From contig JAXHMJ010000005.1 in NCBI GenBank assembly GCA_034521575.1, forward strand, positions 1,364,001 to 1,428,000: DNA of 64,000 nucleotides, given 5' to 3'. Below the pieces are notes generated by a model. The model was not told the origin of the DNA. It did not search any database and saw only the letters and a program-made list of their open reading frames with translations. The position numbers and the translations under genes were made by a program. This DNA is from a candidate division KSB1 bacterium (GTDB lineage: Bacteria; Zhuqueibacterota; Zhuqueibacteria; Residuimicrobiales; Krinioviventaceae). Every line of letters begins with the position of its first letter. Position 1 is the first letter of the stretch. Shown here piece after piece: positions 1 to 64,000 of this stretch.

Positions 1-1
1 T

Positions 2-847
2 TGTTATTGTGTTGATTGTGATGGCGGTTACTCTTGGGATGCTAATTCGTTGGAGTGTTATCTTGACTCGCCTGATTTGGCTGTGACTGATATTTCTGTT
101 GTTCCTGATCCTTGTTCTGTTTCCACTTCTGCTGATGTTGAGGTTACTGTTGAGAATATTGGCTCTCAGCCGATTCAGAGTGTGGATGATAATGTGTTTT
201 CTGTTACTTTGAGTTATTCTGTTGGTGGCTCGGAGTATTCTCTTACTCAGTCTAGTATGGGGGACACGATTGTTGCTGGTGGTTCTAGAGTTTATTATTT
301 TAATGATGTTTCTGGTCCTGGTTTTTGTGATTTTACTGTTTTGGGTGGTTTTGAGGAGTCTAAGCTTCTTTCTGTTTCTGTTACGAATACTCCTGCTGAT
401 TTTAATTCTGCTAATGATGATGCTACTTATTCTCTTTCGTGTGAGATGACGTGTGATGATTGTATGGTTGCTGATGGTGATGCTGGCTGGTGTGCTAACA
501 GTGATGGTTTGTGCTGGTATGACTCAACTCAGGGCAAGTGCCTCAGGGATTCTATGGTTTGGCAGGGCGGCGCCTGTGTGAGTTGTGTTGGTGATAATCA
601 GTTTAGTGGACCGTATTGTTCTGTTGATTCTCACTGTTGTGGTTATCCTGACATGGCTAGTTACTGTGATCTTGAATATTTAGGACCTACTAAAGGAGTC
701 TGCACTGGAACAGGATCGCCTTGCAGTCCCACCTGGTCTGATCCGGAGTCCATAGATGAAACCTCAGGAAAAGTTTGTTGTGATGCAGTCCTTCATGGTA
801 CAGGAACTTATTATGCTGATCTTTTAGACTATGTAGTTTATGGATAG
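2..847 (+). CDS. Exported cysteine-rich protein with CARDB-like domain (5'-partial)
   Basis: The reading frame is open to the left edge of the window, so the true start lies outside; a TTG at 50 is only an internal option. The first part, beginning near DLAVTDISV, has the alternating hydrophobic pattern of a CARDB adhesion domain. After it comes a cysteine-dense region (CDDC, GWC, GLCW, GGACVSC, SHCCG, KVCCD) loosely like a PSI or other disulphide-rich extracellular module. The tail from GWCANSDGLCWYD onward is repeated almost exactly in a truncated copy at 3.4-3.8 kb. It converges on the large gene at 862-3234 with only 14 bases between stops. Codons end mostly in T, unlike the bacterial genes after 6.4 kb. 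A surface or secreted role is inferred; the specific function is unknown. Confidence 0.6.
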   Translation, partial: CYCVDCDGGYSWDANSLECYLDSPDLAVTDISVVPDPCSVSTSADVEVTVENIGSQPIQSVDDNVFSVTLSYSVGGSEYSLTQSSMGDTIVAGGSRVYYFNDVSGPGFCDFTVLGGFEESKLLSVSVTNTPADFNSANDDATYSLSCEMTCDDCMVADGDAGWCANSDGLCWYDSTQGKCLRDSMVWQGGACVSCVGDNQFSGPYCSVDSHCCGYPDMASYCDLEYLGPTKGVCTGTGSPCSPTWSDPESIDETSGKVCCDAVLHGTGTYYADLLDYVVYG

Positions 848-861
848 AAAAGAATTCTTTT

Positions 862-3234
862 TTATTCTGGTTTTGGAAGCTCAAGTTTTTCTTTTTTTAT
901 GATTGAGTCGAGTGGTATGTTTAGTGTGAGTGCGCCAAGGTGGTGTTCAGGTGATATTTGTATCTGGTTTCCTGGTGGTCCGTAACTGACTGAAGCCACA
1001 TATCCCTGTTCATGGTTCATCTCCCTTGTATCTCCATACATTGTTCCTGCTGCTGCGTCTTCCATCTCGTTTGTTACGTCTTCTCCGTTTTGTAGTGATG
1101 TTGTTACTTCTGATAACCCTCCTGCTCTTCTTGGTGTTCCAAGATCTCCTCTGTTTATTCTTGCGAATCCTTTGCTTGTGTGTTCCCCGTCTGGTATGGA
1201 ATTTGCATCAGAGCCGTTTACAGAAGGACTGTAGGTTGATATCAGTACCATGTAATCATAATCTTGTAGTATGTTTCCTGCCATGAAGTTACCTACAATA
1301 TAGCTTTCCTCAGCGCCATTATTTGCTTCTATATATACCGAGTCTGCCTCTGCCCTTGTTTGCAGTCTTATCAGGTTGTCTGTTGATTCTGGCACCTTGT
1401 CTATTAGCCAGTCTAAATTCTCCTGTGTGACTGGAAAGCCATCCGTGTTTGAAGTATTCACGTAGACTGTCCTTAGTGTTCCTTTTGGGAGTTCTTCGCC
1501 ATACTTTTTTTCCGGGTCCCATATCTTATTCTGAACATAAGTTTCTCTGTCGCTGTCCCCGTATACGCCGTGTGCGTTTATCACGAGAGCCATCTGCTCG
1601 TCGTTTTTCCAGGCTACTGGAACTGCTTTCAAAGGCGTGTCTTTAAGAAGTGAGTCAAGGTTCATGTCTTCTGTTCCTATGTCAAGGTCCCATTCTGTCA
1701 TCATTCGTCCGCCGCTGGAATCTGTTTGCATTTTGTATTGTCCTGGCGCAACCTGTATTGCAACCCTGCCATTCTCATCTGTTGTTATAGCGTAGTCTCC
1801 GAACATGACGTCAAGCGCCTTTACAAGCTCTTTGTTTATTGGGTCTTTGAAGGTTGCTGTGATGTCTGCTTCTGGTTCTACGCTGACTCGAACGTTTGCT
1901 TCACTGTACGCACCTGAAAAATCGCTTACGCGGATGGTTATGTCTGAGTGTCCGCTTTGGTCTTTTGCAAGGCTTTCTAAGGTTAGTTTTCCATCTTCGA
2001 CCTTGTACGTTACAAGGTCTGGGTTGGTCTGGTTTATTATCTCGTATATGTGCTCATCATCGTCATCGTTTACATTCAGTGTTATGCTTTTTCCTTTTGA
2101 GTCTTCTTTAAACGAAATATCTTCGAGGCTTACTTCTGGTGTTTTGTTTTTGAGGTAGACTCTTGCAGTGTCAGAATTTGTTTTTCCTTGTTCGTCGCTT
2201 ACTCTTAGGACAACGGTTTTTTCTCCTTTTGTCTGGTATTGGTGTTGTTCTTGTTCTTCGCCTTCGAAGAAGCCGTTTCCAAAGTCCCATTCGTATTTTA
2301 TTATTTTTTTGTCATCACTACTTTGCGATCCGTCAAGGTTGAATATGGTGTCTATTGTTCCTGTGTCTGGGTCTGCTGTTACGTATGCTACAGGGGCTTG
2401 ATTTTTTGTGAGCGCGTATATGAGTCTTTCTTCTCCTCCGCTGAGTTTTACTGTGTCAGTGAGGCTTTCGTAGTTGTCTGGGGAGGTTTCGATTACGTAG
2501 TCGTCTTCTGCTTGTGTTTTTGAGAGCCTTGCAGCATCAGTGTATTCTGTTCTTATCCCGTCTAAGAAGGACGCTTTCCCAGAGCCGTCTACGAGTGTCA
2601 TTTTCATGGCTTTTCTTTCACCATTTGATCTTACTTCTGCTATGTACACGCCTGATGCCACGCCTTGTCCTTTGTTATCTGTTCCTGACCAGCCTACTTT
2701 GTGTTTTCCTGCTGGCAGCCAGGCATCAGTAAGTTCTTTTACGAGTTCTCCTCTGATGTTGTAGATGTTGATGTCTATGTCTCCTTCTGTTTCTGTGCTG
2801 AAGGGTATGACAGTGGATGGGTTGAAGGGGTTGGGGTAGTTTTGCTCTATTGCAAAGTCAAGAGGCACGAGGGTGTTGTCTTGGTCCACGTAGGTGTAGT
2901 TTTCAAAGACTGCGCTTCCCTCTGAATCAGTTGTTCTTGTCTGGTCAAATATTGTTTTATCATCGAGGTTGTATACTCTCAGTTCAGAATTTGCTATTCC
3001 GTTTCCTGTGTCGTAGTCTTGCAGTACGATTTCAAGCCGGTCAAGTGCGTTGTCCATTTGCGCAGAAGCATCTGCTTTCTCAACAAGCCCTCCTGCTGCT
3101 GCGAGGGCTACTGCTCCCATCGTTCCTGCCAAGATGTATTTTTGCCAGCCTTTTGCGTTAAGAAGTTCGTACCCGGTCATGTGTTCCAGGTTGTTTTTAA
3201 TGCAACGGGCGTAGAAAAAATGCAGCATTTTCAT
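862..3234 (-). CDS. Large exported PKD protein with an internal sorting-type domain (copy A)
   Basis: A 790-residue protein. A hydrophobic stretch ending near KADASA (about residues 30-57) looks like a signal peptide; translation may begin at the Met at 3180 rather than 3234. Then follow a region carrying NYPNPFNPSTVIPF and GVYIAEVRSNG, which matches the type IX secretion type A sorting domain / FlgD-Ig fold (about residues 128-215), a PKD domain (VAYVTADPDTG to AYLKNK-like end, about 280-365, with YEWDFGNG), a cadherin- or Ig-like domain (about 366-460), and a roughly 330-residue C-terminal region I do not recognise. Sorting domains normally sit at the extreme C-terminus, so the internal position is odd and type IX export is doubtful. 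A second copy lies at 3804-6118, with long identical stretches in the core. Confidence 0.75.
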   Translation of the reverse strand: MKMLHFFYARCIKNNLEHMTGYELLNAKGWQKYILAGTMGAVALAAAGGLVEKADASAQMDNALDRLEIVLQDYDTGNGIANSELRVYNLDDKTIFDQTRTTDSEGSAVFENYTYVDQDNTLVPLDFAIEQNYPNPFNPSTVIPFSTETEGDIDINIYNIRGELVKELTDAWLPAGKHKVGWSGTDNKGQGVASGVYIAEVRSNGERKAMKMTLVDGSGKASFLDGIRTEYTDAARLSKTQAEDDYVIETSPDNYESLTDTVKLSGGEERLIYALTKNQAPVAYVTADPDTGTIDTIFNLDGSQSSDDKKIIKYEWDFGNGFFEGEEQEQHQYQTKGEKTVVLRVSDEQGKTNSDTARVYLKNKTPEVSLEDISFKEDSKGKSITLNVNDDDDEHIYEIINQTNPDLVTYKVEDGKLTLESLAKDQSGHSDITIRVSDFSGAYSEANVRVSVEPEADITATFKDPINKELVKALDVMFGDYAITTDENGRVAIQVAPGQYKMQTDSSGGRMMTEWDLDIGTEDMNLDSLLKDTPLKAVPVAWKNDEQMALVINAHGVYGDSDRETYVQNKIWDPEKKYGEELPKGTLRTVYVNTSNTDGFPVTQENLDWLIDKVPESTDNLIRLQTRAEADSVYIEANNGAEESYIVGNFMAGNILQDYDYMVLISTYSPSVNGSDANSIPDGEHTSKGFARINRGDLGTPRRAGGLSEVTTSLQNGEDVTNEMEDAAAGTMYGDTREMNHEQGYVASVSYGPPGNQIQISPEHHLGALTLNIPLDSIIKKEKLELPKPE

Positions 3235-3270
3235 GATTATTTCCCCAAGATTAAGGTTGAATGTAAAAAG

Positions 3271-3280
3271 CGTATATAAA
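3271..3280 (-). promoter_or_regulatory. TATA-box-like element upstream of copy A
   Basis: On the minus strand the sequence reads TTTATATACG about 37-46 bases before the ATG at 3234. It fits an archaeal TATA box, but an AT-rich bacterial -10 element would look similar. It is listed because the host of this 6-kb block is in question. Confidence 0.25.
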
Positions 3281-3405
3281 AACAGGCAACAAAAAGAATC
3301 AACGAGTCGTTGTTCCTATGAATATATGATTTTTGTGAATAAATAAAAGGAAAATAGTAGGGCGCCCAGCATCCGTGACGCTGCTGCGCAGGGCAGTGCC
3401 TGAGG

Positions 3406-3807
3406 GTGGGGCAAAGCAGAGGGAACCATGTGTGCTTTGAATCATTGCTATTGTATGACAATCCTGGCTGGTGTGCTAACAGTGATGGTTTGTGCTGGTA
3501 TGACTCCACGCAGGGCAAGTGCCTGAAGGATTCTATGGTTTGGCAGGGCGGGGCGTGTGTGAGTTGTGTTTCTGGAGGTGGGGATTGTTCTCTTGACGCG
3601 CATTGTTGTGCGTTTGATGAGGGTAAGAGTTATTGTGAAAATGGTTTCTGCACTGAAACCGACGATCCTTGTACTTTAACGTCTCCTCTTTGGTCTGCTT
3701 TAGGCTCGATTAATGAGCTTGAAGATGCAAGTGCTTGTTGTGAGGATGTTTTGCATGGCACCCATACTGTTTATGATGATTGGTTGCCTGTTACTGTTTA
3801 TGGTTAG
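3406..3807 (+). pseudogene. Truncated second copy of the cysteine-rich protein gene
   Basis: From about 3474 the translation repeats GWCANSDGLCWYD and GGACVSC of the gene at 2-847, then diverges while keeping most cysteines, and ends in VYG as the first copy does. The 5' half (CARDB-like domain and any signal peptide) is missing. The sequence just before the junction (about 3350-3460) is unrelated and GC-richer, so an exported product is unlikely unless a new start is used. The stop overlaps the end of the opposing gene by 4 bases. It could still be a short cytoplasmic cysteine-rich peptide, but a duplication remnant is the simpler reading. Confidence 0.6.
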
Positions 3808-6118
3808 AATTCTGGTTTTGGAAGCTCAAGTTTTTCTTTTTTTATGATTGTGTCGAGTGGTATGTTTAGGGTGAGTGCTCCGAGGTGGTGTTCTGGGGAT
3901 ATTTGTATTTGCTTTCCTGGTGGTCCGTATGTGACTGTTGGGTTGTATCCGTTTTGGTGGTCAAAATCTCCTGGGCTTCCGTATAGTGTTCCTGCTGCGG
4001 CGTCTTCCATGTCGTTTGTTACGTCTTCTCCGTTTTGTAGTGAGCTTGCTATTTCTGATAAGGCGCTTCCTCTTTGGTTTATTCCCAGATTTCCTCTGTT
4101 TATTCTTGCGAATCCTTTGCTTGTGTGTTCCCCGTCTGGTATTGTATTTGCGTCAGACCCGTTTATGCTTGGACTATAAGTTGATATCATTACCATATAA
4201 TCATAGTCTTGCAGTATCTCTCCTGACCTGTACCTCATTACTATCTGGCTCTCTTCAGCCTTGCTTCCTGCTTCTATATAAACTGAGTCTGCTTCTGTTC
4301 TTGTTTGTAGTTTTATTTTGTTGTCCATTATGTTTGGTATTTTGTCTACTGCCCAGTCGAGGTTCTCTTGTGCGCCTGGGGATCTTCCAATCCTTTCTGT
4401 ATTCACATAGACTGTTCTTAGTGTTCCTTTTGGGAGTTCTTCGCCATACTTTTTTTCCGGGTCCCATATTTTGTTTTGCACGTAGGTTTCTCTGTCGCTG
4501 TCCCCGTATACTCCGTGTGCGTTTATCACGAGAGCCATTTGTTCGTCGTTTTTCCAGGCTACTGGGACTGCTTTCAAAGGCGTGTCTTTAAGAAGCGAGT
4601 CAAGGTTCACGTCTTCTGTTCCTATGTCAAGGTCCCATTCTGTTAGCATTCGTCCGCCGCTGGAATCTGTTTGCATTTTGTATTGTCCTGGCGCAACCTG
4701 TATTGCAACCCTGCCATCTTCATCTGTTGTTATAGCGTAGTCTCCGAACATTACGTCAAGCGCCTTTACAAGCTCTTTGTTTATTGGGTCTTTGAAGGTT
4801 GCTGTGATGTCTGCTTCTGGTTCTACGCTGACTCGAACGTGTGCTTCACTGTACGCACCTGAAAAATCGCTTACGCGAACAGTTATGTCTGAGTGTCCGC
4901 TTTGGTCTTTTGCAAGGCTTTCTAAGGTTAGTTTTCCATCCTCGACCTTGTATGTTACAAGGTCTGGGTTGGTCTGGTTTATTATCTCGTATGTGTGTTC
5001 ATCATCGTCATCGTTTACATTCAGTGTTATGCTTTTTCCTTTTGAGTCTTCTTTAAACGAAATATCTTCGAGGCTTACTTCTGGTGTTTTGTTTTTGAGG
5101 TAGACTCTTGCAGTGTCAGAATTTGTTTTTCCTTGTTCGTCGCTTACTCTTAGGACAACGGTTTTTTCTCCTTTTGTCTGGTATTGGTGTTGTTCTTGTT
5201 CTTCGCCTTCGAAGAAGCCGTTTCCAAAGTCCCATTCGTATTTTATTATTTTTTTGTCATCACTACTTTGCGATCCGTCAAGGTTGAATATGGTGTCTAT
5301 TGTTCCTGTGTCTGGGTCTGCTGTTACGTATGCTACAGGGGCTTGATTTTTTGTGAGTGCGTATATGAGTCTTTCTTCTCCTCCGCTGAGTTTTACTGTG
5401 TCAGTGAGGCTTTCGTAGTTGTCTGGTGAGGTTTCGATTACGTAGTTGTCTTCTGCTTGTGTTTTTGAGAGCCTTGCAGCATCAGTGTATTCTGTTCTTA
5501 TCCCGTCTAAGAAGGACGCTTTCCCAGAGCCGTCTACGAGTGTCATTTTCATGGCTTTTCTTTCACCATTTGATCTTACTTCTGCTATGTACACGCCTGA
5601 TGCCACGCCTTGTCCTTTGTTATCTGTTCCTGACCAGCCTACTTTGTGTTTTCCTGCCGGCAGCCAGGCATCAGCAAGCTGGCAAACCAGCTCGCCTTTG
5701 ATGTTATAAATCCGGATCGTTACGTTTGCTTCGGTACCGGTTGTAAAGGGATCTGTGTGGCGGGATTGAAGGGGTTGGGGTAGTTTTGCTCGATGGCAAG
5801 GTCGAGCGGGATTAGGGTGTTGTCTTTTTCAACGTATGTGTAGTTTTCAAAGACTGCTGTTCCCTCTGAATCGGTTGTTCTTGTCTGGTCAAATATTGTT
5901 TTATCATCGAGGTTGTATACTCTCAGCTCAGAATTTGCTATTCCGTTTCCTGTGTCGTAGTCTTGCAGTACGATTTCAAGCCGGTCAAGTGCGTTGTCCA
6001 TTTGCGCAGAAGCATCTGCTTTCTCAACAAGCCCTCCTGCTGCTGCGAGGGCTACTGCTCCCATCGTTCCTGCCAAGATGTATTTTTGCCAGCCTTTTGC
6101 GTTCAAATTAAATAGCAT
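3804..6118 (-). pseudogene. Large exported PKD protein, copy B, split by a frameshift
   Basis: Copy B of the gene at 862-3234. The N-terminal part (5720-6118, signal peptide through NPFNPATQIP) and the C-terminal part (3804 to about 5740) are in different frames. Adding one base near 5748-5752, inside the codons after ATQIP, restores a continuous protein of about 770 residues: ATQIPFTTGTEANVTI and on into the rest. Domain order is as in copy A: signal, sorting-type domain, PKD, Ig-like, unknown C-terminal region. Between about 5683 and 5770 the sequence differs sharply from copy A and uses GC-richer codons, like a recombined patch, and the frameshift lies within it. A sequencing error is possible. 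Confidence 0.75.
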
Positions 6119-6414
6119 TATAAATCCCCGCTATGTCATAAGCGTGCTGCCGCAAACCACGGTCAAAAAGATAAATTTTGTGACCACTGCTTTAATAAAT
6201 ATAGGAATATTGTGAAAAAATAAAAGAAAAATATGCAGATCAAATCATTCACCACACATGCCTGAATGTCAGATATCGGCATTCCAAAAGCACCAACAAC
6301 TCTAATAGTGCATTTTTATAATTTCAGTTCGTGTCGTTCGTTTTGTTCGCTGCTTTATGGTGCCGCTGTCACTCGTCGCACGTCCGGGAGACATACGATG
6401 AATATTTCATGCCA

Positions 6415-6446
6415 TAAAAAAAGCCGGTCCCTTTCAGAACCGGCTT
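6415..6446 (-). terminator. Rho-independent terminator of glnA
   Basis: On the minus strand AAGCCGGT pairs with ACCGGCTT around a 10-nt loop and is followed by a run of seven T. It lies about 55 bases past the glnA stop. Confidence 0.85.
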
Positions 6447-6501
6447 GTGGTTTCCGCGATTAAAGAAGCGTCTTTCCCCGTTTCAGTTGCACCTCCGTTG
6501 C

Positions 6502-7914
6502 CTAGTTATCATAATAGAGGAAAAATTCGTACGGATGCGGGCGATGCGCCATCGGTTCGAGTTCATTTTCGCGTTTGTAAGTGATCCAGGTGTCGATCAG
6601 ATCCTGCGTAAACACATCACCTTTTAACAGAAAACCATGATCGGCTTCCAGGGCGTCCATAGCTTCGTCCAATGATCCGGGCACCTTGGCAATACCGGAA
6701 AGTTCTGCAGGCGTCATATCGTATATATCCTGATCCAGGGTATGTTCCGGTTCGATCTTGTTTTCAATGCCGTCAATCGCGGCCATCATCATGGCGGTCC
6801 AGGCCAGGTAACCATTGGCCGTGGGATCCGGACAGCGGAATTCAAAACGTTTGGCTTTGGGATTCGAACTGTACATGGGAATTCGAACTGCGGCGGAACG
6901 GTTGCGCTGTGACAGAACCAGGTTTACCGGCGCTTCGAATCCGGGTACCAGTCGGCGATACGAGTTGGTCGTCGGTGCGGCAAACGCCAGCACAGCCGAC
7001 GCATGTTTCAGCAGACCACCGACCGCGTGCAGCGCCATTTCACTCAATCCGGCGTACTTGTCGCCGGCAAACAACGGCTTGCCGTTTTTCCAAAATGAAA
7101 TATGACTGTGCATCCCCGAGCCATTGTCTTCAAAAATCGGTTTGGGCATAAATGTGATGCTCTTGCCGGCGCGAAAAGCCACATTTTTGATGATATATTT
7201 ATACCACATGAACTGATCCGCCATTTTGGTCAGTTCGTCGAACTGCATATCGATTTCAGCCTGACCGCCGGTCCCGACTTCGTGGTGATGCGCCTCGATC
7301 ACGATACCCATTTTCATCATTTCACGCACCATCTCGCCGCGAAGATCGCCATAGGTGTCGGTGGGCGATACGGGAAAGTATCCGCCTTTGTAGCTGGGTT
7401 TGTAACCGAGATTCGGTTCTTCAATGCGATTGGTATTCCAGGCGCCTTCGACCGAGTCAATGGAATAAAATCCGGTGTTTTGTTTCTGTTCAAAACGAAC
7501 TTCATCAAAGATAAAAAACTCCGGTTCCGGACCGATAAAACAGGTATCCGCGATACCGGTCTTTTTCAGAAACTCGACTCCCTTGCGCGCCACATAGCGG
7601 GGATCGCGGCTGTAGGATTCCCTGGTGATGGGATCGACAATATTGGCGATTACAGACACCGTGGGTTTTTCAAAGAACGGATCAATGGTGGTTGTGGACG
7701 AATCCGGAATTGCAATCATATCCGACTGATTGATGGCCTGCCATCCTCGAATGGACGAGCCGTCAAATCCGAGTCCCTCTTCAAACGTGCTTTCATCCCA
7801 TGTTTCCACGGGATACGTACAGTGCTGCCAGGTGCCGAGCAGATCGCAGAACTTGAGATCAACCATATCCGCACCATTGGTTCGGGCAAATTCAAAGAAT
7901 TCTTTTGGGGTCAT
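6502..7914 (-). CDS. glnA: Type I glutamine synthetase
   Basis: Makes glutamine from glutamate, ammonia and ATP in the cytoplasm. At 470 residues it has the length of the GSI family. Visible signatures are the N-terminal beta-grasp domain with [12 protein letters not shown], the metal-site motif [24 protein letters not shown], the ATP-site region [18 protein letters not shown], and NRSAAVRIP. The adenylylation region has a tyrosine at about residue 398 ([10 protein letters not shown]), so this is the GSI-beta type that GlnE can in principle modify. A long leader with an attenuator-like terminator precedes it (8042-8102), then a possible sigma-54 promoter and a pair of ACATTTTTGT elements. It is followed by its own terminator and sits downstream of glnK-amtB-porin in the same direction. 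Confidence 0.97.
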
Positions 7915-8041
7915 AAGACTTTTCCTTTGTTCATTGTTGTTTGTTTTATTGATGATATATTCTTATTTTCAAAAACCCGATGCATACGTCCAGACGGGTG
8001 TGAGATTTGCTGTTTTAGATGCCACTTGAAATTCATAAAAA

Positions 8042-8102
8042 AAGAGCCTGCCTCAAGACAGAGAAGTTAATGTTTGACCCCAAACGGGAAAGGCAGGCTC
8101 TT
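8042..8102 (-). terminator. Terminator/attenuator structure in the glnA leader
   Basis: Perfect 12-bp arms AAGAGCCTGCCT and AGGCAGGCTCTT enclose 37 nt, which hold an inner hairpin GTTTG-gggt-CAAAC. On the minus strand the second arm runs straight into seven T, as in an intrinsic terminator. A further small hairpin GTTG-agaa-CAAC lies just upstream of it in the transcript. The structure is 128 bases before glnA. It either ends a short RNA made from the promoter near 8160 or works as an attenuator of glnA. Confidence 0.65.
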
Positions 8103-8157
8103 GTTGTTCTCAACGTTTGTACATCCCGGAGATCTTGCATCAACTGTTTAATACAAT

Positions 8158-8173
8158 GTCAAAGAATGTGCCA
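8158..8173 (-). promoter_or_regulatory. Possible sigma-54 promoter for glnA
   Basis: Minus strand TGGCACATTCTTTGAC. The -24 half is a perfect TGGCAC, but the -12 half is TTGA where TTGC is expected, so this is a weak call. The ACATTTTTGT pair lies about 90-130 bases upstream, a usual distance for an enhancer. Confidence 0.4.
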
Positions 8174-8263
8174 AAAATCCTCTTGTAAAGACACACCTCT
8201 TATTTAGCTGTTTTATAGTACCTTACAAACAACCAGCCACTATAATAAGCATGCTTTATTATT

Positions 8264-8302
8264 ACATTTTTGTAGCATATTTATCTTATATAACATTTTT
8301 GT
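8264..8302. promoter_or_regulatory. Paired ACATTTTTGT elements upstream of glnA
   Basis: ACATTTTTGT at 8264-8273 (extended TACATTTTTGTA) and again at 8293-8302 (AACATTTTTGTT), 29 bases apart. The same pair, with 29-30 base spacing, occurs before glnK and before the sigma-54 activator gene. I infer these are activator-binding sites. Confidence 0.6.
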
Positions 8303-8448
8303 TTTAAAACGGATCAACACACAATTCTTTACCTTAATAACGTGTCGCTATCAGATATTGCATACTATTAATTATACTTATGTTACACCACCTTTAGAGT
8401 CAGACGTCAACTCGTTCACCAAAACACACACAAAACCGTCTTGATTAA

Positions 8449-8485
8449 AATCGGCCGACAAATCAGCAAACCTCGCCGGCCGATT
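8449..8485 (-). terminator. Candidate terminator after the porin gene
   Basis: A 9-bp stem AATCGGCCG / CGGCCGATT with a 19-nt loop, followed on the minus strand by TTAATC. The T tract is weak. It lies about 170 bases beyond the end of the glnK-amtB-porin genes. Confidence 0.4.
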
Positions 8486-8640
8486 CTCTTTCAAGACCAT
8501 CGTACTGTAAATCACTCGATCATTGCTGCGATTGCAGTCTTTTGTCCGGGAAACACCTCAAAATTCAGCATCAAAACCAGCCGGCCAAATCCCGGCGCCC
8601 AAGTGTTCCTACTTTATTGAAATTCTTGCATTGTTTTATT

Positions 8641-8650
8641 ACATTTTTGT
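8641..8650. promoter_or_regulatory. Single ACATTTTTGT element at the porin stop
   Basis: ACATTTTTGT four bases from the porin stop codon. The preceding TTGCATTGTTTT also precedes the element at 11377, so the two sites share about 27 similar bases. A degenerate partner (ACTTTATTGA) lies 30 bases away at 8611. Its function is unclear. Confidence 0.4.
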
Positions 8651-8654
8651 AAGC

Positions 8655-9299
8655 CTAAAAACTGTACCCGGCTGTCATGAAAAAGATATTTTCCAGGTTA
8701 TCGTCATCAGACACGCCGATCGAATAGTTCCAGCTGACTGCTACATTGTCAGATACGGACTTGCCGGCGGACAAGGTCAGAGTTGTAACCGCATCATCGG
8801 TCGAGCTGGAATAAGTTCCATAACCCAGCGTGGCGCCGACATCCGCGCCCAGCAGCGTGCTTCCGCCGGAAACTTCCAGCCAGTAAACGCTTTCATCCAT
8901 ATTTTCCTGCTCCGGCGTATAAAAGAATGTAACACCCGCGGCGCCGTATGCAAGCGCGCCATAGACTTCATAAACATTGTATTCAGATTTTGCGAAAAAA
9001 TCATAGCTGTACAAAGTGGCGCCCACTGCCGTTGAAATTTCACCTGCAGGCAGACTCACTTGGACAAATGGATCCGTTTCCACTTCCATGGGACCGTGCA
9101 TTGTGGATGACCAGAAGCCTACGGTCACCGGACCGGACGTCAGACCGGCGGTTCCCTGCATGGCCACACCGTCAAACTGCTTTACACCGCGCCACACATA
9201 CGTACTCACTCCGGTCACATCACCGCTGAACTCAACCGCCAACGCAGAGCCGGTCAACAGGACCAGCATTAAAAGAATCAGAATGCTATTGTTTTTCAT
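8655..9299 (-). CDS. TorF-family putative porin
   Basis: An outer-membrane protein of about 214 residues. The start is the ATG at 9299, with GGAGG six bases upstream, rather than the upstream Met at 9314. It has a Sec signal peptide ending in ALA, followed by DVTGVSTYVWRGV, the hallmark of the TIGR02001/TorF putative porin family. The rest is alternating short beta strands ending in a C-terminal aromatic (GYSF), as in outer-membrane barrels. It follows amtB by 31 bases and is probably in the glnK-amtB transcript, which suggests uptake of ammonium or small nitrogen compounds across the outer membrane. That link is inferred from position only. Confidence 0.85.
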   Translation of the reverse strand: MKNNSILILLMLVLLTGSALAVEFSGDVTGVSTYVWRGVKQFDGVAMQGTAGLTSGPVTVGFWSSTMHGPMEVETDPFVQVSLPAGEISTAVGATLYSYDFFAKSEYNVYEVYGALAYGAAGVTFFYTPEQENMDESVYWLEVSGGSTLLGADVGATLGYGTYSSSTDDAVTTLTLSAGKSVSDNVAVSWNYSIGVSDDDNLENIFFMTAGYSF

Positions 9300-9330
9300 T
9301 GTTTCCTCCATCATTAAAAGTTAATTTGAA

Positions 9331-10662
9331 TTACTGTGTGATAAAAATCTGGAATCCGCTGTAGGCTTCCATACCATGCTCACCAATATCCAGGCCTTCC
9401 AGTTCTTCTTTTTCACTGACACGCAGTCCGGCGGTCTTTTTAATCAGGGTAAACAGGATCATTCCTGTCCCGAATGCCCAGACAAATCCGGCCAGCACAC
9501 CGATCGCCTGAATACCCAGCAGACCGAATCCGTCGCCGTAGAACAGTCCGCCTTTCACATTGAACAATCCCACGGCCAGAGTGCCCCAGGCGCCGCAGAC
9601 ACCGTGCACACTGACCGCACCGACCGGGTCATCCACTTTTAATTTGCGTTCGATAAAGTACACGCTATACACCACAATCACACCGGCAACAAATCCAATG
9701 GCCAACGATCCCAGCGGAGATACCGTATAACAGCCGGCGGTGATTCCGACCAGTCCGGCGAGAGCGCCGTTCAGCGCCATGGATCCGTCCGGTTTACCGC
9801 CGGAAAGCCATGACGTAAACAATGCGGCAATCGCGCCGGCGGCTGCCGCCAGATTGGTGGTCACAGCGACACGGCCGATCTCGCCGTCACCCAGCGTTGT
9901 CGAACCCGGATTAAATCCAAACCAGCCAAACCAGAGAATAAACACACCCAGCGCAGCCAGAGCAATATTATGGCCCGGAATGGCGCGCGGTTTTTTATCC
10001 GGACCGAATTTTCCGATCCGCGGACCGAGTACAATAGCACCGGCCAGAGCCAGCCAGCCGCCAATCGAGTGCACAACCGTAGAACCGGCAAAATCAACAA
10101 AACCGATCTTCTCAAGCCAACCGCCGCCGTTGAACAGACTGCCCCAGGCCCATGACCCGAAAATCGGATAAATGAGCGCACAAATAAAAACGCTGTAAAG
10201 CAGATAGCCGGTAAACTTTGTGCGTTCCGCCATGGCGCCGGACACGATGGTAGCTGCAGTCCCGGCAAACACAGTCTGGAAAATCAAAAACGTCCAGGCC
10301 CAGTCGGCGCCGGTGACATTAATGCCGAGCATCATAAATTCCGAGGTCCCGAAAAACCCGTTTGTACTCCCGAACATCAGTCCAAATCCCAGCATAAAAA
10401 AGGCAACCGAACCGATGGAAAAATCCATCAGATTTTTCATCATAATATTAACCGTGTTCTTTGCGCGGGTAAAACCGCTTTCAACCATGGCAAATCCCGC
10501 CTGCATAAAAAACACCAAAAAGGCGGCCACAACCGTCCATACAGTATTGATATTATTCTGAAGCATCTCAACAGCAGTCGGGGTGGCGTCCTGCGCAAAA
10601 GCAAGGGCCGGCAGCAAAAGGACAAATGCCGGCACACCGGGCCCAATCATTTTATTCTTCAT
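9331..10662 (-). CDS. amtB: Ammonium transporter
   Basis: Amt/Rh-family channel for ammonium uptake in the inner membrane, 443 residues with an N-terminal signal peptide (cleavage near AFA-QDA) and about eleven membrane helices. Family marks include FQTVFAGTAATIVSGAMAER, DFAGSTVVHSIGG with pore histidine H198, and SVHGVCGAWGT with pore histidine H353. It is 20 bases downstream of glnK, the usual pairing in which the PII protein plugs the channel when nitrogen is plentiful. GGAGA precedes the start. It is probably transcribed from the sigma-54 promoter before glnK. Confidence 0.97.
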   Translation of the reverse strand: MKNKMIGPGVPAFVLLLPALAFAQDATPTAVEMLQNNINTVWTVVAAFLVFFMQAGFAMVESGFTRAKNTVNIMMKNLMDFSIGSVAFFMLGFGLMFGSTNGFFGTSEFMMLGINVTGADWAWTFLIFQTVFAGTAATIVSGAMAERTKFTGYLLYSVFICALIYPIFGSWAWGSLFNGGGWLEKIGFVDFAGSTVVHSIGGWLALAGAIVLGPRIGKFGPDKKPRAIPGHNIALAALGVFILWFGWFGFNPGSTTLGDGEIGRVAVTTNLAAAAGAIAALFTSWLSGGKPDGSMALNGALAGLVGITAGCYTVSPLGSLAIGFVAGVIVVYSVYFIERKLKVDDPVGAVSVHGVCGAWGTLAVGLFNVKGGLFYGDGFGLLGIQAIGVLAGFVWAFGTGMILFTLIKKTAGLRVSEKEELEGLDIGEHGMEAYSGFQIFITQ

Positions 10663-10682
10663 GAGTCTATCTCCTTTCTGTT

Positions 10683-11024
10683 TTATCCTATTGCATCATG
10701 TCCTGTTTCACCGGTACGGATCCGAATACAATCTGCCAGATCCTGGATGAATATTTTGCCGTCGCCGATATTTCCGGTACGCGCTCCCTCAATAACACCT
10801 TCGGTAGCCGCCTGAACAAAATCTTCATTTACCGCAATTTCAATACGAATTTTTTTCAACAAATTCACTTCAATATCAGCGCCGCGATAGGTTTCATGAT
10901 ATCCACGCTGCTGTCCACACCCCAATGCATTGGTGATGGACATCTTGAAGACTTGGCGCTCATAAAGCGCCTGCTTTACGGCATTCAACCGTTCCGGCTG
11001 AACATAAGCGATAATCAGTTTCAT
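10683..11024 (-). CDS. glnK: PII nitrogen regulatory protein lacking the uridylylation tyrosine
   Basis: A 113-residue PII protein that senses ATP/ADP and 2-oxoglutarate and blocks AmtB. The T-loop region reads GCGQQRGYHETYRGADIEV: Gln39 and Tyr46 are present, but position 51, the tyrosine uridylylated in enterobacteria, is isoleucine. The B-loop (GARTGNIGDGKIF) and C-terminal RIRTGETG are intact. Control by GlnD-type uridylylation is therefore unlikely; direct metabolite sensing is inferred. The gene starts with ATG behind GGAGA and is first in the glnK-amtB-porin set. Confidence 0.95.
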   Translation of the reverse strand: MKLIIAYVQPERLNAVKQALYERQVFKMSITNALGCGQQRGYHETYRGADIEVNLLKKIRIEIAVNEDFVQAATEGVIEGARTGNIGDGKIFIQDLADCIRIRTGETGHDAIG

Positions 11025-11074
11025 AACGTCTCCTTTCTATTAGTGGTTTATTGACTGCCGCTTGCCTCTGCACA

Positions 11075-11090
11075 TGCAAGGCATGTACCA
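11075..11090 (-). promoter_or_regulatory. Sigma-54 promoter of glnK-amtB
   Basis: Minus strand TGGTACATGCCTTGCA matches TGGCAC-N5-TTGCA with one mismatch and the exact GG-N10-GC spacing. The -12 GC is about 50 bases before the glnK start codon. Two ACATTTTTGT elements lie 68-107 bases upstream. Confidence 0.85.
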
Positions 11091-11157
11091 GAAATTATAA
11101 TATTTTTATAGTATTGTTTTTAATGCACTTAAACCCCATCCCATAAAGTCATCGCTG

Positions 11158-11197
11158 ACATTTTTGTAAAAAGCCGCTTTATTAGATACATTTTTGT
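11158..11197. promoter_or_regulatory. Paired ACATTTTTGT enhancer elements of glnK-amtB
   Basis: ACATTTTTGT at 11158-11167 and 11188-11197, 30 bases apart (about three helical turns), upstream of the clear sigma-54 promoter. Position and pairing fit binding of dimers of a bacterial enhancer-binding protein, most simply the one encoded at 11493. Confidence 0.7.
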
Positions 11198-11376
11198 CGA
11201 AATCAATGCATCACAGTCCGCAATCACCCCCTAACAGCCCTCTTGTCAACACAACCCGACACACCAGCAAAGACATGCACACAAAATAAATCCCGTCAAG
11301 TGAGAATAAATGTAAAAACAGGCAAAAAAGCCGAATTTGCAGTCAATTTTGCAAAAAACTTGTTGCATTGTTTTCT

Positions 11377-11415
11377 ACATTATTGTAACTTTGAAAGCGC
11401 TATAAACATTTTTGT
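11377..11415. promoter_or_regulatory. Paired elements upstream of the sigma-54 activator gene
   Basis: ACATTATTGT at 11377-11386 and ACATTTTTGT at 11406-11415, 29 bases apart, 78-116 bases before the activator start. No sigma-54 promoter was seen for this gene, so the pair may overlap a housekeeping promoter and give autoregulation. Confidence 0.6.
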
Positions 11416-11492
11416 ACCATTAACAAGCTCCGGTTTTAGGTGATCGATCATCGACATCGAGCAGACCGGACAACTACATAAAGGAAATAGAC

Positions 11493-13097
11493 ATGGCCGC
11501 AGTCAGCCCGGAAAAAGAGTTACCCCAAACCCATCTAAAAGAATTGGAAATGCTGGTCGAAATTAATCAGGCCATCAGTCGCACCTTTAATCTCAAAGAG
11601 TCCTTGCGCGCAACGCTTAAAATATTACAGCGCTCCTACCAGGTCAAATCCGGCGCCATCTTTTTATCGGAAAACGATGGAAAAACCCTGTCCATGGCCG
11701 CTTCCGTCGGGTATCGCGATGAATACGCCAAAGTCAAATATGTGCTCGGCGAAGGTCTCACCGGCCGGATTGCTGAAACCGGTAAACCCATTGTGGCGCC
11801 GCAGGTGAGCAAAGAGCCGCTGTTTTTGAACCGTTTGAGCTCATGGGACTCTAAAAAGAATCCGGAACTCACTTTTATAGGCATTCCGATCAACCTGGAC
11901 TATGATACCCTGGGCGTGATCATTGTCAATCTGCCCTATGCTGCGAATCGGAACTATGAAAGTGCAAAAAAATTTCTGTCACTGGTTGCCTCCGCCCTGG
12001 TTCAGTCCATCCGACTGGAGCAAGTGCGTCAGGAGGAACGGCAAAAATTGCTGAGCGAGTCCAATAAACTGCAGGAACAGCTCAAGGACGAATTCCGGTT
12101 CAGCAATATCATCGGAAACAGTCACGAAATGCGCGAGGTCTACGACAAAGTCACCCAGGTGGCTCGCGCGGACACGACGGTGCTGATCCGTGGAGAGTCC
12201 GGGACCGGCAAGGAATTGATCGCGCAGGCGATTCATTACAATTCGCTGCGCAGCGAAAACCCGTTTGTGCGCGTCAATTGTGCGGCTATCCCGGAAACCC
12301 TGATCGAAACAGAATTTTTCGGACATGAAAAAGGCGCATTCACCGACGCCAAAACACAAAAAAAAGGCCGCTTCGAGCTCGCGCACGGCGGCACGATCTT
12401 TCTGGATGAGATCGGCGATCTCTCTCCCATGACACAGGTCAAGCTGCTGCGCGTGCTGCAGGAACAGGAATTCGAACGGGTCGGCGGAACTCAGCCTGTC
12501 AAAGTTGATGTCAGAGTCATCGCGGCGACCAATTCGGATCTGGAAACACGCATTTCCGACGGCACCTTTCGCGAAGACCTTTACTATCGCCTGAACGTGT
12601 TTTCAATCTTTTTGCCGTCACTGCGCGAGCGGCGCACCGATGTACTGCTGTTGGCGGATCATTTTATGCTCAAATACGGCCGCAAACACGGTAAAGCCAT
12701 CAAACGCATCTCCACACCGGCCATCGATATGCTGCGTCAATACCATTGGCCGGGCAATGTCCGTGAACTGGAAAATTGTATCGAACGCGCCGTTCTGGTC
12801 TGCGACGATCAGGTCATTCACAGTTATCATCTGCCACCGACACTTCAGACTGCGGAAAGCAGCGGCACCACTCCGCATCTGTCCCTCAAAGATGCCGTGG
12901 CCTCTTACGAAAAGGAATTGATACAGGATGCGCTGAAAACCGCACATGGCAATCGCGCAAAGGCGGCGCGTCTATTAGGCACTACAGAGCGCATTATCGG
13001 GTATAAAATATCAAAGTACAAAATCGACGCGGACCGGTTCAAGGATCGCAAGATCGAAAATGATCATTATGCGTTCATTGACCATGACTTTATTTAG
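11493..13097 (+). CDS. NifA/NtrC-type sigma-54-dependent transcriptional activator
   Basis: A 534-residue enhancer-binding protein. Residues about 20-175 form a GAF sensor domain ([27 protein letters not shown]), followed by a short coiled linker. The AAA+ domain has Walker A GESGTGKE (234-241), GAFTDA at 281-286 in the sigma-54 contact loop where GAFTGA is canonical, Walker [13 protein letters not shown] (299-310), and PGNVRELEN. The C-terminal Fis-type helix-turn-helix ([13 protein letters not shown]...IGYKISKY) is close to NifA. It is divergent from glnK-amtB, so nitrogen control is the natural role, but no nitrogenase genes are in the window. It lacks a receiver domain, so control would be through the GAF domain or PII. 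Confidence 0.92.
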
Positions 13098-13105
13098 AGG
13101 TTACC

Positions 13106-13996
13106 ATGGCAAATCAATCAACTCTCTATATCGGTCCCGCGGGCTGGAGTTACCCGGACTGGCGCGGCGTGGTGTATCCATCGCGACGTCCCTCCGGTTT
13201 CTCTGAATTAGAGTATCTGTCCCGGTATTTCAATATGATCGAACTCAATGTCACGTTTTACCGCATCCCGCCGATAGAGTATGTTCGGAAATGGTCATCC
13301 AAAGTAAAAGAACATGATTTTCAGTTCTGCGTCAAACTGGGAAAGCAGTATACCCATTCGAGCAACATGCCCGACAAACAGGATACGCAAGCGTTCAAGA
13401 CCTCCATTCGGCCGCTCGTGGAACAGGATCAAATCGGCGCGCTGCTGCTTCAGTTCCCCTGGCGCTTCAAATACAGCAAAGCCAACCTGGATCATCTGAT
13501 CAAACTCCTGAACCGGTTTTCCGAATATCAGCCGGCTGTGGAATTCCGCCATAAAAGCTGGCAGTGCGAGCCGGTTTTTCAGACATTACAGGAACACAAT
13601 GCGGCTTTTGTCAATATCGACCAGCCGGTGATCGGCAAATCCATTGAACCCTCTGCCAACGTCACCGCCCCTGTCGGCTATTGCCGCCTGCATGGCCGCA
13701 ATTACAAAACCTGGTTTGAACAAGGCGCCGGCCGCGACGCCCGCTATGATTACCTGTATGATGACCGGACTCTGAACCAGTGGGCAAAGCTCGTAAAATT
13801 GGTCCGGGACTCGAGCACAAAAACATTTGTGGTATTTAACAATCACTTTCGCGGACAGGCCGTCGTCAATGCGCTGCAGATGAAGGCCATTCTCGAAGAA
13901 CGCAACATTTCTGTACCCCCGGATTTAAAGCGCACCTTTCCCGAACTTTTATCTATCTCTCAACCGGAACCCGGCGAAACCCTGTCGCTTTTTTGA
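13106..13996 (+). CDS. DUF72 (YecE-family) protein
   Basis: A 296-residue protein of the DUF72 TIM-barrel-like family. Signs are the opening IGPAGWSYPDWRGVVYP, FNMIELNVTFYRIPP, GALLLQFPWRF, AVEFRHKSW, GYCRLHGRN and FVVFNNHFRGQAV. The biochemical function of the family is not settled. It starts 8 bases after the activator stop, with AGAGGT before the ATG, so it is probably co-transcribed with the activator. Confidence 0.9.
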   Translation: MANQSTLYIGPAGWSYPDWRGVVYPSRRPSGFSELEYLSRYFNMIELNVTFYRIPPIEYVRKWSSKVKEHDFQFCVKLGKQYTHSSNMPDKQDTQAFKTSIRPLVEQDQIGALLLQFPWRFKYSKANLDHLIKLLNRFSEYQPAVEFRHKSWQCEPVFQTLQEHNAAFVNIDQPVIGKSIEPSANVTAPVGYCRLHGRNYKTWFEQGAGRDARYDYLYDDRTLNQWAKLVKLVRDSSTKTFVVFNNHFRGQAVVNALQMKAILEERNISVPPDLKRTFPELLSISQPEPGETLSLF

Positions 13997-14066
13997 AACT
14001 TTTTTCATCTCTGCTCATCTAATACCTACATAACGAACCATACCGATCACTACCAAGAGGAGATGT

Positions 14067-14234
14067 ATGAACGATATTTTAGAGCTGTTGCTGATATTTG
14101 CGGGCTGGATAGTGCTGGCAAGGTATGTTCTTCCTGCGCTGGGTGTCCCCACCTGCATGTCCGGTCATTGCCGCACACCGCGGCAGCGCAAAGAAACCGA
14201 GACCGAACCTATCGCTGAGCAGAAAATCGACTGA
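14067..14234 (+). CDS. Small membrane protein with CxxGxC motif
   Basis: 55 residues. The ATG at 14067 follows AGAGGAG closely (an ATG at 14063 is in another frame). One membrane segment (ILELLLIFAGWIVLARYVLP) is followed by TCMSGHC and a charged tail rich in Glu and Arg. The C-x-x-G-x-C pattern is shared with the next small gene, although the rest is unlike it. The pair of cysteines next to a membrane helix suggests metal, haem or sulphur handling near the membrane, which is speculative. It lies between DUF72 and the DUF6132-like gene, upstream of a multihaem cytochrome. Confidence 0.65.
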   Translation: MNDILELLLIFAGWIVLARYVLPALGVPTCMSGHCRTPRQRKETETEPIAEQKID

Positions 14235-14324
14235 AATTATTTATTCAAAACAGCGTTTTGAACTTGATTTTTAGCGGTGGACTTTATACTTTCAGTCTGC
14301 CGCGTATCATAAAAGGAGTGCTCT

Positions 14325-14525
14325 ATGAAAGACTGGATCCGATACGGCGGCGGACTGCTGTTTGGTGCGGGACTGGGATATTTGTATTTCCGACTGGTTG
14401 GATGTCAGACCGGAACCTGCCCTCTGCAAAGCAGTCCCATTTTGAATATTGCGTTGGGCGCGGTGATCGGCCTGATTTTGGTTGATGAAGTTTGGAAGGC
14501 CGTTGAACAACGCAGAGAGCGATAA
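14325..14525 (+). CDS. DUF6132-like small membrane protein
   Basis: 66 residues, ATG at 14325 with AAGGAG upstream. Two membrane segments (GGGLLFGAGLGYLYFRLVG and NIALGAVIGLILVDEVW) flank GCQTGTCPL, the pattern of DUF6132 proteins, which often sit near rhodaneses or redox genes. Function is not established. It is followed after 16 bases by the multihaem cytochrome gene, so the two are probably co-expressed. Confidence 0.75.
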   Translation: MKDWIRYGGGLLFGAGLGYLYFRLVGCQTGTCPLQSSPILNIALGAVIGLILVDEVWKAVEQRRER

Positions 14526-14541
14526 CTGACTCGAGGTTGAA

Positions 14542-15647
14542 ATGAAGAACATGATTGTTGCCCTGATCATAGTGACGGGCTCTGCGGTTTGGGGACAGGT
14601 CATCAAATCAGCAGAAACCTGCGGTGAATGCCATCATCGCAATTTTGTTCAGTGGCAACAGTCCAGTCATTCCGGTTCCGCAACAGACCCGCTGTATCAG
14701 GCTGTCCTGAACACCCTGCCTCCTGAATCTGAACGTCGAACCCGCTGCAGCCGCTGTCATGAACCGGTTAGACATCTTGATATCCCGGCTACACTGGCAA
14801 AGGACATTGCAAAAGAAGGCGTCACCTGCGATATGTGCCATGCCGTCAACTGGCGGGAATCCTCACGTCATCATTATGTGCTGGGCCCGGAAAATGTCAA
14901 ATACGGGCCTTATGAGGACGCCGTCCCTTCTGTTCATGAACACGAATACTCGCAAGCCCTGAGTTCATCCTCCGCCTGCATCAGCTGCCATCATGATGTC
15001 GGAACCGAATCGCTGATCACCTGTTCAACCGAATCCGAGTATAAAAACAGCTCATTTTACAAAGCCGGTGTCACCTGTCAGGATTGCCACATGCCCAAAC
15101 GGGCGGGCAAGAGCGCTGAACTGGGCAAATGGCGGCAAAATATTTATTCGCATGTATTTTACGGCGGCTCGACTCCGCGTATGTTGTATGACTGCGCCAC
15201 GCTGAACGGAGAACTGAAATTCCGTGACAATAATACGGTGTTGAGTCTGAGCGTAACCAACCAGAGCGTCGGGCACGCCCTGCCCACCGGCTCCCCGCTT
15301 CGAGCGGTTTACTTAAAGATAACAGCAACATCAGAACAAGATTCTGTATTATGGAGCAATTACAAAACCAATTCCCTGAACGAAGACCCGGACGCGCTGT
15401 TTATGCGAGTGCTCAGTGATGAACAGGGGAATGCACCCTGCATCCCCACCCAGGCCCGACAGTCGTCTTTGATCACCGGCTGCAGCCGGACGAAACGCGG
15501 CAGTTCGAGTATGTCATCCCCGATACTCTGGTGGACCGCATTCAGGCCTCACTGTTTTATCGCTCATTCCCACCGACTCTGCAGGATCAGCTTAACATTG
15601 ATCCTCAGGATCCGATATTGATTCAATCAAAAACTTTTAGCCGATGA
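14542..15647 (+). CDS. Five-haem cytochrome c (c554-like), frameshifted near its 3' end
   Basis: An exported electron-transfer protein. A signal peptide (to about AVWGQ) is followed by five CxxCH haem sites: CGECH, CSRCH, CDMCH, CISCH and CQDCH, spaced as in cytochrome c554/NrfB-like families, with GHALPTGSPLRAVYL typical of the C-terminal domain. The frame that covers all haems breaks at a G run near 15426-15430. One extra G would give DEQGECTLHPHPG, then VVFDHRLQPDETRQFEYVIP, ending at a stop at 15645-15647. Without it the protein ends in an arginine/serine-rich nonsense tail at 15621. The haem domain is intact either way. It converges on hgcB. Confidence 0.8.
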
Positions 15648-15695
15648 ATCGAATCAGCGGAATTCACCGTGCAGACAGCAGTCTCAAAGCTGTGC

Positions 15696-15983
15696 TCAGC
15701 AACAGCACTCCCCACTATCGCCGCAACCGCAATTCGGCTCTGTCCCCCGAATCATTCCATTGATAACCGCAGCGGCACATCCAACTCCGCTGTTGACAGA
15801 AATAGCACCGTACACGCAATTCATCTGACAAGCGCCACATTCAATACATGCGTCCGGATCCTGAATTTTTACCGTATCCTCCACATGCAGTACATTTCTC
15901 GGACAAACTGTAGTGCACATTCCGCATGCTGTGCATCGCTGAGAATCAATTTGCAGGGTTGTGACATTTCGTAAATAATTCAT
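15696..15983 (-). CDS. hgcB: Mercury methylation ferredoxin HgcB
   Basis: A 95-residue ferredoxin that supplies electrons to reduce the corrinoid of HgcA. Two [4Fe-4S] motifs are visible: C17-x2-C20-x2-C23-x3-C27-P and C46-x2-C49-x2-C52-x3-C56. In addition there is the family's conserved lone cysteine (C69, GVGCAAAV) and a C-terminal cysteine cluster (C93-C95), thought to bind Hg(II), plus C85 and C87. The gene starts 9 bases after the hgcA stop with GAGAGGT as ribosome site. Generic ferredoxins lack C69 and the terminal cysteines, and together with the neighbour these make the call strong. Confidence 0.95.
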   Translation of the reverse strand: MNYLRNVTTLQIDSQRCTACGMCTTVCPRNVLHVEDTVKIQDPDACIECGACQMNCVYGAISVNSGVGCAAAVINGMIRGTEPNCGCGDSGECCC

Positions 15984-15992
15984 CGTTACCTC

Positions 15993-17051
15993 TCAAATAA
16001 AAAGAAAAATACCATAGAGTAAACATCCCAAAACCGCCGCAGAAATCATCGCCGGAATACCTGTTCTCAATTCCTTTTGAACTCCGGATAAGGATGTCAG
16101 TGGAGTAGAGCCGGTGAAATTCACAGCCAAATAAGACCCCAGAGCCGGAATAAGCAGCAGGTGAATCAGCCGTGTCTGAAGATCAGTTGGGAACCAATTG
16201 TCCCAGACCAATACAAATATCACAGAAACAAACGCGCCTTTGAGCGCAAACGATCGAAACGGAATCCACGGCAGCAAGACCGGAACCAGTACCGTGCCAA
16301 TGAGCAAAGCAGCAACATAGGGCATAAATACTATGAATAAATCCGGTAACAGAGAACCATGCGCCAACACATTCAAGCTGGTGAAAAACAGAACAATCAG
16401 TGCAAACCACTTGAGTGCGGGTATGAATTCCATAGGCACCAAAACGAGACGTTCCGCCAAAGTAAAATGGACCCGGCGCATATCAGTAGTGGCTTTCATA
16501 CCGTTTTCGAGAAATATCTCAACATCATCAGCATAAACAGGCCCGTACTTTACCCGAAAACCGGTTTGCTTGCGAACCGAATGAGCTGCAACTCCGACCG
16601 CACCAAGCTGCGGAACAATGACGGTCCGGTGATTGACAAGCGAGCTCAGTTTAAAGCGGTGTATTTGCGAGATCAGCGCGTCAGTGCCGAACGTGCCTTT
16701 ACCGGCAGCACACCAAACATTGATAGCGTGTGTATCCAGAACCAGAATCCACGCATTCACGTTTTCCAGTTCCCGCCGCAACGTGTCGAACGTCAGTTTA
16801 TAATTAGAGGTCACCAGAACCGGAGAATCGGCATCCGGTTCTCCCACGCCGTAAATTCCAGGCTGGACTGCATATTTCATTCGCTTAATACCCCAGCGCA
16901 CCTTCCACGCCCCGAGCCTCTCCCGCCATCCCCATTGGGTTGAGACGATCGGTACAATCCCGATCTGACTCTGTGTTTGGCGAAGAACAAAAGACGGTTC
17001 ACCAGCAGATTTGTTTTTCCGCTCTTTAAAATTAGCCTCTGCATTTTTCAT
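15993..17051 (-). CDS. hgcA: Mercury methylation corrinoid protein HgcA
   Basis: A 352-residue membrane-anchored corrinoid protein that transfers a methyl group to Hg(II), giving methylmercury. The diagnostic cap-helix motif is N111-V-W-C-A-A-G-K118, with C114 the lower cobalamin ligand. The soluble corrinoid domain spans about residues 60-215. Five hydrophobic segments follow (about 218-240, 246-272, 278-297, 303-322, 330-351), the topology expected of HgcA, so the protein is complete. The ATG lies inside the 3' end of marR (20-base overlap) behind GGAGG, so translation is coupled. CdhD-type corrinoid proteins lack both the NVWCAAGK motif and this membrane part. Confidence 0.96.
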   Translation of the reverse strand: MKNAEANFKERKNKSAGEPSFVLRQTQSQIGIVPIVSTQWGWRERLGAWKVRWGIKRMKYAVQPGIYGVGEPDADSPVLVTSNYKLTFDTLRRELENVNAWILVLDTHAINVWCAAGKGTFGTDALISQIHRFKLSSLVNHRTVIVPQLGAVGVAAHSVRKQTGFRVKYGPVYADDVEIFLENGMKATTDMRRVHFTLAERLVLVPMEFIPALKWFALIVLFFTSLNVLAHGSLLPDLFIVFMPYVAALLIGTVLVPVLLPWIPFRSFALKGAFVSVIFVLVWDNWFPTDLQTRLIHLLLIPALGSYLAVNFTGSTPLTSLSGVQKELRTGIPAMISAAVLGCLLYGIFLFI

Positions 17052-17499
17052 CCAGACCTCCGGAATTTTGTTTCTTTTGAATCGCTTCCGTCAACAGCCG
17101 CAGCCCCTCGAGCACGGTTTGTTGCTCATCCGGCATCATACCACAGCACACCGTTTCATACATCTCATTACAGAAAAAATTAATACTGTCAACAAAGGAT
17201 TTACCGTTTTCTGAAAGCGCAATTTTGTAAAAACGCCTGTCATTTGGATCAGAAAAACGAGTCACCAAATCCCGCTGCACCAGATTCTCGACCGTTCGAC
17301 TTGCCGTGCTTTTATCCAGATTTAAACGTTCAGCCAGTGCTGTGACTGTGCATTTATCATGCACGTCCAGCTCTACCAGAGCATGGCATTGTGCCAGAGA
17401 AACTCCACAGCACCCTTTATGATTTTTCAACTGCTGATCAACATGACGTTCCAAAATGCGGATATATCTTCGCAGCAACTGCAATTCAAAAGTATTCAT
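17032..17499 (-). CDS. Cysteine-rich MarR-family regulator of hgcAB
   Basis: About 155 residues, start at 17499 behind AGAGGTG. Winged-helix signatures are VTALAERLNLDKSTASRTVENLVQRDLV and the wing DPNDRRFYKIALSENG. Cysteine pairs flank the DNA-binding part: GCCGVSLAQC near the N-terminus and ETVCCGMM near the C-terminus. Similar cysteine-bearing MarR proteins occur near arsenic and other metalloid genes, so thiol-based sensing of Hg(II), As(III) or redox state is plausible. It overlaps hgcA, and two dyads just upstream are candidate operators. hgcAB elsewhere is often next to ArsR-type regulators; a MarR in this place is less usual as far as I know. Confidence 0.88.
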   Translation of the reverse strand: MNTFELQLLRRYIRILERHVDQQLKNHKGCCGVSLAQCHALVELDVHDKCTVTALAERLNLDKSTASRTVENLVQRDLVTRFSDPNDRRFYKIALSENGKSFVDSINFFCNEMYETVCCGMMPDEQQTVLEGLRLLTEAIQKKQNSGGLDEKCRG

Positions 17500-17511
17500 A
17501 ACACCTCTTGT

Positions 17512-17539
17512 TTGTAAGATACAACTAATGTAAGTTACA
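17512..17539. promoter_or_regulatory. Tandem dyad operators before marR-hgcAB
   Basis: TTGTAAGATACAA (17512-17524) and TGTAAGTTACA (17529-17539), both near-perfect dyads of the TGTAA/TTACA type, with centres 16 bases apart and 13-40 bases before the marR start codon. The position suits autorepression by the MarR protein. Confidence 0.6.
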
Positions 17540-17694
17540 ACCATTGAAATTGCAAATTCTTTCTTTTCAAAGCTCAATTTATTATAGAGAAAACAGTAAT
17601 CAGACAGATAAACTCGACAGACCGATTCATTTCGCGATCAATCGAGTAAAAGCATTATTCAGCACACAAAAGAATTGAATCGTTCTGTTGTTTA

Positions 17695-18131
17695 TTATTG
17701 CTTTACAAATGTCCCCGCGTGAAATTCATCGAATGCAATGCGCAGTTCCTGATGCGTGTTCATGACAATTGGTCCGGCCCAGGCCACTGGTTCATTGAGC
17801 GGAGCGCCGGATACCAGCATGAAACGCACACCATGATCAGCAGCCTCTACCTGAATCATATCACCATCACCGTACATCACCAGGGTGCTCGCCGCGAACC
17901 GGCAATCACGTTCAAAATCAAAATAGTTTTCCCCTTGCCGCTCAAATTTATAGGGATCGCGCTCGGAATCGAAATATCCGGCAAGATAATCCAGAGCCGA
18001 AATCATTTAGCAAGAGAAACGGATCAAACATCGGTTTCTGATGGTATCCGAATACGCGTTTCAGGTGTACACCGGCGCCTTGGGTGGTGGGAATACTTTT
18101 TAACACTTTTGATAGATCGTACAGAACTCAT
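17695..18131 (-). pseudogene. Pirin-family remnant
   Basis: The 3' part encodes the pirin C-terminal domain (TLVMYGDGDMIQV, GVRFMLVSGAPLNEPVAWAG, PIVMNTHQELRIAF). The 5' part, starting at an ATG at 18131 behind GGGAGA, reads MSSVRSIKSVKK, then in another frame IPTTQGAGVHLKRVFGY and FDPFLLL, matching the pirin N-terminus. The middle of the cupin, about 120 residues including the usual metal ligands, is missing. Frameshifts plus a large deletion make this a true remnant, not a sequencing artefact. Confidence 0.8.
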
Positions 18132-18280
18132 AGTGTCTCCCTGAAACTGTCAAAAAGCTGTAAATGGAACGGAAATATTAACGGGATCTAATATAAGCAT
18201 ATCAACACAAATGATCGGCATTCTATTTCACAGCATATTGCCGCAAAGACGTTCCAGCATACGAATCAAAGCTTTAAAAC

Positions 18281-18979
18281 TCATTTGACACCGCTAACCA
18301 CAGCCAAATTTAAAAATTTCCAGGGGATATCAACCGATCGAAATCCCGCCCGGCTCAACCACTCGATTTTTTCTTCTACCGTACAGACATGGTGCGGATT
18401 GCGCAGAATTGTGGATTGACTGAGCTGTTCAACCTGTTCCTGGCTCACCTTACCGTCCGAAATCGCTTTTTGAATGAATTTCATCTCCAGGTCATGGAAC
18501 ACGCGGTTGATCCGGTTATCTTGAGAGCGGAAAAATTCGCAGGAAATCCATCGGCCGTTCTCCGACAGCAGGTCATAAGCTTCCTGAACCACTTGCTGGT
18601 GACGGTCGGTGGTCAGGTAATCAAGCGTAAAAGATGATACCACCGCATCAATCCGTTCCAGCTCATGCATCCACGCGTTGTTGTTCAAATCCCGATTTTC
18701 AGGGATGAACCGGTCAGAATACGATTCCAGCTTTTGCATGGCGCGCTGTAAAATAGCCGGTTCACGCTCAATTCCAAACACCATGCTGTTGGGAAACAGG
18801 TCCATCATTCTCTGACTCAAATCCCCGAATCCGCTGCCCAGATCGGCAATTCGCAATTCCGCGGATGATTGCTGATCCAGCATAGAGGTCATAATATCAT
18901 GCGCTTCATGATATTTTGGGATAATAAACTGGAACATTTGTTCCAGTATCGACAATTCATCATAGCTTCCATTATGCAT
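18281..18979 (-). CDS. Class I SAM-dependent methyltransferase
   Basis: 232 residues. Motif I is IADLGSGFGDLSQ (about 44-56), followed by the acidic loop GIEREP and the post-motif DAVVSSFTLDYL. The overall pattern is that of small-molecule or CmoA-like methyltransferases with a lid helix near the N-terminus; the substrate cannot be told. It is 17 bases downstream of the epimerase gene and so probably shares its transcript, which would fit a role in lipid or secondary metabolism. Confidence 0.8.
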   Translation of the reverse strand: MHNGSYDELSILEQMFQFIIPKYHEAHDIMTSMLDQQSSAELRIADLGSGFGDLSQRMMDLFPNSMVFGIEREPAILQRAMQKLESYSDRFIPENRDLNNNAWMHELERIDAVVSSFTLDYLTTDRHQQVVQEAYDLLSENGRWISCEFFRSQDNRINRVFHDLEMKFIQKAISDGKVSQEQVEQLSQSTILRNPHHVCTVEEKIEWLSRAGFRSVDIPWKFLNLAVVSGVK

Positions 18980-18996
18980 AAAATATCCTTTTTAAT

Positions 18997-19971
18997 TTAT
19001 AGCCAGCCGACCTGTTTATACCAGTCCGCTGTTCGTTGAAATCCTTGGTTAATATCGATTCCCGGTTCAAATCCGAGTTCCTGTTTTGCTTTTTCATTGC
19101 TGCACACCCAGGCGGATTGTTTCATCTCCCGAATCTTGTCGCGATTTAAAAGCGCCGGTTTGTCCGTCACTATGGCGCTCGCCTCGCTGACCCATGCCAC
19201 GGCTGTGACTAAAAACTTGGGAATGTAGAGTCGAAGAGCCATCCTGCCCATACTCTGCTGCATCGCCCGTGTCAGCGTCTTCCAGGTATAAACCCCGTTA
19301 CCGCTGATATAATAAATCTGATGATCGGCATTCGGGCTGTTTCCCGCGCGCATGATACCCTCCACCAGATCGGAAACGTAAACCAGACTCAAAGTCTGCC
19401 GCCCCAATCCTGCAATCGGCACCAGACCTCGCTTGATTTGACGGAACATGATGTAAAAATCCTTGTCCCGAGGGCCATAAACAGAAGGCGGTCGGATCAC
19501 CACCGCAGGGCGGTCGGATTGCCCCAGCAAGACTTGTTCCGCCTTTAATTTCGAACGCCCGTACCGGGACACCGGTTCCGGCGGATCGGTTTCAATGCGC
19601 GGGCGACCGTCAACGGCGGCCCCCCCGGCGGCTTGACTGGACACCATAACAATTTTCTGGTGATCAGGGCCGTATTGTCTCGACGCCTCCAGCAAATTAA
19701 CCGTCGTTTGGTAATTACCCAGCATATAGTCTTCCTCTTTGCGACCCTTGGTCACGCCTCCCGTATGATACACCACATCCACATCCCGAACAGCGTCCGC
19801 CAGAGTTTCCGGATAACGCAGGTCCGCGTAGACAAATTCCACATCCAGATCGCGAATCCATCGCGTGTTGCTTGTTTTGCGTATTAAACAGCGCACATCT
19901 GCTTCTTTTAACAGTTGTTCCGACAACGCCGATCCGATAAATCCGTTGCTGCCCGTCACAAGTACCCGCAT
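18997..19971 (-). CDS. NAD-dependent epimerase/dehydratase, possibly a ceramide-pathway reductase
   Basis: 324 residues from the ATG at 19971 (MRVLVTGSNG) behind GAGGCGG. It is an extended short-chain dehydrogenase: the Rossmann motif TGSNGFIGS is at the N-terminus and the catalytic pair is in RYGRSKLKAEQ (YxxxK), with VVIRPPSVYGPRD downstream. It is divergent from a serine palmitoyltransferase-type gene 318 bases away. In bacteria that make sphingolipids an epimerase-like protein (CerR) reduces 3-ketosphinganine, so that role is a reasonable inference. A sugar epimerase or 3-beta-hydroxysteroid-like role cannot be excluded. Confidence 0.8.
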   Translation of the reverse strand: MRVLVTGSNGFIGSALSEQLLKEADVRCLIRKTSNTRWIRDLDVEFVYADLRYPETLADAVRDVDVVYHTGGVTKGRKEEDYMLGNYQTTVNLLEASRQYGPDHQKIVMVSSQAAGGAAVDGRPRIETDPPEPVSRYGRSKLKAEQVLLGQSDRPAVVIRPPSVYGPRDKDFYIMFRQIKRGLVPIAGLGRQTLSLVYVSDLVEGIMRAGNSPNADHQIYYISGNGVYTWKTLTRAMQQSMGRMALRLYIPKFLVTAVAWVSEASAIVTDKPALLNRDKIREMKQSAWVCSNEKAKQELGFEPGIDINQGFQRTADWYKQVGWL

Positions 19972-20289
19972 ATCCGCCTCTACTGTTAGAATTTTATTCC
20001 TTGACATCTACTGGTTATAATTTAACGCTTTTCCATCGAAAAACAAAGACCCGAGAAGCCTCCACAGCGCTGATCCCGGACTCTTTATTTCGGCGGACGA
20101 CTCAATTTCACGTGTTCTGAACCGGCTATGCTTTGTTTAGTAGTTTACGAGTTTACAGTGCAATACCTTTCATCTTGACAATATGAATACAAATCAGTAT
20201 ATTATTTAAATGATAAGACCCTGTATTTCTCGGACATACAAGTACAGCATACAACCAGTTATCGGAATAATAAAAACGGGAGTACTATT

Positions 20290-21483
20290 TTGGCGGATCT
20301 TTTTGAAAAGTGTTCAGGCAGTTTGCTGGAACGTGTAAAGCAAGTAACGGAACAGGGTTTGTATCCCTATTTTAAAGCTATTGAATCGGGGGCAGACACA
20401 AGCGTAACGATCAACGGCCAGGAGTTGATCATGATCGGTTCCAATAATTATCTGGGACTGACGCAGCATCCCAAAGTCAAGGAAGCGGCAATCAACGCCA
20501 TCGAAAATTTCGGTACCGGCTGTACCGGGTCTCGCTTTCTCAACGGAACACTTTCTCTACACGAAGAGCTCGAAAACCGTTTAGCAGACTTTATGCAAAA
20601 AGAGGCGGTGCTGTTGTTTTCCACCGGATTTCAAACCAATCAGGGCTTTATTTCAACTATCATCGGACGCAAAGACTTTGTCGTTGGAGATGCCGAAAAT
20701 CATGCCAGCATTGTGGAAGGCACACGCCTCGCATTCGGCAAAGCCTTAAAATATAAACATAATGACATGCAGGATTTGGACCGTGTTCTGACCAACAATC
20801 TGGACGGACGAGCAGCTCTGATCATCAGCGACGGTGTGTTCAGCATGGGAGGGGATATCGTTAATCTCCCGGAACTGGTCAAAGTTGCGGAAAAGCACAA
20901 TGTTCGTGTAATGATGGACGACGCGCATTCAGTCGGCGTGCTTGGCGCTCACGGACGCGGTACCGCCGAGCATTTTGGCCTGGAAGATAAAGTCGATGTC
21001 ACCATGGGAACCTTTTCAAAATCTTTTGCTTCCATCGGCGGCTTTATTGCCGGGCCGAAGCAGGTCATTGATTTTGTAAAACATGAATCCCGTGCGCTCA
21101 TCTTTTCGGCCAGCCCGCCGCCGTCAGCCGTGGCCACTGTATTGGCCTGTCTGGATGTTCTGGAACAGGAACCGGAACGGCGTGACCGCCTCTGGAACGT
21201 GACCGAGAAAATGAAAAAAGGCTTTGATGACATGGGATTTAACACCGGGAATTCCCAAACTCCCATTATCCCGATTATTATCGGCAGCGATGAAGATACC
21301 TTTGCCGCCTGGAAAGCACTGTATGAAGCCGGTATCTTTGTCAATGCATCCATCAGTCCGGCTGTTCCTCCCGGCTGGGGCCTGCTGCGCACCAGTTATA
21401 TGGCCACACACAGTGATGATGAACTGGACAAGGTTTTAGACATCTTTTACAAAGTCGGAAAACAGCTCGGTCTTGTAAAATAA
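20290..21483 (+). CDS. spt: Serine palmitoyltransferase-type alpha-oxoamine synthase
   Basis: 397 residues; a pyridoxal-phosphate enzyme joining an amino acid to an acyl-CoA. The start is TTG at 20290 with GGGAG nine bases upstream. Visible are SNNYLGLTQHPKV, GTGCTGSRFLNGTLSLHEELE, the cofactor-stacking H138 (ENHAS), DDAHSVG (210-216), and the cofactor lysine K244 in TFSKSFASIGG. The N-terminus GLYPYFKAIESGADT resembles Bacteroidetes serine palmitoyltransferases more than KBL or BioF. No biotin or threonine genes are nearby, and a divergent reductase supports sphingolipid synthesis. KBL (2-amino-3-ketobutyrate ligase) remains an alternative. Confidence 0.8.
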   Translation: MADLFEKCSGSLLERVKQVTEQGLYPYFKAIESGADTSVTINGQELIMIGSNNYLGLTQHPKVKEAAINAIENFGTGCTGSRFLNGTLSLHEELENRLADFMQKEAVLLFSTGFQTNQGFISTIIGRKDFVVGDAENHASIVEGTRLAFGKALKYKHNDMQDLDRVLTNNLDGRAALIISDGVFSMGGDIVNLPELVKVAEKHNVRVMMDDAHSVGVLGAHGRGTAEHFGLEDKVDVTMGTFSKSFASIGGFIAGPKQVIDFVKHESRALIFSASPPPSAVATVLACLDVLEQEPERRDRLWNVTEKMKKGFDDMGFNTGNSQTPIIPIIIGSDEDTFAAWKALYEAGIFVNASISPAVPPGWGLLRTSYMATHSDDELDKVLDIFYKVGKQLGLVK

Positions 21484-21493
21484 ACATCCCCCG

Positions 21494-21533
21494 GGAGAAT
21501 TGCACCTGCAATTCTCCTGTCCCTGTTTTTTCG
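21494..21533 (+). terminator. Rho-independent terminator of spt
   Basis: GGAGAATTGCA and TGCAATTCTCC form a perfect 11-bp stem 11 bases after the stop, followed closely by TTTTTT. Confidence 0.85.
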
Positions 21534-21606
21534 AATATTTTTTTACCCGCCTGTGTTACAATACCACAAGAAAAGACATTTTTTACGTTATCAATAGAGG
21601 AGCGCT

Positions 21607-22569
21607 ATGAATATAATTGAGAAATCCAGCTCAAAAATTTGTATTGTGGGAGCCGGACAAGTGGGTTCCACATTTGCATATGCTTTAATGATTCGGGGCC
21701 TGGCCTCTGAAATCGTGCTGATTGACAAGAATGAGAATCTGGCGCAGGGTCAGGCCGAAGATATCAGCCACGGTTTACCTTATGTGCAACCGGCCCAGAT
21801 CCGGGCCGGAGATTATAACGAATGCGAAAACGCGGACATTGTGGTCATAACCGCCGGAGCCGCGCAAAAACCGGGCGAATCTCGGTTGGATCTCACCAAG
21901 AAAAATGTCGATATCTTTAGCTCCATTGTGCCTCATATTACAAAATATACCAAAGACGCCATTCTGGTGGTGGTTTCCAATCCGGTGGATGTGCTGACCT
22001 ATGCCGCCGTTAAATTTTCAGACCTGCCCCCGCATCGCGTACTGGGCAGCGGCACCACACTCGACAGCGCAAGATTCCGCTACCTGCTGAGCCAACACTG
22101 CGGCACAGACTCCCGAAACGTGCACGCCTATATCATTGGAGAACACGGCGACAGCGAAGTCGCCGCCTGGAGCCTCGTGCATATCAGCGGTGTGCAACTG
22201 GACGATTATTGCTCCATCTGTGAGCAGCAATGCGACAAATCTATCCGCGAGCAAATATTTCATAACGTGAAAAGCGCCGCCTATCATTTGATTGAAAAAA
22301 AAGGCGCCACTTACCACGCCATCGGACTGGCGACACTAACCATTCTCGAAGCAATATTGAGGAACCAAAATTCAATCCTCACCGTTTCAACCCTGATGAA
22401 TCAGCATATGGGAATGAATGATGTCTGTTTGAGTGTTCCCACCATGCTGAACCGAAATGGTGTCGGTAAACGCATTGCTCTTCCTCTGCTTCAGGATGAG
22501 CAAAAAGCCCTACACCATTCGGCCGACGTCATTAAAGAAGCTATTGAAAAATCAGGATTAACAAAGTGA
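21607..22569 (+). CDS. ldh: L-lactate dehydrogenase
   Basis: 320 residues, cytoplasmic; interconverts pyruvate and L-lactate with NADH. The Rossmann motif is VGAGQVGST (14-22). The substrate loop is GAAQKPGESR with Q87 at the specificity position (arginine in malate dehydrogenases) and R93 catalytic. The active-site GEHGD carries H180, and NPVDVLTY is conserved. GAGGAG precedes the ATG. The permease gene follows after 7 bases, so the two probably share a transcript, although no functional link is obvious. Fermentative use fits an anaerobe. Confidence 0.93.
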   Translation: MNIIEKSSSKICIVGAGQVGSTFAYALMIRGLASEIVLIDKNENLAQGQAEDISHGLPYVQPAQIRAGDYNECENADIVVITAGAAQKPGESRLDLTKKNVDIFSSIVPHITKYTKDAILVVVSNPVDVLTYAAVKFSDLPPHRVLGSGTTLDSARFRYLLSQHCGTDSRNVHAYIIGEHGDSEVAAWSLVHISGVQLDDYCSICEQQCDKSIREQIFHNVKSAAYHLIEKKGATYHAIGLATLTILEAILRNQNSILTVSTLMNQHMGMNDVCLSVPTMLNRNGVGKRIALPLLQDEQKALHHSADVIKEAIEKSGLTK

Positions 22570-22576
22570 GGATTAT

Positions 22577-23860
22577 ATGGCAGGAATTTTTACTTTAATC
22601 ATAAATACCATAAAAGGGATTGCGGTCAATTCTTTTGAACTGCTTCTGGACATGGCTCCTTATCTGTTGTTTGGCTTTTTTTTCGCCGGAATTTTACATG
22701 AATTCATCTCAACGGAGAAAATAGCCGCTCACCTGGGCAAAAAACGCATGAGCTCCGTGTTCAAATCCGCATTATTCGGAATTCCGCTTCCCCTGTGTTC
22801 GTGCGGCGTCATTCCCCCGACTATGACATTGAAAAAAGCCGGTGCCAGCCGTGGTTCTGTGGTCTCTTTTCTGATCGCCACTCCCACAACAGGTGTTGAT
22901 TCTATTATGGCCACGTATGCACTGCTGGGACCGTTTTTCGCTGTTTACCGGGTAATTGCGAGTTTCACAGCCGGAATTTTTTCGGGTATTCTCACCAATC
23001 TCACGGATACAGATAAACAAGGCACACCCGCCGAGTCGCATGAGCCGAAACCAGATCAGGAACAGGTCGGGCTGTATCATCGGATCGTACGGATCTTTCG
23101 TTACGCCTTTTTCGATCTGTTGTCGGAAATCGGCAAGTGGCTGGTAATCGGTATCCTGATCGGCGGCGTGATCACCTATGCCATCCCGGATTCTTTTTTC
23201 AGCGAAACCCTGACCTCCGGTTGGCAGACCATTTTGCTGATGCTGGTTATCAGTGTTCCGTTGTACGTCTGCGCTACAGGTTCCATTCCCATCGCAGCTG
23301 CTCTCATGCTCAAGGGATTAAATCCGGGCGCTGCTTTTGTATTGCTACTGGCCGGCCCAGCCACAAACTCTGTCAGCATCACAGTGGTCAGCCGTTTCCT
23401 GGGCAAACGCACCACCATTGTCTATCTGACCAGCTTGATTATTTCCAGTCTTGCGCTTGGATTCGGCCTGGACGCACTGTGGCGAGCTTATGATCTGAAT
23501 CTGGCCATATCGGAACACATCCATGATCATTTGCTTCCGCTATGGCTGACCGTGGGTTCGACGCTGCTTTTGACCGGCCTGCTCATCGCCAACTTTATTC
23601 GCAGCAAGCGCAATTCAGAATCAGTGGATGAGACTGAAACCGATTCCGAAAATCAGACTGTCTTTTCAGTACCGGACATGTCCTGCAACAACTGTGTGGC
23701 TACGGTTGAAAACGCTTTAAAAAATGTCAAAGGCGTGGAAACCTATCAGGTGAATTTATCAAAAAAAGTGGTATCGGTGCGGCACTCCTCCGGTGTAGAT
23801 GATCAAGACCTGTATCAGGCTGTGGAAAAGGCAGGATACCGGGTAAAAGACACACAATAG
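22577..23860 (+). CDS. ArsP/SO_0444-type metal permease with C-terminal HMA domain
   Basis: 427 residues. Eight or so membrane helices carry the permease (DUF318) marks PLCSCGVIPP (about 72-81), FLIATPTTGVDS, and the second half VCATGSIPIAAALM...LLAGPATNSVS. A cytosolic heavy-metal-associated domain is fused at the end, with MSCNNC (C370, C373). Relatives export Cu/Zn (SO_0444) or trivalent organoarsenicals (ArsP). The HMA domain points to soft metals. It is 5.5 kb from hgcAB in the opposite orientation, so any role in mercury or methylmercury efflux is only a hypothesis. Confidence 0.88.
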   Translation: MAGIFTLIINTIKGIAVNSFELLLDMAPYLLFGFFFAGILHEFISTEKIAAHLGKKRMSSVFKSALFGIPLPLCSCGVIPPTMTLKKAGASRGSVVSFLIATPTTGVDSIMATYALLGPFFAVYRVIASFTAGIFSGILTNLTDTDKQGTPAESHEPKPDQEQVGLYHRIVRIFRYAFFDLLSEIGKWLVIGILIGGVITYAIPDSFFSETLTSGWQTILLMLVISVPLYVCATGSIPIAAALMLKGLNPGAAFVLLLAGPATNSVSITVVSRFLGKRTTIVYLTSLIISSLALGFGLDALWRAYDLNLAISEHIHDHLLPLWLTVGSTLLLTGLLIANFIRSKRNSESVDETETDSENQTVFSVPDMSCNNCVATVENALKNVKGVETYQVNLSKKVVSVRHSSGVDDQDLYQAVEKAGYRVKDTQ

Positions 23861-24236
23861 TATATCAGCATAGGGCTCACCTTTCACCCATTTGATGCCG
23901 CCGTACTCATCAACAAAGTAGGGTTGCCCGGAATAATGACTTTTATATTCCGGAGAAAAAGTATAAACACTGTCACCAGAGCCCCCTGCCAGCATTTCAT
24001 ACATCTCGGCCGGAGTTTTTCTATAGATATGAACTGACCATAGATCTGTTTTGACATGGTAGCGACCACTCGCGTCGTTGATCGGACGTGTAGGATCCAG
24101 TTGTTTGGTCAGATCATAGGCATCCCGAACAAGACGGTCATGCTGCTGCATATCTCCGGTTTTGGGAGCGTGTGTTTCATTAAACGGCACCCATGCGATA
24201 ATGGATGGATGATTGCCTTCAATATGAATTTTTTGG
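23861..24236 (-). pseudogene. Glycoside hydrolase family 2 fragment
   Basis: The minus strand encodes HIEGNHPSIIAWVPFNETHA, then PINDASGRYH and GQPYFVDEYGG, the acid/base (NE) and nucleophile (DEYGG) regions of a GH2 TIM barrel. The N-terminal sugar-binding and Ig domains are absent, the frame begins in AT-rich intergenic DNA, and the 3' end runs into the permease stop with unrelated residues. This is an isolated central piece of a gene. Confidence 0.75.
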
Positions 24237-25064
24237 CTCTATAACAAATCGAGTGGGTAATAAATTTTTAAACGAGGAAGCAGTGCAAAATGCAAAAAAT
24301 CATCTAGTGTTGCTTGATCTTTATTGTTGAGCAATTTTAATAATCATCTATTAGAACAGAGCGATACATGATAAACACAGCAAAGAAAACCACTTTACCT
24401 CAAAATCCTCTGCGGCACTCCGCGGGCTCTGCATTGGATTGATGTAAGATAGCAGCTGAAAAAATGAAACGCCGAGTTCGCCGAGAACGCAGAGAAAAAC
24501 AAGAGTAAACCAATTTATTTTCAAATAGTTGGGAATATTTATTGGCCTAAATTTTATTTAATTCCATTTAATTATTGAGCACTTGTGTTTTTTTCCCTCT
24601 GCGACCTTTCGCGCCTCTGCGTGCAATGTTTCGATAATCAATTCACGAAAAGATAATTAAAAATTAAATAGACAGTTTTCTCTTTGACTTTTTTGCATCT
24701 CTAAGCTTCTGTGTTTATCATTTACCCACTCAAAACGTTATAGAACCAATTTTTTTTGAAAAGAAAAGATTTTTTTCGTTCCAGTTTCATCCTGTCACAA
24801 ACAGAATATTATTTTAACCTTAAATTACGTAAACCTTGCATTTTTTTTCTTATTTATCTACCTTTATAGACCCCGAGTTGAGCTTGTTGCAGGTGTTGAG
24901 CCAAACAGATAGTTCAATAACAGCAAGGATATGATGATAAAGTTGAACTGGAAACATCTTTTAAATTGTATTTCTCGTCGCTCAACTCCGCCGATATCGA
25001 CCCCCAGTCCGTTCTGTTTAACCATTAATCCCTGTATTTTGCCAAGCCGGAGGACAAACAAAAA
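24237..25064. other. Non-coding stretch with degenerate inverted repeats
   Basis: 828 bases, AT-rich, no convincing gene. It holds GCCGAGTTCGCCGAGAACG (about 24471) and, in opposite orientation, CTTTCGCGCCTCTGCGTGC (about 24607). Both resemble the dispersed ACGCAGAG-type intergenic repeats found in many bacterial genomes. The promoter of the envelope operon starting at 25065 probably lies in the last 200 bases. Confidence 0.5.
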
Positions 25065-26453
25065 ATGAAAAATGGGTTGCTGTATATCAGTCTTTTGGCC
25101 GTTGTGACTGTTGCACCGCTGCATGCTAAAGGCCGTCCCGAATGGGCGAATTTATCGTTTATACCTGCAAATCATAGTGATCTGTATTATGCAGTCGCCC
25201 AGGGTGATTTAGATCAGGAAGAAAAAACCACGATCCGCAACCGCGCCCTCGCGGATTTGGCTTCGCAGATCCGGGTCAATATTTCATCGGTAATGAACTC
25301 TGTTTTAGAGGACACCGGCGACCGGGTCACAGAAGACACCCAATACCGTATCAACGCCCTAACCCAGGCCCGCTTTTACGGAGAGGATCTGCACACCAGA
25401 GAATATGTTGACAACAGCAATGTCTATTGGGTTTACGTTTTTATCGGCAAACACGAGTACAAACAGCGCATCGCCGAACGCATGCAGACAGGCAAGAAAA
25501 ACGCCATGCAGCACCTTGCAAGCGCACGATCCCTGAATAATCAGGGAGACATTGTGATGGCTTTGAAAAGCTGTCTCAAAGGCCTGGACGCCCTGGCATC
25601 GTTTCGTGATCTCCCTCTCACAGTGATGGTCAACAACCAGCGTTTGAACGTCTGGAATACGCTGGAACATGAATTATCAGGACTGGCGGAACGTATCACA
25701 TTAACCCCTGTACAGTCAGAAATCTCTTTTTCTCACAAAGACAGTAAAAAAATTGGCTACAAAGTCCTGTACAAGGGGGATGCCGGCGCTCCTCTCGCCG
25801 CTCTGCCGGTGCGCTTTCAGATTCAGCAAGGCCGTGCAGAAATCAACAAACAGGGATTTACCGACAGTCGGGGATGTGTGTTTTGTACTCTGCAAAACAG
25901 CCGCAGCAGCCGCATTCTTGTATCCGCTTCGCTTGATTGGACTGAACTAACGGCTGAGCCGGCCACCGCAGAACTCGCGGTTTCGCACAGTCCGGCCACT
26001 CAAAAACGTATCGTTCAGGTGTATACAGCCGGACCGGCGCTGCTCTACAGAGACAATATATCCTCTGACAATACGGCACTGATCGATGCCGCCCGGCAAT
26101 CCGGTATCCTGAAAAGCCATTTGCAGAATGTTCTCAAACAAAGCCTCAATGCATCATTTGTGTCCTCATCCGCTGAATCGAACCTGATTGTGCAATTGAA
26201 TCTGAGCGTCAAATCTCTGGGTCAGCTTTTAAAACAATACAATTCAGACATGATTACCGTTGCCGTCACGGCACATGTGGCGCTGCTCAATCCCGCAACC
26301 GGACAAACTCTATATACGTCACCCTCAATGACAGTTCGCAATCTCGGTGCGACAGAATCACAGGCATTGACCAACACCCTGCAAAAATGCACCGACCGGC
26401 TGGATTCGGATATTTTGCCTGCTCTGCAGGATGCCGTGCTTGAACAGCAGTAA
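25065..26453 (+). CDS. LPP20-like exported protein, first gene of an envelope operon
   Basis: 462 residues with a Sec signal peptide (cleavage near LHAKG); GGAGG lies 11 bases before the ATG. The first 150 residues match LPP20-type domains: RPEWA at the start of the mature chain, YYAVAQG, then a helix (IRNRALADLASQIRVNISS). The middle has an Ig-like segment (about 230-310). The C-terminal part (IVQLNLSVKSLGQ and on) resembles the domain that follows in flagellar or curli-associated outer-membrane proteins. There is no lipobox, so a periplasmic location is expected. It heads a set of six closely spaced genes. Function unknown. Confidence 0.75.
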   Translation: MKNGLLYISLLAVVTVAPLHAKGRPEWANLSFIPANHSDLYYAVAQGDLDQEEKTTIRNRALADLASQIRVNISSVMNSVLEDTGDRVTEDTQYRINALTQARFYGEDLHTREYVDNSNVYWVYVFIGKHEYKQRIAERMQTGKKNAMQHLASARSLNNQGDIVMALKSCLKGLDALASFRDLPLTVMVNNQRLNVWNTLEHELSGLAERITLTPVQSEISFSHKDSKKIGYKVLYKGDAGAPLAALPVRFQIQQGRAEINKQGFTDSRGCVFCTLQNSRSSRILVSASLDWTELTAEPATAELAVSHSPATQKRIVQVYTAGPALLYRDNISSDNTALIDAARQSGILKSHLQNVLKQSLNASFVSSSAESNLIVQLNLSVKSLGQLLKQYNSDMITVAVTAHVALLNPATGQTLYTSPSMTVRNLGATESQALTNTLQKCTDRLDSDILPALQDAVLEQQ

Positions 26454-26478
26454 TCGTTTATTAATCGGGAGTCAATCA

Positions 26479-27234
26479 ATGAAACCATACCCTCGTTTGT
26501 TTTGTTTAACCCTGTTGTTATGTATTACTGCCTCAGGGTTGAGTCATGCGCAGCAATCCAAAACAGCTGCTATTTTCCCCTTTCATTTTGCTTCGCTGGA
26601 TGCCAATGAACGCGACACGATGCAACAACTGAATGAATTGTTTTACGATCTGTTCGCCGGTCAATTGACAAGTTCGGGATATTTCGAGGTGGTGGATCGA
26701 CAGCACATTGATGATCTGATGCAGGAAATCAACTTTCAGCAAAGCGGATTGACAGCAGACCAGGCCGTGGAAATCGGCAAGGCCAGGGGCGCGGAACTTG
26801 CATTATTCGGGACGGTCACCCAGGTTTACAAACAGACGTTTCTGACGCTGAAAATCATTGATATTGAGACCACATTGATTCTCAAAGCGGTCAAAGTTAA
26901 AGGATCGCTGAAAAAAATCGATGATCTGGCCATGGATGCCGGATACCGGTTTATGCACGGACTGAGCAGCGTACTTTACGACCGCTACGGTATCGGAGCC
27001 GGAGAGCTCGGAGAGGCCTCACAAGAAGGGATCGAGCGTTTTCTGACAGCCAGAGATCAAATGCGTCAGGCCATCGTTGCAAAAGAAAATGGTGATTCGA
27101 AAAAAGCGCGGTCTCTGCAGGATAAAGCCAAACAACACCTCGAATATATTATCGCCACCCATCCTGAATTAAAATCGTCTGTATCCATTTATGTGAAACG
27201 TTTAACCAGGGAGATGGATGATGAGCGTCCGTAA
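26479..27234 (+). CDS. CsgG/LpoB-like exported protein
   Basis: About 251 residues from the ATG at 26479 (GGGAG upstream), with a signal peptide ending near SHAQQ. The fold marks are those of CsgG/LpoB/FlgO: TAAIFPF, LTSSGYFEVVDRQHIDDLMQE, QAVEIGKARGAELALFGTV. The C-terminal helical stretch (about 195-235) may be a TPR-like hairpin. There is no lipobox cysteine, unlike CsgG itself, so it is probably not a curli pore. It overlaps the next gene by 14 bases. Confidence 0.78.
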   Translation: MKPYPRLFCLTLLLCITASGLSHAQQSKTAAIFPFHFASLDANERDTMQQLNELFYDLFAGQLTSSGYFEVVDRQHIDDLMQEINFQQSGLTADQAVEIGKARGAELALFGTVTQVYKQTFLTLKIIDIETTLILKAVKVKGSLKKIDDLAMDAGYRFMHGLSSVLYDRYGIGAGELGEASQEGIERFLTARDQMRQAIVAKENGDSKKARSLQDKAKQHLEYIIATHPELKSSVSIYVKRLTREMDDERP

Positions 27235-28159
27235 AATTCCCGGCATTGTATTCCCTCTATGTTTCGCACTGGTGTTCCATTGCAGCGTCATTCATCCGCC
27301 TCTTTCCGTAGAATCCCATAACACGACACCGGTTAACCGTCGACAGATTAAAACACTGCTCAGCACCTATGCCAACCAGGACACAGTGCTCCCCAATAGC
27401 GTAGGTGTGATTCCGTTTTATGAAAACAACTCGAATACCGGCCTGGGACTTGCCGCCACGGAATTTTTTACAGCCAATCTCGGCCTGTTTGAGCAATTTG
27501 AACTCGTTGATATGTCCTATTCCACGATTCTGGAACAGGAATTTAACGCATTTTCTCCCCTTGAACAGATCAGATCCCTGCGCGCGGAAAAAATAGTCAC
27601 CGGGATTGTGATGCTGAAAAACCGGCAAATCCTAATGGCCGGATTTGATATGCAGCGAAGCGATCCCTCGTATGAAAAATTGAGCGTTCGCAAGGGGGAC
27701 GGCACTGAATTTTTCAGACTCGTATCTGACCTGAACATTAAATTCCTTGAGAAAAACGGAATTACAGTCACGCCGGAAATCGCAGATCAATTATACCGCA
27801 TCCCCACAGAAAATCTTCAAGCCTATGTCCTCTATGCCAAAGGACGGCACGAAGAATATCTGGGCAATTATCAGACTGCATTGAGCGCGTATGAAAATGC
27901 AAGCAGACTGGATCCTTCATTTACAAAAGCACGCCAGGCGGCATCGCAAATCAACAACAGACTGGCGGCGTTGCCGCGCCCTGTGCTTGAACAAAAAATG
28001 AAAGACATTCGTGATGACCGGGAACGTCAAAACCCGGGGCTCGAGGAACGCTTTATGCCCCCGTTGCTTGATAACGGCACGGTGGTTATTGATATCAAAG
28101 CGCCCACTGTTGAACGGATCAATCCTGGACCGACCGTTCCGGGAGTCTCATTGAAATAA
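27221..28159 (+). CDS. CsgG-like protein with TPR segment
   Basis: About 312 residues, starting inside the end of the previous gene (ATG at 27218 or 27221). The N-terminal signal region contains a cysteine (VFHC) but a poor lipobox, so lipidation is uncertain. Residues about 55-170 repeat the CsgG-like pattern (SVGVIPFYENN, FEQFELVDMSYSTILEQEF, AEKIVTGIV). About 200-245 fit a TPR (YVLYAKGRHEEYLGNYQTAL). The tail is proline-rich. It is a second, divergent CsgG-like subunit beside the one just upstream. Confidence 0.7.
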   Translation: MSVRKIPGIVFPLCFALVFHCSVIHPPLSVESHNTTPVNRRQIKTLLSTYANQDTVLPNSVGVIPFYENNSNTGLGLAATEFFTANLGLFEQFELVDMSYSTILEQEFNAFSPLEQIRSLRAEKIVTGIVMLKNRQILMAGFDMQRSDPSYEKLSVRKGDGTEFFRLVSDLNIKFLEKNGITVTPEIADQLYRIPTENLQAYVLYAKGRHEEYLGNYQTALSAYENASRLDPSFTKARQAASQINNRLAALPRPVLEQKMKDIRDDRERQNPGLEERFMPPLLDNGTVVIDIKAPTVERINPGPTVPGVSLK

Positions 28160-28190
28160 AGCCTGGTCCAGGCTCATGAAAGGAACCCGT

Positions 28191-31064
28191 ATGAAGCCTA
28201 TTCGTCTCCTGTTTGTCAGTCTTTTTGCAGGTATCTTTTTCCTGATCTCCTGTGAATTGTTTCAACCGCATTCGCCTGATAAAAAAGCCGACGTACGGCT
28301 GCATCTGCATTACGGATTCCCCACCCGGAATGCAGCTGATGACACAACGCAGTCCCGAGCCCATACAATATCGGAATCGGCTCCGCTGCACAAACAATTG
28401 AGCGACTCGGCGGGTCCGTACTTGTTTGATAAACTGAGTATTGTATTCTATAACCTGCAGTCAGAATCGGAATATCATGAAGAATATGATTTTCACGAAC
28501 GCATTTCTGCCTTTCTGGAAGGCTTTCAAGGTGATTCCAGCGATTTTGAATCCTACTGGATGCGCAGAGATCAGGGATATCTGGACATATTAACCGGCGG
28601 TCGCTTTGACATTGAATTGCGCACGGTTTTAACACTTCAGGACGGACGGTTTTACGGAAAATATGATCTCTCTCCCGGTCTGAAAAGCTATCGGATCGGC
28701 TGTTACAAGGGTGACAGTCTGGTTGCCGTGGCGCCGCACGAGGAAAGTTATTCTGCGGCTCTTTTCCTGTTAACTCCCAATATCACCTTTGATCTGCACG
28801 CCAACGCCATTCCTATCGATCAGATCAACAATACGCCTCCGGCGCCGATTTTCACCGTCAGTCCGGACAGCGGCAGCGTGCAGACCGAGTTCCAATTCGA
28901 TGCATCGGCAAGCTACGATGAACAGGATGCACCGGAAGACCTTTTGCTCCGCTGGGATTGGAGAAACAATGGAATCTGGACGCGTTACAGCAGTGAAAAA
29001 ACCGTATTTCATCAATTCCAGATTCCCGGAACCTACACAGTCGTGCTTCAAATCAAGGATACAAACGGCGTGACTGCCACTGCGGCAAAAACTGTGTATG
29101 TAAGTGAGGCCATTCCCAGATTGCTGCTGCCGACAGAAGGCGCAGAGCTGAACACCGCAACGCCGCGGTTCAGCTGGTCTGAAATCGAAAACGCGTTATT
29201 CTATCATATCCGCGTCGGTTTTGATTCTACATTTACAGAAATAATCATCAATGACTCTCTGATCACCAATACCGCATATACGCCGGAAGAAACATTGAGT
29301 GACTCGCACTATTACTGGCAGGTCCGCGCGCAAACCGATGACGGGGCCTGGAGCGGATGGTCGGAAATTCGTTCATTTCAGATCAGCGCCGCCGGTCCTG
29401 CCGCGCCTCAGCCGCAATCGCCGGATAATGGCAGCGCTTTTAATGATGCGCAACCGATTTTCCTCTGGTCTGCAGTTGACGCCGCCACCCGATATCACAT
29501 CCAGATCAGCTATTCCGATGACTTGTTGGCGGCGGAAGACAGTTCTGTTCTGAACCCCGAGTACAGTCTGGATACTCCGCTGGACGAGGCGCTCTATTTC
29601 TGGCGGGTACGCGCCCAAGACGCGCATGCGCGCTGGGGCAGCTGGTCAACGACTTTTACATTCACAATCGACAAAACCGCGCCGGCTGTCCCGATTCCGA
29701 ACCAGCCGGAAGCCGGTGGTGTGCTCACCACTTTGTTCGTTTCTTTTTCCTGGTCTGCTGAAACAGATGCAGTATCGTTTGATCTGCAGGTTGATTATTC
29801 CGAGGCTTTTACCGCACCGGTCATCTCGGATTCCATGATCTCGGCTCAAACCTGGGAAAACACAACCCCCTTTTCTGACGGACTGTATGCATGGCGGGTT
29901 CGGGCGCGCGACGCGGCCGGCAATATCAGCAGCTGGTCGAATGCACAATTTTTTACCATAGACACACAGGGACCTGCCGCTCCGGAGCTGGATCAACCGA
30001 TGGACAATGCCGAAATCGGAATTCCGACCCCGCAGTTGAGCTGGTTTACTGCTGAGGGAGCGCTTCGCTACGAATTAATTGTGGATAATGACCAGTCCTT
30101 TACGTCTCCCATCGTACATGATTCCAGCATGACCGTCACTTCGGTCATTCTGAACACAGAACTGGAAGACAGTCGCTACTGGTGGAAAGTCCGCGCACGC
30201 GACGAATACGGCAATGTCGGCAGCTGGTCTGTCACCCGAACCTTTACCATCAATACAGCGGGACCTGCCGCTCCGGATCTGCTGCAACCGGAAGACGGTT
30301 TTATAACGGATATTGCCAGCCTGGAATTATCCTGGACTCCCGTCACCGACGCGGCTGAATACATCATTCAATTGGCGTACTCTCCTGATTTCATCAATCC
30401 CGTGGTAGAAGATTCGCTTACGGACAGCTTTTTCTATACCGAAGATGTCCGGTTGTCCGACTCGACCTATTACTGGCGCGTTCAGGCGCAGGATATTCTC
30501 GGGAACCGGGGTGTATGGTCGGAACCCCGTTCTTTTACTCAGGTCGCCAATCAACCCTATTTACGGCTGCAGCTGCAGACCGCCACGGTCAACGATCAAC
30601 AAATTCAGGGAGCTGCTGCGGAATTTCGGGTAAATCCCGGGGAGGAACTGGCCGGTACGTTCACAGTCTATTTTGAACACAATCTGCCCGTGACCGATAT
30701 TATCCCGCTGGCAGCGACACCCAATAGGGGCAACCGCGAAACCGGTTACTGGCTGGCCCAGGATTATGTCATGAATGAACTGTCCTATCAGGGACAATTG
30801 TCGCTCACGGCGCCTTCCCTGCCGGGCACCTATTATATTATACTGGCAGCCAGTCCGGAGGAAACAGCCGGACAAATTGTATCGGCGACCCACTCGACCT
30901 ACGGAAGCCTGGTCTGGGATGACGGCAATGATGTTTACGATTTATCCGATTCACAGATCCTGCGCGCCATTGAAACCGGAACACTGCCGATCGCTGTGCT
31001 CACCCGGGAAAACCCCCTGTACGTTCGCTACGGACTGACAGCAATTACTATCATTGTTCAATAG
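28191..31064 (+). CDS. Large lipoprotein with PKD and fibronectin-like repeats
   Basis: 957 residues from the ATG at 28191 (GAAAGG upstream). The lipobox is LISC at about residue 22, so an outer-membrane lipoprotein. A region of about 200 residues of unknown fold is followed by a PKD domain (FDASASYDEQD, LRWDWRNNGIWT), then five repeats of about 95 residues. Each repeat has the pattern P..G......P.FSWS......Y..QV..S..F........W..L.....Y.WRVRA.D..G..G.WS, which are fibronectin-III/Ig-like modules. A C-terminal domain of about 160 residues follows. A surface-exposed binding or scaffold role is likely. Confidence 0.75.
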   Translation: MKPIRLLFVSLFAGIFFLISCELFQPHSPDKKADVRLHLHYGFPTRNAADDTTQSRAHTISESAPLHKQLSDSAGPYLFDKLSIVFYNLQSESEYHEEYDFHERISAFLEGFQGDSSDFESYWMRRDQGYLDILTGGRFDIELRTVLTLQDGRFYGKYDLSPGLKSYRIGCYKGDSLVAVAPHEESYSAALFLLTPNITFDLHANAIPIDQINNTPPAPIFTVSPDSGSVQTEFQFDASASYDEQDAPEDLLLRWDWRNNGIWTRYSSEKTVFHQFQIPGTYTVVLQIKDTNGVTATAAKTVYVSEAIPRLLLPTEGAELNTATPRFSWSEIENALFYHIRVGFDSTFTEIIINDSLITNTAYTPEETLSDSHYYWQVRAQTDDGAWSGWSEIRSFQISAAGPAAPQPQSPDNGSAFNDAQPIFLWSAVDAATRYHIQISYSDDLLAAEDSSVLNPEYSLDTPLDEALYFWRVRAQDAHARWGSWSTTFTFTIDKTAPAVPIPNQPEAGGVLTTLFVSFSWSAETDAVSFDLQVDYSEAFTAPVISDSMISAQTWENTTPFSDGLYAWRVRARDAAGNISSWSNAQFFTIDTQGPAAPELDQPMDNAEIGIPTPQLSWFTAEGALRYELIVDNDQSFTSPIVHDSSMTVTSVILNTELEDSRYWWKVRARDEYGNVGSWSVTRTFTINTAGPAAPDLLQPEDGFITDIASLELSWTPVTDAAEYIIQLAYSPDFINPVVEDSLTDSFFYTEDVRLSDSTYYWRVQAQDILGNRGVWSEPRSFTQVANQPYLRLQLQTATVNDQQIQGAAAEFRVNPGEELAGTFTVYFEHNLPVTDIIPLAATPNRGNRETGYWLAQDYVMNELSYQGQLSLTAPSLPGTYYIILAASPEETAGQIVSATHSTYGSLVWDDGNDVYDLSDSQILRAIETGTLPIAVLTRENPLYVRYGLTAITIIVQ

Positions 31065-31095
31065 CCGGATTTCATCAAATGAACAGGAACAATAA

Positions 31096-32178
31096 ATGAT
31101 CAAACGCAAAACAAACAGCTGTTTCATTTTTCTTTTTCTGGCCGCATCGTTTGCGTTGGATGCGCAAACTGATTCCTCGCAGGTATCCCTGTTCTCTCTG
31201 CGCCGCATTGAGGAAAGCGTGGGCTTGAGCGCACAGTATGCATCCATCCAGTCAAATAATATCGATCCGCGCGCCTTTACCATGGTCTCCCTGCCTCTGT
31301 TCATGGACTATACACCAACACGCTATATGCGCTATACCTTCAAGCTGAATCAGGGCTACCAGATGTATGATACAACCGGACTCTATGGACTGAGTAATCT
31401 TGATTTTACAGTACACTATAAAGTGCGGCGGCAGCTCACGTTATCCGCAGGTGCAACTCTGCCCGTCGGCACTTCTGAAATCAGTGCGGATGAATTCCGC
31501 GTGATGGCCACAGGAAAATTACCGTTTATCGATGCACCGACTCTGTACAAACAATCCGGGTTGGGCTTCCGCGCCGGCATCTCGGTAGGCGATCAAATCA
31601 GTGACAATACATCGATTGCCTTTGGCGCCGCGTTTTATTACCGGTCAGCCTACACACCGATTCTAAACGGACTGGAGTACGATCCCAGTGATGTACTGAT
31701 GCTGAGCCTGGGCCTGGAAAGCGGTGATCCGGATGAACCGGGTTTCATCGGTGATTTGCAGGTTTCTGTTTATACGCCTGAACAAATGCAGCAGCAAAAA
31801 GTCAATCGGGCCACGCTCGGCATTGCATTCAGCGGTATCATGAATTACGAACGATTCAAGCTATCCATCCTGGCGCTCTACCGGGAAAAAAGCAGGTTGG
31901 TGTACGGCGGTGAATTTCAGGCGCCTTCCCTGCAAAATATCAAACTGGGATACCGGGTGCGGCCGCAAATCATTCCGTATGCCGGTTACGAACATATCAG
32001 CAAAGGCTCGCGTGTGCCCGAATCACACTTTGTATTACTGGGAACGGTTTTTGAAGATTTTGCTTTAAATGGATATCCATTATCGCCGTATCTGGAGCTT
32101 CGCTGGGGTACTCTGGATCCGGATGCGACGGTTATAGGAATCAAGCTCGGCACCCTGTTTTCATTTCAAATTTACTAA
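31096..32178 (+). CDS. Outer-membrane beta-barrel protein
   Basis: 360 residues; signal peptide cleaved near ALDAQ. The mature chain is a series of amphipathic strands with frequent aromatic ends (TLSAGATLPVGTSEI, SIAFGAAFYYRS, LLGTVFEDFALNGYP) and ends in FSFQIY, a terminal aromatic typical of barrels. No family name recognised. It lies 32 bases after the repeat lipoprotein and 13 before the peptidase, and may be the membrane partner of the operon's periplasmic and lipid-anchored proteins. Confidence 0.7.
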   Translation: MIKRKTNSCFIFLFLAASFALDAQTDSSQVSLFSLRRIEESVGLSAQYASIQSNNIDPRAFTMVSLPLFMDYTPTRYMRYTFKLNQGYQMYDTTGLYGLSNLDFTVHYKVRRQLTLSAGATLPVGTSEISADEFRVMATGKLPFIDAPTLYKQSGLGFRAGISVGDQISDNTSIAFGAAFYYRSAYTPILNGLEYDPSDVLMLSLGLESGDPDEPGFIGDLQVSVYTPEQMQQQKVNRATLGIAFSGIMNYERFKLSILALYREKSRLVYGGEFQAPSLQNIKLGYRVRPQIIPYAGYEHISKGSRVPESHFVLLGTVFEDFALNGYPLSPYLELRWGTLDPDATVIGIKLGTLFSFQIY

Positions 32179-32190
32179 TATGAGGAGCCT

Positions 32191-33576
32191 ATGAACTCTC
32201 TAACTCTGCGTTTCTGCCTGTTTCTTCTTTTCACGACTGCAGTATTGTATGCGGGTGTTCAACCCGGACTCTCTGAGACGGACATCCAAACCATGCAGCG
32301 TTCCCTTCAACAATCAGACGCCAACAAAGCCCTGCTGAATGCCGTCAGCAATAATGACATCAAAGATCTGGTATTGAATCGGGAACGCGTCAATCAGCAC
32401 AATGACGCATTCAATGTCACCACGGATGCCAAAGGCATCACGGACCAGCAAAGCACCGGACGCTGCTGGCTGTTCGCCGCCCTGAATATCATGCGCCCGG
32501 TGGTTATGGATTCATTCAACCTGGACAAATTCAAGTTTTCCCCGTCCTATCTGTTCTTCTGGGACAAGCTCGAAAAGTCCAACTATTTTCTGGACACGAT
32601 CATAGAAACCCGGGACCGCCCGATTGATGACCGCGAATTACAGGCCATTCTTGACGCTCCGGCGCCCGACGGCGGCTGGTGGAATTATGCCGTCAATCTG
32701 ATTGAAAAATACGGTGCCGTGCCGCAGGAAGTGATGCAGGAAACGCAAAACACCAGTAATTCTCGCATGCTGAACAAAACCCTGGGTACCCTGCTGCGCC
32801 GCTATGCCGCGGAACTGCGTTCCATGCCGGATTCTGAAACCCATCTGCGTAAGCGCAAACAGGAGATGTTACAGGATTGCTACCGCCTTGTGGCGCTGCA
32901 TTTCGGCACGCCGCCGCGATCCTTTACCTGGCGTGTACGAAACAAAGCTGACAGCCTGATCACTGGCACATTTACCCCAAAAGAATTTTACAGGCACGCC
33001 GTCAATCTGGATTTAAGCGATTACGTGACGCTGGCAGATTACCCCGCCTATCCCTCACGTAACCATTACGCTATTAATTTCTGCACCAATCTCACCGGCA
33101 GCGACGATATGGAATTCATCAACGTTTCGCCGGAAATACTGAAACAGGCTGCCCTGCAGTCGCTGCTGAACAAAGAGCCGGTCTGGTTCGCCGCCGACGC
33201 CGGTTGGCAGATGGAACGCGATCACGGCATTATGGCGGATGATATTTACGATTATGAATCGCTTTTTGATATCAGTCTGGATATGTCCAAAGCAAACCGC
33301 ATCCACTATGGTGTTAGTGTGGCCAATCATGCCATGGTGTTCATTGCCGCCGACACACTGAACGGCAAAGTGCACAAATGGCGGGTTGAAAATTCATGGG
33401 GCACGGACCGCGGCGACAGCGGATACTGGACCCTTTACGACAACTGGTTCGATCCATATGTATTTAATCTTATTATCAACAAAAAATATTTGAGCGATAA
33501 GGAACTGGCGTTGTTTGTAAAACCTGTTCAGCGCATTCCGGCCTGGGATCCGCTGCGTTCAGCGTTTTTGAAATAA
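32191..33576 (+). CDS. Exported C1-family cysteine peptidase (bleomycin hydrolase/PepC-like)
   Basis: 461 residues with a signal peptide (to about LYAG). The papain-type catalytic set is complete: Q86 and C92 in DQQSTGRCWLFA, H380 in NHAMVF, N401 in VENSWG. Length and the ALNIMRPVVM...FSPSYLFFWDK segment fit the C1B (PepC/bleomycin hydrolase) branch, which is normally cytoplasmic. The signal peptide here puts it outside the inner membrane. It is last in the six-gene envelope operon and could process peptides or the operon's own products. Confidence 0.9.
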   Translation: MNSLTLRFCLFLLFTTAVLYAGVQPGLSETDIQTMQRSLQQSDANKALLNAVSNNDIKDLVLNRERVNQHNDAFNVTTDAKGITDQQSTGRCWLFAALNIMRPVVMDSFNLDKFKFSPSYLFFWDKLEKSNYFLDTIIETRDRPIDDRELQAILDAPAPDGGWWNYAVNLIEKYGAVPQEVMQETQNTSNSRMLNKTLGTLLRRYAAELRSMPDSETHLRKRKQEMLQDCYRLVALHFGTPPRSFTWRVRNKADSLITGTFTPKEFYRHAVNLDLSDYVTLADYPAYPSRNHYAINFCTNLTGSDDMEFINVSPEILKQAALQSLLNKEPVWFAADAGWQMERDHGIMADDIYDYESLFDISLDMSKANRIHYGVSVANHAMVFIAADTLNGKVHKWRVENSWGTDRGDSGYWTLYDNWFDPYVFNLIINKKYLSDKELALFVKPVQRIPAWDPLRSAFLK

Positions 33577-33612
33577 ATTTACAAATCAGCATTTAAAACG
33601 AAATCCAATATT

Positions 33613-34156
33613 ATGACAAACTATTTTCTTGTACTTTTTATGATCATTGGCTGTACAGTCCCCGGACTGACACAGCCGGACTCTCACTGGAGCCATGACA
33701 TTGAGGTGGACTCGTCCGGAATTTTTTACATTGCGGGCCGCAGCAGTGAATCCGCTTTTCTGATCATCAAATACAACGCTATTGGCGTTCAGCAGAACGA
33801 GCTGAGCGCTCCGAACAGCATACATTCAGATGCCGCCGCAGCTCTGCATATAGACCCGCCGGGTAATATTTATGCAACAGGATTCCCCGCCATCCCCGCA
33901 AGCATTTCAAGTATTTCCCAATCACCCGAATCCGTTCAATGCAGAAACCGTGATCCCGTTTTACAGTCCGCAAGCGGGTGAAATACAACTCGATGTTTTT
34001 AATCTGCGCGGGCAACACATATTGTCAAAGCAATTACATACAGAGGCAGGTTATTCAAAAATGCATCTTGATGCACATGAATGGGAAAGTGGAATTTATT
34101 TTTTTATATTTAGAAACACAAAGGAAACAAGTGGGAAAATACTTTTACTAAAATAA
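33613..34156 (+). pseudogene. Remnant of a secreted SBBP-repeat protein with C-terminal sorting domain
   Basis: Frame one starts with a signal peptide (MTNYFLVLFMIIGCTVPG) and a beta-propeller SBBP-like stretch (DSSGIFYIAGRSSESAFLIIKYN, GNIYATG). From about 33880 the reading continues in another frame with FPNHPNPFNAETVIPF and GIYFFIFRN...GKILLLK, a complete type A sorting domain of the type IX secretion system. The body of the propeller is missing and the frames do not match, so this is a gene with a large internal deletion. It shows the lineage uses, or used, type IX-like sorting. Confidence 0.8.
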
Positions 34157-34161
34157 TTTAA

Positions 34162-35163
34162 TTAGTTTTCCCAACCCCTTAAACTGTTTGCCTTTTTTAT
34201 ATAATCTACATAGGGTCTATCAGATTTTGCTGGTGGTAAATGTATAACAGATCTCAAATTTCTAATGAATTTTTCAGCCCCATCATCCAAATCCAGCTTG
34301 GAAAGTTCATTGAATCTAAACTTATCATAAACAACTTGGTATTCTTCAGTAAATGTTACCAAATTTATATCATATGCCCGATGGTGTAGAGCACAAAGAG
34401 CAATACCATTAGAAGTTTCATCATTACCATCATATTGTACGGGAATAATATGGGCTGCATCAACCAATTTAAGTTGAAGACCACAAAAGGCACAACGATT
34501 TGAATATGATGTTAAAACTCGAGATTGAAAACTATAATCTCGAATTCTTTTTTTTACATTTCTTAGAGTTGTCTTTCTATATTGTGTTACCTTTTCAATT
34601 TCTGTATCATTTATTTCATCGGGATTTTCTGTAACCCGATCCAATATATCATAATCTTGTTTTGATTCTCCAAAGGTATGCAATACTTCCAAATTCCTTA
34701 CATACTCTACAAAAAAATCAGGCCTAAAAGCAATTGAAATTTCTTGATTACCTTTTTCCCACGGGGCAATACCTTTAATATATGCTTTTCTAAGTGCTTG
34801 TTCTCTTATTTGTATTGAAGGCGAAAATCCAAAGTCACTACTATGTCGTTTAAAATCAAATCCAGCAAAAACCTCCCCCTCTTTCCACCATCCTAAAATA
34901 AGCGTTTTCCCATCATATTCCGGCACAAAGCGATCTATACCAGTTATTTGAATCCTATACTCGTCAGTGGGTCTTTTTGATCCGCCGCCATGCGTTAAAT
35001 TCCAAATATAAATTTTCAATTTGTAGTTCTCTTCATCATGATATATCTTGAGCCGAAATGGATGAGACTTCTTATCCGATAAAAAAAGAACATGCCACCC
35101 ACTTTCACGGACACTTTGTATTATCAATTCAAGTAGATCGTATTTACCCAGTCTTGACACCAT
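34162..35163 (-). CDS. HNH restriction endonuclease
   Basis: 333 residues. The C-terminal HNH fold has C224-x2-C227, the motif AAHIIP (H238) and C257-x2-H260-H261 in GIALCALHHRAYD, a zinc-stabilised ββα-metal nuclease. The N-terminal 200 residues are probably for DNA recognition and I do not recognise them. The start overlaps the methyltransferase stop by 20 bases, a usual arrangement in type II systems. The gene is AT-rich with many A/T third positions, unlike its neighbours, so recent transfer is likely. Confidence 0.85.
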   Translation of the reverse strand: MVSRLGKYDLLELIIQSVRESGWHVLFLSDKKSHPFRLKIYHDEENYKLKIYIWNLTHGGGSKRPTDEYRIQITGIDRFVPEYDGKTLILGWWKEGEVFAGFDFKRHSSDFGFSPSIQIREQALRKAYIKGIAPWEKGNQEISIAFRPDFFVEYVRNLEVLHTFGESKQDYDILDRVTENPDEINDTEIEKVTQYRKTTLRNVKKRIRDYSFQSRVLTSYSNRCAFCGLQLKLVDAAHIIPVQYDGNDETSNGIALCALHHRAYDINLVTFTEEYQVVYDKFRFNELSKLDLDDGAEKFIRNLRSVIHLPPAKSDRPYVDYIKKANSLRGWEN

Positions 35164-36082
35164 TGACCTTTAGTTTGATTGGAAATAAAGTTAATTCAGA
35201 TTTAAAACGATAAATGCTGCCTTCTAAATAGTTCTTTTCTAATTCAACAGATATCCATTTCCGATTTAACAACTCTGCTGAAAATCCGGTTGTATTTGAA
35301 CCAGCAAAAGGATCCAATACAATATCATTTTTTTCCGTTAAAAATTTGATAAAAAAATCAGAAAAGCCCTTTGGAAATCGTGCAGGATGTGGTTTTATTC
35401 CAAATTCACGACATTTCTTCTGATATTGACCATTCGAGTTTGTATTGGGTAATTCTAAAAGATTTGGCGGTATTGCGCCACCATTATCTTTACCAAATTT
35501 ATCAGATATATCATGACCACTTGGGCGAAGTTTAGCCTTATAACCATTTTTAATTAAAGTCTTCATACTGTCACTATATGGTCTTAAAATATTTCTATTT
35601 TTTGCTTTTGGATATTGACTTTTAGCAAGCCACCAAACTACATTGACCGAATCTTTCACTCTTATTCGTCTTACCGTAACCCATTCAGCAGGAGTTGGTA
35701 ATCTTGATGGATTATAATGAAAAAACTCTTGTGCCAGAAAAAATTTTTGCTCTCTGCATAACCTAACTAAAAGCTCATATTGATAAATGCTTCTTACTGG
35801 ATAACCTGGCAAATATGCACCACCTAAATCAATAACTAGAGAACCTTCATCTTTAATGATTCTGTAAAACTCTTTTGAAAATTCGAGGAACCAGCTAATA
35901 TATTCCTCTTCCTGTTTATTTCCATATTCCTTTTTTCTTGTAAGAGCAAAAGGGGGAGAAGTTAGAATTAGATCAATTGAGGAATCAGGTATCTCTTTCA
36001 TCAACTGCAGGCTATCACCCCAATACGCCTCGCCAAGATCAGTTTGATAAAATGGAGCAGCATTTAAATTTATTTTTAGCAT
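35144..36082 (-). CDS. Type II DNA methyltransferase, beta class
   Basis: 312 residues. The catalytic motif TSPPF (41-45) comes before the SAM-binding motif DPFAGSNTTG (257-266), the beta-class order. TSPPF rather than DPPY favours N4-cytosine methylation, although N6-adenine enzymes also use it. The segment TSPPFALTRKKEYGN recalls Cfr9I/XmaI-like enzymes from memory, and the target site cannot be given. It protects DNA from the HNH nuclease encoded just downstream. AT-rich, like its partner. Confidence 0.9.
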   Translation of the reverse strand: MLKINLNAAPFYQTDLGEAYWGDSLQLMKEIPDSSIDLILTSPPFALTRKKEYGNKQEEEYISWFLEFSKEFYRIIKDEGSLVIDLGGAYLPGYPVRSIYQYELLVRLCREQKFFLAQEFFHYNPSRLPTPAEWVTVRRIRVKDSVNVVWWLAKSQYPKAKNRNILRPYSDSMKTLIKNGYKAKLRPSGHDISDKFGKDNGGAIPPNLLELPNTNSNGQYQKKCREFGIKPHPARFPKGFSDFFIKFLTEKNDIVLDPFAGSNTTGFSAELLNRKWISVELEKNYLEGSIYRFKSELTLFPIKLKVNGVKTG

Positions 36083-36390
36083 ATTATATAATCACATCCC
36101 CTCTCATATTAATTATTTATTCTAGTATTTACCAAAAAGGATATAACGTAACTCAATATAAGTTCTTTTATATATAAATTCAATAGTTTCTTATTCACGC
36201 ATTTATCAAACAATTGGTTGTTTAAAAAGTGATATATTTTTACGCTATTATTTTATAATTGTATAAATATTTACCGTATTGAATTATTCGGTTCATCATT
36301 ACATTAATCAAAAGCCAGCAAAGTATTGTGATTTTGTTCAAGTATATAATACAAAATCAGCAGCACGATTTATCTCTTTATAAAATTTAT
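36083..36390. other. AT-rich non-coding stretch upstream of the restriction-modification genes
   Basis: About 310 bases of strongly AT-rich sequence with no convincing gene. The promoter of the methyltransferase gene should lie near 36090-36200. It probably marks the edge of the transferred island. Confidence 0.5.
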
Positions 36391-36402
36391 TGTGGCAATA
36401 TC

Positions 36403-37067
36403 TCACCGGTTTGCCGTTTTAACCCTGATTCCCGGATCCGGAATATACCAGACATTCTTCTCCAGATCAACACCGCCGCCCATCTGCTTCTGCACCACAC
36501 GATCAATGATATACACACCGGTCCGGGCCATATTCTCAAACGTATCGATGCCGTCGTTGGGAAAATTCTGGCGCGTTCGGTGGATATTGTATTCATCCGC
36601 AAACTCACGTCCGAACACCGCTTCCACCGCGTCTTTGCCGAGCATGAATCCCAATAGGCCGCCCCACGTAGCGGTGGGATTGTCCGAGTCCCAGCCGGCC
36701 AGAGTTCCGATCTTGATGGTTTCCTTGATATCTCCTTCACCGTAAAACAGACTGACCAGATATTCAGCTGATCCGGCTGCCCCCAATCCTCGCGTGTGTA
36801 AAAATCACCGGTTTTGATCTCACCGATATCGCCGATTTTGTCCATTTCCGTCACCAGGCCGGTCCAGTTGCCGATACACTGTCCCAGCCAGAATCCCTGC
36901 AGCCTGTTCATGTAATCTGAACGGGATATGACACGATCTGTACCAGCCGGCGTATAGGATTCATAGTCCAATTGAGGATTCGCTGGAATGTCCGTACCTG
37001 CTTCAGGCTGACCTGATCCGCAATTCCAAATCATGCTTATAACAATCAAAAATAATAGTCTGTGCAT
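36403..37067 (-). pseudogene. Remnant of an exported ADP-ribosylglycohydrolase-like protein
   Basis: The 5' part (signal region MHRLLFLIVISMIWNCG, then SDYMNRLQGFWLGQCIGNWTG and FYTREDWGQPDQ) is followed at about 36785 by a jump to another frame with EYLVSLFYGEGDIKETIKIG and TLAGWDSDNPTATWGGLLGF, matching the 3' part of the family. The central portion, where the family's acidic metal-binding residues lie, is gone. Deletion plus frame change means it is inactive. Confidence 0.8.
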
Positions 37068-37139
37068 AGGGTTCTCCAATCCGTTTCAAACAGGTCTAAA
37101 CCCCGTTTGATCCATTACAAATATTCTCATTTTAATGAT

Positions 37140-37951
37140 ATAAATTTGTAGTTTGCATAGTTACTCGAGTCTGAACAAACTCGCCTTTTTTAAGGTAGAC
37201 TCGAAATGGCACGTCCCGGTTGTCGAACCACATGACGTAAATCATTCCTTTTTCATCTACATCCACTGATACAGACCGGCAGGTACCGGAATGGTCCGTC
37301 ACACGACAGTTGTCACTCCATGTAATACCATTGTCCGGCGAATATTTTAGAAAAATCTGATAACATCCCTCAACTTATTCCTGCCAGGCGATCACCACTA
37401 TATTTTATTTTACAATCACAGTCGGGTTCGTGGATGGACCGTCGGAAAACGTGAGACGCTCCGGAAGAGCCCATGTTTGGCCCGAATTCAATGATTGTAT
37501 CAAATAGATTTCATAATTTGGAAAAATTATGGGTTGTACGTACCGGTTGTTTCCAATGACGACCATTATCAGGCGAACAGGCATAGAAAATGTCCCCACA
37601 GTCATGATCTGTTTCATCCTTCCAGGCTGTATATACATGTGTTGAATTCACAGCAAGACAGGGGGCTGTAGATTTACCGCTTGTTTCACAAAGTCGGATC
37701 GGGGCGTGCCAGGTTGCTCCGGCATCTGTCGATCGTCTATAAAAAATATCGCTATTGCTGTCAGACAGGATCGCAGTCCAGACCGCATGCAGCGTATCCT
37801 CCTAAGCACACAGAGAATACCCGCCATGTGTGGTGACCGCGCCGCTGGACTCCTCGGTACTGAGTTCAATGTCATCCTGCCAGTGTAAAGACTGCCCCCC
37901 GGCCAGCGCAGCACAGTGCAGCAAAACAAAAAGTAAAATTTTCATCATTCC
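37140..37951 (-). pseudogene. Remnant of a BNR-repeat (sialidase-like) exported protein
   Basis: Starts with a signal peptide (MKILLFVLLHCAALAGGQ) at about 37944. Pieces of BNR/Asp-box repeats are then spread over all three frames: DIFYRRSTDAGATW, DIFYACSPDNGRHW, LIQSLNSGQTWALPERL, KYSPDNGITWSDNCR, and finally GMIYVMWFDNRDVPF. Several stops and frame changes separate them. An extracellular glycan-binding or sialidase-type origin is likely. Confidence 0.75.
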
Positions 37952-38016
37952 CTTCCTTTGAATTTCTGCTACGAAAAATGAATAACAGCATATCAAACAA
38001 CGCGGATCTCATCTAT

Positions 38017-38913
38017 TCAGCCGCTTGCACCAAGGGCCGTCGGCACAATCCGCTGCATACGCTTGATCGTATCATCCACCTGGTCAGTCGATTCAAAACC
38101 GATGGTGGTCGCATCCACCGCGCCGCTGTTCCAGACAAAGTTCAATGACTCTTCCCGCTGCTGGGGGTCCGTGGTCCGGCCGCCGCCGTAAATTTTCATA
38201 CCAACGACACCCTTTCCCGCCTTGCGGGCTTGTCGGAGCAACGCCGACACCTGTTCCGGCGAACCGCCCATCATCGTACCGCTGTTGTTGATACGGCCCA
38301 TGATCACTCCGGTCCAGGACGATTCCACTGCGGCAGTCAGCGCCTGGAACGAGTGACAGGACACGCCGCACGCACGGATCACACCACGTTCACGCAGTTC
38401 GGACAAGCCGTCGCAGACCGGTTTATACAGTTCCGGCCAGTCCGGCCGAATCACACAATGAATCAACACAATATCGATTACATCCACGTCCAGTTCCTGA
38501 CGGAACCGGTCCACAGCGGCCTGCGCGGTGGTGAATTCCGCCCAGGACGCCGGTCGCGTCCAGACTTTTGACAACAGCGTGACCTGGTCGCGGGGAATTT
38601 CCTTCAAAGCCTCACGCATATACGGATGCGATCCGTAACTGTCCGCCATGTCAAACAACCGCACCCCCGATTCATAGCCATGCTGAACCAGATCAACAAA
38701 TCCGGTCATTCCCAAGCGGGTCTGCCGGGAATGCTGTTCACTGCCATGCGTGCCGGTCCCCATAGCCAGACGGCTCACTGAAATCCCCGTGGTTCCGAGC
38801 TTGACTGGCCCCATCACATCGGGTTCATTTGTCGTAAAGCCTACCCCCGGCAGCGACAAAGCGGCAAAACCGGCTGTTGTTTTCATAAATTGACGCCGGG
38901 TCATGGATATCAT
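38017..38913 (-). CDS. Tat-exported aldo/keto reductase
   Basis: 298 residues. The N-terminus has a twin-arginine signal (MTRRQFMKTTAGFAALSLPG). The aldo/keto reductase tetrad is visible: D and Y in FDMADSYGSHPYM, K in LLSKVW, H in VLIHC. GGGAGAG lies before the ATG at 38913. Such exported reductases are common beside sugar-oxidising Gfo/Idh proteins in this kind of genome. It is the only apparently intact gene between two decayed stretches. Confidence 0.88.
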   Translation of the reverse strand: MISMTRRQFMKTTAGFAALSLPGVGFTTNEPDVMGPVKLGTTGISVSRLAMGTGTHGSEQHSRQTRLGMTGFVDLVQHGYESGVRLFDMADSYGSHPYMREALKEIPRDQVTLLSKVWTRPASWAEFTTAQAAVDRFRQELDVDVIDIVLIHCVIRPDWPELYKPVCDGLSELRERGVIRACGVSCHSFQALTAAVESSWTGVIMGRINNSGTMMGGSPEQVSALLRQARKAGKGVVGMKIYGGGRTTDPQQREESLNFVWNSGAVDATTIGFESTDQVDDTIKRMQRIVPTALGASG

Positions 38914-38976
38914 AATCGTCTCTCCCTATTAATACTCACAAAAGACAAATGCTGAAAAACAAAAGGATAGACTCGA

Positions 38977-39245
38977 TCAAACACGGCCTATTCCACAAAA
39001 GAAATTACAAATATTTTTGATGAATTCAAGCAAAAAAATGTACAACAATACAGCAGGGTTTAGGCGGATATAGGGATCGGTGATCGCAGCCGCCAGAAAC
39101 GCATCTTCTCCAAAGCTTTCAAAATTCCGGCCCGCATAAGGCGTGCGGTGTATATTGACGCATGGACCCAGAATCACATTGCGGCCCTTGGCCTTGGTCT
39201 CCTGCGCCAGCGCCTGTCCGTATTTATTCATTGCAGCATCATGGG
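38977..39245 (-). pseudogene. Glycoside hydrolase family 3 fragment
   Basis: Encodes AHDAAMNKYGQALAQETKAKGRN, then ILGPCVNIHRTP and GRNFESFGEDAFLAA, a central piece of the GH3 barrel around the conserved GRNFESFSED motif. Both ends are missing: upstream it abuts the ATP-grasp stop, and downstream it turns into unrelated AT-rich sequence after about 39070. Confidence 0.8.
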
Positions 39246-39246
39246 C

Positions 39247-40548
39247 CTATTGATAAAATCCTTCCATTTCTTCAGGTTCGATTTCAAAAGTCAACATGTC
39301 CAGACAGTGGTCATATTGTTCAATGATATCCGCCTGATCTCGTCCTCCGATAAAAAGATTGGCGATTTCATAGCTATAGCTGTCTTGCCCTTGCAAATCC
39401 GACAATGGCATTCCGGGATGCACGGGTATTTTAACACGTGTATCCGGCTGCTCTTTTTTCAGTGCTTTAATTTCATCATCAGAAGGCACTTTTTTTACCA
39501 CGCCATTTTCAAATGTACGCACCATAAAATGGCCAGCCAAATTATATTTGCCGTTCTTTTCCATAACTTTGGGCTTTTGTCCCAAAGCCAGGTCAAGCAT
39601 AATCTGATGATGCGAGGTTCCGTGCACTTTTTCAAAAATATCCGTATGCGCCTGCGAAATGCGCGGATTGATTTCCAGCAAAAACACCTCATCATAGCTT
39701 TGATTGTAGAAAAATTCGATATTGAACGGAGAATTGTCCAGTTCAATCTGCTGAATCGCGGTACGCGCCACATCAATCATGCGGTGCTGAATTTCAAGAG
39801 GCAGCGAAGAGGGATATTCATAGCGTGCGAACGACGAGCTGTCCGGCTCACGAATCGAGTCCACCACTCCGTATACCGTAACACGACCATTATAAACATA
39901 ACCTTCCAGTGTACATTGCGCACCGCCAATTGGACTTTCCGCAATACAGCTTTCCGGCATTTCAGCAATTTCCTGAGGCATATGATAGGTGTTCATCAAT
40001 TGCTTAAAGGGTTTTCCGATGAAATCAATATGCTTTTTTACTTCTTCCATAGCTTCGTAAAACTGTCCCTCACCATTAATCTGATAAGAAAGAAAAGAAC
40101 GAAAAGATTTGATCGGCTTGATCCAGTACGGAGTCAGAATATCAATCGTGTCAAACACATTTTCCTGAAACGGATCAAAGGCCTGAAAACGGGGAATATG
40201 ACCCAAAATCACTTTTTGCTGTTCCAGCCGACTCCAATACTTGTTCTCAGATTTCATGATCGCTTCCAGGCTCGGTCCGGGCAGATTAAACTGTTTTGCC
40301 AAAATAGGTATCATAACCGTACCCGGAAAATCATAATAGCTTGCAATCGCATCAATAGAACCATCGAAATTTTCCATATTTTTGATCGCTTTATCAATCA
40401 AATGCTGCATATCATAATCATCCACATTGCGGATATCCTTAATATCCAGAGCAGCATGAAAATCACAATATGCGGCCTGTGGGGTGTGTTGGAGCAATTT
40501 GTAATTAAACTCGTCCAAACCGATAATAAAAACATTTTTTTTTGCCAT
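39247..40548 (-). CDS. ATP-grasp ligase
   Basis: 433 residues. The central and C-terminal parts fit an ATP-grasp fold: a lysine-bearing strand (YWIKPIKSFRS), then FNIEFFYNQ...VFLLEINPRIS with the Mg-binding E and N, and SSHHQIMLDLALG. The N-terminal part (FIIGLDEFN) is a Rossmann-like preATP-grasp domain. Such enzymes join a carboxylate to an amine or thiol, but the substrate is not evident. It starts 15 bases after a CocE-type hydrolase stop, so the two form a pair. Confidence 0.82.
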   Translation of the reverse strand: MAKKNVFIIGLDEFNYKLLQHTPQAAYCDFHAALDIKDIRNVDDYDMQHLIDKAIKNMENFDGSIDAIASYYDFPGTVMIPILAKQFNLPGPSLEAIMKSENKYWSRLEQQKVILGHIPRFQAFDPFQENVFDTIDILTPYWIKPIKSFRSFLSYQINGEGQFYEAMEEVKKHIDFIGKPFKQLMNTYHMPQEIAEMPESCIAESPIGGAQCTLEGYVYNGRVTVYGVVDSIREPDSSSFARYEYPSSLPLEIQHRMIDVARTAIQQIELDNSPFNIEFFYNQSYDEVFLLEINPRISQAHTDIFEKVHGTSHHQIMLDLALGQKPKVMEKNGKYNLAGHFMVRTFENGVVKKVPSDDEIKALKKEQPDTRVKIPVHPGMPLSDLQGQDSYSYEIANLFIGGRDQADIIEQYDHCLDMLTFEIEPEEMEGFYQ

Positions 40549-40563
40549 ATGAATCTCCTTTCC

Positions 40564-42564
40564 TTATACCTGATTGCGCGAAATTCGTTCTTCCCAGCTT
40601 TTGCTGTGTACGCGTGAATCCCCCTCATAAGCGTCCAGAGTCGCCCGGACAATAAAATGTGAACGAGTGGACGTCAAGATCGTTCGTGTTATCGTCAGCA
40701 CTTCCCAGTCACCGCGTTTAAACCGGCGTCTGCCTTCCACCAGGCCTTTTACCGTGTCATAGTTATTATTGTAATAAGAATACTCTTCCTTGACGTCCCT
40801 CTGGACTTCCAGATCAATATCATAAAGCCGATAGCGTTTGTCATTATTTATAACATTCAGAGACACACGGTTATTCGCCAGATTGTGCTTTACTGTCCAT
40901 TCGCGCTCCGCAGGCGCCAGCAAGGTGGTGTCCGGCGGAGGTGCGGATACTGCATTCCCCAAATCGCGCAAATGATGATCCAGCTCTTTCGGCTCGCGTA
41001 CAGGTAAACTCAAACGGCTGGATGCCAGATGAACAGATAGTTGCACCGGCTCCGGAGACGGCCAGGCCAGAGGCCAGTAGGATGTCGACAGACTCAATCT
41101 GATCTTGTGGCCGGCGGGAAAGCGCTGCGCCACATGATTCAATGGGATGACAATATTATATTTGTGATTCACCTTTAACGGCTCGGGATGTTCGTGATTG
41201 TTTCTGTGCGTCAGATTCAGCAATCCATAGGTTACCCGTGTCGCGCGATCATGGGGGCCCACATCAGACAATCGAACGGCAATCATCGCCCGGGGTTTAT
41301 TGGAACTGATCCCGAGCTTTACTTCCGGCATACCGAGTATTTCAACATCATGTTTCAGCGGTGGGGAATCGAACACCAGAGCGCCGCCGTCTTCTTCCCG
41401 TTGATCCCAGGGCAGATCCGTGGCTGCCGAATACGAGCACCACTTGCCGGCAAACAATCCCACGCTCAACGGACTTTGAAGGGTCAGCACCCGGTTCGAG
41501 GTTTTATCCTCGCTCAAAAATCCGGGTCGCAGCGCATATTCACAGGTCGGCAGGTCAGCCGGCCATGTCTTTTCAGCGACCCATTTGCCCGGACGCTTGG
41601 ACAACAACGGCGAGACGGAATCCTGCATCCACACCTGCAGCACGGGGTCTTGTTCCACACCGGTATCAATGCCTTTGAGCCATCTATCCCACCAACGCAA
41701 AGATTCTCCGAGAAAATTAATAGCAGGACCCGGACCGCCCATATGCGGATATTTATGTCCCCAGGCGCCCACCAGACCTTTTCGCGGCGCTTGCAGATTC
41801 TCAAGCAGGCGAAAGACGGTATTTGAATACCCGTCCGCCCAGCCGCTCACGGCAAAAACCGGGCATTTGATCGCGGAAAAATCCTCACAGACCGAAGCAT
41901 GCTTCCAGAAATCATCACGGGTTTGGTGCTCCAGCCAGTTTTTAATCCATAATCCGCTTCCCTCGAGTCGCTCCAGCCACATCTCGCGCCATCGTTCTCC
42001 GACTATAGCAGGATCCGGAGGACAGGAATTGAACGCAAACATCGTGGAAGCCCAGGACAGATTATCCGTTAACAGACAGCCGCCCATGTAATGAATATCG
42101 TCGGCATAACGATCATCCGATGAACACACCGTAATTACCGCTTTGAGCTCCGGCGGCTGCAGGGAGGCAATCTGCAGTCCGTTGAATCCGCCCCAGGACA
42201 AACCGAACATGCCGATATTGCCGGTGCACCAGGGCTGGGCGGCAATCCAGTGCAGAATTTCCAGTCCGTCCTGCAATTCCTGCGGCAAATATTCATCGCG
42301 CAGCACGCCTTCAGAGTCTCCGCTTCCGCGCAGATCCACTCGCACACAGGCATAGCCATGCTGGGCAAAATAGCCATGGATTTGGGTGTCGCGTACCGCC
42401 TTGATGTCACGTTTACGATAGGGAATATATTCCAGAATAGCCGGCACCGGTTCCTGATCCGCTTTTTCCGGCAGCCATATTTTGGCTGCCAGCCGGCAGC
42501 CGTCCTGCATAGAGATCCATACATTCTCGATCACCCGGATCGGCAAAACCCCGTTGAGTTTCAT
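40564..42564 (-). CDS. CocE/NonD-family hydrolase
   Basis: 666 residues, no signal peptide. The alpha/beta-hydrolase domain has the nucleophile S123 in GLSWGG, DLRGSGDSEG, the acid in SGWADGYSN and the histidine in GAWGHKYPHMGG. The C-terminal jelly-roll domain (MPEVKLGISSNKP, HKIRLSLSTSYWP) is that of S15/CocE acyl-peptide hydrolases. It probably cleaves an ester or X-Pro-like amide. It is translated just before an ATP-grasp ligase, suggesting synthesis and hydrolysis of the same kind of bond. Confidence 0.88.
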   Translation of the reverse strand: MKLNGVLPIRVIENVWISMQDGCRLAAKIWLPEKADQEPVPAILEYIPYRKRDIKAVRDTQIHGYFAQHGYACVRVDLRGSGDSEGVLRDEYLPQELQDGLEILHWIAAQPWCTGNIGMFGLSWGGFNGLQIASLQPPELKAVITVCSSDDRYADDIHYMGGCLLTDNLSWASTMFAFNSCPPDPAIVGERWREMWLERLEGSGLWIKNWLEHQTRDDFWKHASVCEDFSAIKCPVFAVSGWADGYSNTVFRLLENLQAPRKGLVGAWGHKYPHMGGPGPAINFLGESLRWWDRWLKGIDTGVEQDPVLQVWMQDSVSPLLSKRPGKWVAEKTWPADLPTCEYALRPGFLSEDKTSNRVLTLQSPLSVGLFAGKWCSYSAATDLPWDQREEDGGALVFDSPPLKHDVEILGMPEVKLGISSNKPRAMIAVRLSDVGPHDRATRVTYGLLNLTHRNNHEHPEPLKVNHKYNIVIPLNHVAQRFPAGHKIRLSLSTSYWPLAWPSPEPVQLSVHLASSRLSLPVREPKELDHHLRDLGNAVSAPPPDTTLLAPAEREWTVKHNLANNRVSLNVINNDKRYRLYDIDLEVQRDVKEEYSYYNNNYDTVKGLVEGRRRFKRGDWEVLTITRTILTSTRSHFIVRATLDAYEGDSRVHSKSWEERISRNQV

Positions 42565-42681
42565 TTCCTGTCTCCAATAAACAAGTACACGATAAACGCC
42601 CGGTCATAAAACAAATTGCCAATATAGCCTTTATTAGGAAAATTGCAACTATTTTTTTTACAACCGGGCGTCAAATACCAT

Positions 42682-44106
42682 TCAGAGCTTTTTAAGATAA
42701 ATATTCTTGAACCGAACGACCGCGTGATCATCATGATTCTGCAGCCCGAAATATCCGTTCTCGGAAAAGGATGTTATTTTACCGCGCGGCTCTACAATCC
42801 AGTCGATGACCAGAGCCCCATTCAGTTCAACTTTGTAACGATCACCTTTGCACGTTATCTTGTAATGATTCCATTGCCCGTCCGGTTTCATGGCATCTCG
42901 TATCGGCGCTTCTGCATCGTAAACCGCGCCCGTTTTATGAGTCCCCATGCCGCGGTCATAGATCTGAATTTCAAAGCTGTTAGTGATATAGTCATTGTTA
43001 ACAACCACATCCGGGATGCGCAGGAAAATCCCCGAGTTGGTATTCATGGACTCGGACTTGAAATCAAGTTCGAGAACAAAATCAGAAAGCGGTTCCGCAC
43101 TGTACCATAACAGTCCCATACCTTTATGAGATTCCAACACGCCGTTTTCTTCATCCAGGATAAAATATCCGGGGCCGTAATGATTCCAGCCGTGCTTGGA
43201 ATAACGCAGATTCCGGCGGTTAAACGGCAAAAGGGACCTGTATCCGTCAAGATGCGTGATATTTTTTATATAATCGAGGCCTTTCTCAATGGAAGGCGAA
43301 GGATTCAACCGTTCGGCCTTGTTTTCGTGCTCCACAGCCAGAAACCCGTGGTAATCCTGCAGCGTCAATTCAGCAAGAACATCATAAATATGGGCCGCAC
43401 CGCTGCCGAAAGGCACATCATGAGCGGTTTTACGGCCGGCTTTATTCAAATCCTTTAAATGGACATTGGTGATGCGTCCGGTTAGAAACCGCAGGGCTTC
43501 CACCGGATTGACGCCGGATCGCAGCCAGTGCCCGGTGTCCGCACACACTCCGATACGCGGGTCCAGGTCTTTGATTGTGTTATACACGGTATACGGGTTC
43601 CAGTATTTGGACGGTTCAGGATGATTGTGAACCCCGACCCGGATATTATAGTCTTTGACCAGAGATTCAATTAACGTAAAATCATCATATTCCGGTTCAA
43701 TGACCAACGTATAGATTCCCATATCCCGGGCAAACTGAAAAACCGTTTCCGCCGCTTCCCGCGTGTTGTCGAAATGGACCACACCGTAGCTGACCAACGT
43801 CAGATCGTACTGTTTCAATAGGTCTTTGACCCAGGACCGCTGTTCCGCTGTCATATGATGACCGAATGTCTCCGATTCCGGACGCTCCTCGCTCAAGCGT
43901 TGTCCCGGATAAGCTTCAACGTATTTTACCCCGAGATCATTGATTTTTGCAAGCGCTTGCTCAAACGTAAACTGATTGAACGTCCAGCACTGTACAGATA
44001 CATCCATCGGAATGATACGCACATTTTCGTAACGCGGATTAAAGGGTTCCTGACCCGCCTGCAGTGAAAACACCAATGTCAAACACAACAGAATGCATTT
44101 TTTCAT
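42682..44106 (-). CDS. Exported sugar isomerase/epimerase fused to a DUF1080 domain
   Basis: 474 residues with a Sec signal peptide (to about SLQAG). Residues about 30-275 form an AP-endonuclease-2-type TIM barrel (metal-site clues VHNHPEPSKYWN, GVCADTGHWLRSG, NVHLKDLN, AVEHEN). About 285-474 form a DUF1080 (3-keto-disaccharide hydrolase) beta-sandwich (SGIFLRIPD, FEIQIYDRG, GYFGLQNH...VRFKNIYLKKL). The barrel is closely similar to the separate protein encoded at 51124-52008. A role in handling 3-keto sugars in the periplasm is inferred. Confidence 0.87.
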   Translation of the reverse strand: MKKCILLCLTLVFSLQAGQEPFNPRYENVRIIPMDVSVQCWTFNQFTFEQALAKINDLGVKYVEAYPGQRLSEERPESETFGHHMTAEQRSWVKDLLKQYDLTLVSYGVVHFDNTREAAETVFQFARDMGIYTLVIEPEYDDFTLIESLVKDYNIRVGVHNHPEPSKYWNPYTVYNTIKDLDPRIGVCADTGHWLRSGVNPVEALRFLTGRITNVHLKDLNKAGRKTAHDVPFGSGAAHIYDVLAELTLQDYHGFLAVEHENKAERLNPSPSIEKGLDYIKNITHLDGYRSLLPFNRRNLRYSKHGWNHYGPGYFILDEENGVLESHKGMGLLWYSAEPLSDFVLELDFKSESMNTNSGIFLRIPDVVVNNDYITNSFEIQIYDRGMGTHKTGAVYDAEAPIRDAMKPDGQWNHYKITCKGDRYKVELNGALVIDWIVEPRGKITSFSENGYFGLQNHDDHAVVRFKNIYLKKL

Positions 44107-44136
44107 CTCATGCTCCTTGGTATATTTTAAAACAGT

Positions 44137-45207
44137 TTATTTTACTTTTTCCAGAAACATTTCCTTACCGTCCTGGATCAACCTCAAACCGGTCACCTTG
44201 CCGTCTCTGTGCCGGAACGCCATCTGCATTTGACAGACCGGTGCATAGAATCCGCGCCATGACTGCGGCCGGAACACGACCTGATCGCGCCGGACCTGGT
44301 CGACCCAAAGTTTGTCATCCTCAGCCCGCTTGACATTCAACTCAAAAGAAGGATCTGATTTCGAGCGATAAAGCCCGGTATAAGCGTTTAAATCTTTTTC
44401 AGAGACTGTTACGTGACCAGCGGATGGCTTGGTTTCATTTTCTTTTTCCAGATCCCGAATCCAGACATTGCGGTACCGCACCGGATTGCTGTGATCCTGC
44501 AGGAAAATCGGCAGTCTGTCAGAGTGCGGTGCATAATCGGTGCGAATCTGATAGGTGGTGGGTCCGGTGAGTTCAACATGATCCTGAACCAGCACACCAT
44601 TATGAAACACCGTCACAACAGCCGGTTTGCGCACCGAGCCGTCCGGATTGAACCGCGGACGCCGAAAAATAATGTCATAGGTCTGCCACTTGCCGGGAGG
44701 ACGACTGGCGTTCACCTCCGGCGGCTTTTGGCCGTATAATGCAGCTGCCTGTCCGTCCGCATAGGTTGTATTCTCATAGGAATCGAGCACCTGAATCTCA
44801 TATTTTCCCATCAAAAACACCCCACTGTTGCCGCGACCCTGTCCGTTACCTTCAGGTTCAGCAGGCGAGGCCCATTCCACATGCAGCTGACAATCTCCAA
44901 ATGCTTGTTTCGTTATAATTAAAGATTTCCCCGGCACACATTCAAAATACTCATCCGTCACCTTCCAATCCGCAGGCTCTCCCTCCGCTGTTCTCCAGGC
45001 TGACAAATCACCACCATCAAACAAAATAACGGCATCCGAAGGCGCTTTACCTGCCTTTTCCTGTGTGCTTTCGGTACCGGATTGAACAATCGGTGGATTT
45101 TCACGCTCTGCACTATGGATGGGATGTTCATATTCGTAAAACTGCTGATGCGGTTCGGCAAAAACAACTGCAACCGCCAAGAGACAGAACAACACGATAG
45201 TCTTCAT
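44137..45207 (-). CDS. Exported DUF1080 protein (3-keto-disaccharide hydrolase-like)
   Basis: 356 residues, signal peptide to about VVFAE. The DUF1080 domain spans about 60-250: VILFDGGDLSAWRT at its start, NSGVFLMGKYEIQVLDSYEN, PPGKWQTYDIIFRRPRF, GVLVQDHVELTGPT, IFLQDHSNPVRYRNVWIRDL. A C-terminal segment of about 100 residues (LNAYTGLYRS, FYAPVCQMQMAF) resembles the DUF3471-like tail of some hydrolases. Enzymes of this family cleave or eliminate 3-keto-glycosides. Confidence 0.87.
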   Translation of the reverse strand: MKTIVLFCLLAVAVVFAEPHQQFYEYEHPIHSAERENPPIVQSGTESTQEKAGKAPSDAVILFDGGDLSAWRTAEGEPADWKVTDEYFECVPGKSLIITKQAFGDCQLHVEWASPAEPEGNGQGRGNSGVFLMGKYEIQVLDSYENTTYADGQAAALYGQKPPEVNASRPPGKWQTYDIIFRRPRFNPDGSVRKPAVVTVFHNGVLVQDHVELTGPTTYQIRTDYAPHSDRLPIFLQDHSNPVRYRNVWIRDLEKENETKPSAGHVTVSEKDLNAYTGLYRSKSDPSFELNVKRAEDDKLWVDQVRRDQVVFRPQSWRGFYAPVCQMQMAFRHRDGKVTGLRLIQDGKEMFLEKVK

Positions 45208-45224
45208 AAACCTCTCCTTTTTTG

Positions 45225-45253
45225 AAAATTAAAATTAAAATTAAAATTAAAAT
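45225..45253. repeat. AAAATT hexanucleotide repeat
   Basis: Four full copies of AAAATT and most of a fifth lie between two genes. The stop codon of the glycosyltransferase is inside the repeat. A change in copy number would alter the gap to the DUF1080 gene but no reading frame. Confidence 0.8.
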
Positions 45254-46017
45254 CGAAACCGGAAAAACAGAGATATTAATTCAGTGGTTATCTTGACAAT
45301 ATTGTTAAGAAAAGACGTCCGGCTGTCCGGGTCCGCTTTCCATTGAATCGGGAATTCACAAATTTGACAACCATGTTTGCGCGCGTTCAAGATCACTTCA
45401 AGATCGAACAAGGCGCCTGTACAACGTAAATTTTGATAAATCATTCGCGCCTGAGGGCCCTTGTACATTTTAAATCCGCACTGCGTATCCGTCAAATTTT
45501 CGGGGAGCGGCAACAATACGGGAAATAGCCTGCGCAGCAAACGGCCGATCCATTGACGGATCAGAGGTTGTGGAATGACGATCTCGCTGTTTGACATGAA
45601 CCGCGAAGCGTGCGCCAATTGGCATGACCCGCCTTGCAATAGACACATCGCATCAATGCTGTAATGGTAGGGTGTACAATGCCCGCTGTCCGCAAACAGC
45701 ACAAACAATCCGGAACTGAAAACCATCCCTCTGCGCACGGCCGCGCCTTTGCCGTTGTGCCGTGGGCATGACAATACATGCAGCGGTGCACTGATCTGCT
45801 CCCGGACTTGCTGTGCTGCGTTCAGCGTCGTGTCCTCCGAACCGTCATCGGAAACAATAATCTCACCCGGGAATCGATTGTCACTTAAAAACCGGTCAGC
45901 TGCCAGAATATCCGTCCTGATTTTCGCGGCCTCATTGTAAACCGGAATCACTATAGACAGCAGCGGCGCCAATTGCGGGTCTTTTTTTAAAACAATTTTT
46001 TGCATGTTTTGATTCAC
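45247..46017 (-). CDS. Family 2 glycosyltransferase (dolichyl-phosphate glucosyltransferase-like)
   Basis: 256 residues. GT2 marks: LSIVIPVYNEAAKI, EIIVSDDGSEDTT, PRHNGKGAAVRRGM, FADSGHCTPY at the DxD position (here DSG), and DTQCGFKMYKG. The order resembles ALG5-like enzymes that load a sugar on polyprenyl phosphate. The DSG in place of DxD may lower metal binding. There is no clear membrane segment apart from the hydrophobic end. It is 3 bases after the ApbE reading and probably in the same operon as the Agl23-like gene. Confidence 0.82.
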   Translation of the reverse strand: MNQNMQKIVLKKDPQLAPLLSIVIPVYNEAAKIRTDILAADRFLSDNRFPGEIIVSDDGSEDTTLNAAQQVREQISAPLHVLSCPRHNGKGAAVRRGMVFSSGLFVLFADSGHCTPYHYSIDAMCLLQGGSCQLAHASRFMSNSEIVIPQPLIRQWIGRLLRRLFPVLLPLPENLTDTQCGFKMYKGPQARMIYQNLRCTGALFDLEVILNARKHGCQICEFPIQWKADPDSRTSFLNNIVKITTELISLFFRFRF

Positions 46018-46020
46018 AGA

Positions 46021-46903
46021 TTACCCGTCTTTTATCCATTTGGGGCCAAAACTTTTCATAGACTGCGCGTCCCGGCAGATGACACTTGTGTTGTAAGCTC
46101 GACTGTATGCATCGATTTCCGAAACCGGCATCAGCATAAAAGCTGTGGACAGCGCATCCGCCACAGCCGCGGATTTTGCGGCCACCCAAACAGCTCGGGA
46201 TTCAACCGGTCCGGACTCGCGCCGGGGATGAACAATATGCGGTCCTTTGAGCAATCCGGAAGCGCCGAGGCTGATACACTGCGCCGGAAAGGCTGCCAGC
46301 AGTTCTCCGCTTTCCGGCGCCGAGATACTCAGCGTCCATCCTTCGACCGTTTCCGGAGGCAGACCGGCGCGGACGGAACTGCGTCCTCCTGAGATCAAAT
46401 AGCGGCCGATGTCCCAGTCTCCAAGTTCTTCAGATATCAGGTCAACGGCAAATCCCTTGCCAATCCCGCCCAGGTCCAAATCCAGGCCTTCCGGCGGCAG
46501 CCATACAGCCATGCGCTCCGATTCAATTTTCAATTCAGCAAAGGCTGTGTTTTGATTTTTATAATTCGGATCAAACCGGCCGCCGGTTTTATGATAGAGG
46601 TCAAGGGCGGTGTTTCAGACGCTTTAGAGTTTCCGGTGAAACCTGAATCCATTCCTTCCCGGCCGACTGATTGATCCGGGAGATTTCGCTGTTGGGGATA
46701 AACCGCGACAGCTGTGATTCCAGTTCGAGCAGGCCTTCAAAGGCCTGAAAGGCCGCCTGCTCCGCATAACCGACATCGGTATGGCATAACCAGATATCGA
46801 AGCGGGTGTTCATCGCAGAATGTGAAAACGTCCAGGTGTCAGGCAAGTTTGTTTGTTTGGCGGTATAGATCATAAGCCTTAATTCTGTAACGGGTCGCGC
46901 CAT
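46021..46903 (-). pseudogene. ApbE-type FAD:protein FMN transferase, frameshifted
   Basis: The N-terminal part (46601-46903: FSHSAMNTRFDIWL, LESQLSRFIPNSEISRIN) and C-terminal part (46021 to about 46605: LDLDLGGIGKGFAVDLI, YLISGGRSSVRAG, AVADALSTAFML) together make an ApbE, which attaches FMN to threonines of partner proteins. The join near 46607-46620 needs a one-base correction: one frame ends LKRLKHRP, while the other continues ALDLYHKTGGRFDP. It could be a sequencing error. The 5' end overlaps the Agl23-like gene by 25 bases. Confidence 0.8.
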
Positions 46904-48462
46904 CGTTTTTGAACAAACACCTCAAGTTGAACATCCGGCCGCAGAAAATAACTTGATTTTGCCAACGGCACATACAGCAGCCGTTCGCCCGGTGGAGGCA
47001 GTTCATAAATACGGCGCACCAAATCAGTCTCGAATTCGGGAGGGATCACCACCAGCTTTGGCAGCGGCAGAGTCTGCGGCACAGAGTCGTACCATCCCAC
47101 ATATTCAATGTTTCGCAGGTACCAGGGCAGCGGCCAGTAATCATGTCCCGGCATAATAACTTCAATGTGATAGTTTTCGCTGTCCGGGACTGCCGCACAG
47201 ATATCCCGGACTGTATCGACCAAATTCAGAATATCCGGCGAGGTATGGCCGTAAACATAAGGATTTTGCGGATGGGCATCATATTTGAAATTCAGCTGAA
47301 GCGTCTGCGCCAACAAATGGACAGTGCCCGAAATCAAAACCGCCAAAGCCAAAATCCAAAGCCGATTTTTTACGAGTTCAAACAGTTGTTTCCAGAACAA
47401 ACCAGCCCAGACACTAAAGATCACCCAGACGGTTAAAAAGCTCCAGGGGGTTTTATAAGGTAACAGAATATAGATACCGGCGATTGCAAGAGTGAATACG
47501 GCAGCGTATTTACGGAAACAGGTCGGCAGTCCCAAAAACAACAACGAGGTCTCTGTAAATCGCCGGTGAACAGCCATCGTCAATCCGCCGAGCGCGGAAA
47601 GCAAAATAAAACCTTCAGTGTAAAAAGAATCTGCAGAGTTGTAAAACCCATACCATCTGAAATAGGTCCACCAGGGATGCAAATGCGCCCCTCCTCCAGC
47701 CCGGTTTAAATACACAGAAAAGGCTTCAAACGGCTTGCTCAACGCGCCGAAATCAGTAAACCATTCGGAGTAAAATATCACAAACGGCAGCACAAATCCG
47801 CCAAGGAGCAGCAACCCGAACATCAGGTAACGGGTCAGACTGCCGGCCAGGTTGCGCTGATGCAAAACCGTAAAAATCACCGACATCATCGCCAAAATCC
47901 CGGCCGGAATAATCCAGGTTTCCTTTGTAGCGGCGGCCAGTCCCCAACACAAGCCGGACAAAAAAACAAAAAGCCGACGCTGATCCCGGACCGCCAGAAC
48001 AAACAGCAGCAATGCACTCATGATAAAAACAACAAGCAGCATTTCCTGGATATAATAGCGACTGTAGAATACAAAAGCCGGAGATATCGCGATAAAGACT
48101 CCGGCCAGCCCTGCAGCCCGGTGACCGATCAGGGTCACTGCCAGCAACGGGGTCAAAATCAGCAGCCAGCCGAATAAAGCCGGGACCATGCGCAAATGCC
48201 GCTCTGTGGTTGCCGCGATCGTGTCGACGCCGGTCAGGGAACAGGGCAAAAGAGAGAATACATTCAAAGTGGGACCGTGATACTCGAACGGATCGTATTC
48301 GTATTCTTGGTCTTGAAGCAGATTTTGAAATTTGATGGCATGTACAGCTTCATCGGTGTGCATGGGGCGCTGTTCCAGTGCGCTAAACCTCAGAACAGCT
48401 CCCGTCAATAAAACCGCCCCCCAGCTGAACACCAGCGTTACTTTGCGTTTCAAACCCCGCAT
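46879..48462 (-). CDS. Agl23-like membrane glycosyltransferase-fold protein (TIGR03663)
   Basis: 527 residues with about ten membrane helices, GT39/GT83-like. The first loop carries MHTDEAVHAIKFQNLL, followed by YEYDPFEYHGPTLN, which is characteristic of the TIGR03663/Agl23 family. SPAFVFYSRYYIQEMLLV and KETWIIPAG follow, with a soluble C-terminal domain (about 400-527). The family is thought to move sugars onto lipid or protein carriers at the membrane. With the GT2 gene downstream it suggests a lipid-linked glycosylation step. Confidence 0.85.
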   Translation of the reverse strand: MRGLKRKVTLVFSWGAVLLTGAVLRFSALEQRPMHTDEAVHAIKFQNLLQDQEYEYDPFEYHGPTLNVFSLLPCSLTGVDTIAATTERHLRMVPALFGWLLILTPLLAVTLIGHRAAGLAGVFIAISPAFVFYSRYYIQEMLLVVFIMSALLLFVLAVRDQRRLFVFLSGLCWGLAAATKETWIIPAGILAMMSVIFTVLHQRNLAGSLTRYLMFGLLLLGGFVLPFVIFYSEWFTDFGALSKPFEAFSVYLNRAGGGAHLHPWWTYFRWYGFYNSADSFYTEGFILLSALGGLTMAVHRRFTETSLLFLGLPTCFRKYAAVFTLAIAGIYILLPYKTPWSFLTVWVIFSVWAGLFWKQLFELVKNRLWILALAVLISGTVHLLAQTLQLNFKYDAHPQNPYVYGHTSPDILNLVDTVRDICAAVPDSENYHIEVIMPGHDYWPLPWYLRNIEYVGWYDSVPQTLPLPKLVVIPPEFETDLVRRIYELPPPGERLLYVPLAKSSYFLRPDVQLEVFVQKRWRDPLQN

Positions 48463-48471
48463 TTTAACAGG

Positions 48472-48954
48472 TCAGGATTTTCTAGATCGAAAAACCAGCC
48501 GATCCAGACCGATCACTCGACTGGTCGGGAGCATGGATATCACAAACAAAGCCGTCATCTCTACAAATGTTTTGTTGATAATCAGATAATTACCTTCCTG
48601 GGGCAGGGTATAGAACAAACCGGGAAGCGGCGGATTGCTCAAGTAATACAGCAAAAGCAGCAGCACGCCCGCCACCGCTGCAATTCGTTCCAATGCACCC
48701 AGCATGAGACCGAGTCCGATCAGAATCAGGCCCCACGTGTTCAATTGATCCACGACAGCAAGCACGGACGGCGTATCCGCAATCCATTGAAACAACGGTG
48801 CGAAAATCCATTTGGATTGCGAAAGAAATCCCGCCGCGGTCCAGTCCGGATTGATCAATTTTGCAAGTCCCTCATATAAAAAATGCCAGCCGATCGCCAC
48901 CCGCATGACAACCAGCGCTCCAATTTGCAGCTTTGAAAGAGGTGTTGAATTCAT
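48472..48954 (-). CDS. DoxX-family membrane protein
   Basis: 160 residues from the ATG at 48954 (AAAGGAA upstream). Four membrane helices, with the typical beginning VVMRVAIGWHFLYEGLAKLINPDWTA, and LILIGLGLMLGALERIAAVAGVLLLLLYYLSNPP. DoxX proteins are often linked to quinone or sulphur redox, but many have no known function. It lies 9 bases before the Agl23-like gene. Confidence 0.88.
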   Translation of the reverse strand: MNSTPLSKLQIGALVVMRVAIGWHFLYEGLAKLINPDWTAAGFLSQSKWIFAPLFQWIADTPSVLAVVDQLNTWGLILIGLGLMLGALERIAAVAGVLLLLLYYLSNPPLPGLFYTLPQEGNYLIINKTFVEMTALFVISMLPTSRVIGLDRLVFRSRKS

Positions 48955-49001
48955 AAATCGATTCCTTTTATTGTCCGCCTGCAAAGTCAGTGTTGTCGAT
49001 T

Positions 49002-49658
49002 TTATTTTCCGTATACAGCGGCTTCGATATAATGATTCAGGTCATTGTTGTTGTTGCCGTTGCTGTAAAAACGCACATACCGGGCTTTTACGCCTTTGGC
49101 ATCAACGAGTTTACCTTCAGAGGTTTCCACATAATGTTTGTCCTCACCGGTACCCAGACCGATTGAATTATCAATGTCATTATTAAACAGAATATTCACA
49201 TTCTCGGTAAAATCTGCATCCGTAGCGGTCTGAATAATCACATCAAAATAAACGCGCGGCTGTTTATGAAAATGCCACAATACCACCGCATAGAGCGTAT
49301 AAACATCCTCCAGATCGACCGTCACATGCTGCTCAAAGGGACCCAGTTCAACATAATAGCCGTCAGCAGCTTCCTTGTCACCGTCCGTGATCATATCAAT
49401 CTCGCCAATGATCGGAAAATCATCCGTACTGGTCACCGGCTTGCCGAGCGCAACATTTTCCGTCCCTTTGGGTGCGAGAAACGGCTCGCGCGGTTCATTG
49501 GCGGGCTTTTCCAGGTTCGGAACGTCCATATTCTGCGGCGTCCCGACAAACATGGGTTTGGGTAGATCGATTTTGATCGGGACCAACTCTTCACCTGCGC
49601 CCAGACTCACAGCGACCAGTACAAGCATCATCAATAAAACAGGTATATTTTTCAACAT
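49002..49658 (-). CDS. Exported protein with discoidin (F5/8C)-like domain
   Basis: 218 residues from the ATG at 49658 behind GGAGG, with a signal peptide to about SLGAG. The domain from about residue 65 begins NVALGKPVTSTDD and has TDGDKEAADGYYVELGPFEQHVTVDLEDVYTLYAV, then KARYVRFYSNGNNNNDLNHYIEAAVYG at the end, as in F5/8C-type carbohydrate-binding domains. Probably binds glycans or sits next to the exported Gfo/Idh oxidoreductase encoded upstream. Confidence 0.82.
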   Translation of the reverse strand: MLKNIPVLLMMLVLVAVSLGAGEELVPIKIDLPKPMFVGTPQNMDVPNLEKPANEPREPFLAPKGTENVALGKPVTSTDDFPIIGEIDMITDGDKEAADGYYVELGPFEQHVTVDLEDVYTLYAVVLWHFHKQPRVYFDVIIQTATDADFTENVNILFNNDIDNSIGLGTGEDKHYVETSEGKLVDAKGVKARYVRFYSNGNNNNDLNHYIEAAVYGK

Positions 49659-49714
49659 CTCAGCCTCCTTTTTAACACGATCATTCATCGTTTTTACATT
49701 TAAATCAGATCCGA

Positions 49715-51127
49715 TCAAACATGAAAAGCATCGGATTTAAAACTCAGCGTGCGGCCCGCTTCAACCGCATCGTTCACCTTTAATACCGTCACAGCTGTTT
49801 CATAACCGATCTCCGCCGGACAGTTGAGCGTGTCGTCTCCGCGCACGCTGTTGAAAAAGTTTTCCAGATGCGGCTGATGATAGGGGTCTGTCAATGTCAC
49901 CGGAATATCATGTTTATCCGGAGCAATCGTTTCCCGCACATCGAGTACAGCACTGGAACCCGGAGTTTCCACTTTTTCCGGTTTGGTCAAATAGCCTTTG
50001 CGCACCCATTCATCCCACTGCGGCGCTGAGGGCTCACGGTATACCGAACCGCGATTTGCAGATTCGGAGATGTGCAGCGTACCCTGATCACCTAAAAAGT
50101 TTTCAAAATAACCCTCACTGCTGTTATTGGTCAGCGTTTGATAAAATGCGCGCACCGGACCCTCGGCGGTTTCGTATTCGTAAATCGCCAGCACGGTATC
50201 GTACCATTCATGCGTGGCTTTATCGTAATAATCCGTGCCACCGCTCGCCATAACGGATTTCGGCGTGCTGTTCAAAAACCAGTTATAAATATCAATTTGA
50301 TGAGAACCGAGATCCACAATCGGACCGCCGCCAAGTCCCTTGTACCAGCGCCAGTTGCGGAATTGATGCATCGAGTCGAATCCGTATTTTTTCAGACGTT
50401 GAGGATCGATGGCGTAGCGTTGCGGCCAGCCCAGGTCAGGCTGAACCGCACGGTTCCACTGGCCGTTTATCGATGTGATGCGGCCGAGGATATCGGCTTC
50501 ACCCAGCAGCTTGTCAAAAGCGTGAATATAACGCGGATTGCTGCGCCGCTGATGCCCGATTTGCAGCAATTTGCCGGTTTCCCGCGCCGCCATCACCATC
50601 CGATACGCATCATCCAGCTTGTTGGACATTTCTTTTTCGCAATACACATGCAAACCGGCATTCAGACAGTCGATGGTATGCCGGGCGTGCCAGAAATCCG
50701 GTGTGGCAATAATGACCGCATCCAGATCTTTTTCCTGGTCCAGCATTTCCCGATAATCTTCATAACCGGTCACATCATGTTTGTATTTCTGCAGCAGCCG
50801 CACCGCACGCTTTTGATTATATTCAGCCCAAATATCACAAACAGCGCGAAATCGAATACCGGGTATACGCAGACAGGCGTTCATCAGCACTTGACCCTGG
50901 GCGCCGGCGCCCAACAAAGCAACATTGAGTTCACGGCCGGATTCAGCCGGTTCTCGCACGATTGCTTTTTCCATTTTTTCGCTATGCTTTTGATAATACG
51001 CAGCGGCAAATGCACCGAGCGCCGGTACCGCAGCCAGGCCCTGCACAAAATCACGACGGTTTATTTTTTTGTCCGATGCAGCTTTGTTTTCTTTTTTTGT
51101 TTCAGGCGTTCTGGATTGTTCACTCAT
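49715..51127 (-). CDS. Tat-exported Gfo/Idh/MocA oxidoreductase
   Basis: 470 residues. The twin-arginine signal is KINRRDFVQGLAAVPALGA. A Rossmann motif follows (VALLGAGAQGQVLM) and the catalytic region has YCEKEMSN, where most relatives have EKP. The C-terminal alpha/beta domain contains GGGPIVDLGSHQIDIYNWFL. Exported members of this kind oxidise sugar hydroxyls, often at C3, with tightly bound NAD. The 4-base ATGA overlap with the preceding isomerase gene shows one operon. Confidence 0.9.
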   Translation of the reverse strand: MSEQSRTPETKKENKAASDKKINRRDFVQGLAAVPALGAFAAAYYQKHSEKMEKAIVREPAESGRELNVALLGAGAQGQVLMNACLRIPGIRFRAVCDIWAEYNQKRAVRLLQKYKHDVTGYEDYREMLDQEKDLDAVIIATPDFWHARHTIDCLNAGLHVYCEKEMSNKLDDAYRMVMAARETGKLLQIGHQRRSNPRYIHAFDKLLGEADILGRITSINGQWNRAVQPDLGWPQRYAIDPQRLKKYGFDSMHQFRNWRWYKGLGGGPIVDLGSHQIDIYNWFLNSTPKSVMASGGTDYYDKATHEWYDTVLAIYEYETAEGPVRAFYQTLTNNSSEGYFENFLGDQGTLHISESANRGSVYREPSAPQWDEWVRKGYLTKPEKVETPGSSAVLDVRETIAPDKHDIPVTLTDPYHQPHLENFFNSVRGDDTLNCPAEIGYETAVTVLKVNDAVEAGRTLSFKSDAFHV

Positions 51128-52008
51128 AATTCATCATCCTTTACACTTGTTTCTGATGGTAAGGTTGCGGCGATTCTATTGAATGCATCAACACATTGCC
51201 GAATTTCAGGCAACGAGTCTAACCAATGATACTCATATTCCACGGAAAAGCTCCCATGAAACCCCATATTATGCAGCTGCGCTAAAAATTCTTTAAAGCC
51301 AAGCTCTCCCAAGCCCCAGTGCACATCATGTGCATCCTTGTTTCCAAATGCATTCAGGTCCTTGAGATGAAAACACATCAGCCGGTTTCCCAAAAAGTCC
51401 ACAGCAGTCTCCGGCCGAATGCCGGAACGCATCCAGTGCCCCGTATCACCACATACTCCCAGATACGAGCTGCGGCCCTTTAATGCCTTGAGCACGATCT
51501 GTGGATTCCAGTAACGGGACGGTTTGGGATGATTGTGAATAGCCACGCGGATATCATATTCTTTACATTGGCGGTCAATCAATTTGAGGGCATTAAAAGG
51601 AGGCTCGGAAATAATGGTGCCGATGCCAAAATAATTTGCAAATTCAAACACCTTGACATTGGCAGCTTTATCTTTGGAAAGACCGACGACCCCAAAATTA
51701 ATCAGCTGAATACCCGCTTGCTCAAGTTTTCCCCGCACCCATTCTTTCAGGCTGTCGGGCATTTGAGGTCCAAACCTCACATCGGGGATGGTATCGCAAA
51801 GTGTTTGCCCGCTATACGCTTCCAAATAACGCACCCCCAGCGAATCCAGTTTTTCGAGCGTTTCCATAAATGTAAATTCTTTAAAGGAATAGGCCTGCAC
51901 AGCAAGCTTCCACCCGTCATAGGCAGTGTCCGTATTCTCGGCATTGACCGGAACGGTGATCAGCAAGCCGATCATGGCAAGCAGCAGTATAGCAATATTT
52001 CGCTTCAT
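51124..52008 (-). CDS. Exported sugar phosphate isomerase/epimerase-type TIM barrel
   Basis: 294 residues, signal peptide to about PVNAE. It is an AP-endonuclease-2 fold: WKLAVQAYSFKEFTF, GVRYLEAYSGQTL, VAIHNHPKPSRYWNP, GVCGDTGHWMRSG, CFHLKDLNAFG, FSVEYEYHW, with metal-binding Glu/His/Asp positions as in xylose-isomerase-like barrels. It is closely similar to the N-terminal half of the protein at 42682-44106. Sits between two Gfo/Idh genes and probably acts on the oxidised sugars they make. Confidence 0.88.
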   Translation of the reverse strand: MKRNIAILLLAMIGLLITVPVNAENTDTAYDGWKLAVQAYSFKEFTFMETLEKLDSLGVRYLEAYSGQTLCDTIPDVRFGPQMPDSLKEWVRGKLEQAGIQLINFGVVGLSKDKAANVKVFEFANYFGIGTIISEPPFNALKLIDRQCKEYDIRVAIHNHPKPSRYWNPQIVLKALKGRSSYLGVCGDTGHWMRSGIRPETAVDFLGNRLMCFHLKDLNAFGNKDAHDVHWGLGELGFKEFLAQLHNMGFHGSFSVEYEYHWLDSLPEIRQCVDAFNRIAATLPSETSVKDDEL

Positions 52009-52040
52009 GTTGATGTCCAGATTGAGTGATGGTTTATGAT

Positions 52041-53378
52041 TTACATGTCTTCGAGCGACCAGCCTTTTCGATACTCTTTGCTCAACAGCGCATTGGCGGC
52101 TTTTAGATTGGTAAACCGTCTGGCCCGGTCATCCCATTCCAGAACGGTATTCTGATCGCTGGTCAAGATGGCAATATTGCCCAGCAGCATGGTTTCCGTC
52201 AGAGGACCGGAATAACTGAAATCCGTAGACGATTGTCCGCCGTTCACAATCGCCTCGATCCATTCTTCATGTATCCCGGGCGAGCGTTTCAGAGTCTTTT
52301 CCGGCACCTCAAACTCGCGCATTTTTGTTTCCGGCACAATACGCGGCACACCGCCGTGCGATTCCTGCATCATCACACCTTTTGTACCCTGATACAAAAT
52401 ACCTGAACCGCCCAGACGGCGTCCGGGCTCCATACACTCGGGACGCATCGGCTTTAATCCGCCGTCGTACCACCACAGATCAACGGGTCCACGTCCGTTT
52501 TTAGCTGCAAACTGGTATTTGACCACGCAAGCATTGGGATAGCTCGCATCAAACAAATCAGTAGAGGTGGCTTGCACGCGTTCGGGGTAGCCCAGATTTA
52601 GAGCCCAGTACGGATGGTCGATGATGTGCGCTCCCATATCTCCGAGGGCTCCCACTCCGTAATCTTTCCAGCCGCGCCAGACAAAATGCGTCAGCGCCGG
52701 ATGATAGGGCCGCCATTCCGCCGGGCCCTGCCACAGGTCCCAGTCAAAAGTGGGGGGAACCGAGACAATCTCTTGGGGCGCTTCAACGCCCTGTGGCCAG
52801 ATCGGACGATTCGTCCAGCAATGCACTTTCTGGACCTCACCAATAGCACCGGCAGCAATCCATTCATTCAGTAAAAACGCCCCCTCCCTGGCATGCCCCT
52901 GGTTTCCCATTTGCGTTACCACACCGTACTCTTTGGCCGCGCCTGCCAGTTTTTGTGCCTCTTCCACCGTATGTGTCAACGGTTTTTGACAGTACACGTG
53001 TTTGCCGCGTTTCATGGCCGCCATCGCAATAACAGCGTGCGTATGGTCCGGAGTTGCAATAACCACAGCGTCAATAGAGGGTTCTTTATCCAGCATTTTC
53101 CGAAAATCATTATATATTTTGGCTTTGGGGTAGGTTTTAAATATAGGGGCGGCACGCTCAAAATCAACATCGCACAGCGCTACAATATCTGCGATAGGAG
53201 CCAGTTGTTCCAGATTGCGCTTGCCCATCCCGCTGATCCCGATACCGGCAACACGCACCCGGTCGCTGGGCGCTGTATGAGATTTGCCCAATACATGAGA
53301 AGGTACAATTGAAACCGTTGCTGCAGTCAGCAAGCTTTTACTTATAAAAGATCGGCGGGTGCACTGATGCTTATCCAT
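52041..53378 (-). CDS. Tat-exported Gfo/Idh/MocA oxidoreductase
   Basis: 445 residues from the ATG at 53378, with GAGGT before it. Twin-arginine signal CTRRSFISKSLLTAATVSI, Rossmann motif VAGIGISGMGKRN, then VIATPDHTHAVIAMAAMKRGKHVYCQKPLTHTVEEA with the catalytic lysine, and GVGALGDMGAHIIDHPYWAL. The typical length and motifs fit exported glycoside 3-dehydrogenase candidates. First gene of the minus-strand carbohydrate operon that runs down to about 42.7 kb. Confidence 0.9.
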   Translation of the reverse strand: MDKHQCTRRSFISKSLLTAATVSIVPSHVLGKSHTAPSDRVRVAGIGISGMGKRNLEQLAPIADIVALCDVDFERAAPIFKTYPKAKIYNDFRKMLDKEPSIDAVVIATPDHTHAVIAMAAMKRGKHVYCQKPLTHTVEEAQKLAGAAKEYGVVTQMGNQGHAREGAFLLNEWIAAGAIGEVQKVHCWTNRPIWPQGVEAPQEIVSVPPTFDWDLWQGPAEWRPYHPALTHFVWRGWKDYGVGALGDMGAHIIDHPYWALNLGYPERVQATSTDLFDASYPNACVVKYQFAAKNGRGPVDLWWYDGGLKPMRPECMEPGRRLGGSGILYQGTKGVMMQESHGGVPRIVPETKMREFEVPEKTLKRSPGIHEEWIEAIVNGGQSSTDFSYSGPLTETMLLGNIAILTSDQNTVLEWDDRARRFTNLKAANALLSKEYRKGWSLEDM

Positions 53379-53690
53379 GTCAAAATACCTCATTCATCTT
53401 GATTAGAAAATCGCTTGTTATTCAATTATCCGTGTAACCGGACAGTTTTCTATGCTACACAAAATTGTTAATCAGAGGCAGTATATATGTCATATATGTC
53501 AACGAATTTCTATTGAAAATATAAACCTGTAAACATTCTGTTGGAAATCTGAATCTTTATCACATGGATATTAACCCATACCGGTACATAATGGTATGAG
53601 TGATAGGTTGTTGAGATAGAGTAATATGATAATCCATAGCATTAATTACAAGTAAAACCTGGTAAATGCATGTAAAAAAATGTCATAAAT
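53379..53690. other. AT-rich intergenic stretch, likely promoter of the sugar operon
   Basis: 312 bases without a gene. A direct repeat of ATATATGTC (near 53485-53503) is seen, but nothing I can name as a regulatory site. Confidence 0.4.
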
Positions 53691-53885
53691 TCAGTCATCC
53701 TCGCGATATGGGGTCACCACAGGTATTTCATCTGCATTTATCTGCACCTGAACGGTAATGGGTCGGCAACAGACCGGGCAATCTTCTATATAGGATTGCC
53801 GGGACACGGATATATCCACCAACAGTTCAATGGATTCCCCGCAATACGGACAGAAAACCTGTTGTGACCAAAGCCCCTCGTTCAT
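53691..53885 (-). CDS. CPXCG-motif small zinc-ribbon protein
   Basis: 64 residues. Two cysteine knuckles, FCPYCGES and DCPVCCRP, make a single zinc ribbon; the family is annotated as CPXCG motif-containing cysteine-rich protein and has no known function. It stands alone between the sugar operon and the insertion sequence. Confidence 0.85.
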   Translation of the reverse strand: MNEGLWSQQVFCPYCGESIELLVDISVSRQSYIEDCPVCCRPITVQVQINADEIPVVTPYREDD

Positions 53886-54021
53886 ATTTACCTCGTCGAT
53901 ACATTTTAAAATTCACATTATCTTTTTCATAACACTGCTTATATTTCACTTATTTCTGCCTTGTATATTACGCAAATTTATTTTAACCTAAATTGAGCGA
54001 TTTTAAAACAGAACAAAATAA

Positions 54022-54043
54022 ACTGGCTCAAAAGGGAGCCAGT
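54022..54043. terminator. Hairpin near the left end of the insertion sequence
   Basis: ACTGGCTC and GAGCCAGT form an 8-bp stem with a 6-nt loop. On the minus strand it follows the transposase gene by about 150 bases and may terminate its transcript or block outside transcription. Confidence 0.55.
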
Positions 54044-54191
54044 CATGTCTATTTGTGTAAATTCTATTCTGTTTTCATGTTACAAAAGTCTTTTTACCTG
54101 TTTTTAAAATGAACTATGCCTAAAAACATGAAAAAACTAACATTAGGGCGTATCAATCCTGTGAAATAAAATTTTCTGGAAACATTTTGCT

Positions 54192-55583
54192 CTATGTCAT
54201 GAAAGCTGGTTTTTGTTCGCGAATCGCCTGCCATAAAAGTGGAATTTTTAATGCATCATAAGTAGCTTGGGTGACTTTCAAGATTACCTGTTGACTCGTC
54301 GATATTATCTTGACAGCAAAATCAATTACAGTCCGGCGAAAAGTGCTGGGATAGCTCGTAACCGGTAACACATCCTGGGTCATATCACGCTTGAAAGCTT
54401 CGTATAGAAAATGACTCATCAAAAAAATGTAATAAAAGGCTCTGTTCATTCCAAAGCCTTTAAAGGGAAGCTGCTCGCATACGACAAAATCCTTTTGTGA
54501 ACGATGAACAAGTTCACCCTTGCCGCGACTATGATCCAATTCAATGATCTTTTCCGCCTTTAAATAGTCATCGCCAACTGCCTGCACCAGCTTTTCATCA
54601 CATTCTTTATTCTGGCCAATGTTTGTATAAATCACATTGTCCGGTCGAGCAAAATCAAAGGTCATCTGGCCATTATCTTCGGTTTCTTGTGATGTGAAAA
54701 TGCATCGCCGAAATGTAGACCACGTGTCAAGCCGGTTACCAAATTCAACAAACGACCACGACATTTGATACAAGTGAAATCGATCAACAGGAACTTCTTT
54801 AACATATTGTTTAATACCCTTATAGAGCTTTCCGCTGCACGCATAATGAATGCCGAGGCGTTCTTCAAAAAATCTGAAATTCTTATCATCTAAAAAACCG
54901 CTGTCTTTAAGCAGTATGATTGGCACATCAGCATAATGGGTTCGAATCGCTTTGACCAAACGTCCAACAGCTTTTCTCAAATCTGTCCCATGATTGCAGT
55001 GCACATTGCCAGGACGGAACAATGCATCCACCACATAAGGCCCCCAGCTGATTTGCAGCGGCTGAAAGCCCTTTTTCTTCTTATAAGTTGGCTTAACGCC
55101 TTGACGTTTTTGGGCATCGTCATTGTCAAAGACCACCGTATCAGCGAATAATATGATCACTTTGGGCTTTTCAACATGAAGGCGCCAGATAAAAAGCTTG
55201 AGCAAAATAGAACGAAAGAGCCATTGTCCGACAAAACCAAGTCGGCGAAACATTCTCTTTATCTGATGCGATGTCGCCATGTGCCAAGGCTCATTCTCTA
55301 GGAGCGCGGCATAAGCGTCGTCGTTTTTACGTCGATCAAAGCCTAACATGGAACGGTCGGTGCCATCAATGAACCAGCCCACAACTTGTTTAATAAACTG
55401 AAAGCAACTAATGCCCTTGGCCGAACCTTTTAGAGAACCAAGACATTGTTCGAAAAGCTTGAAAAAACCAATGTTTTCGACATATTTGATAAAGAAAAAC
55501 AGGCCGCCGCGCCCGCTCATTTTTTCAGTTGTGACCTCGATTTTTGAAATTTTTACTTGCTTTGAATTGGTTTTTTTCTTCAT
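54192..55583 (-). CDS. IS1380-family transposase
   Basis: 463 residues. DDE-type: the segment VIILFADTVVFDNDDAQ carries the first catalytic Asp, VPIILLKDSGFLDDKNF the second (the DSGF motif usual in IS1380), and AFYYIFLMSHFLYEAFKRD belongs to the C-terminal region with YxxxR-like spacing. The N-terminus GLFFFIKYVENIGFFKLFE is also typical. No frameshift or stop, so it should be active. Confidence 0.9.
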   Translation of the reverse strand: MKKKTNSKQVKISKIEVTTEKMSGRGGLFFFIKYVENIGFFKLFEQCLGSLKGSAKGISCFQFIKQVVGWFIDGTDRSMLGFDRRKNDDAYAALLENEPWHMATSHQIKRMFRRLGFVGQWLFRSILLKLFIWRLHVEKPKVIILFADTVVFDNDDAQKRQGVKPTYKKKKGFQPLQISWGPYVVDALFRPGNVHCNHGTDLRKAVGRLVKAIRTHYADVPIILLKDSGFLDDKNFRFFEERLGIHYACSGKLYKGIKQYVKEVPVDRFHLYQMSWSFVEFGNRLDTWSTFRRCIFTSQETEDNGQMTFDFARPDNVIYTNIGQNKECDEKLVQAVGDDYLKAEKIIELDHSRGKGELVHRSQKDFVVCEQLPFKGFGMNRAFYYIFLMSHFLYEAFKRDMTQDVLPVTSYPSTFRRTVIDFAVKIISTSQQVILKVTQATYDALKIPLLWQAIREQKPAFMT

Positions 55584-55753
55584 ATTATTGTCACCTTTTG
55601 GGTGCGTGGATTGATTTTAGTTGATTTTGTCTTAATTAAAATAATAACAATCCATTATAATCCCAAAAGGTTTTTTATTTTTCGAAGAATCGCTCAGTTT
55701 AGGTTTAACTTTATTAAACGGATTCTCCTTTTCATCTTATACGATGTGAACAC

Positions 55754-57160
55754 ATGAAACTTTCCAGACGCCGGTTTATAAAATCAGCTGCGGCATTGAG
55801 CGCCACTTTCTTCCCGGGACTTGTTCGATCCTGCAGATCACAGCCAAACATCGTTCTGGTCGTCGCGGACGACCTGGGCTATGGCGATTTAAGCTGTTAT
55901 GGGCAGAAAAAATTCGAAACACCAAATCTTGACCGAATGGCCGCGGAGGGTATGCGCTTTACTCAGCATTACAGCGGCAGCACGGTATGTGCACCTTCCC
56001 GCTGCTGCCTGATGACAGGCATGCACACCGGCCATGCACAGATACGCGGCAATAAAGAAATTCAGCCCATCGGCCAATACCCGCTCAAAGCGGGTACCTT
56101 GACGCTGGCGAGGCTTTTACAACAGGCCGGTTACAAAACCGGAATGTTCGGCAAGTGGGGTCTGGGGTATCCGGGAAGCTCAGGAGACCCCTTGAACCAG
56201 GGATTTGATACCTTTTTCGGATACAATTGCCAGCGCAACGCCCATAGTTTTTACCCCTCTTATTTGTATCACGATAAAGACAGAGTCCCTCTTGACGGCC
56301 AGACTTATTCCCATGACCTGATTATCGAAAAGGCGTTCGAGTTTATCAAAAACAATCAGGACAACCGGTTTTTCTGTTATCTGCCGGTCACCATTCCGCA
56401 TGCCTCCATGCATGCCCCCCCCGATCTGCACTGCAAATGGCGGAAGAAATTACCTCAATTCGATGACGTCACAGCGGATTACGGCGGCCCGATCGTCCGC
56501 AACCCGGTCGCCGCTTTTCCAGCCATGGTAACTCATCTGGATAATCAAATCGGCAGTCTGTTTCCGCTCTTAAAGAAGCTCAATCTTGACAATAATACAC
56601 TGGTCTTGTTTACCAGCGACAACGGTCCACACCAGGAAGGCGGGCATCGGCCGGATTTCTGGGACAGCAACGGATCGTTTTCCGGCTATAAACAAGATCT
56701 TCTGGAAGGCGGTATCCGCACTCCGCTGATTGCGCGCTGGCCGGGTCAAATACCCGCCGGCAGCATCAGTGAACATGTATGTGCTTTTTGGGATTACTTG
56801 CCTACTCTCGCAGACTTTGCAGGGGTACAGGCGCCTTCCGATATCGACGGTATATCCATGCGTTACTCGCTCTTGCAGTGGCCCGTGGAAAAACAGGAAC
56901 ACAGCTATCTGTATTGGGAATCTCGTCGTCTGGGTGGACAACAGGCCATACGCTACAAGCAATACAAAGGGATTCGGCGAAAAATACGCAAAGATGTCCC
57001 CTCTCCTGTCGAGATTTATAATCTCGAAACTGATCCGGCGGAACAGAATGACATCTCTGACGAACACCCGGAACTGATTCTGGCATTTCGCACATTATTC
57101 AAAACAGCCCGCACGCCATCTAAACTCTTTCCCCTGTTCGAGTACGAAAAAGAAATGTAA
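55754..57160 (+). CDS. Tat-exported arylsulfatase
   Basis: 468 residues. Twin-arginine signal (SRRRFIKSAAALSATFFPG). The sulfatase motif C79-A-P-S-R83 has the cysteine that a maturase converts to formylglycine; metal ligands are in VVADDLGYGDLS (D39, D40) and LFTSDNGPH. GKWGLGYPG is the second signature. It would remove sulfate esters from glycans and fits the exported sugar enzymes nearby. The maturase (anSME) is not in the window. The start is 50 bases past the insertion sequence. Confidence 0.93.
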   Translation: MKLSRRRFIKSAAALSATFFPGLVRSCRSQPNIVLVVADDLGYGDLSCYGQKKFETPNLDRMAAEGMRFTQHYSGSTVCAPSRCCLMTGMHTGHAQIRGNKEIQPIGQYPLKAGTLTLARLLQQAGYKTGMFGKWGLGYPGSSGDPLNQGFDTFFGYNCQRNAHSFYPSYLYHDKDRVPLDGQTYSHDLIIEKAFEFIKNNQDNRFFCYLPVTIPHASMHAPPDLHCKWRKKLPQFDDVTADYGGPIVRNPVAAFPAMVTHLDNQIGSLFPLLKKLNLDNNTLVLFTSDNGPHQEGGHRPDFWDSNGSFSGYKQDLLEGGIRTPLIARWPGQIPAGSISEHVCAFWDYLPTLADFAGVQAPSDIDGISMRYSLLQWPVEKQEHSYLYWESRRLGGQQAIRYKQYKGIRRKIRKDVPSPVEIYNLETDPAEQNDISDEHPELILAFRTLFKTARTPSKLFPLFEYEKEM

Positions 57161-57178
57161 CAAACTTTAGCAAAAGTA

Positions 57179-58183
57179 TCAGCTGCACTCCATTTGCTGA
57201 TCCCGGCGGTTCATATACTCACACGCGGCACGAACCACCCGTTCCACAACCGCTTTCAGCGGTTGCTCAAAGCTGGCGCCGGAGGCAAACTGATGTCCGC
57301 CGCCGCCAAACCGTCGGGCCAGCTCATTGACGGGAATACGTCCTTTGGATCGAAAACTGGCCTTGGTCAGATTTTCACCCAGTTCCGTGAACATGATACT
57401 GATTTCGGCATCCCGTAGACGGCGCGGTATATCCGAAAAGCCTTCCGTTTCCTGCAGCTCGACCCCGGTTTCACACAATAACGCTTGACTCAATACATAC
57501 CAGACAAACCGGCCTTTGCATTCATAATGCAGCCGGGTCAGTAATTTACCCTTTAACTGAAACAGTCCCGGCGAGTCGCTTTCATAAATCTGTTGATAAA
57601 TCCGGCTGTAATCAGCGCCGTTCTCTATCAGGCGCGCCGCCATTCGGTGTGTGAATGCCGTTGTGTTGGAAAACCGGAATGAGCCGGTATCCGTCAGAAT
57701 ACAGGTGTACAACGACTGCACAATCGTTCGGGTCCAGTCCGCGCCCAGATGATCCAGCAGCCGGAACACCAGTTCACCTGTAGACGACGCCGTTGTGTCA
57801 ATGAGCTGCAGATCATATTCAGGTCCGGTGTAAATATGGTGATCCACACAACCTGTCTCGAGTCCGGCGGCCCGACTCTGCGTTTTAATGGCGCCGATTC
57901 GGTCAAGTTCGCTCACATCCAGCAGCAACAGAGCATCCGCCTGCCTAAACACGGCATTGTGGACAGAAGCATCGTAAACCTCAATCTTTTTTTCAGGATC
58001 AAGAAATTGAAAATAGCGAGGAGTGGGATCGACATTGATAATTCGGTATTGCACCCCCTGCTGCCGGCAGTAATCCGCAAGAGCCAATTCGCTACCCAAA
58101 CCATCACCATCCGGATTCAGGTGTGTGCTGAGGATAATCAGGGATTTATCCTCGAGAAACCGCTGAAATAAAGTCCAGTTCAT
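57179..58183 (-). CDS. nrnA: DHH-family phosphoesterase, NrnA-like
   Basis: 334 residues. Metal-binding motifs: HLNPDGDGLGSE (H21, D25, D27), LLLDVSELDR, GCVDHHIY (DHH), and the DHHA1 domain with FGGGGHQFASGASF at the end. Length and order match bifunctional oligoribonuclease/pAp phosphatase NrnA, which clears short RNA oligomers. It converges on the sulfatase gene and starts 5 bases after the propeller gene's stop. Confidence 0.9.
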   Translation of the reverse strand: MNWTLFQRFLEDKSLIILSTHLNPDGDGLGSELALADYCRQQGVQYRIINVDPTPRYFQFLDPEKKIEVYDASVHNAVFRQADALLLLDVSELDRIGAIKTQSRAAGLETGCVDHHIYTGPEYDLQLIDTTASSTGELVFRLLDHLGADWTRTIVQSLYTCILTDTGSFRFSNTTAFTHRMAARLIENGADYSRIYQQIYESDSPGLFQLKGKLLTRLHYECKGRFVWYVLSQALLCETGVELQETEGFSDIPRRLRDAEISIMFTELGENLTKASFRSKGRIPVNELARRFGGGGHQFASGASFEQPLKAVVERVVRAACEYMNRRDQQMECS

Positions 58184-58187
58184 TTGA

Positions 58188-60230
58188 TCAATTCAAATCT
58201 TTTACAGGGTATACATTGACATTTCCGAACTCATCCTGCACCTTGATGGCAATATCCGCATTGGGCTCTGAAAGTTGAACTTTATAATTTTCCGATTTGG
58301 AATCCGCAATATCATCACGCGGAAACACATCCTGCCATTCCCTGGCGTTTTCGCTGTACCAGACATTTTTTATTCGTGACCACGCGTCATAAACCGTAAA
58401 AGAAAGAACAGAATCTTTAGCTGTCAGATGTTTCAATACCGGGGGTGTATTGTCTACCAGAAAAGTATCAGATATTTTATCAGATGCCAATTCTCTGCCT
58501 TTGGGATTATCGGGCGCGTCACTGGCCTCAATTTTAACCCGGTAATAGCCGTCCGACATATGCTGTGTATCCCAGGAGTAATAATTCAACGCCCATTCAT
58601 CCTTCATTTGGCGCCAGTAGCTGCTGTTTTTTTTCTGATAATACACGGAAAACAGCAATCCGTCGTAATTCGGGTCTTGAAATTGCCATTCCACACTGCG
58701 ATACCCCTGTTTTTCCGATTCACTGCTCGGCGATTGAGGAAATTTAAGACCAGCCTTGTCCTGGTCTTTATGTTCGAAAAACGTATTGTGAGAATGCAGA
58801 AAGAGGCTGGTAATTTCCGGCTGCAGATTGGCCTGCAGATAACTGACGGTTACTTTTTCAATAATCGCGGATTCGTTCTTTAGCTCGACTTTCCACTGCA
58901 GAAAACGGCTCTCCGGGCTTGCAATGCTTTGATCTTTGGCAACCGGTTGCCATGCACTCCAGGCGGTTCCGGGTTCTTTGGTATTGCCGCTGCGGGTGTA
59001 AAACTGTATGGCTTTAACCGGCCCCTTGCTCTCCCATTGCAATGCCCCCCATCGTGCCCTGACATCGCTGTCGATGGGTTTTGACAAATAACAGGCATTT
59101 TTTGCGGGCTCGTCAATTAACCGGTAAACATGCCCAAGGTTGGATGTGCCGATCAATACATCATCGCTTGTTGTGAAAAGAGCTGAAACATGCGACTCGT
59201 CCATCTGATACAACAAGGTTTTTTCGCCGTCCGGGGTCATACGGTAACAGCGTCCTTCTTCACCGGTTCCGACCAGAATATCCTGTTCCAGCGGTGCAAT
59301 ACTCTGAATGACTCCTTTACTGCCTTGCCACAACTCCTTTCCGTAACCATGAGAGGTGATACGGAACAGAGACGTGTTCAGTGAACTCATCTGAGGCGAC
59401 ATCAGACCGTTCGTTGCAGAAACCATTCCGCTGCTTTCGCTATCCTCACTGGATTCGTCCGGACTGGAAACTGAAGCAGCAAATGGATGCAGCATGGCTT
59501 TGCTCATGGCTGCGGCATAGACCACACCCTCCGGCCTGACAAACAAATCAATCACTTCTTCCATCATGGTATCAAACAGAACAAACATATCGTTCTCACG
59601 AATTCGGTAAATATGCCCGTCTCCGCTGGTTCCCGCATATACCGCGCCCCCGTAAAGTGATAAACAGCGCACATGTTGGGCATCCGGTGTAAACCTTTGC
59701 AGAACCGTTCCCTCTGCTGAAATATGATAAACACGCGCTGTATCTCCTGTGGCCACCCAAATCGAGCCATCAGGCGCAATATCAATATCCCAGATATAAA
59801 CCGCATCCGGATTGTAAAGGTCGGAAACTTTTCCTTCCGGGGTAATCCGCTGTAAAAGCCCGTTCGGAGATGTTCCAATGATCAGGTTATCATCCTTGTC
59901 GACGCTCATGGCATATGCCGCCAGTTTGTCCGAGGTATAGAACAAACTGGTATCGGATCCGGATATTTTATAAATGCGTCCCTGATTGCCGGTGCTGGCA
60001 TAAATAATTCCATCACTGTCTTTGACCAGTTTCCAGACAACAGGTTCTGTGGACATGAGCAGGGATTGTTTGCGCGGTGAAGTGCGCAGCTCACCGTCTT
60101 TGCCGATTGAAACATTTTTCGGCGTACCTTGTTCAAATTCGCTGCGGCTGTCAAGCGTGACAAGGGTTGCATTCACCGCCCAAAGGCTCATCCCCCACAA
60201 TAAGCAAAACAAAAAAACCGCTCGTAACAT
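58188..60230 (-). CDS. Exported beta-propeller protein
   Basis: About 680 residues from the ATG at 60230 (AAAGGAA upstream), with a signal peptide to about LWAVN. Residues about 60-400 show repeated propeller blades (DGIIYASTGNQGRIYKI, DNLIIGTSPNGLLQRI, DGSIWVATGDTARVYHI, GAVYAGTSGDGHIYRI, GVVYAAAMSKA, VLIGTSNLGHVYRL). The C-terminal part (about 400-680) is beta-rich, with an Ig-like end. Catalytic residues are not evident. It is 20 bases downstream of the S55 peptidase gene and probably co-expressed with it. Confidence 0.75.
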   Translation of the reverse strand: MLRAVFLFCLLWGMSLWAVNATLVTLDSRSEFEQGTPKNVSIGKDGELRTSPRKQSLLMSTEPVVWKLVKDSDGIIYASTGNQGRIYKISGSDTSLFYTSDKLAAYAMSVDKDDNLIIGTSPNGLLQRITPEGKVSDLYNPDAVYIWDIDIAPDGSIWVATGDTARVYHISAEGTVLQRFTPDAQHVRCLSLYGGAVYAGTSGDGHIYRIRENDMFVLFDTMMEEVIDLFVRPEGVVYAAAMSKAMLHPFAASVSSPDESSEDSESSGMVSATNGLMSPQMSSLNTSLFRITSHGYGKELWQGSKGVIQSIAPLEQDILVGTGEEGRCYRMTPDGEKTLLYQMDESHVSALFTTSDDVLIGTSNLGHVYRLIDEPAKNACYLSKPIDSDVRARWGALQWESKGPVKAIQFYTRSGNTKEPGTAWSAWQPVAKDQSIASPESRFLQWKVELKNESAIIEKVTVSYLQANLQPEITSLFLHSHNTFFEHKDQDKAGLKFPQSPSSESEKQGYRSVEWQFQDPNYDGLLFSVYYQKKNSSYWRQMKDEWALNYYSWDTQHMSDGYYRVKIEASDAPDNPKGRELASDKISDTFLVDNTPPVLKHLTAKDSVLSFTVYDAWSRIKNVWYSENAREWQDVFPRDDIADSKSENYKVQLSEPNADIAIKVQDEFGNVNVYPVKDLN

Positions 60231-60249
60231 GTGTATTCCTTTATAATGA

Positions 60250-62130
60250 TTACCGATTGCTGTTTTGATTACCGGATGCGCCGCCGTTGCCTGTCGGTTC
60301 AATAGAAATGACATGACGCTTGATACCGTAGACAACCTGATCAAGTTCGACAATATCTTCAAGATAGGCGTAATCATGCAACCGGGCGCCGTTCTGACTG
60401 CGGCCCCGGTTGTCCATGACGTTCATCACAGAAGGAGGAACCGACAGCATACGCTGACCCTCCACCACCAGATGGTTACCCGTTCCGCGCAGCTGCAGCG
60501 CCAGATTTTGAGGTTTTCGCCGCTCCTCAAGAATACGCAGCAAATCATCAAATGAATGCGGTACAAAAAGCTCCCGATTCACCTTGGATTCATACTGCGC
60601 CAGATAGAGTCCTCCGCCGACCAGAATACTTGCACGCCGGGCATTGATGTGACGCGGAATGACCAGCGGACGTATAATCGTGGAACGGCGTTCGCGGGTA
60701 TCACGCAGAGAAACCGTAACAAAAACGGTATCCCCCGGTTCTACGGTTGTTTTGTCCAGCCAGATCGACTCGATACGGGTTTTCCACTTACCGGGCAGGG
60801 TCCGGGTTTCCAGTTCAACCCGCTTGACGCGCGGCGCCTCAAAATCATTGATCATCAAAGCGCCCAATGCCGATGTCACAAGATCAGAAGCCTGGACAAA
60901 ATCCGTGCCGGTTGCCGAATAACCGAATCGTTGATTTGACGAAAACAAATCATCAAACTCTATTTTTTCACCGGACACCAGTTCTACAAATCCTTTTAAA
61001 CGCACAGAATGCTGTCCGCCCGCATAACGGGAGACGTTCAGCGCCTGCACCAAAGCAATACGCAGATAAAAGGGAAGCAGATGGTTCAGGGACGGGTCCC
61101 AGGCCATTTTGAATTCAAATTGTTGATCCTCTCCATAGGGCGACTGCGTCTGCAAGGATACCGGCACCCATTGGGGCATCTCATTCAAATCACCAAGCAC
61201 ACCGGACATTCTGTCCTGTCGAAAAACTCCCAAAAGCTGCGTAGGTGTGGCCATTTTGTTGGACCCCATTAAACTGGGAACCGTCCAGTGAATGCGGGCG
61301 CCGTACAGCGGCAGGTTGATGGCTCCCAGACTGAACACGGGATGCCCAAAGGCCAGCAGTTTTCCGTCCGAAACCGCTGTGACCGTGCCCGTGGCTGCGA
61401 TCCCGGCGTCACCGGCGATCAATACAGTAGAGACGGCAGAACCGGGCTGCAGAACCTCGGCGCTGTCGACCAGAGACACCCGAGTCCCGCCTGCGGAAGA
61501 CGTAAATCCCATTTTTGACAAGACATCCTGAAACGGTTCGATAAACTCAGGCTGAATTCCGGAAAACACAAGCGGCGTTTCAATAGGCGCAAACACCGAA
61601 CGTGTGGATGCCGCCTGACTTAAAAGATCAATCCACAGAGAATCGCCTCCGCCGCTCAAACAAGCCTGCAGATATCGATTTCCAAAACCGTTCAGAGCCT
61701 TCCATTCCCTCGAATGATGAGCATTCAATTTGTCCAGACGCAGCATATTTTCAATCGGCATGATCCCGGTGATCGGCTCTTTGAGAAACGTGCCCATACG
61801 ATAGGCGATCGCTCCAATTAGCTTGCCGTCAATATAGACCGGACTGCCGCTCATGCCGCTTACCACACCATTCTTCTCCGCCTGTTCTCCGGCAAGCCGC
61901 GCCAGGATGATATCAAAATCCGGATATTGGTTGCGGACAATATCCAGAATTTCCACCTGAAACTCTTCGATGGTCTGTCCGTAATACACGGTGCGCCCCA
62001 CTCCCTGCATACCGGGTTCGATCTCGTCCAGCCCCATGACGGGCAGATCCCAATCGGTCCCGAAAGCAAGAGAGCCGGCCATTAAAAAAACAACAAAACT
62101 GTAGATAAAAATTCGGTTCATAATCGCCAT
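60250..62130 (-). CDS. Exported SpoIVB-type (S55) peptidase-domain protein
   Basis: 626 residues (start 62130, or the next Met at 62121), signal peptide to about LAFG. The S55 domain covers about 30-280, with the catalytic serine in GVVSGMSGSPVYIDGK (S96) and AVSDGKLLAFGHPVF. In sporulating Firmicutes SpoIVB is a signalling protease; here the host is not a spore former and the C-terminal 300 residues are different, so a self-processing or envelope protease role is more likely. It precedes the beta-propeller gene. Confidence 0.87.
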   Translation of the reverse strand: MAIMNRIFIYSFVVFLMAGSLAFGTDWDLPVMGLDEIEPGMQGVGRTVYYGQTIEEFQVEILDIVRNQYPDFDIILARLAGEQAEKNGVVSGMSGSPVYIDGKLIGAIAYRMGTFLKEPITGIMPIENMLRLDKLNAHHSREWKALNGFGNRYLQACLSGGGDSLWIDLLSQAASTRSVFAPIETPLVFSGIQPEFIEPFQDVLSKMGFTSSAGGTRVSLVDSAEVLQPGSAVSTVLIAGDAGIAATGTVTAVSDGKLLAFGHPVFSLGAINLPLYGARIHWTVPSLMGSNKMATPTQLLGVFRQDRMSGVLGDLNEMPQWVPVSLQTQSPYGEDQQFEFKMAWDPSLNHLLPFYLRIALVQALNVSRYAGGQHSVRLKGFVELVSGEKIEFDDLFSSNQRFGYSATGTDFVQASDLVTSALGALMINDFEAPRVKRVELETRTLPGKWKTRIESIWLDKTTVEPGDTVFVTVSLRDTRERRSTIIRPLVIPRHINARRASILVGGGLYLAQYESKVNRELFVPHSFDDLLRILEERRKPQNLALQLRGTGNHLVVEGQRMLSVPPSVMNVMDNRGRSQNGARLHDYAYLEDIVELDQVVYGIKRHVISIEPTGNGGASGNQNSNR

Positions 62131-62482
62131 TCTATCGTTTAGAAAAGAATTAATATAGGCAAATTGAACGTCTAAATCAAGATTTTCATGGGCTGCCGAA
62201 TTTCCAATGCCTCAAGTGCAGCCGGACTCTGCAGCTTTATCCCAATCCTGCCGGCACGGGATGTTACTGCGTATCAAAATTTTAAATATGAGTAAAATCG
62301 AACAACATAGCGGCCATTTTTCATACACACTCTTTAGCCGGCAAACACAGCCACTGTCAAGTCAAATTCGCACCGGCAAAGCCCCCCAGCTGCGGGCCCG
62401 ATCATTCATATTGACCGTTTTTTCTTGGCAATTTTAACATAATTTTATATTTTCAGGCATCATATAAAAGGGAGGTTTGATC
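62131..62482. other. Intergenic region between divergent genes
   Basis: 352 bases; no gene seen. It must hold the promoters of the S55 operon and of the small lipoprotein gene, but no clear elements stand out. Confidence 0.4.
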
Positions 62483-62920
62483 ATGAACCGCAACACGTTT
62501 GTAATAGTTTCGGCGCTGTTGTTTGCCGTTGCATTGTTGACAGGATGCGCGGCAAACAATGAAATGTACATCACCGAACCGGCCGGCTTTTGGGCCGGTC
62601 TCTGGCACGGACTGATCATTATCATCACATTTATCATCAGTCTGTTCACCGACACTGTCGGAATCTATGAAACCGCCAACACCGGCGGCTGGTATAACTT
62701 TGGGTTTGTCCTCGGCCTCCTCATTTCTCTGGGCCATGACAAAGTGCGCAAACCCTGTAAACATAAAATCAAGAGTGAGAAAGAAAAAAAATGGGAGGAA
62801 ATCGGCAAAGTGAGAACCGGTATCCAGAAATAGCTGGAAGAAACAGACCGTCAAGATTCGGAATGGCAGGAAATCGGTGAAAAAATCAAACGCGAACTGC
62901 GCAACTGGGCGGAAAAGTAA
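62483..62920 (+). pseudogene. Small lipoprotein/membrane protein gene interrupted by an amber codon
   Basis: Start ATG at 62483 behind GGGAGG. Lipobox LTGC, then a membrane segment (GLIIIITFIISLFT) and YNFGFVLGLLISLG. Residue 116 is followed by TAG (62831-62833), but the same frame continues for 28 more codons (LEETDRQDSEWQEIGEKIKR and on) to TAA at 62918-62920. The part after the stop repeats the charged EEIGK/EIGEK pattern before it, so it is probably the real C-terminus. A C-to-T change of a CAG is the simplest cause; read-through is possible. Function unknown. Confidence 0.65.
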
Positions 62921-63133
62921 AGAATTTAATATAACCGCAAAAACCGCCGGACTTTTTCTGATCGTCTGGATCATATTTTTTGTTCGTCTGCCGAACTAAC
63001 CAGCCCGGCTGTCAACGGGGTACCTGGTCTTTCTGGTAAAAACCGGAGCAGCTGTAACATATGCTAACAAGTTGCAAGGTTTACTTACTTATTACTGCTT
63101 TATCCAATTGTTTTAATTGCATATAAATTACCC

Positions 63134-63167
63134 CCAAACAAAACGTACTGTAGTACGTTCTGTTTGG
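63134..63167. repeat. 16-bp inverted repeat with 2-nt spacer
   Basis: CCAAACAAAACGTACT and AGTACGTTCTGTTTGG pair with one mismatch around GT, 42 bases before the methyltransferase start. No T tract follows, so an operator or cruciform is more likely than a terminator. Confidence 0.6.
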
Positions 63168-63208
63168 AATGTTCCAGTATCACATTTCAAACATCCCGGA
63201 TGAGACCA

Positions 63209-63889
63209 ATGCCTCCAAATCATTGTCCACTTTGTCAAAATGATTCTGTATTCTTCCATACAGACAGACGCAGGTCGTTCCTGCGCTGCAGTGCTTGTCA
63301 TTTGATATTTGTCCCGCAACAATACTGGCTGAGCTCTGCAGAGGAAAAAGCCGAATATGATCTGCATCAGAACGAGGCACAGGACCCCGGTTACCGCCGC
63401 TTCCTCTCCCGCCTCACCGTCCCTCTCATGAGCAAATTATCTCCAGGAGCCACCGGCCTGGATTTCGGCTGCGGCCCAGGTCCGGCGCTGTCCGCCATGC
63501 TTGAGGAACAGGGATATAACATGGTTCAGTACGATCCGTTCTATGCCGATGACCCGTCTGTTCAGAATCGCCGTTATGATTTCATCTGCGCCACCGAAGT
63601 CGTGGAACATCTGAAAGCGCCCAAGCAGACCTTTGAGCAGCTGTTCTCAATGCTCAAACCGGACGGCTGGCTGGGTGTGATGACCAAACGGGTGCGCGAC
63701 CAGGAGGCGTTTCGCAACTGGCACTATATCCGCGATCTCACCCATATTTGTTTTTACAGCAAAAAAACGTTTACGTATCTCGCTCGGACATTCAACGCCG
63801 GGCTCGAATTTGCGGGGGATGATGTACTTTTATTGAACAGTCAAAAAGACGAGAGCATGAATAATAAGCCTAACCCGATACGGAAATAG
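63209..63889 (+). CDS. SAM-dependent methyltransferase with N-terminal zinc ribbon
   Basis: About 226 residues from the ATG at 63209 (GGATGAG upstream; a Met at 63200 is an alternative). CPLC and RCSACH make an N-terminal zinc ribbon. The class I methyltransferase core is of the Methyltransf_23 type: GLDFGCGPGPALS (motif I), YDFICATEVVEHL, MLKPDGWLGVMTK, and a C-terminal HICFYSKKTF segment. Substrate unknown; similar architectures occur in glycan or small-molecule modification. Confidence 0.85.
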   Translation: MPPNHCPLCQNDSVFFHTDRRRSFLRCSACHLIFVPQQYWLSSAEEKAEYDLHQNEAQDPGYRRFLSRLTVPLMSKLSPGATGLDFGCGPGPALSAMLEEQGYNMVQYDPFYADDPSVQNRRYDFICATEVVEHLKAPKQTFEQLFSMLKPDGWLGVMTKRVRDQEAFRNWHYIRDLTHICFYSKKTFTYLARTFNAGLEFAGDDVLLLNSQKDESMNNKPNPIRK

Positions 63890-63916
63890 CGGGCTTTAGC
63901 TCCCTTTCATTCCCGA

Positions 63917-63938
63917 GCCCACGGATTTATTCGTGGGC
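63917..63938. repeat. Hairpin GCCCACG/CGTGGGC near the window end
   Basis: A 7-bp perfect stem with an 8-nt loop, 27 bases after the methyltransferase stop. There is no T tract. It resembles the subterminal hairpins of IS200/IS605-type elements, whose body would lie beyond the window. Confidence 0.4.
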
Positions 63939-64000
63939 GATTGACCATTTCAGCAGGGTATGGCGGCTTTTTCTCCACTCATAAACCAGGTCTGAAAGTC

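Follow-up and report, generated by a model that had tools for sequence, protein, structure and literature searches.

In Pseudodesulfovibrio mercurii ND132, hgcAB is reported to lie under an ArsR-like regulator and to respond to arsenic (PMC10349881), and the same paper mentions that in Dethiobacter alkaliphilus and Geobacter daltonii hgcA is preceded by MarR. The hgcA gene itself has already been published from Calditrichaeota (PMC8163782) and from KSB1 (PMC10469668, PMC7573106). Judging from its sequence, the locus studied here, within a window comprising the whole 64,000-nucleotide stretch of KSB1 DNA analysed, is a marR-hgcA-hgcB operon whose hgcAB genes are a further example of the known pair. 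The literature searched yielded no description of a MarR-operator system common to hgcAB and arsM, and for that reason the regulated operon is counted as the apparent new part. The operon comprises the following features:

15696-15983, minus strand: hgcB, ferredoxin HgcB, 95 aa (NF040864, 105.4 bits, cut-off 99)
15993-17051, minus strand: hgcA, corrinoid mercury-methylation protein HgcA, 352 aa (NF040863, 414 bits, cut-off 275)
17032-17499, minus strand: marR, MarR-family regulator, 155 aa (PF01047, 57.6 bits, cut-off 24.6)
17057-17061, minus strand: GGAGG ribosome-binding site of hgcA within the 3′ end of marR, indicating translational coupling (from sequence)
17512-17540, minus strand: putative tandem operator TTGTAACTTACAT-TAG-TTGTATCTTACAA, two TTGTA-N3-TACAA boxes with starts 16 bp apart (from sequence)

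HgcA carries the NVWCAAGK cap helix at residues 111-118, with Cys114 as the Co-ligating cysteine, and a C-terminal domain with five TM-like segments between residues 202 and 352 by hydropathy. The cysteines of HgcB (17/20/23/27, 46/49/52/56, 69, 85, 87 and 93-95, the last three forming a C-terminal CCC) include two CX2CX2CX3C motifs, together with C69 and the terminal cysteines. The earlier note had recognised the pair from these traits and named an HMM search as the check; since both proteins exceed their curated NCBIfam cut-offs, its assignments of HgcA and HgcB stand. HgcA might instead be the corrinoid subunit of the CFeSP of the acetyl-CoA pathway, or a relative of the HgcAB-like fusions, with no role in mercury methylation: the corrinoid domain is common to both, as reflected in 54.7 bits for the CdhD Pfam model on HgcA, and the PDB matches of HgcA are CFeSP subunits. 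However, among the curated models the HgcA score is five times that of the CFeSP subunit model (80 bits, under its cut-off of 306), and the HgcAB_like model (205 bits) also stays under its cut-off of 285. The cap helix, the five TM-like segments and the adjoining HgcB likewise speak against CFeSP, and the host genome (5.26 Mb, 5 contigs) contains a single HgcA match and no second, CFeSP-type one, though the same search detects such subunits in relatives. A CFeSP/CdhD identity, the kinship that the earlier note had said would overturn its reading, is ruled out by the curated model scores, and a role for this protein outside mercury methylation on either of these grounds is scarcely credible. 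Since the search that finds CFeSP-type subunits in relatives returned no second match here, the CFeSP of the acetyl-CoA pathway, the methyl donor often assumed for HgcA, may be missing from the host.

Sorting tails for type IX secretion number at least 150 in the host genome, which supports the placement of the host as an FCB-group bacterium, as the earlier note had supposed. Beside the operon, a cytochrome c554-type multihaem gene (14542-15657, plus strand) is convergent with hgcB; it shifts frame near 15440 and runs on in another frame to 15647, and because of this change it is either frameshifted or affected by an assembly indel.

The end of marR at 17032 and the start of hgcA at 17051 give the 20-base overlap reported earlier. 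The marR start formerly placed near 17539 was corrected to the ATG at 17499, because the extra codons are the operator and alignment with eight hgcA-linked relatives supports the latter start. The encoded protein has cysteines at 30/31/38/50/110/118/119/153, with CCGVSLAQCH at residues 30-39 and C153 as the C-terminal cysteine. C30 and C153 are invariant in the alignment of all nine hgcA-linked MarRs, which fall into type A (CCGV[ST]L.QCH; host, L010, L014, L016 and L002) and type B (C.GVT[LI][ST]Q; L009, L011, L012 and L021). No second MarR similar to that of the host was found in the host genome at E 0.01. An ArsR/SmtB identity for the hgcAB regulator was rejected, the ArsR-type HTH model NF033788 giving 20.6 bits against a cut-off of 55 and MarR models dominating. 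The AlphaFold2 monomer model has the standard MarR fold (mean pLDDT 86, falling to 50 in the last block, around the C-terminal cysteine), and its best structural matches are MarR proteins with Z about 16.6. PDB 8xt8, a Clostridioides difficile MarR crystallised with Hg bound, appears in the structure-search list, and a paper on it was not found in the literature search. AdcR-type and other metal-binding MarRs were not picked out among the structure matches listed, in which a missing row is no evidence. C30, C38 and H39 were weighed as the presumed counterpart of the AdcR zinc site, an equivalence that we do not claim.

The operator motif was first spotted by eye upstream of marR at hgcA loci. 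In the host, the box at 17512-17524 matches TTGTA-N3-TACAA perfectly and that at 17528-17540 has one mismatch. The host genome contains 13 perfect palindromes, of which that at marR alone has a partner at 16 bp (1 mismatch), the next best partner having 4 mismatches; since the other 12 are unpartnered at 16 bp and lie mostly within ORFs, no further host targets are claimed. For the nine hgcA-linked loci, the best 16-bp pair within the 100 bp that precede the start was compared with 2000 dinucleotide shuffles, and the summed mismatch was 32 vs 79.1 for the shuffles (sd 3.0, minimum 66). Scanning the spacing from 13 to 32 bp gave 32 mismatches at 16 bp and 59-77 at all others. The operator was individually significant in eight of the nine loci (P <= 0.008), and L014 showed no clear operator 5′ of its chosen start in the same test. 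In several loci the boxes are placed at a likely promoter or inside it (e.g. TTGACT-17-TATATT in L009), as expected of a repressor; a search of the host operator revealed no strong sigma-70 promoter.

A profile of the nine hgcA-linked MarRs was searched against 388 genomes. The top ranks were occupied by the eight from the host phylum, as expected of the profile's own members, and the next by MarRs such as L070-L084 and L090, most of which are directly followed by a methyltransferase gene. Eight of the downstream neighbours scanned are arsenite methyltransferases (ArsM) over the NF008823 cut-off; the arsM-linked MarRs are L070-L072, L074-L079, L081-L084 and L090, while L069, L073 and L080 belong to the operator-bearing set and do not lie beside arsM. 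Because the motif had been defined on hgcA loci, the arsM set tests the operator independently. The 17 MarR loci of this set, mostly arsM-linked, gave 60 mismatches vs 152.4 for shuffles (sd 4.2; each P <= 0.002), and 16 bp was again the best spacing (60 vs 95-131 elsewhere). For the distant MarRs L085, L087 and L088, which have neither the C30-equivalent nor the C-terminal cysteines, the operator was at shuffle level (26 vs 25.7); most operator-bearing MarRs keep both. We define the arsM-type cysteine MarR group by a CCG[VI][ST]..QC[HY] motif plus a C-terminal Cys, which the host MarR fits, and by the 16-bp tandem TTGTA-N3-TACAA operator, from which the host sequence departs by 1 mismatch over both boxes. 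The genes linked to the host MarR are hgcAB rather than arsM, and no ArsM over the cut-off was found anywhere in the host genome; the host protein would thus work like an arsM regulator without being one. The literature search found no characterised arsM-linked MarR and no MarR regulator of arsM with a characterised ligand. One further type-A MarR with a 16-bp operator (L113:2986-4464) lies just 3′ of an aquaporin-family channel gene, away from arsM and hgcA.

HgcA scored over the cut-off in 13 of 82 genomes of the host phylum, and marR lies directly 5′ of hgcA in eight of these 13 loci (host, L009, L010, L011, L012, L014, L016 and L021), i.e. in 8/11 with readable upstream DNA, L015 ending at a contig edge and L017 in a run of N. 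The remaining three, L018-L020 from one genus, have another gene upstream. Outside the phylum, the Spirochaete MAG GWB1_36_13 (L002) also has marR-hgcA, none of the 15 loci read in other phyla (L040-L053 and L055) has MarR upstream, and in L003, L005 and L007 the place is taken by ArsR-like genes. No HgcA over the cut-off was found in the phylum of G328; that of G188 has more HgcA loci, and MarR is absent upstream in L042 and L046, the two examined. The arrangement had been called uncommon, which holds in part only: within the host phylum it is the usual one, and the Spirochaete and the two cultured species (PMC10349881) share a MarR upstream of hgcA.

Several related arrangements were observed. 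In two type-B operons (L009 and L012) an acyl thioesterase-like gene splits hgcA and hgcB, and in a third type-B genome the two are about 2.9 kb apart with acetyltransferase genes inside the gap; split type-B regions lie at L009:225-2518, L110:3487-5708 and L108:4794-8989. At L109:4307-6337, in a genome without hgcA, an acetyltransferase gene and the same thioesterase-like gene come after a type-B marR whose operator is perfect. In L022, L023, L025, L026 and L035, all of the host phylum, a SAM-dependent methyltransferase is encoded directly 5′ of, or fused to, HgcAB-like fusion proteins. Upstream of a different hgcA (L045:810-1330) lie an AbrB-like gene for a cysteine-containing product of 106 aa and a small cysteine-rich gene, which resemble the PrlF/AbrB arrangement reported from archaeal methylators (PMC10349881).

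The type-A loci cluster with the Spirochaete in the HgcA tree (89/89), adjoining Firmicutes UBA4049 (94/98), and this makes it probable that marR and hgcA have been transferred together from one phylum to another. The HgcAs of the host phylum do not form one clade, which points to more than one origin of hgcA in the phylum. In the MarR tree, which has weak deep branches and several long rows, the type-A hgcA-linked MarRs share one branch with the arsM-linked L070, L071 and L084 (98/98), and the starred branches require at least two switches between hgcA and arsM linkage.

Taken together, these data lead us to favour as the probable arrangement control of hgcAB by a MarR repressor of the arsM type that senses through thiols and regulates its own gene, a counterpart to the ArsR of P. 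mercurii with its reported arsenic response. One or more MarR dimers would bind the two boxes beside the marR start with their 16-bp period and repress the whole operon, marR included. The likeliest signal would be a metal or metalloid that binds thiols, either As(III) or a thiophilic metal, for instance Hg(II). Its capture by the MarR cysteines around residues 30-38, and possibly by C153, would release MarR from the DNA and allow expression of hgcA and hgcB, after which the corrinoid methyltransferase HgcA and the ferredoxin HgcB would, by family analogy, methylate Hg(II). The presumed identity of the ligand is the weakest of these steps. As(III) or a similar ion is favoured because of the arsM linkage and the arsenic response of the P. 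mercurii ArsR (PMC10349881), and yet arsenic need not be the signal in this host, since it lacks ArsM above the cut-off.

Cysteines in OhrR-type MarRs sense redox or electrophiles, and the host protein could be a two-cysteine switch of this kind, in which a C30-C153′ disulfide across the dimer makes hgcAB answer oxygen or oxidants instead of a metal. The MarR fold, the mostly anaerobic habit of hgcAB hosts and the fact that C30 and C153 are the two invariant cysteines would all suit such a sensor, but the vicinal CC or C..QC cluster of most members exceeds what the switch needs, and the fact that MarRs and operators of this kind recur beside an arsenic gene, arsM, makes a redox signal unlikely. 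Lower still do we rate an ordinary MarR that responds to an organic ligand, aromatic or lipid-derived, and is linked to hgcAB by accident. The thioesterase and acetyltransferase genes of type-B operons do point to lipid metabolism, both in L009 and L012, where the acyl thioesterase-like gene lies between hgcA and hgcB, and in the marR-GNAT-thioesterase array of L109; type-A operons, that of the host included, nevertheless hold marR-hgcA-hgcB only, and their MarRs cluster with arsM-linked ones.

The thiol-based, metal- or metalloid-responsive repressor remains our preferred reading, and it bears on the purpose of HgcAB itself. With one kind of repressor and operator placed in front of either arsM or hgcAB, one might ask whether hgcAB in these lineages is a metalloid-methylation response, with arsenic or another thiophilic metalloid as native role or signal and mercury methylation as a side activity, a speculative extension that we regard as possible though doubtful. 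What induces hgcAB, and what HgcAB is natively for, bear on where methylmercury arises, and a defined repressor with a conserved operator common to arsenic methylation genes offers a handle on the metal or metalloid that releases it. If the proposal is right, two unrelated regulator families, this MarR and the ArsR of Pseudodesulfovibrio, couple mercury methylation to arsenic-type sensing.

Compared with known systems, the host pair agrees with the HgcAB families (NF040863 and NF040864) in scores over the cut-offs, cap helix, TM domain, ferredoxin motifs and hgcA-hgcB order, and differs in that its HgcA shares no more than 38-48% identity with the 32 other HgcAs in the comparison; mercury methylation by the host is suggested by gene content. 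With ArsR-regulated hgcAB (PMC10349881), of which L003, L005 and L007 represent the ArsR version, the locus shares a small winged-helix regulator gene directly upstream of hgcAB, whereas the regulator there is of the ArsR and not the MarR family and its operator is another one. D. alkaliphilus and G. daltonii have the MarR-family gene upstream of hgcA in common with the host, and the comparison is by description only, as their one-sentence mention (PMC10349881) comes without operator, cysteines or arsM link. Closest to the host MarR are the arsM-linked MarRs, which have the CCG[VI]..QC[HY]-type motif, the C-terminal cysteine and the tandem 16-bp operator, but adjoin a gene for a SAM-dependent arsenite methyltransferase in place of hgcAB.
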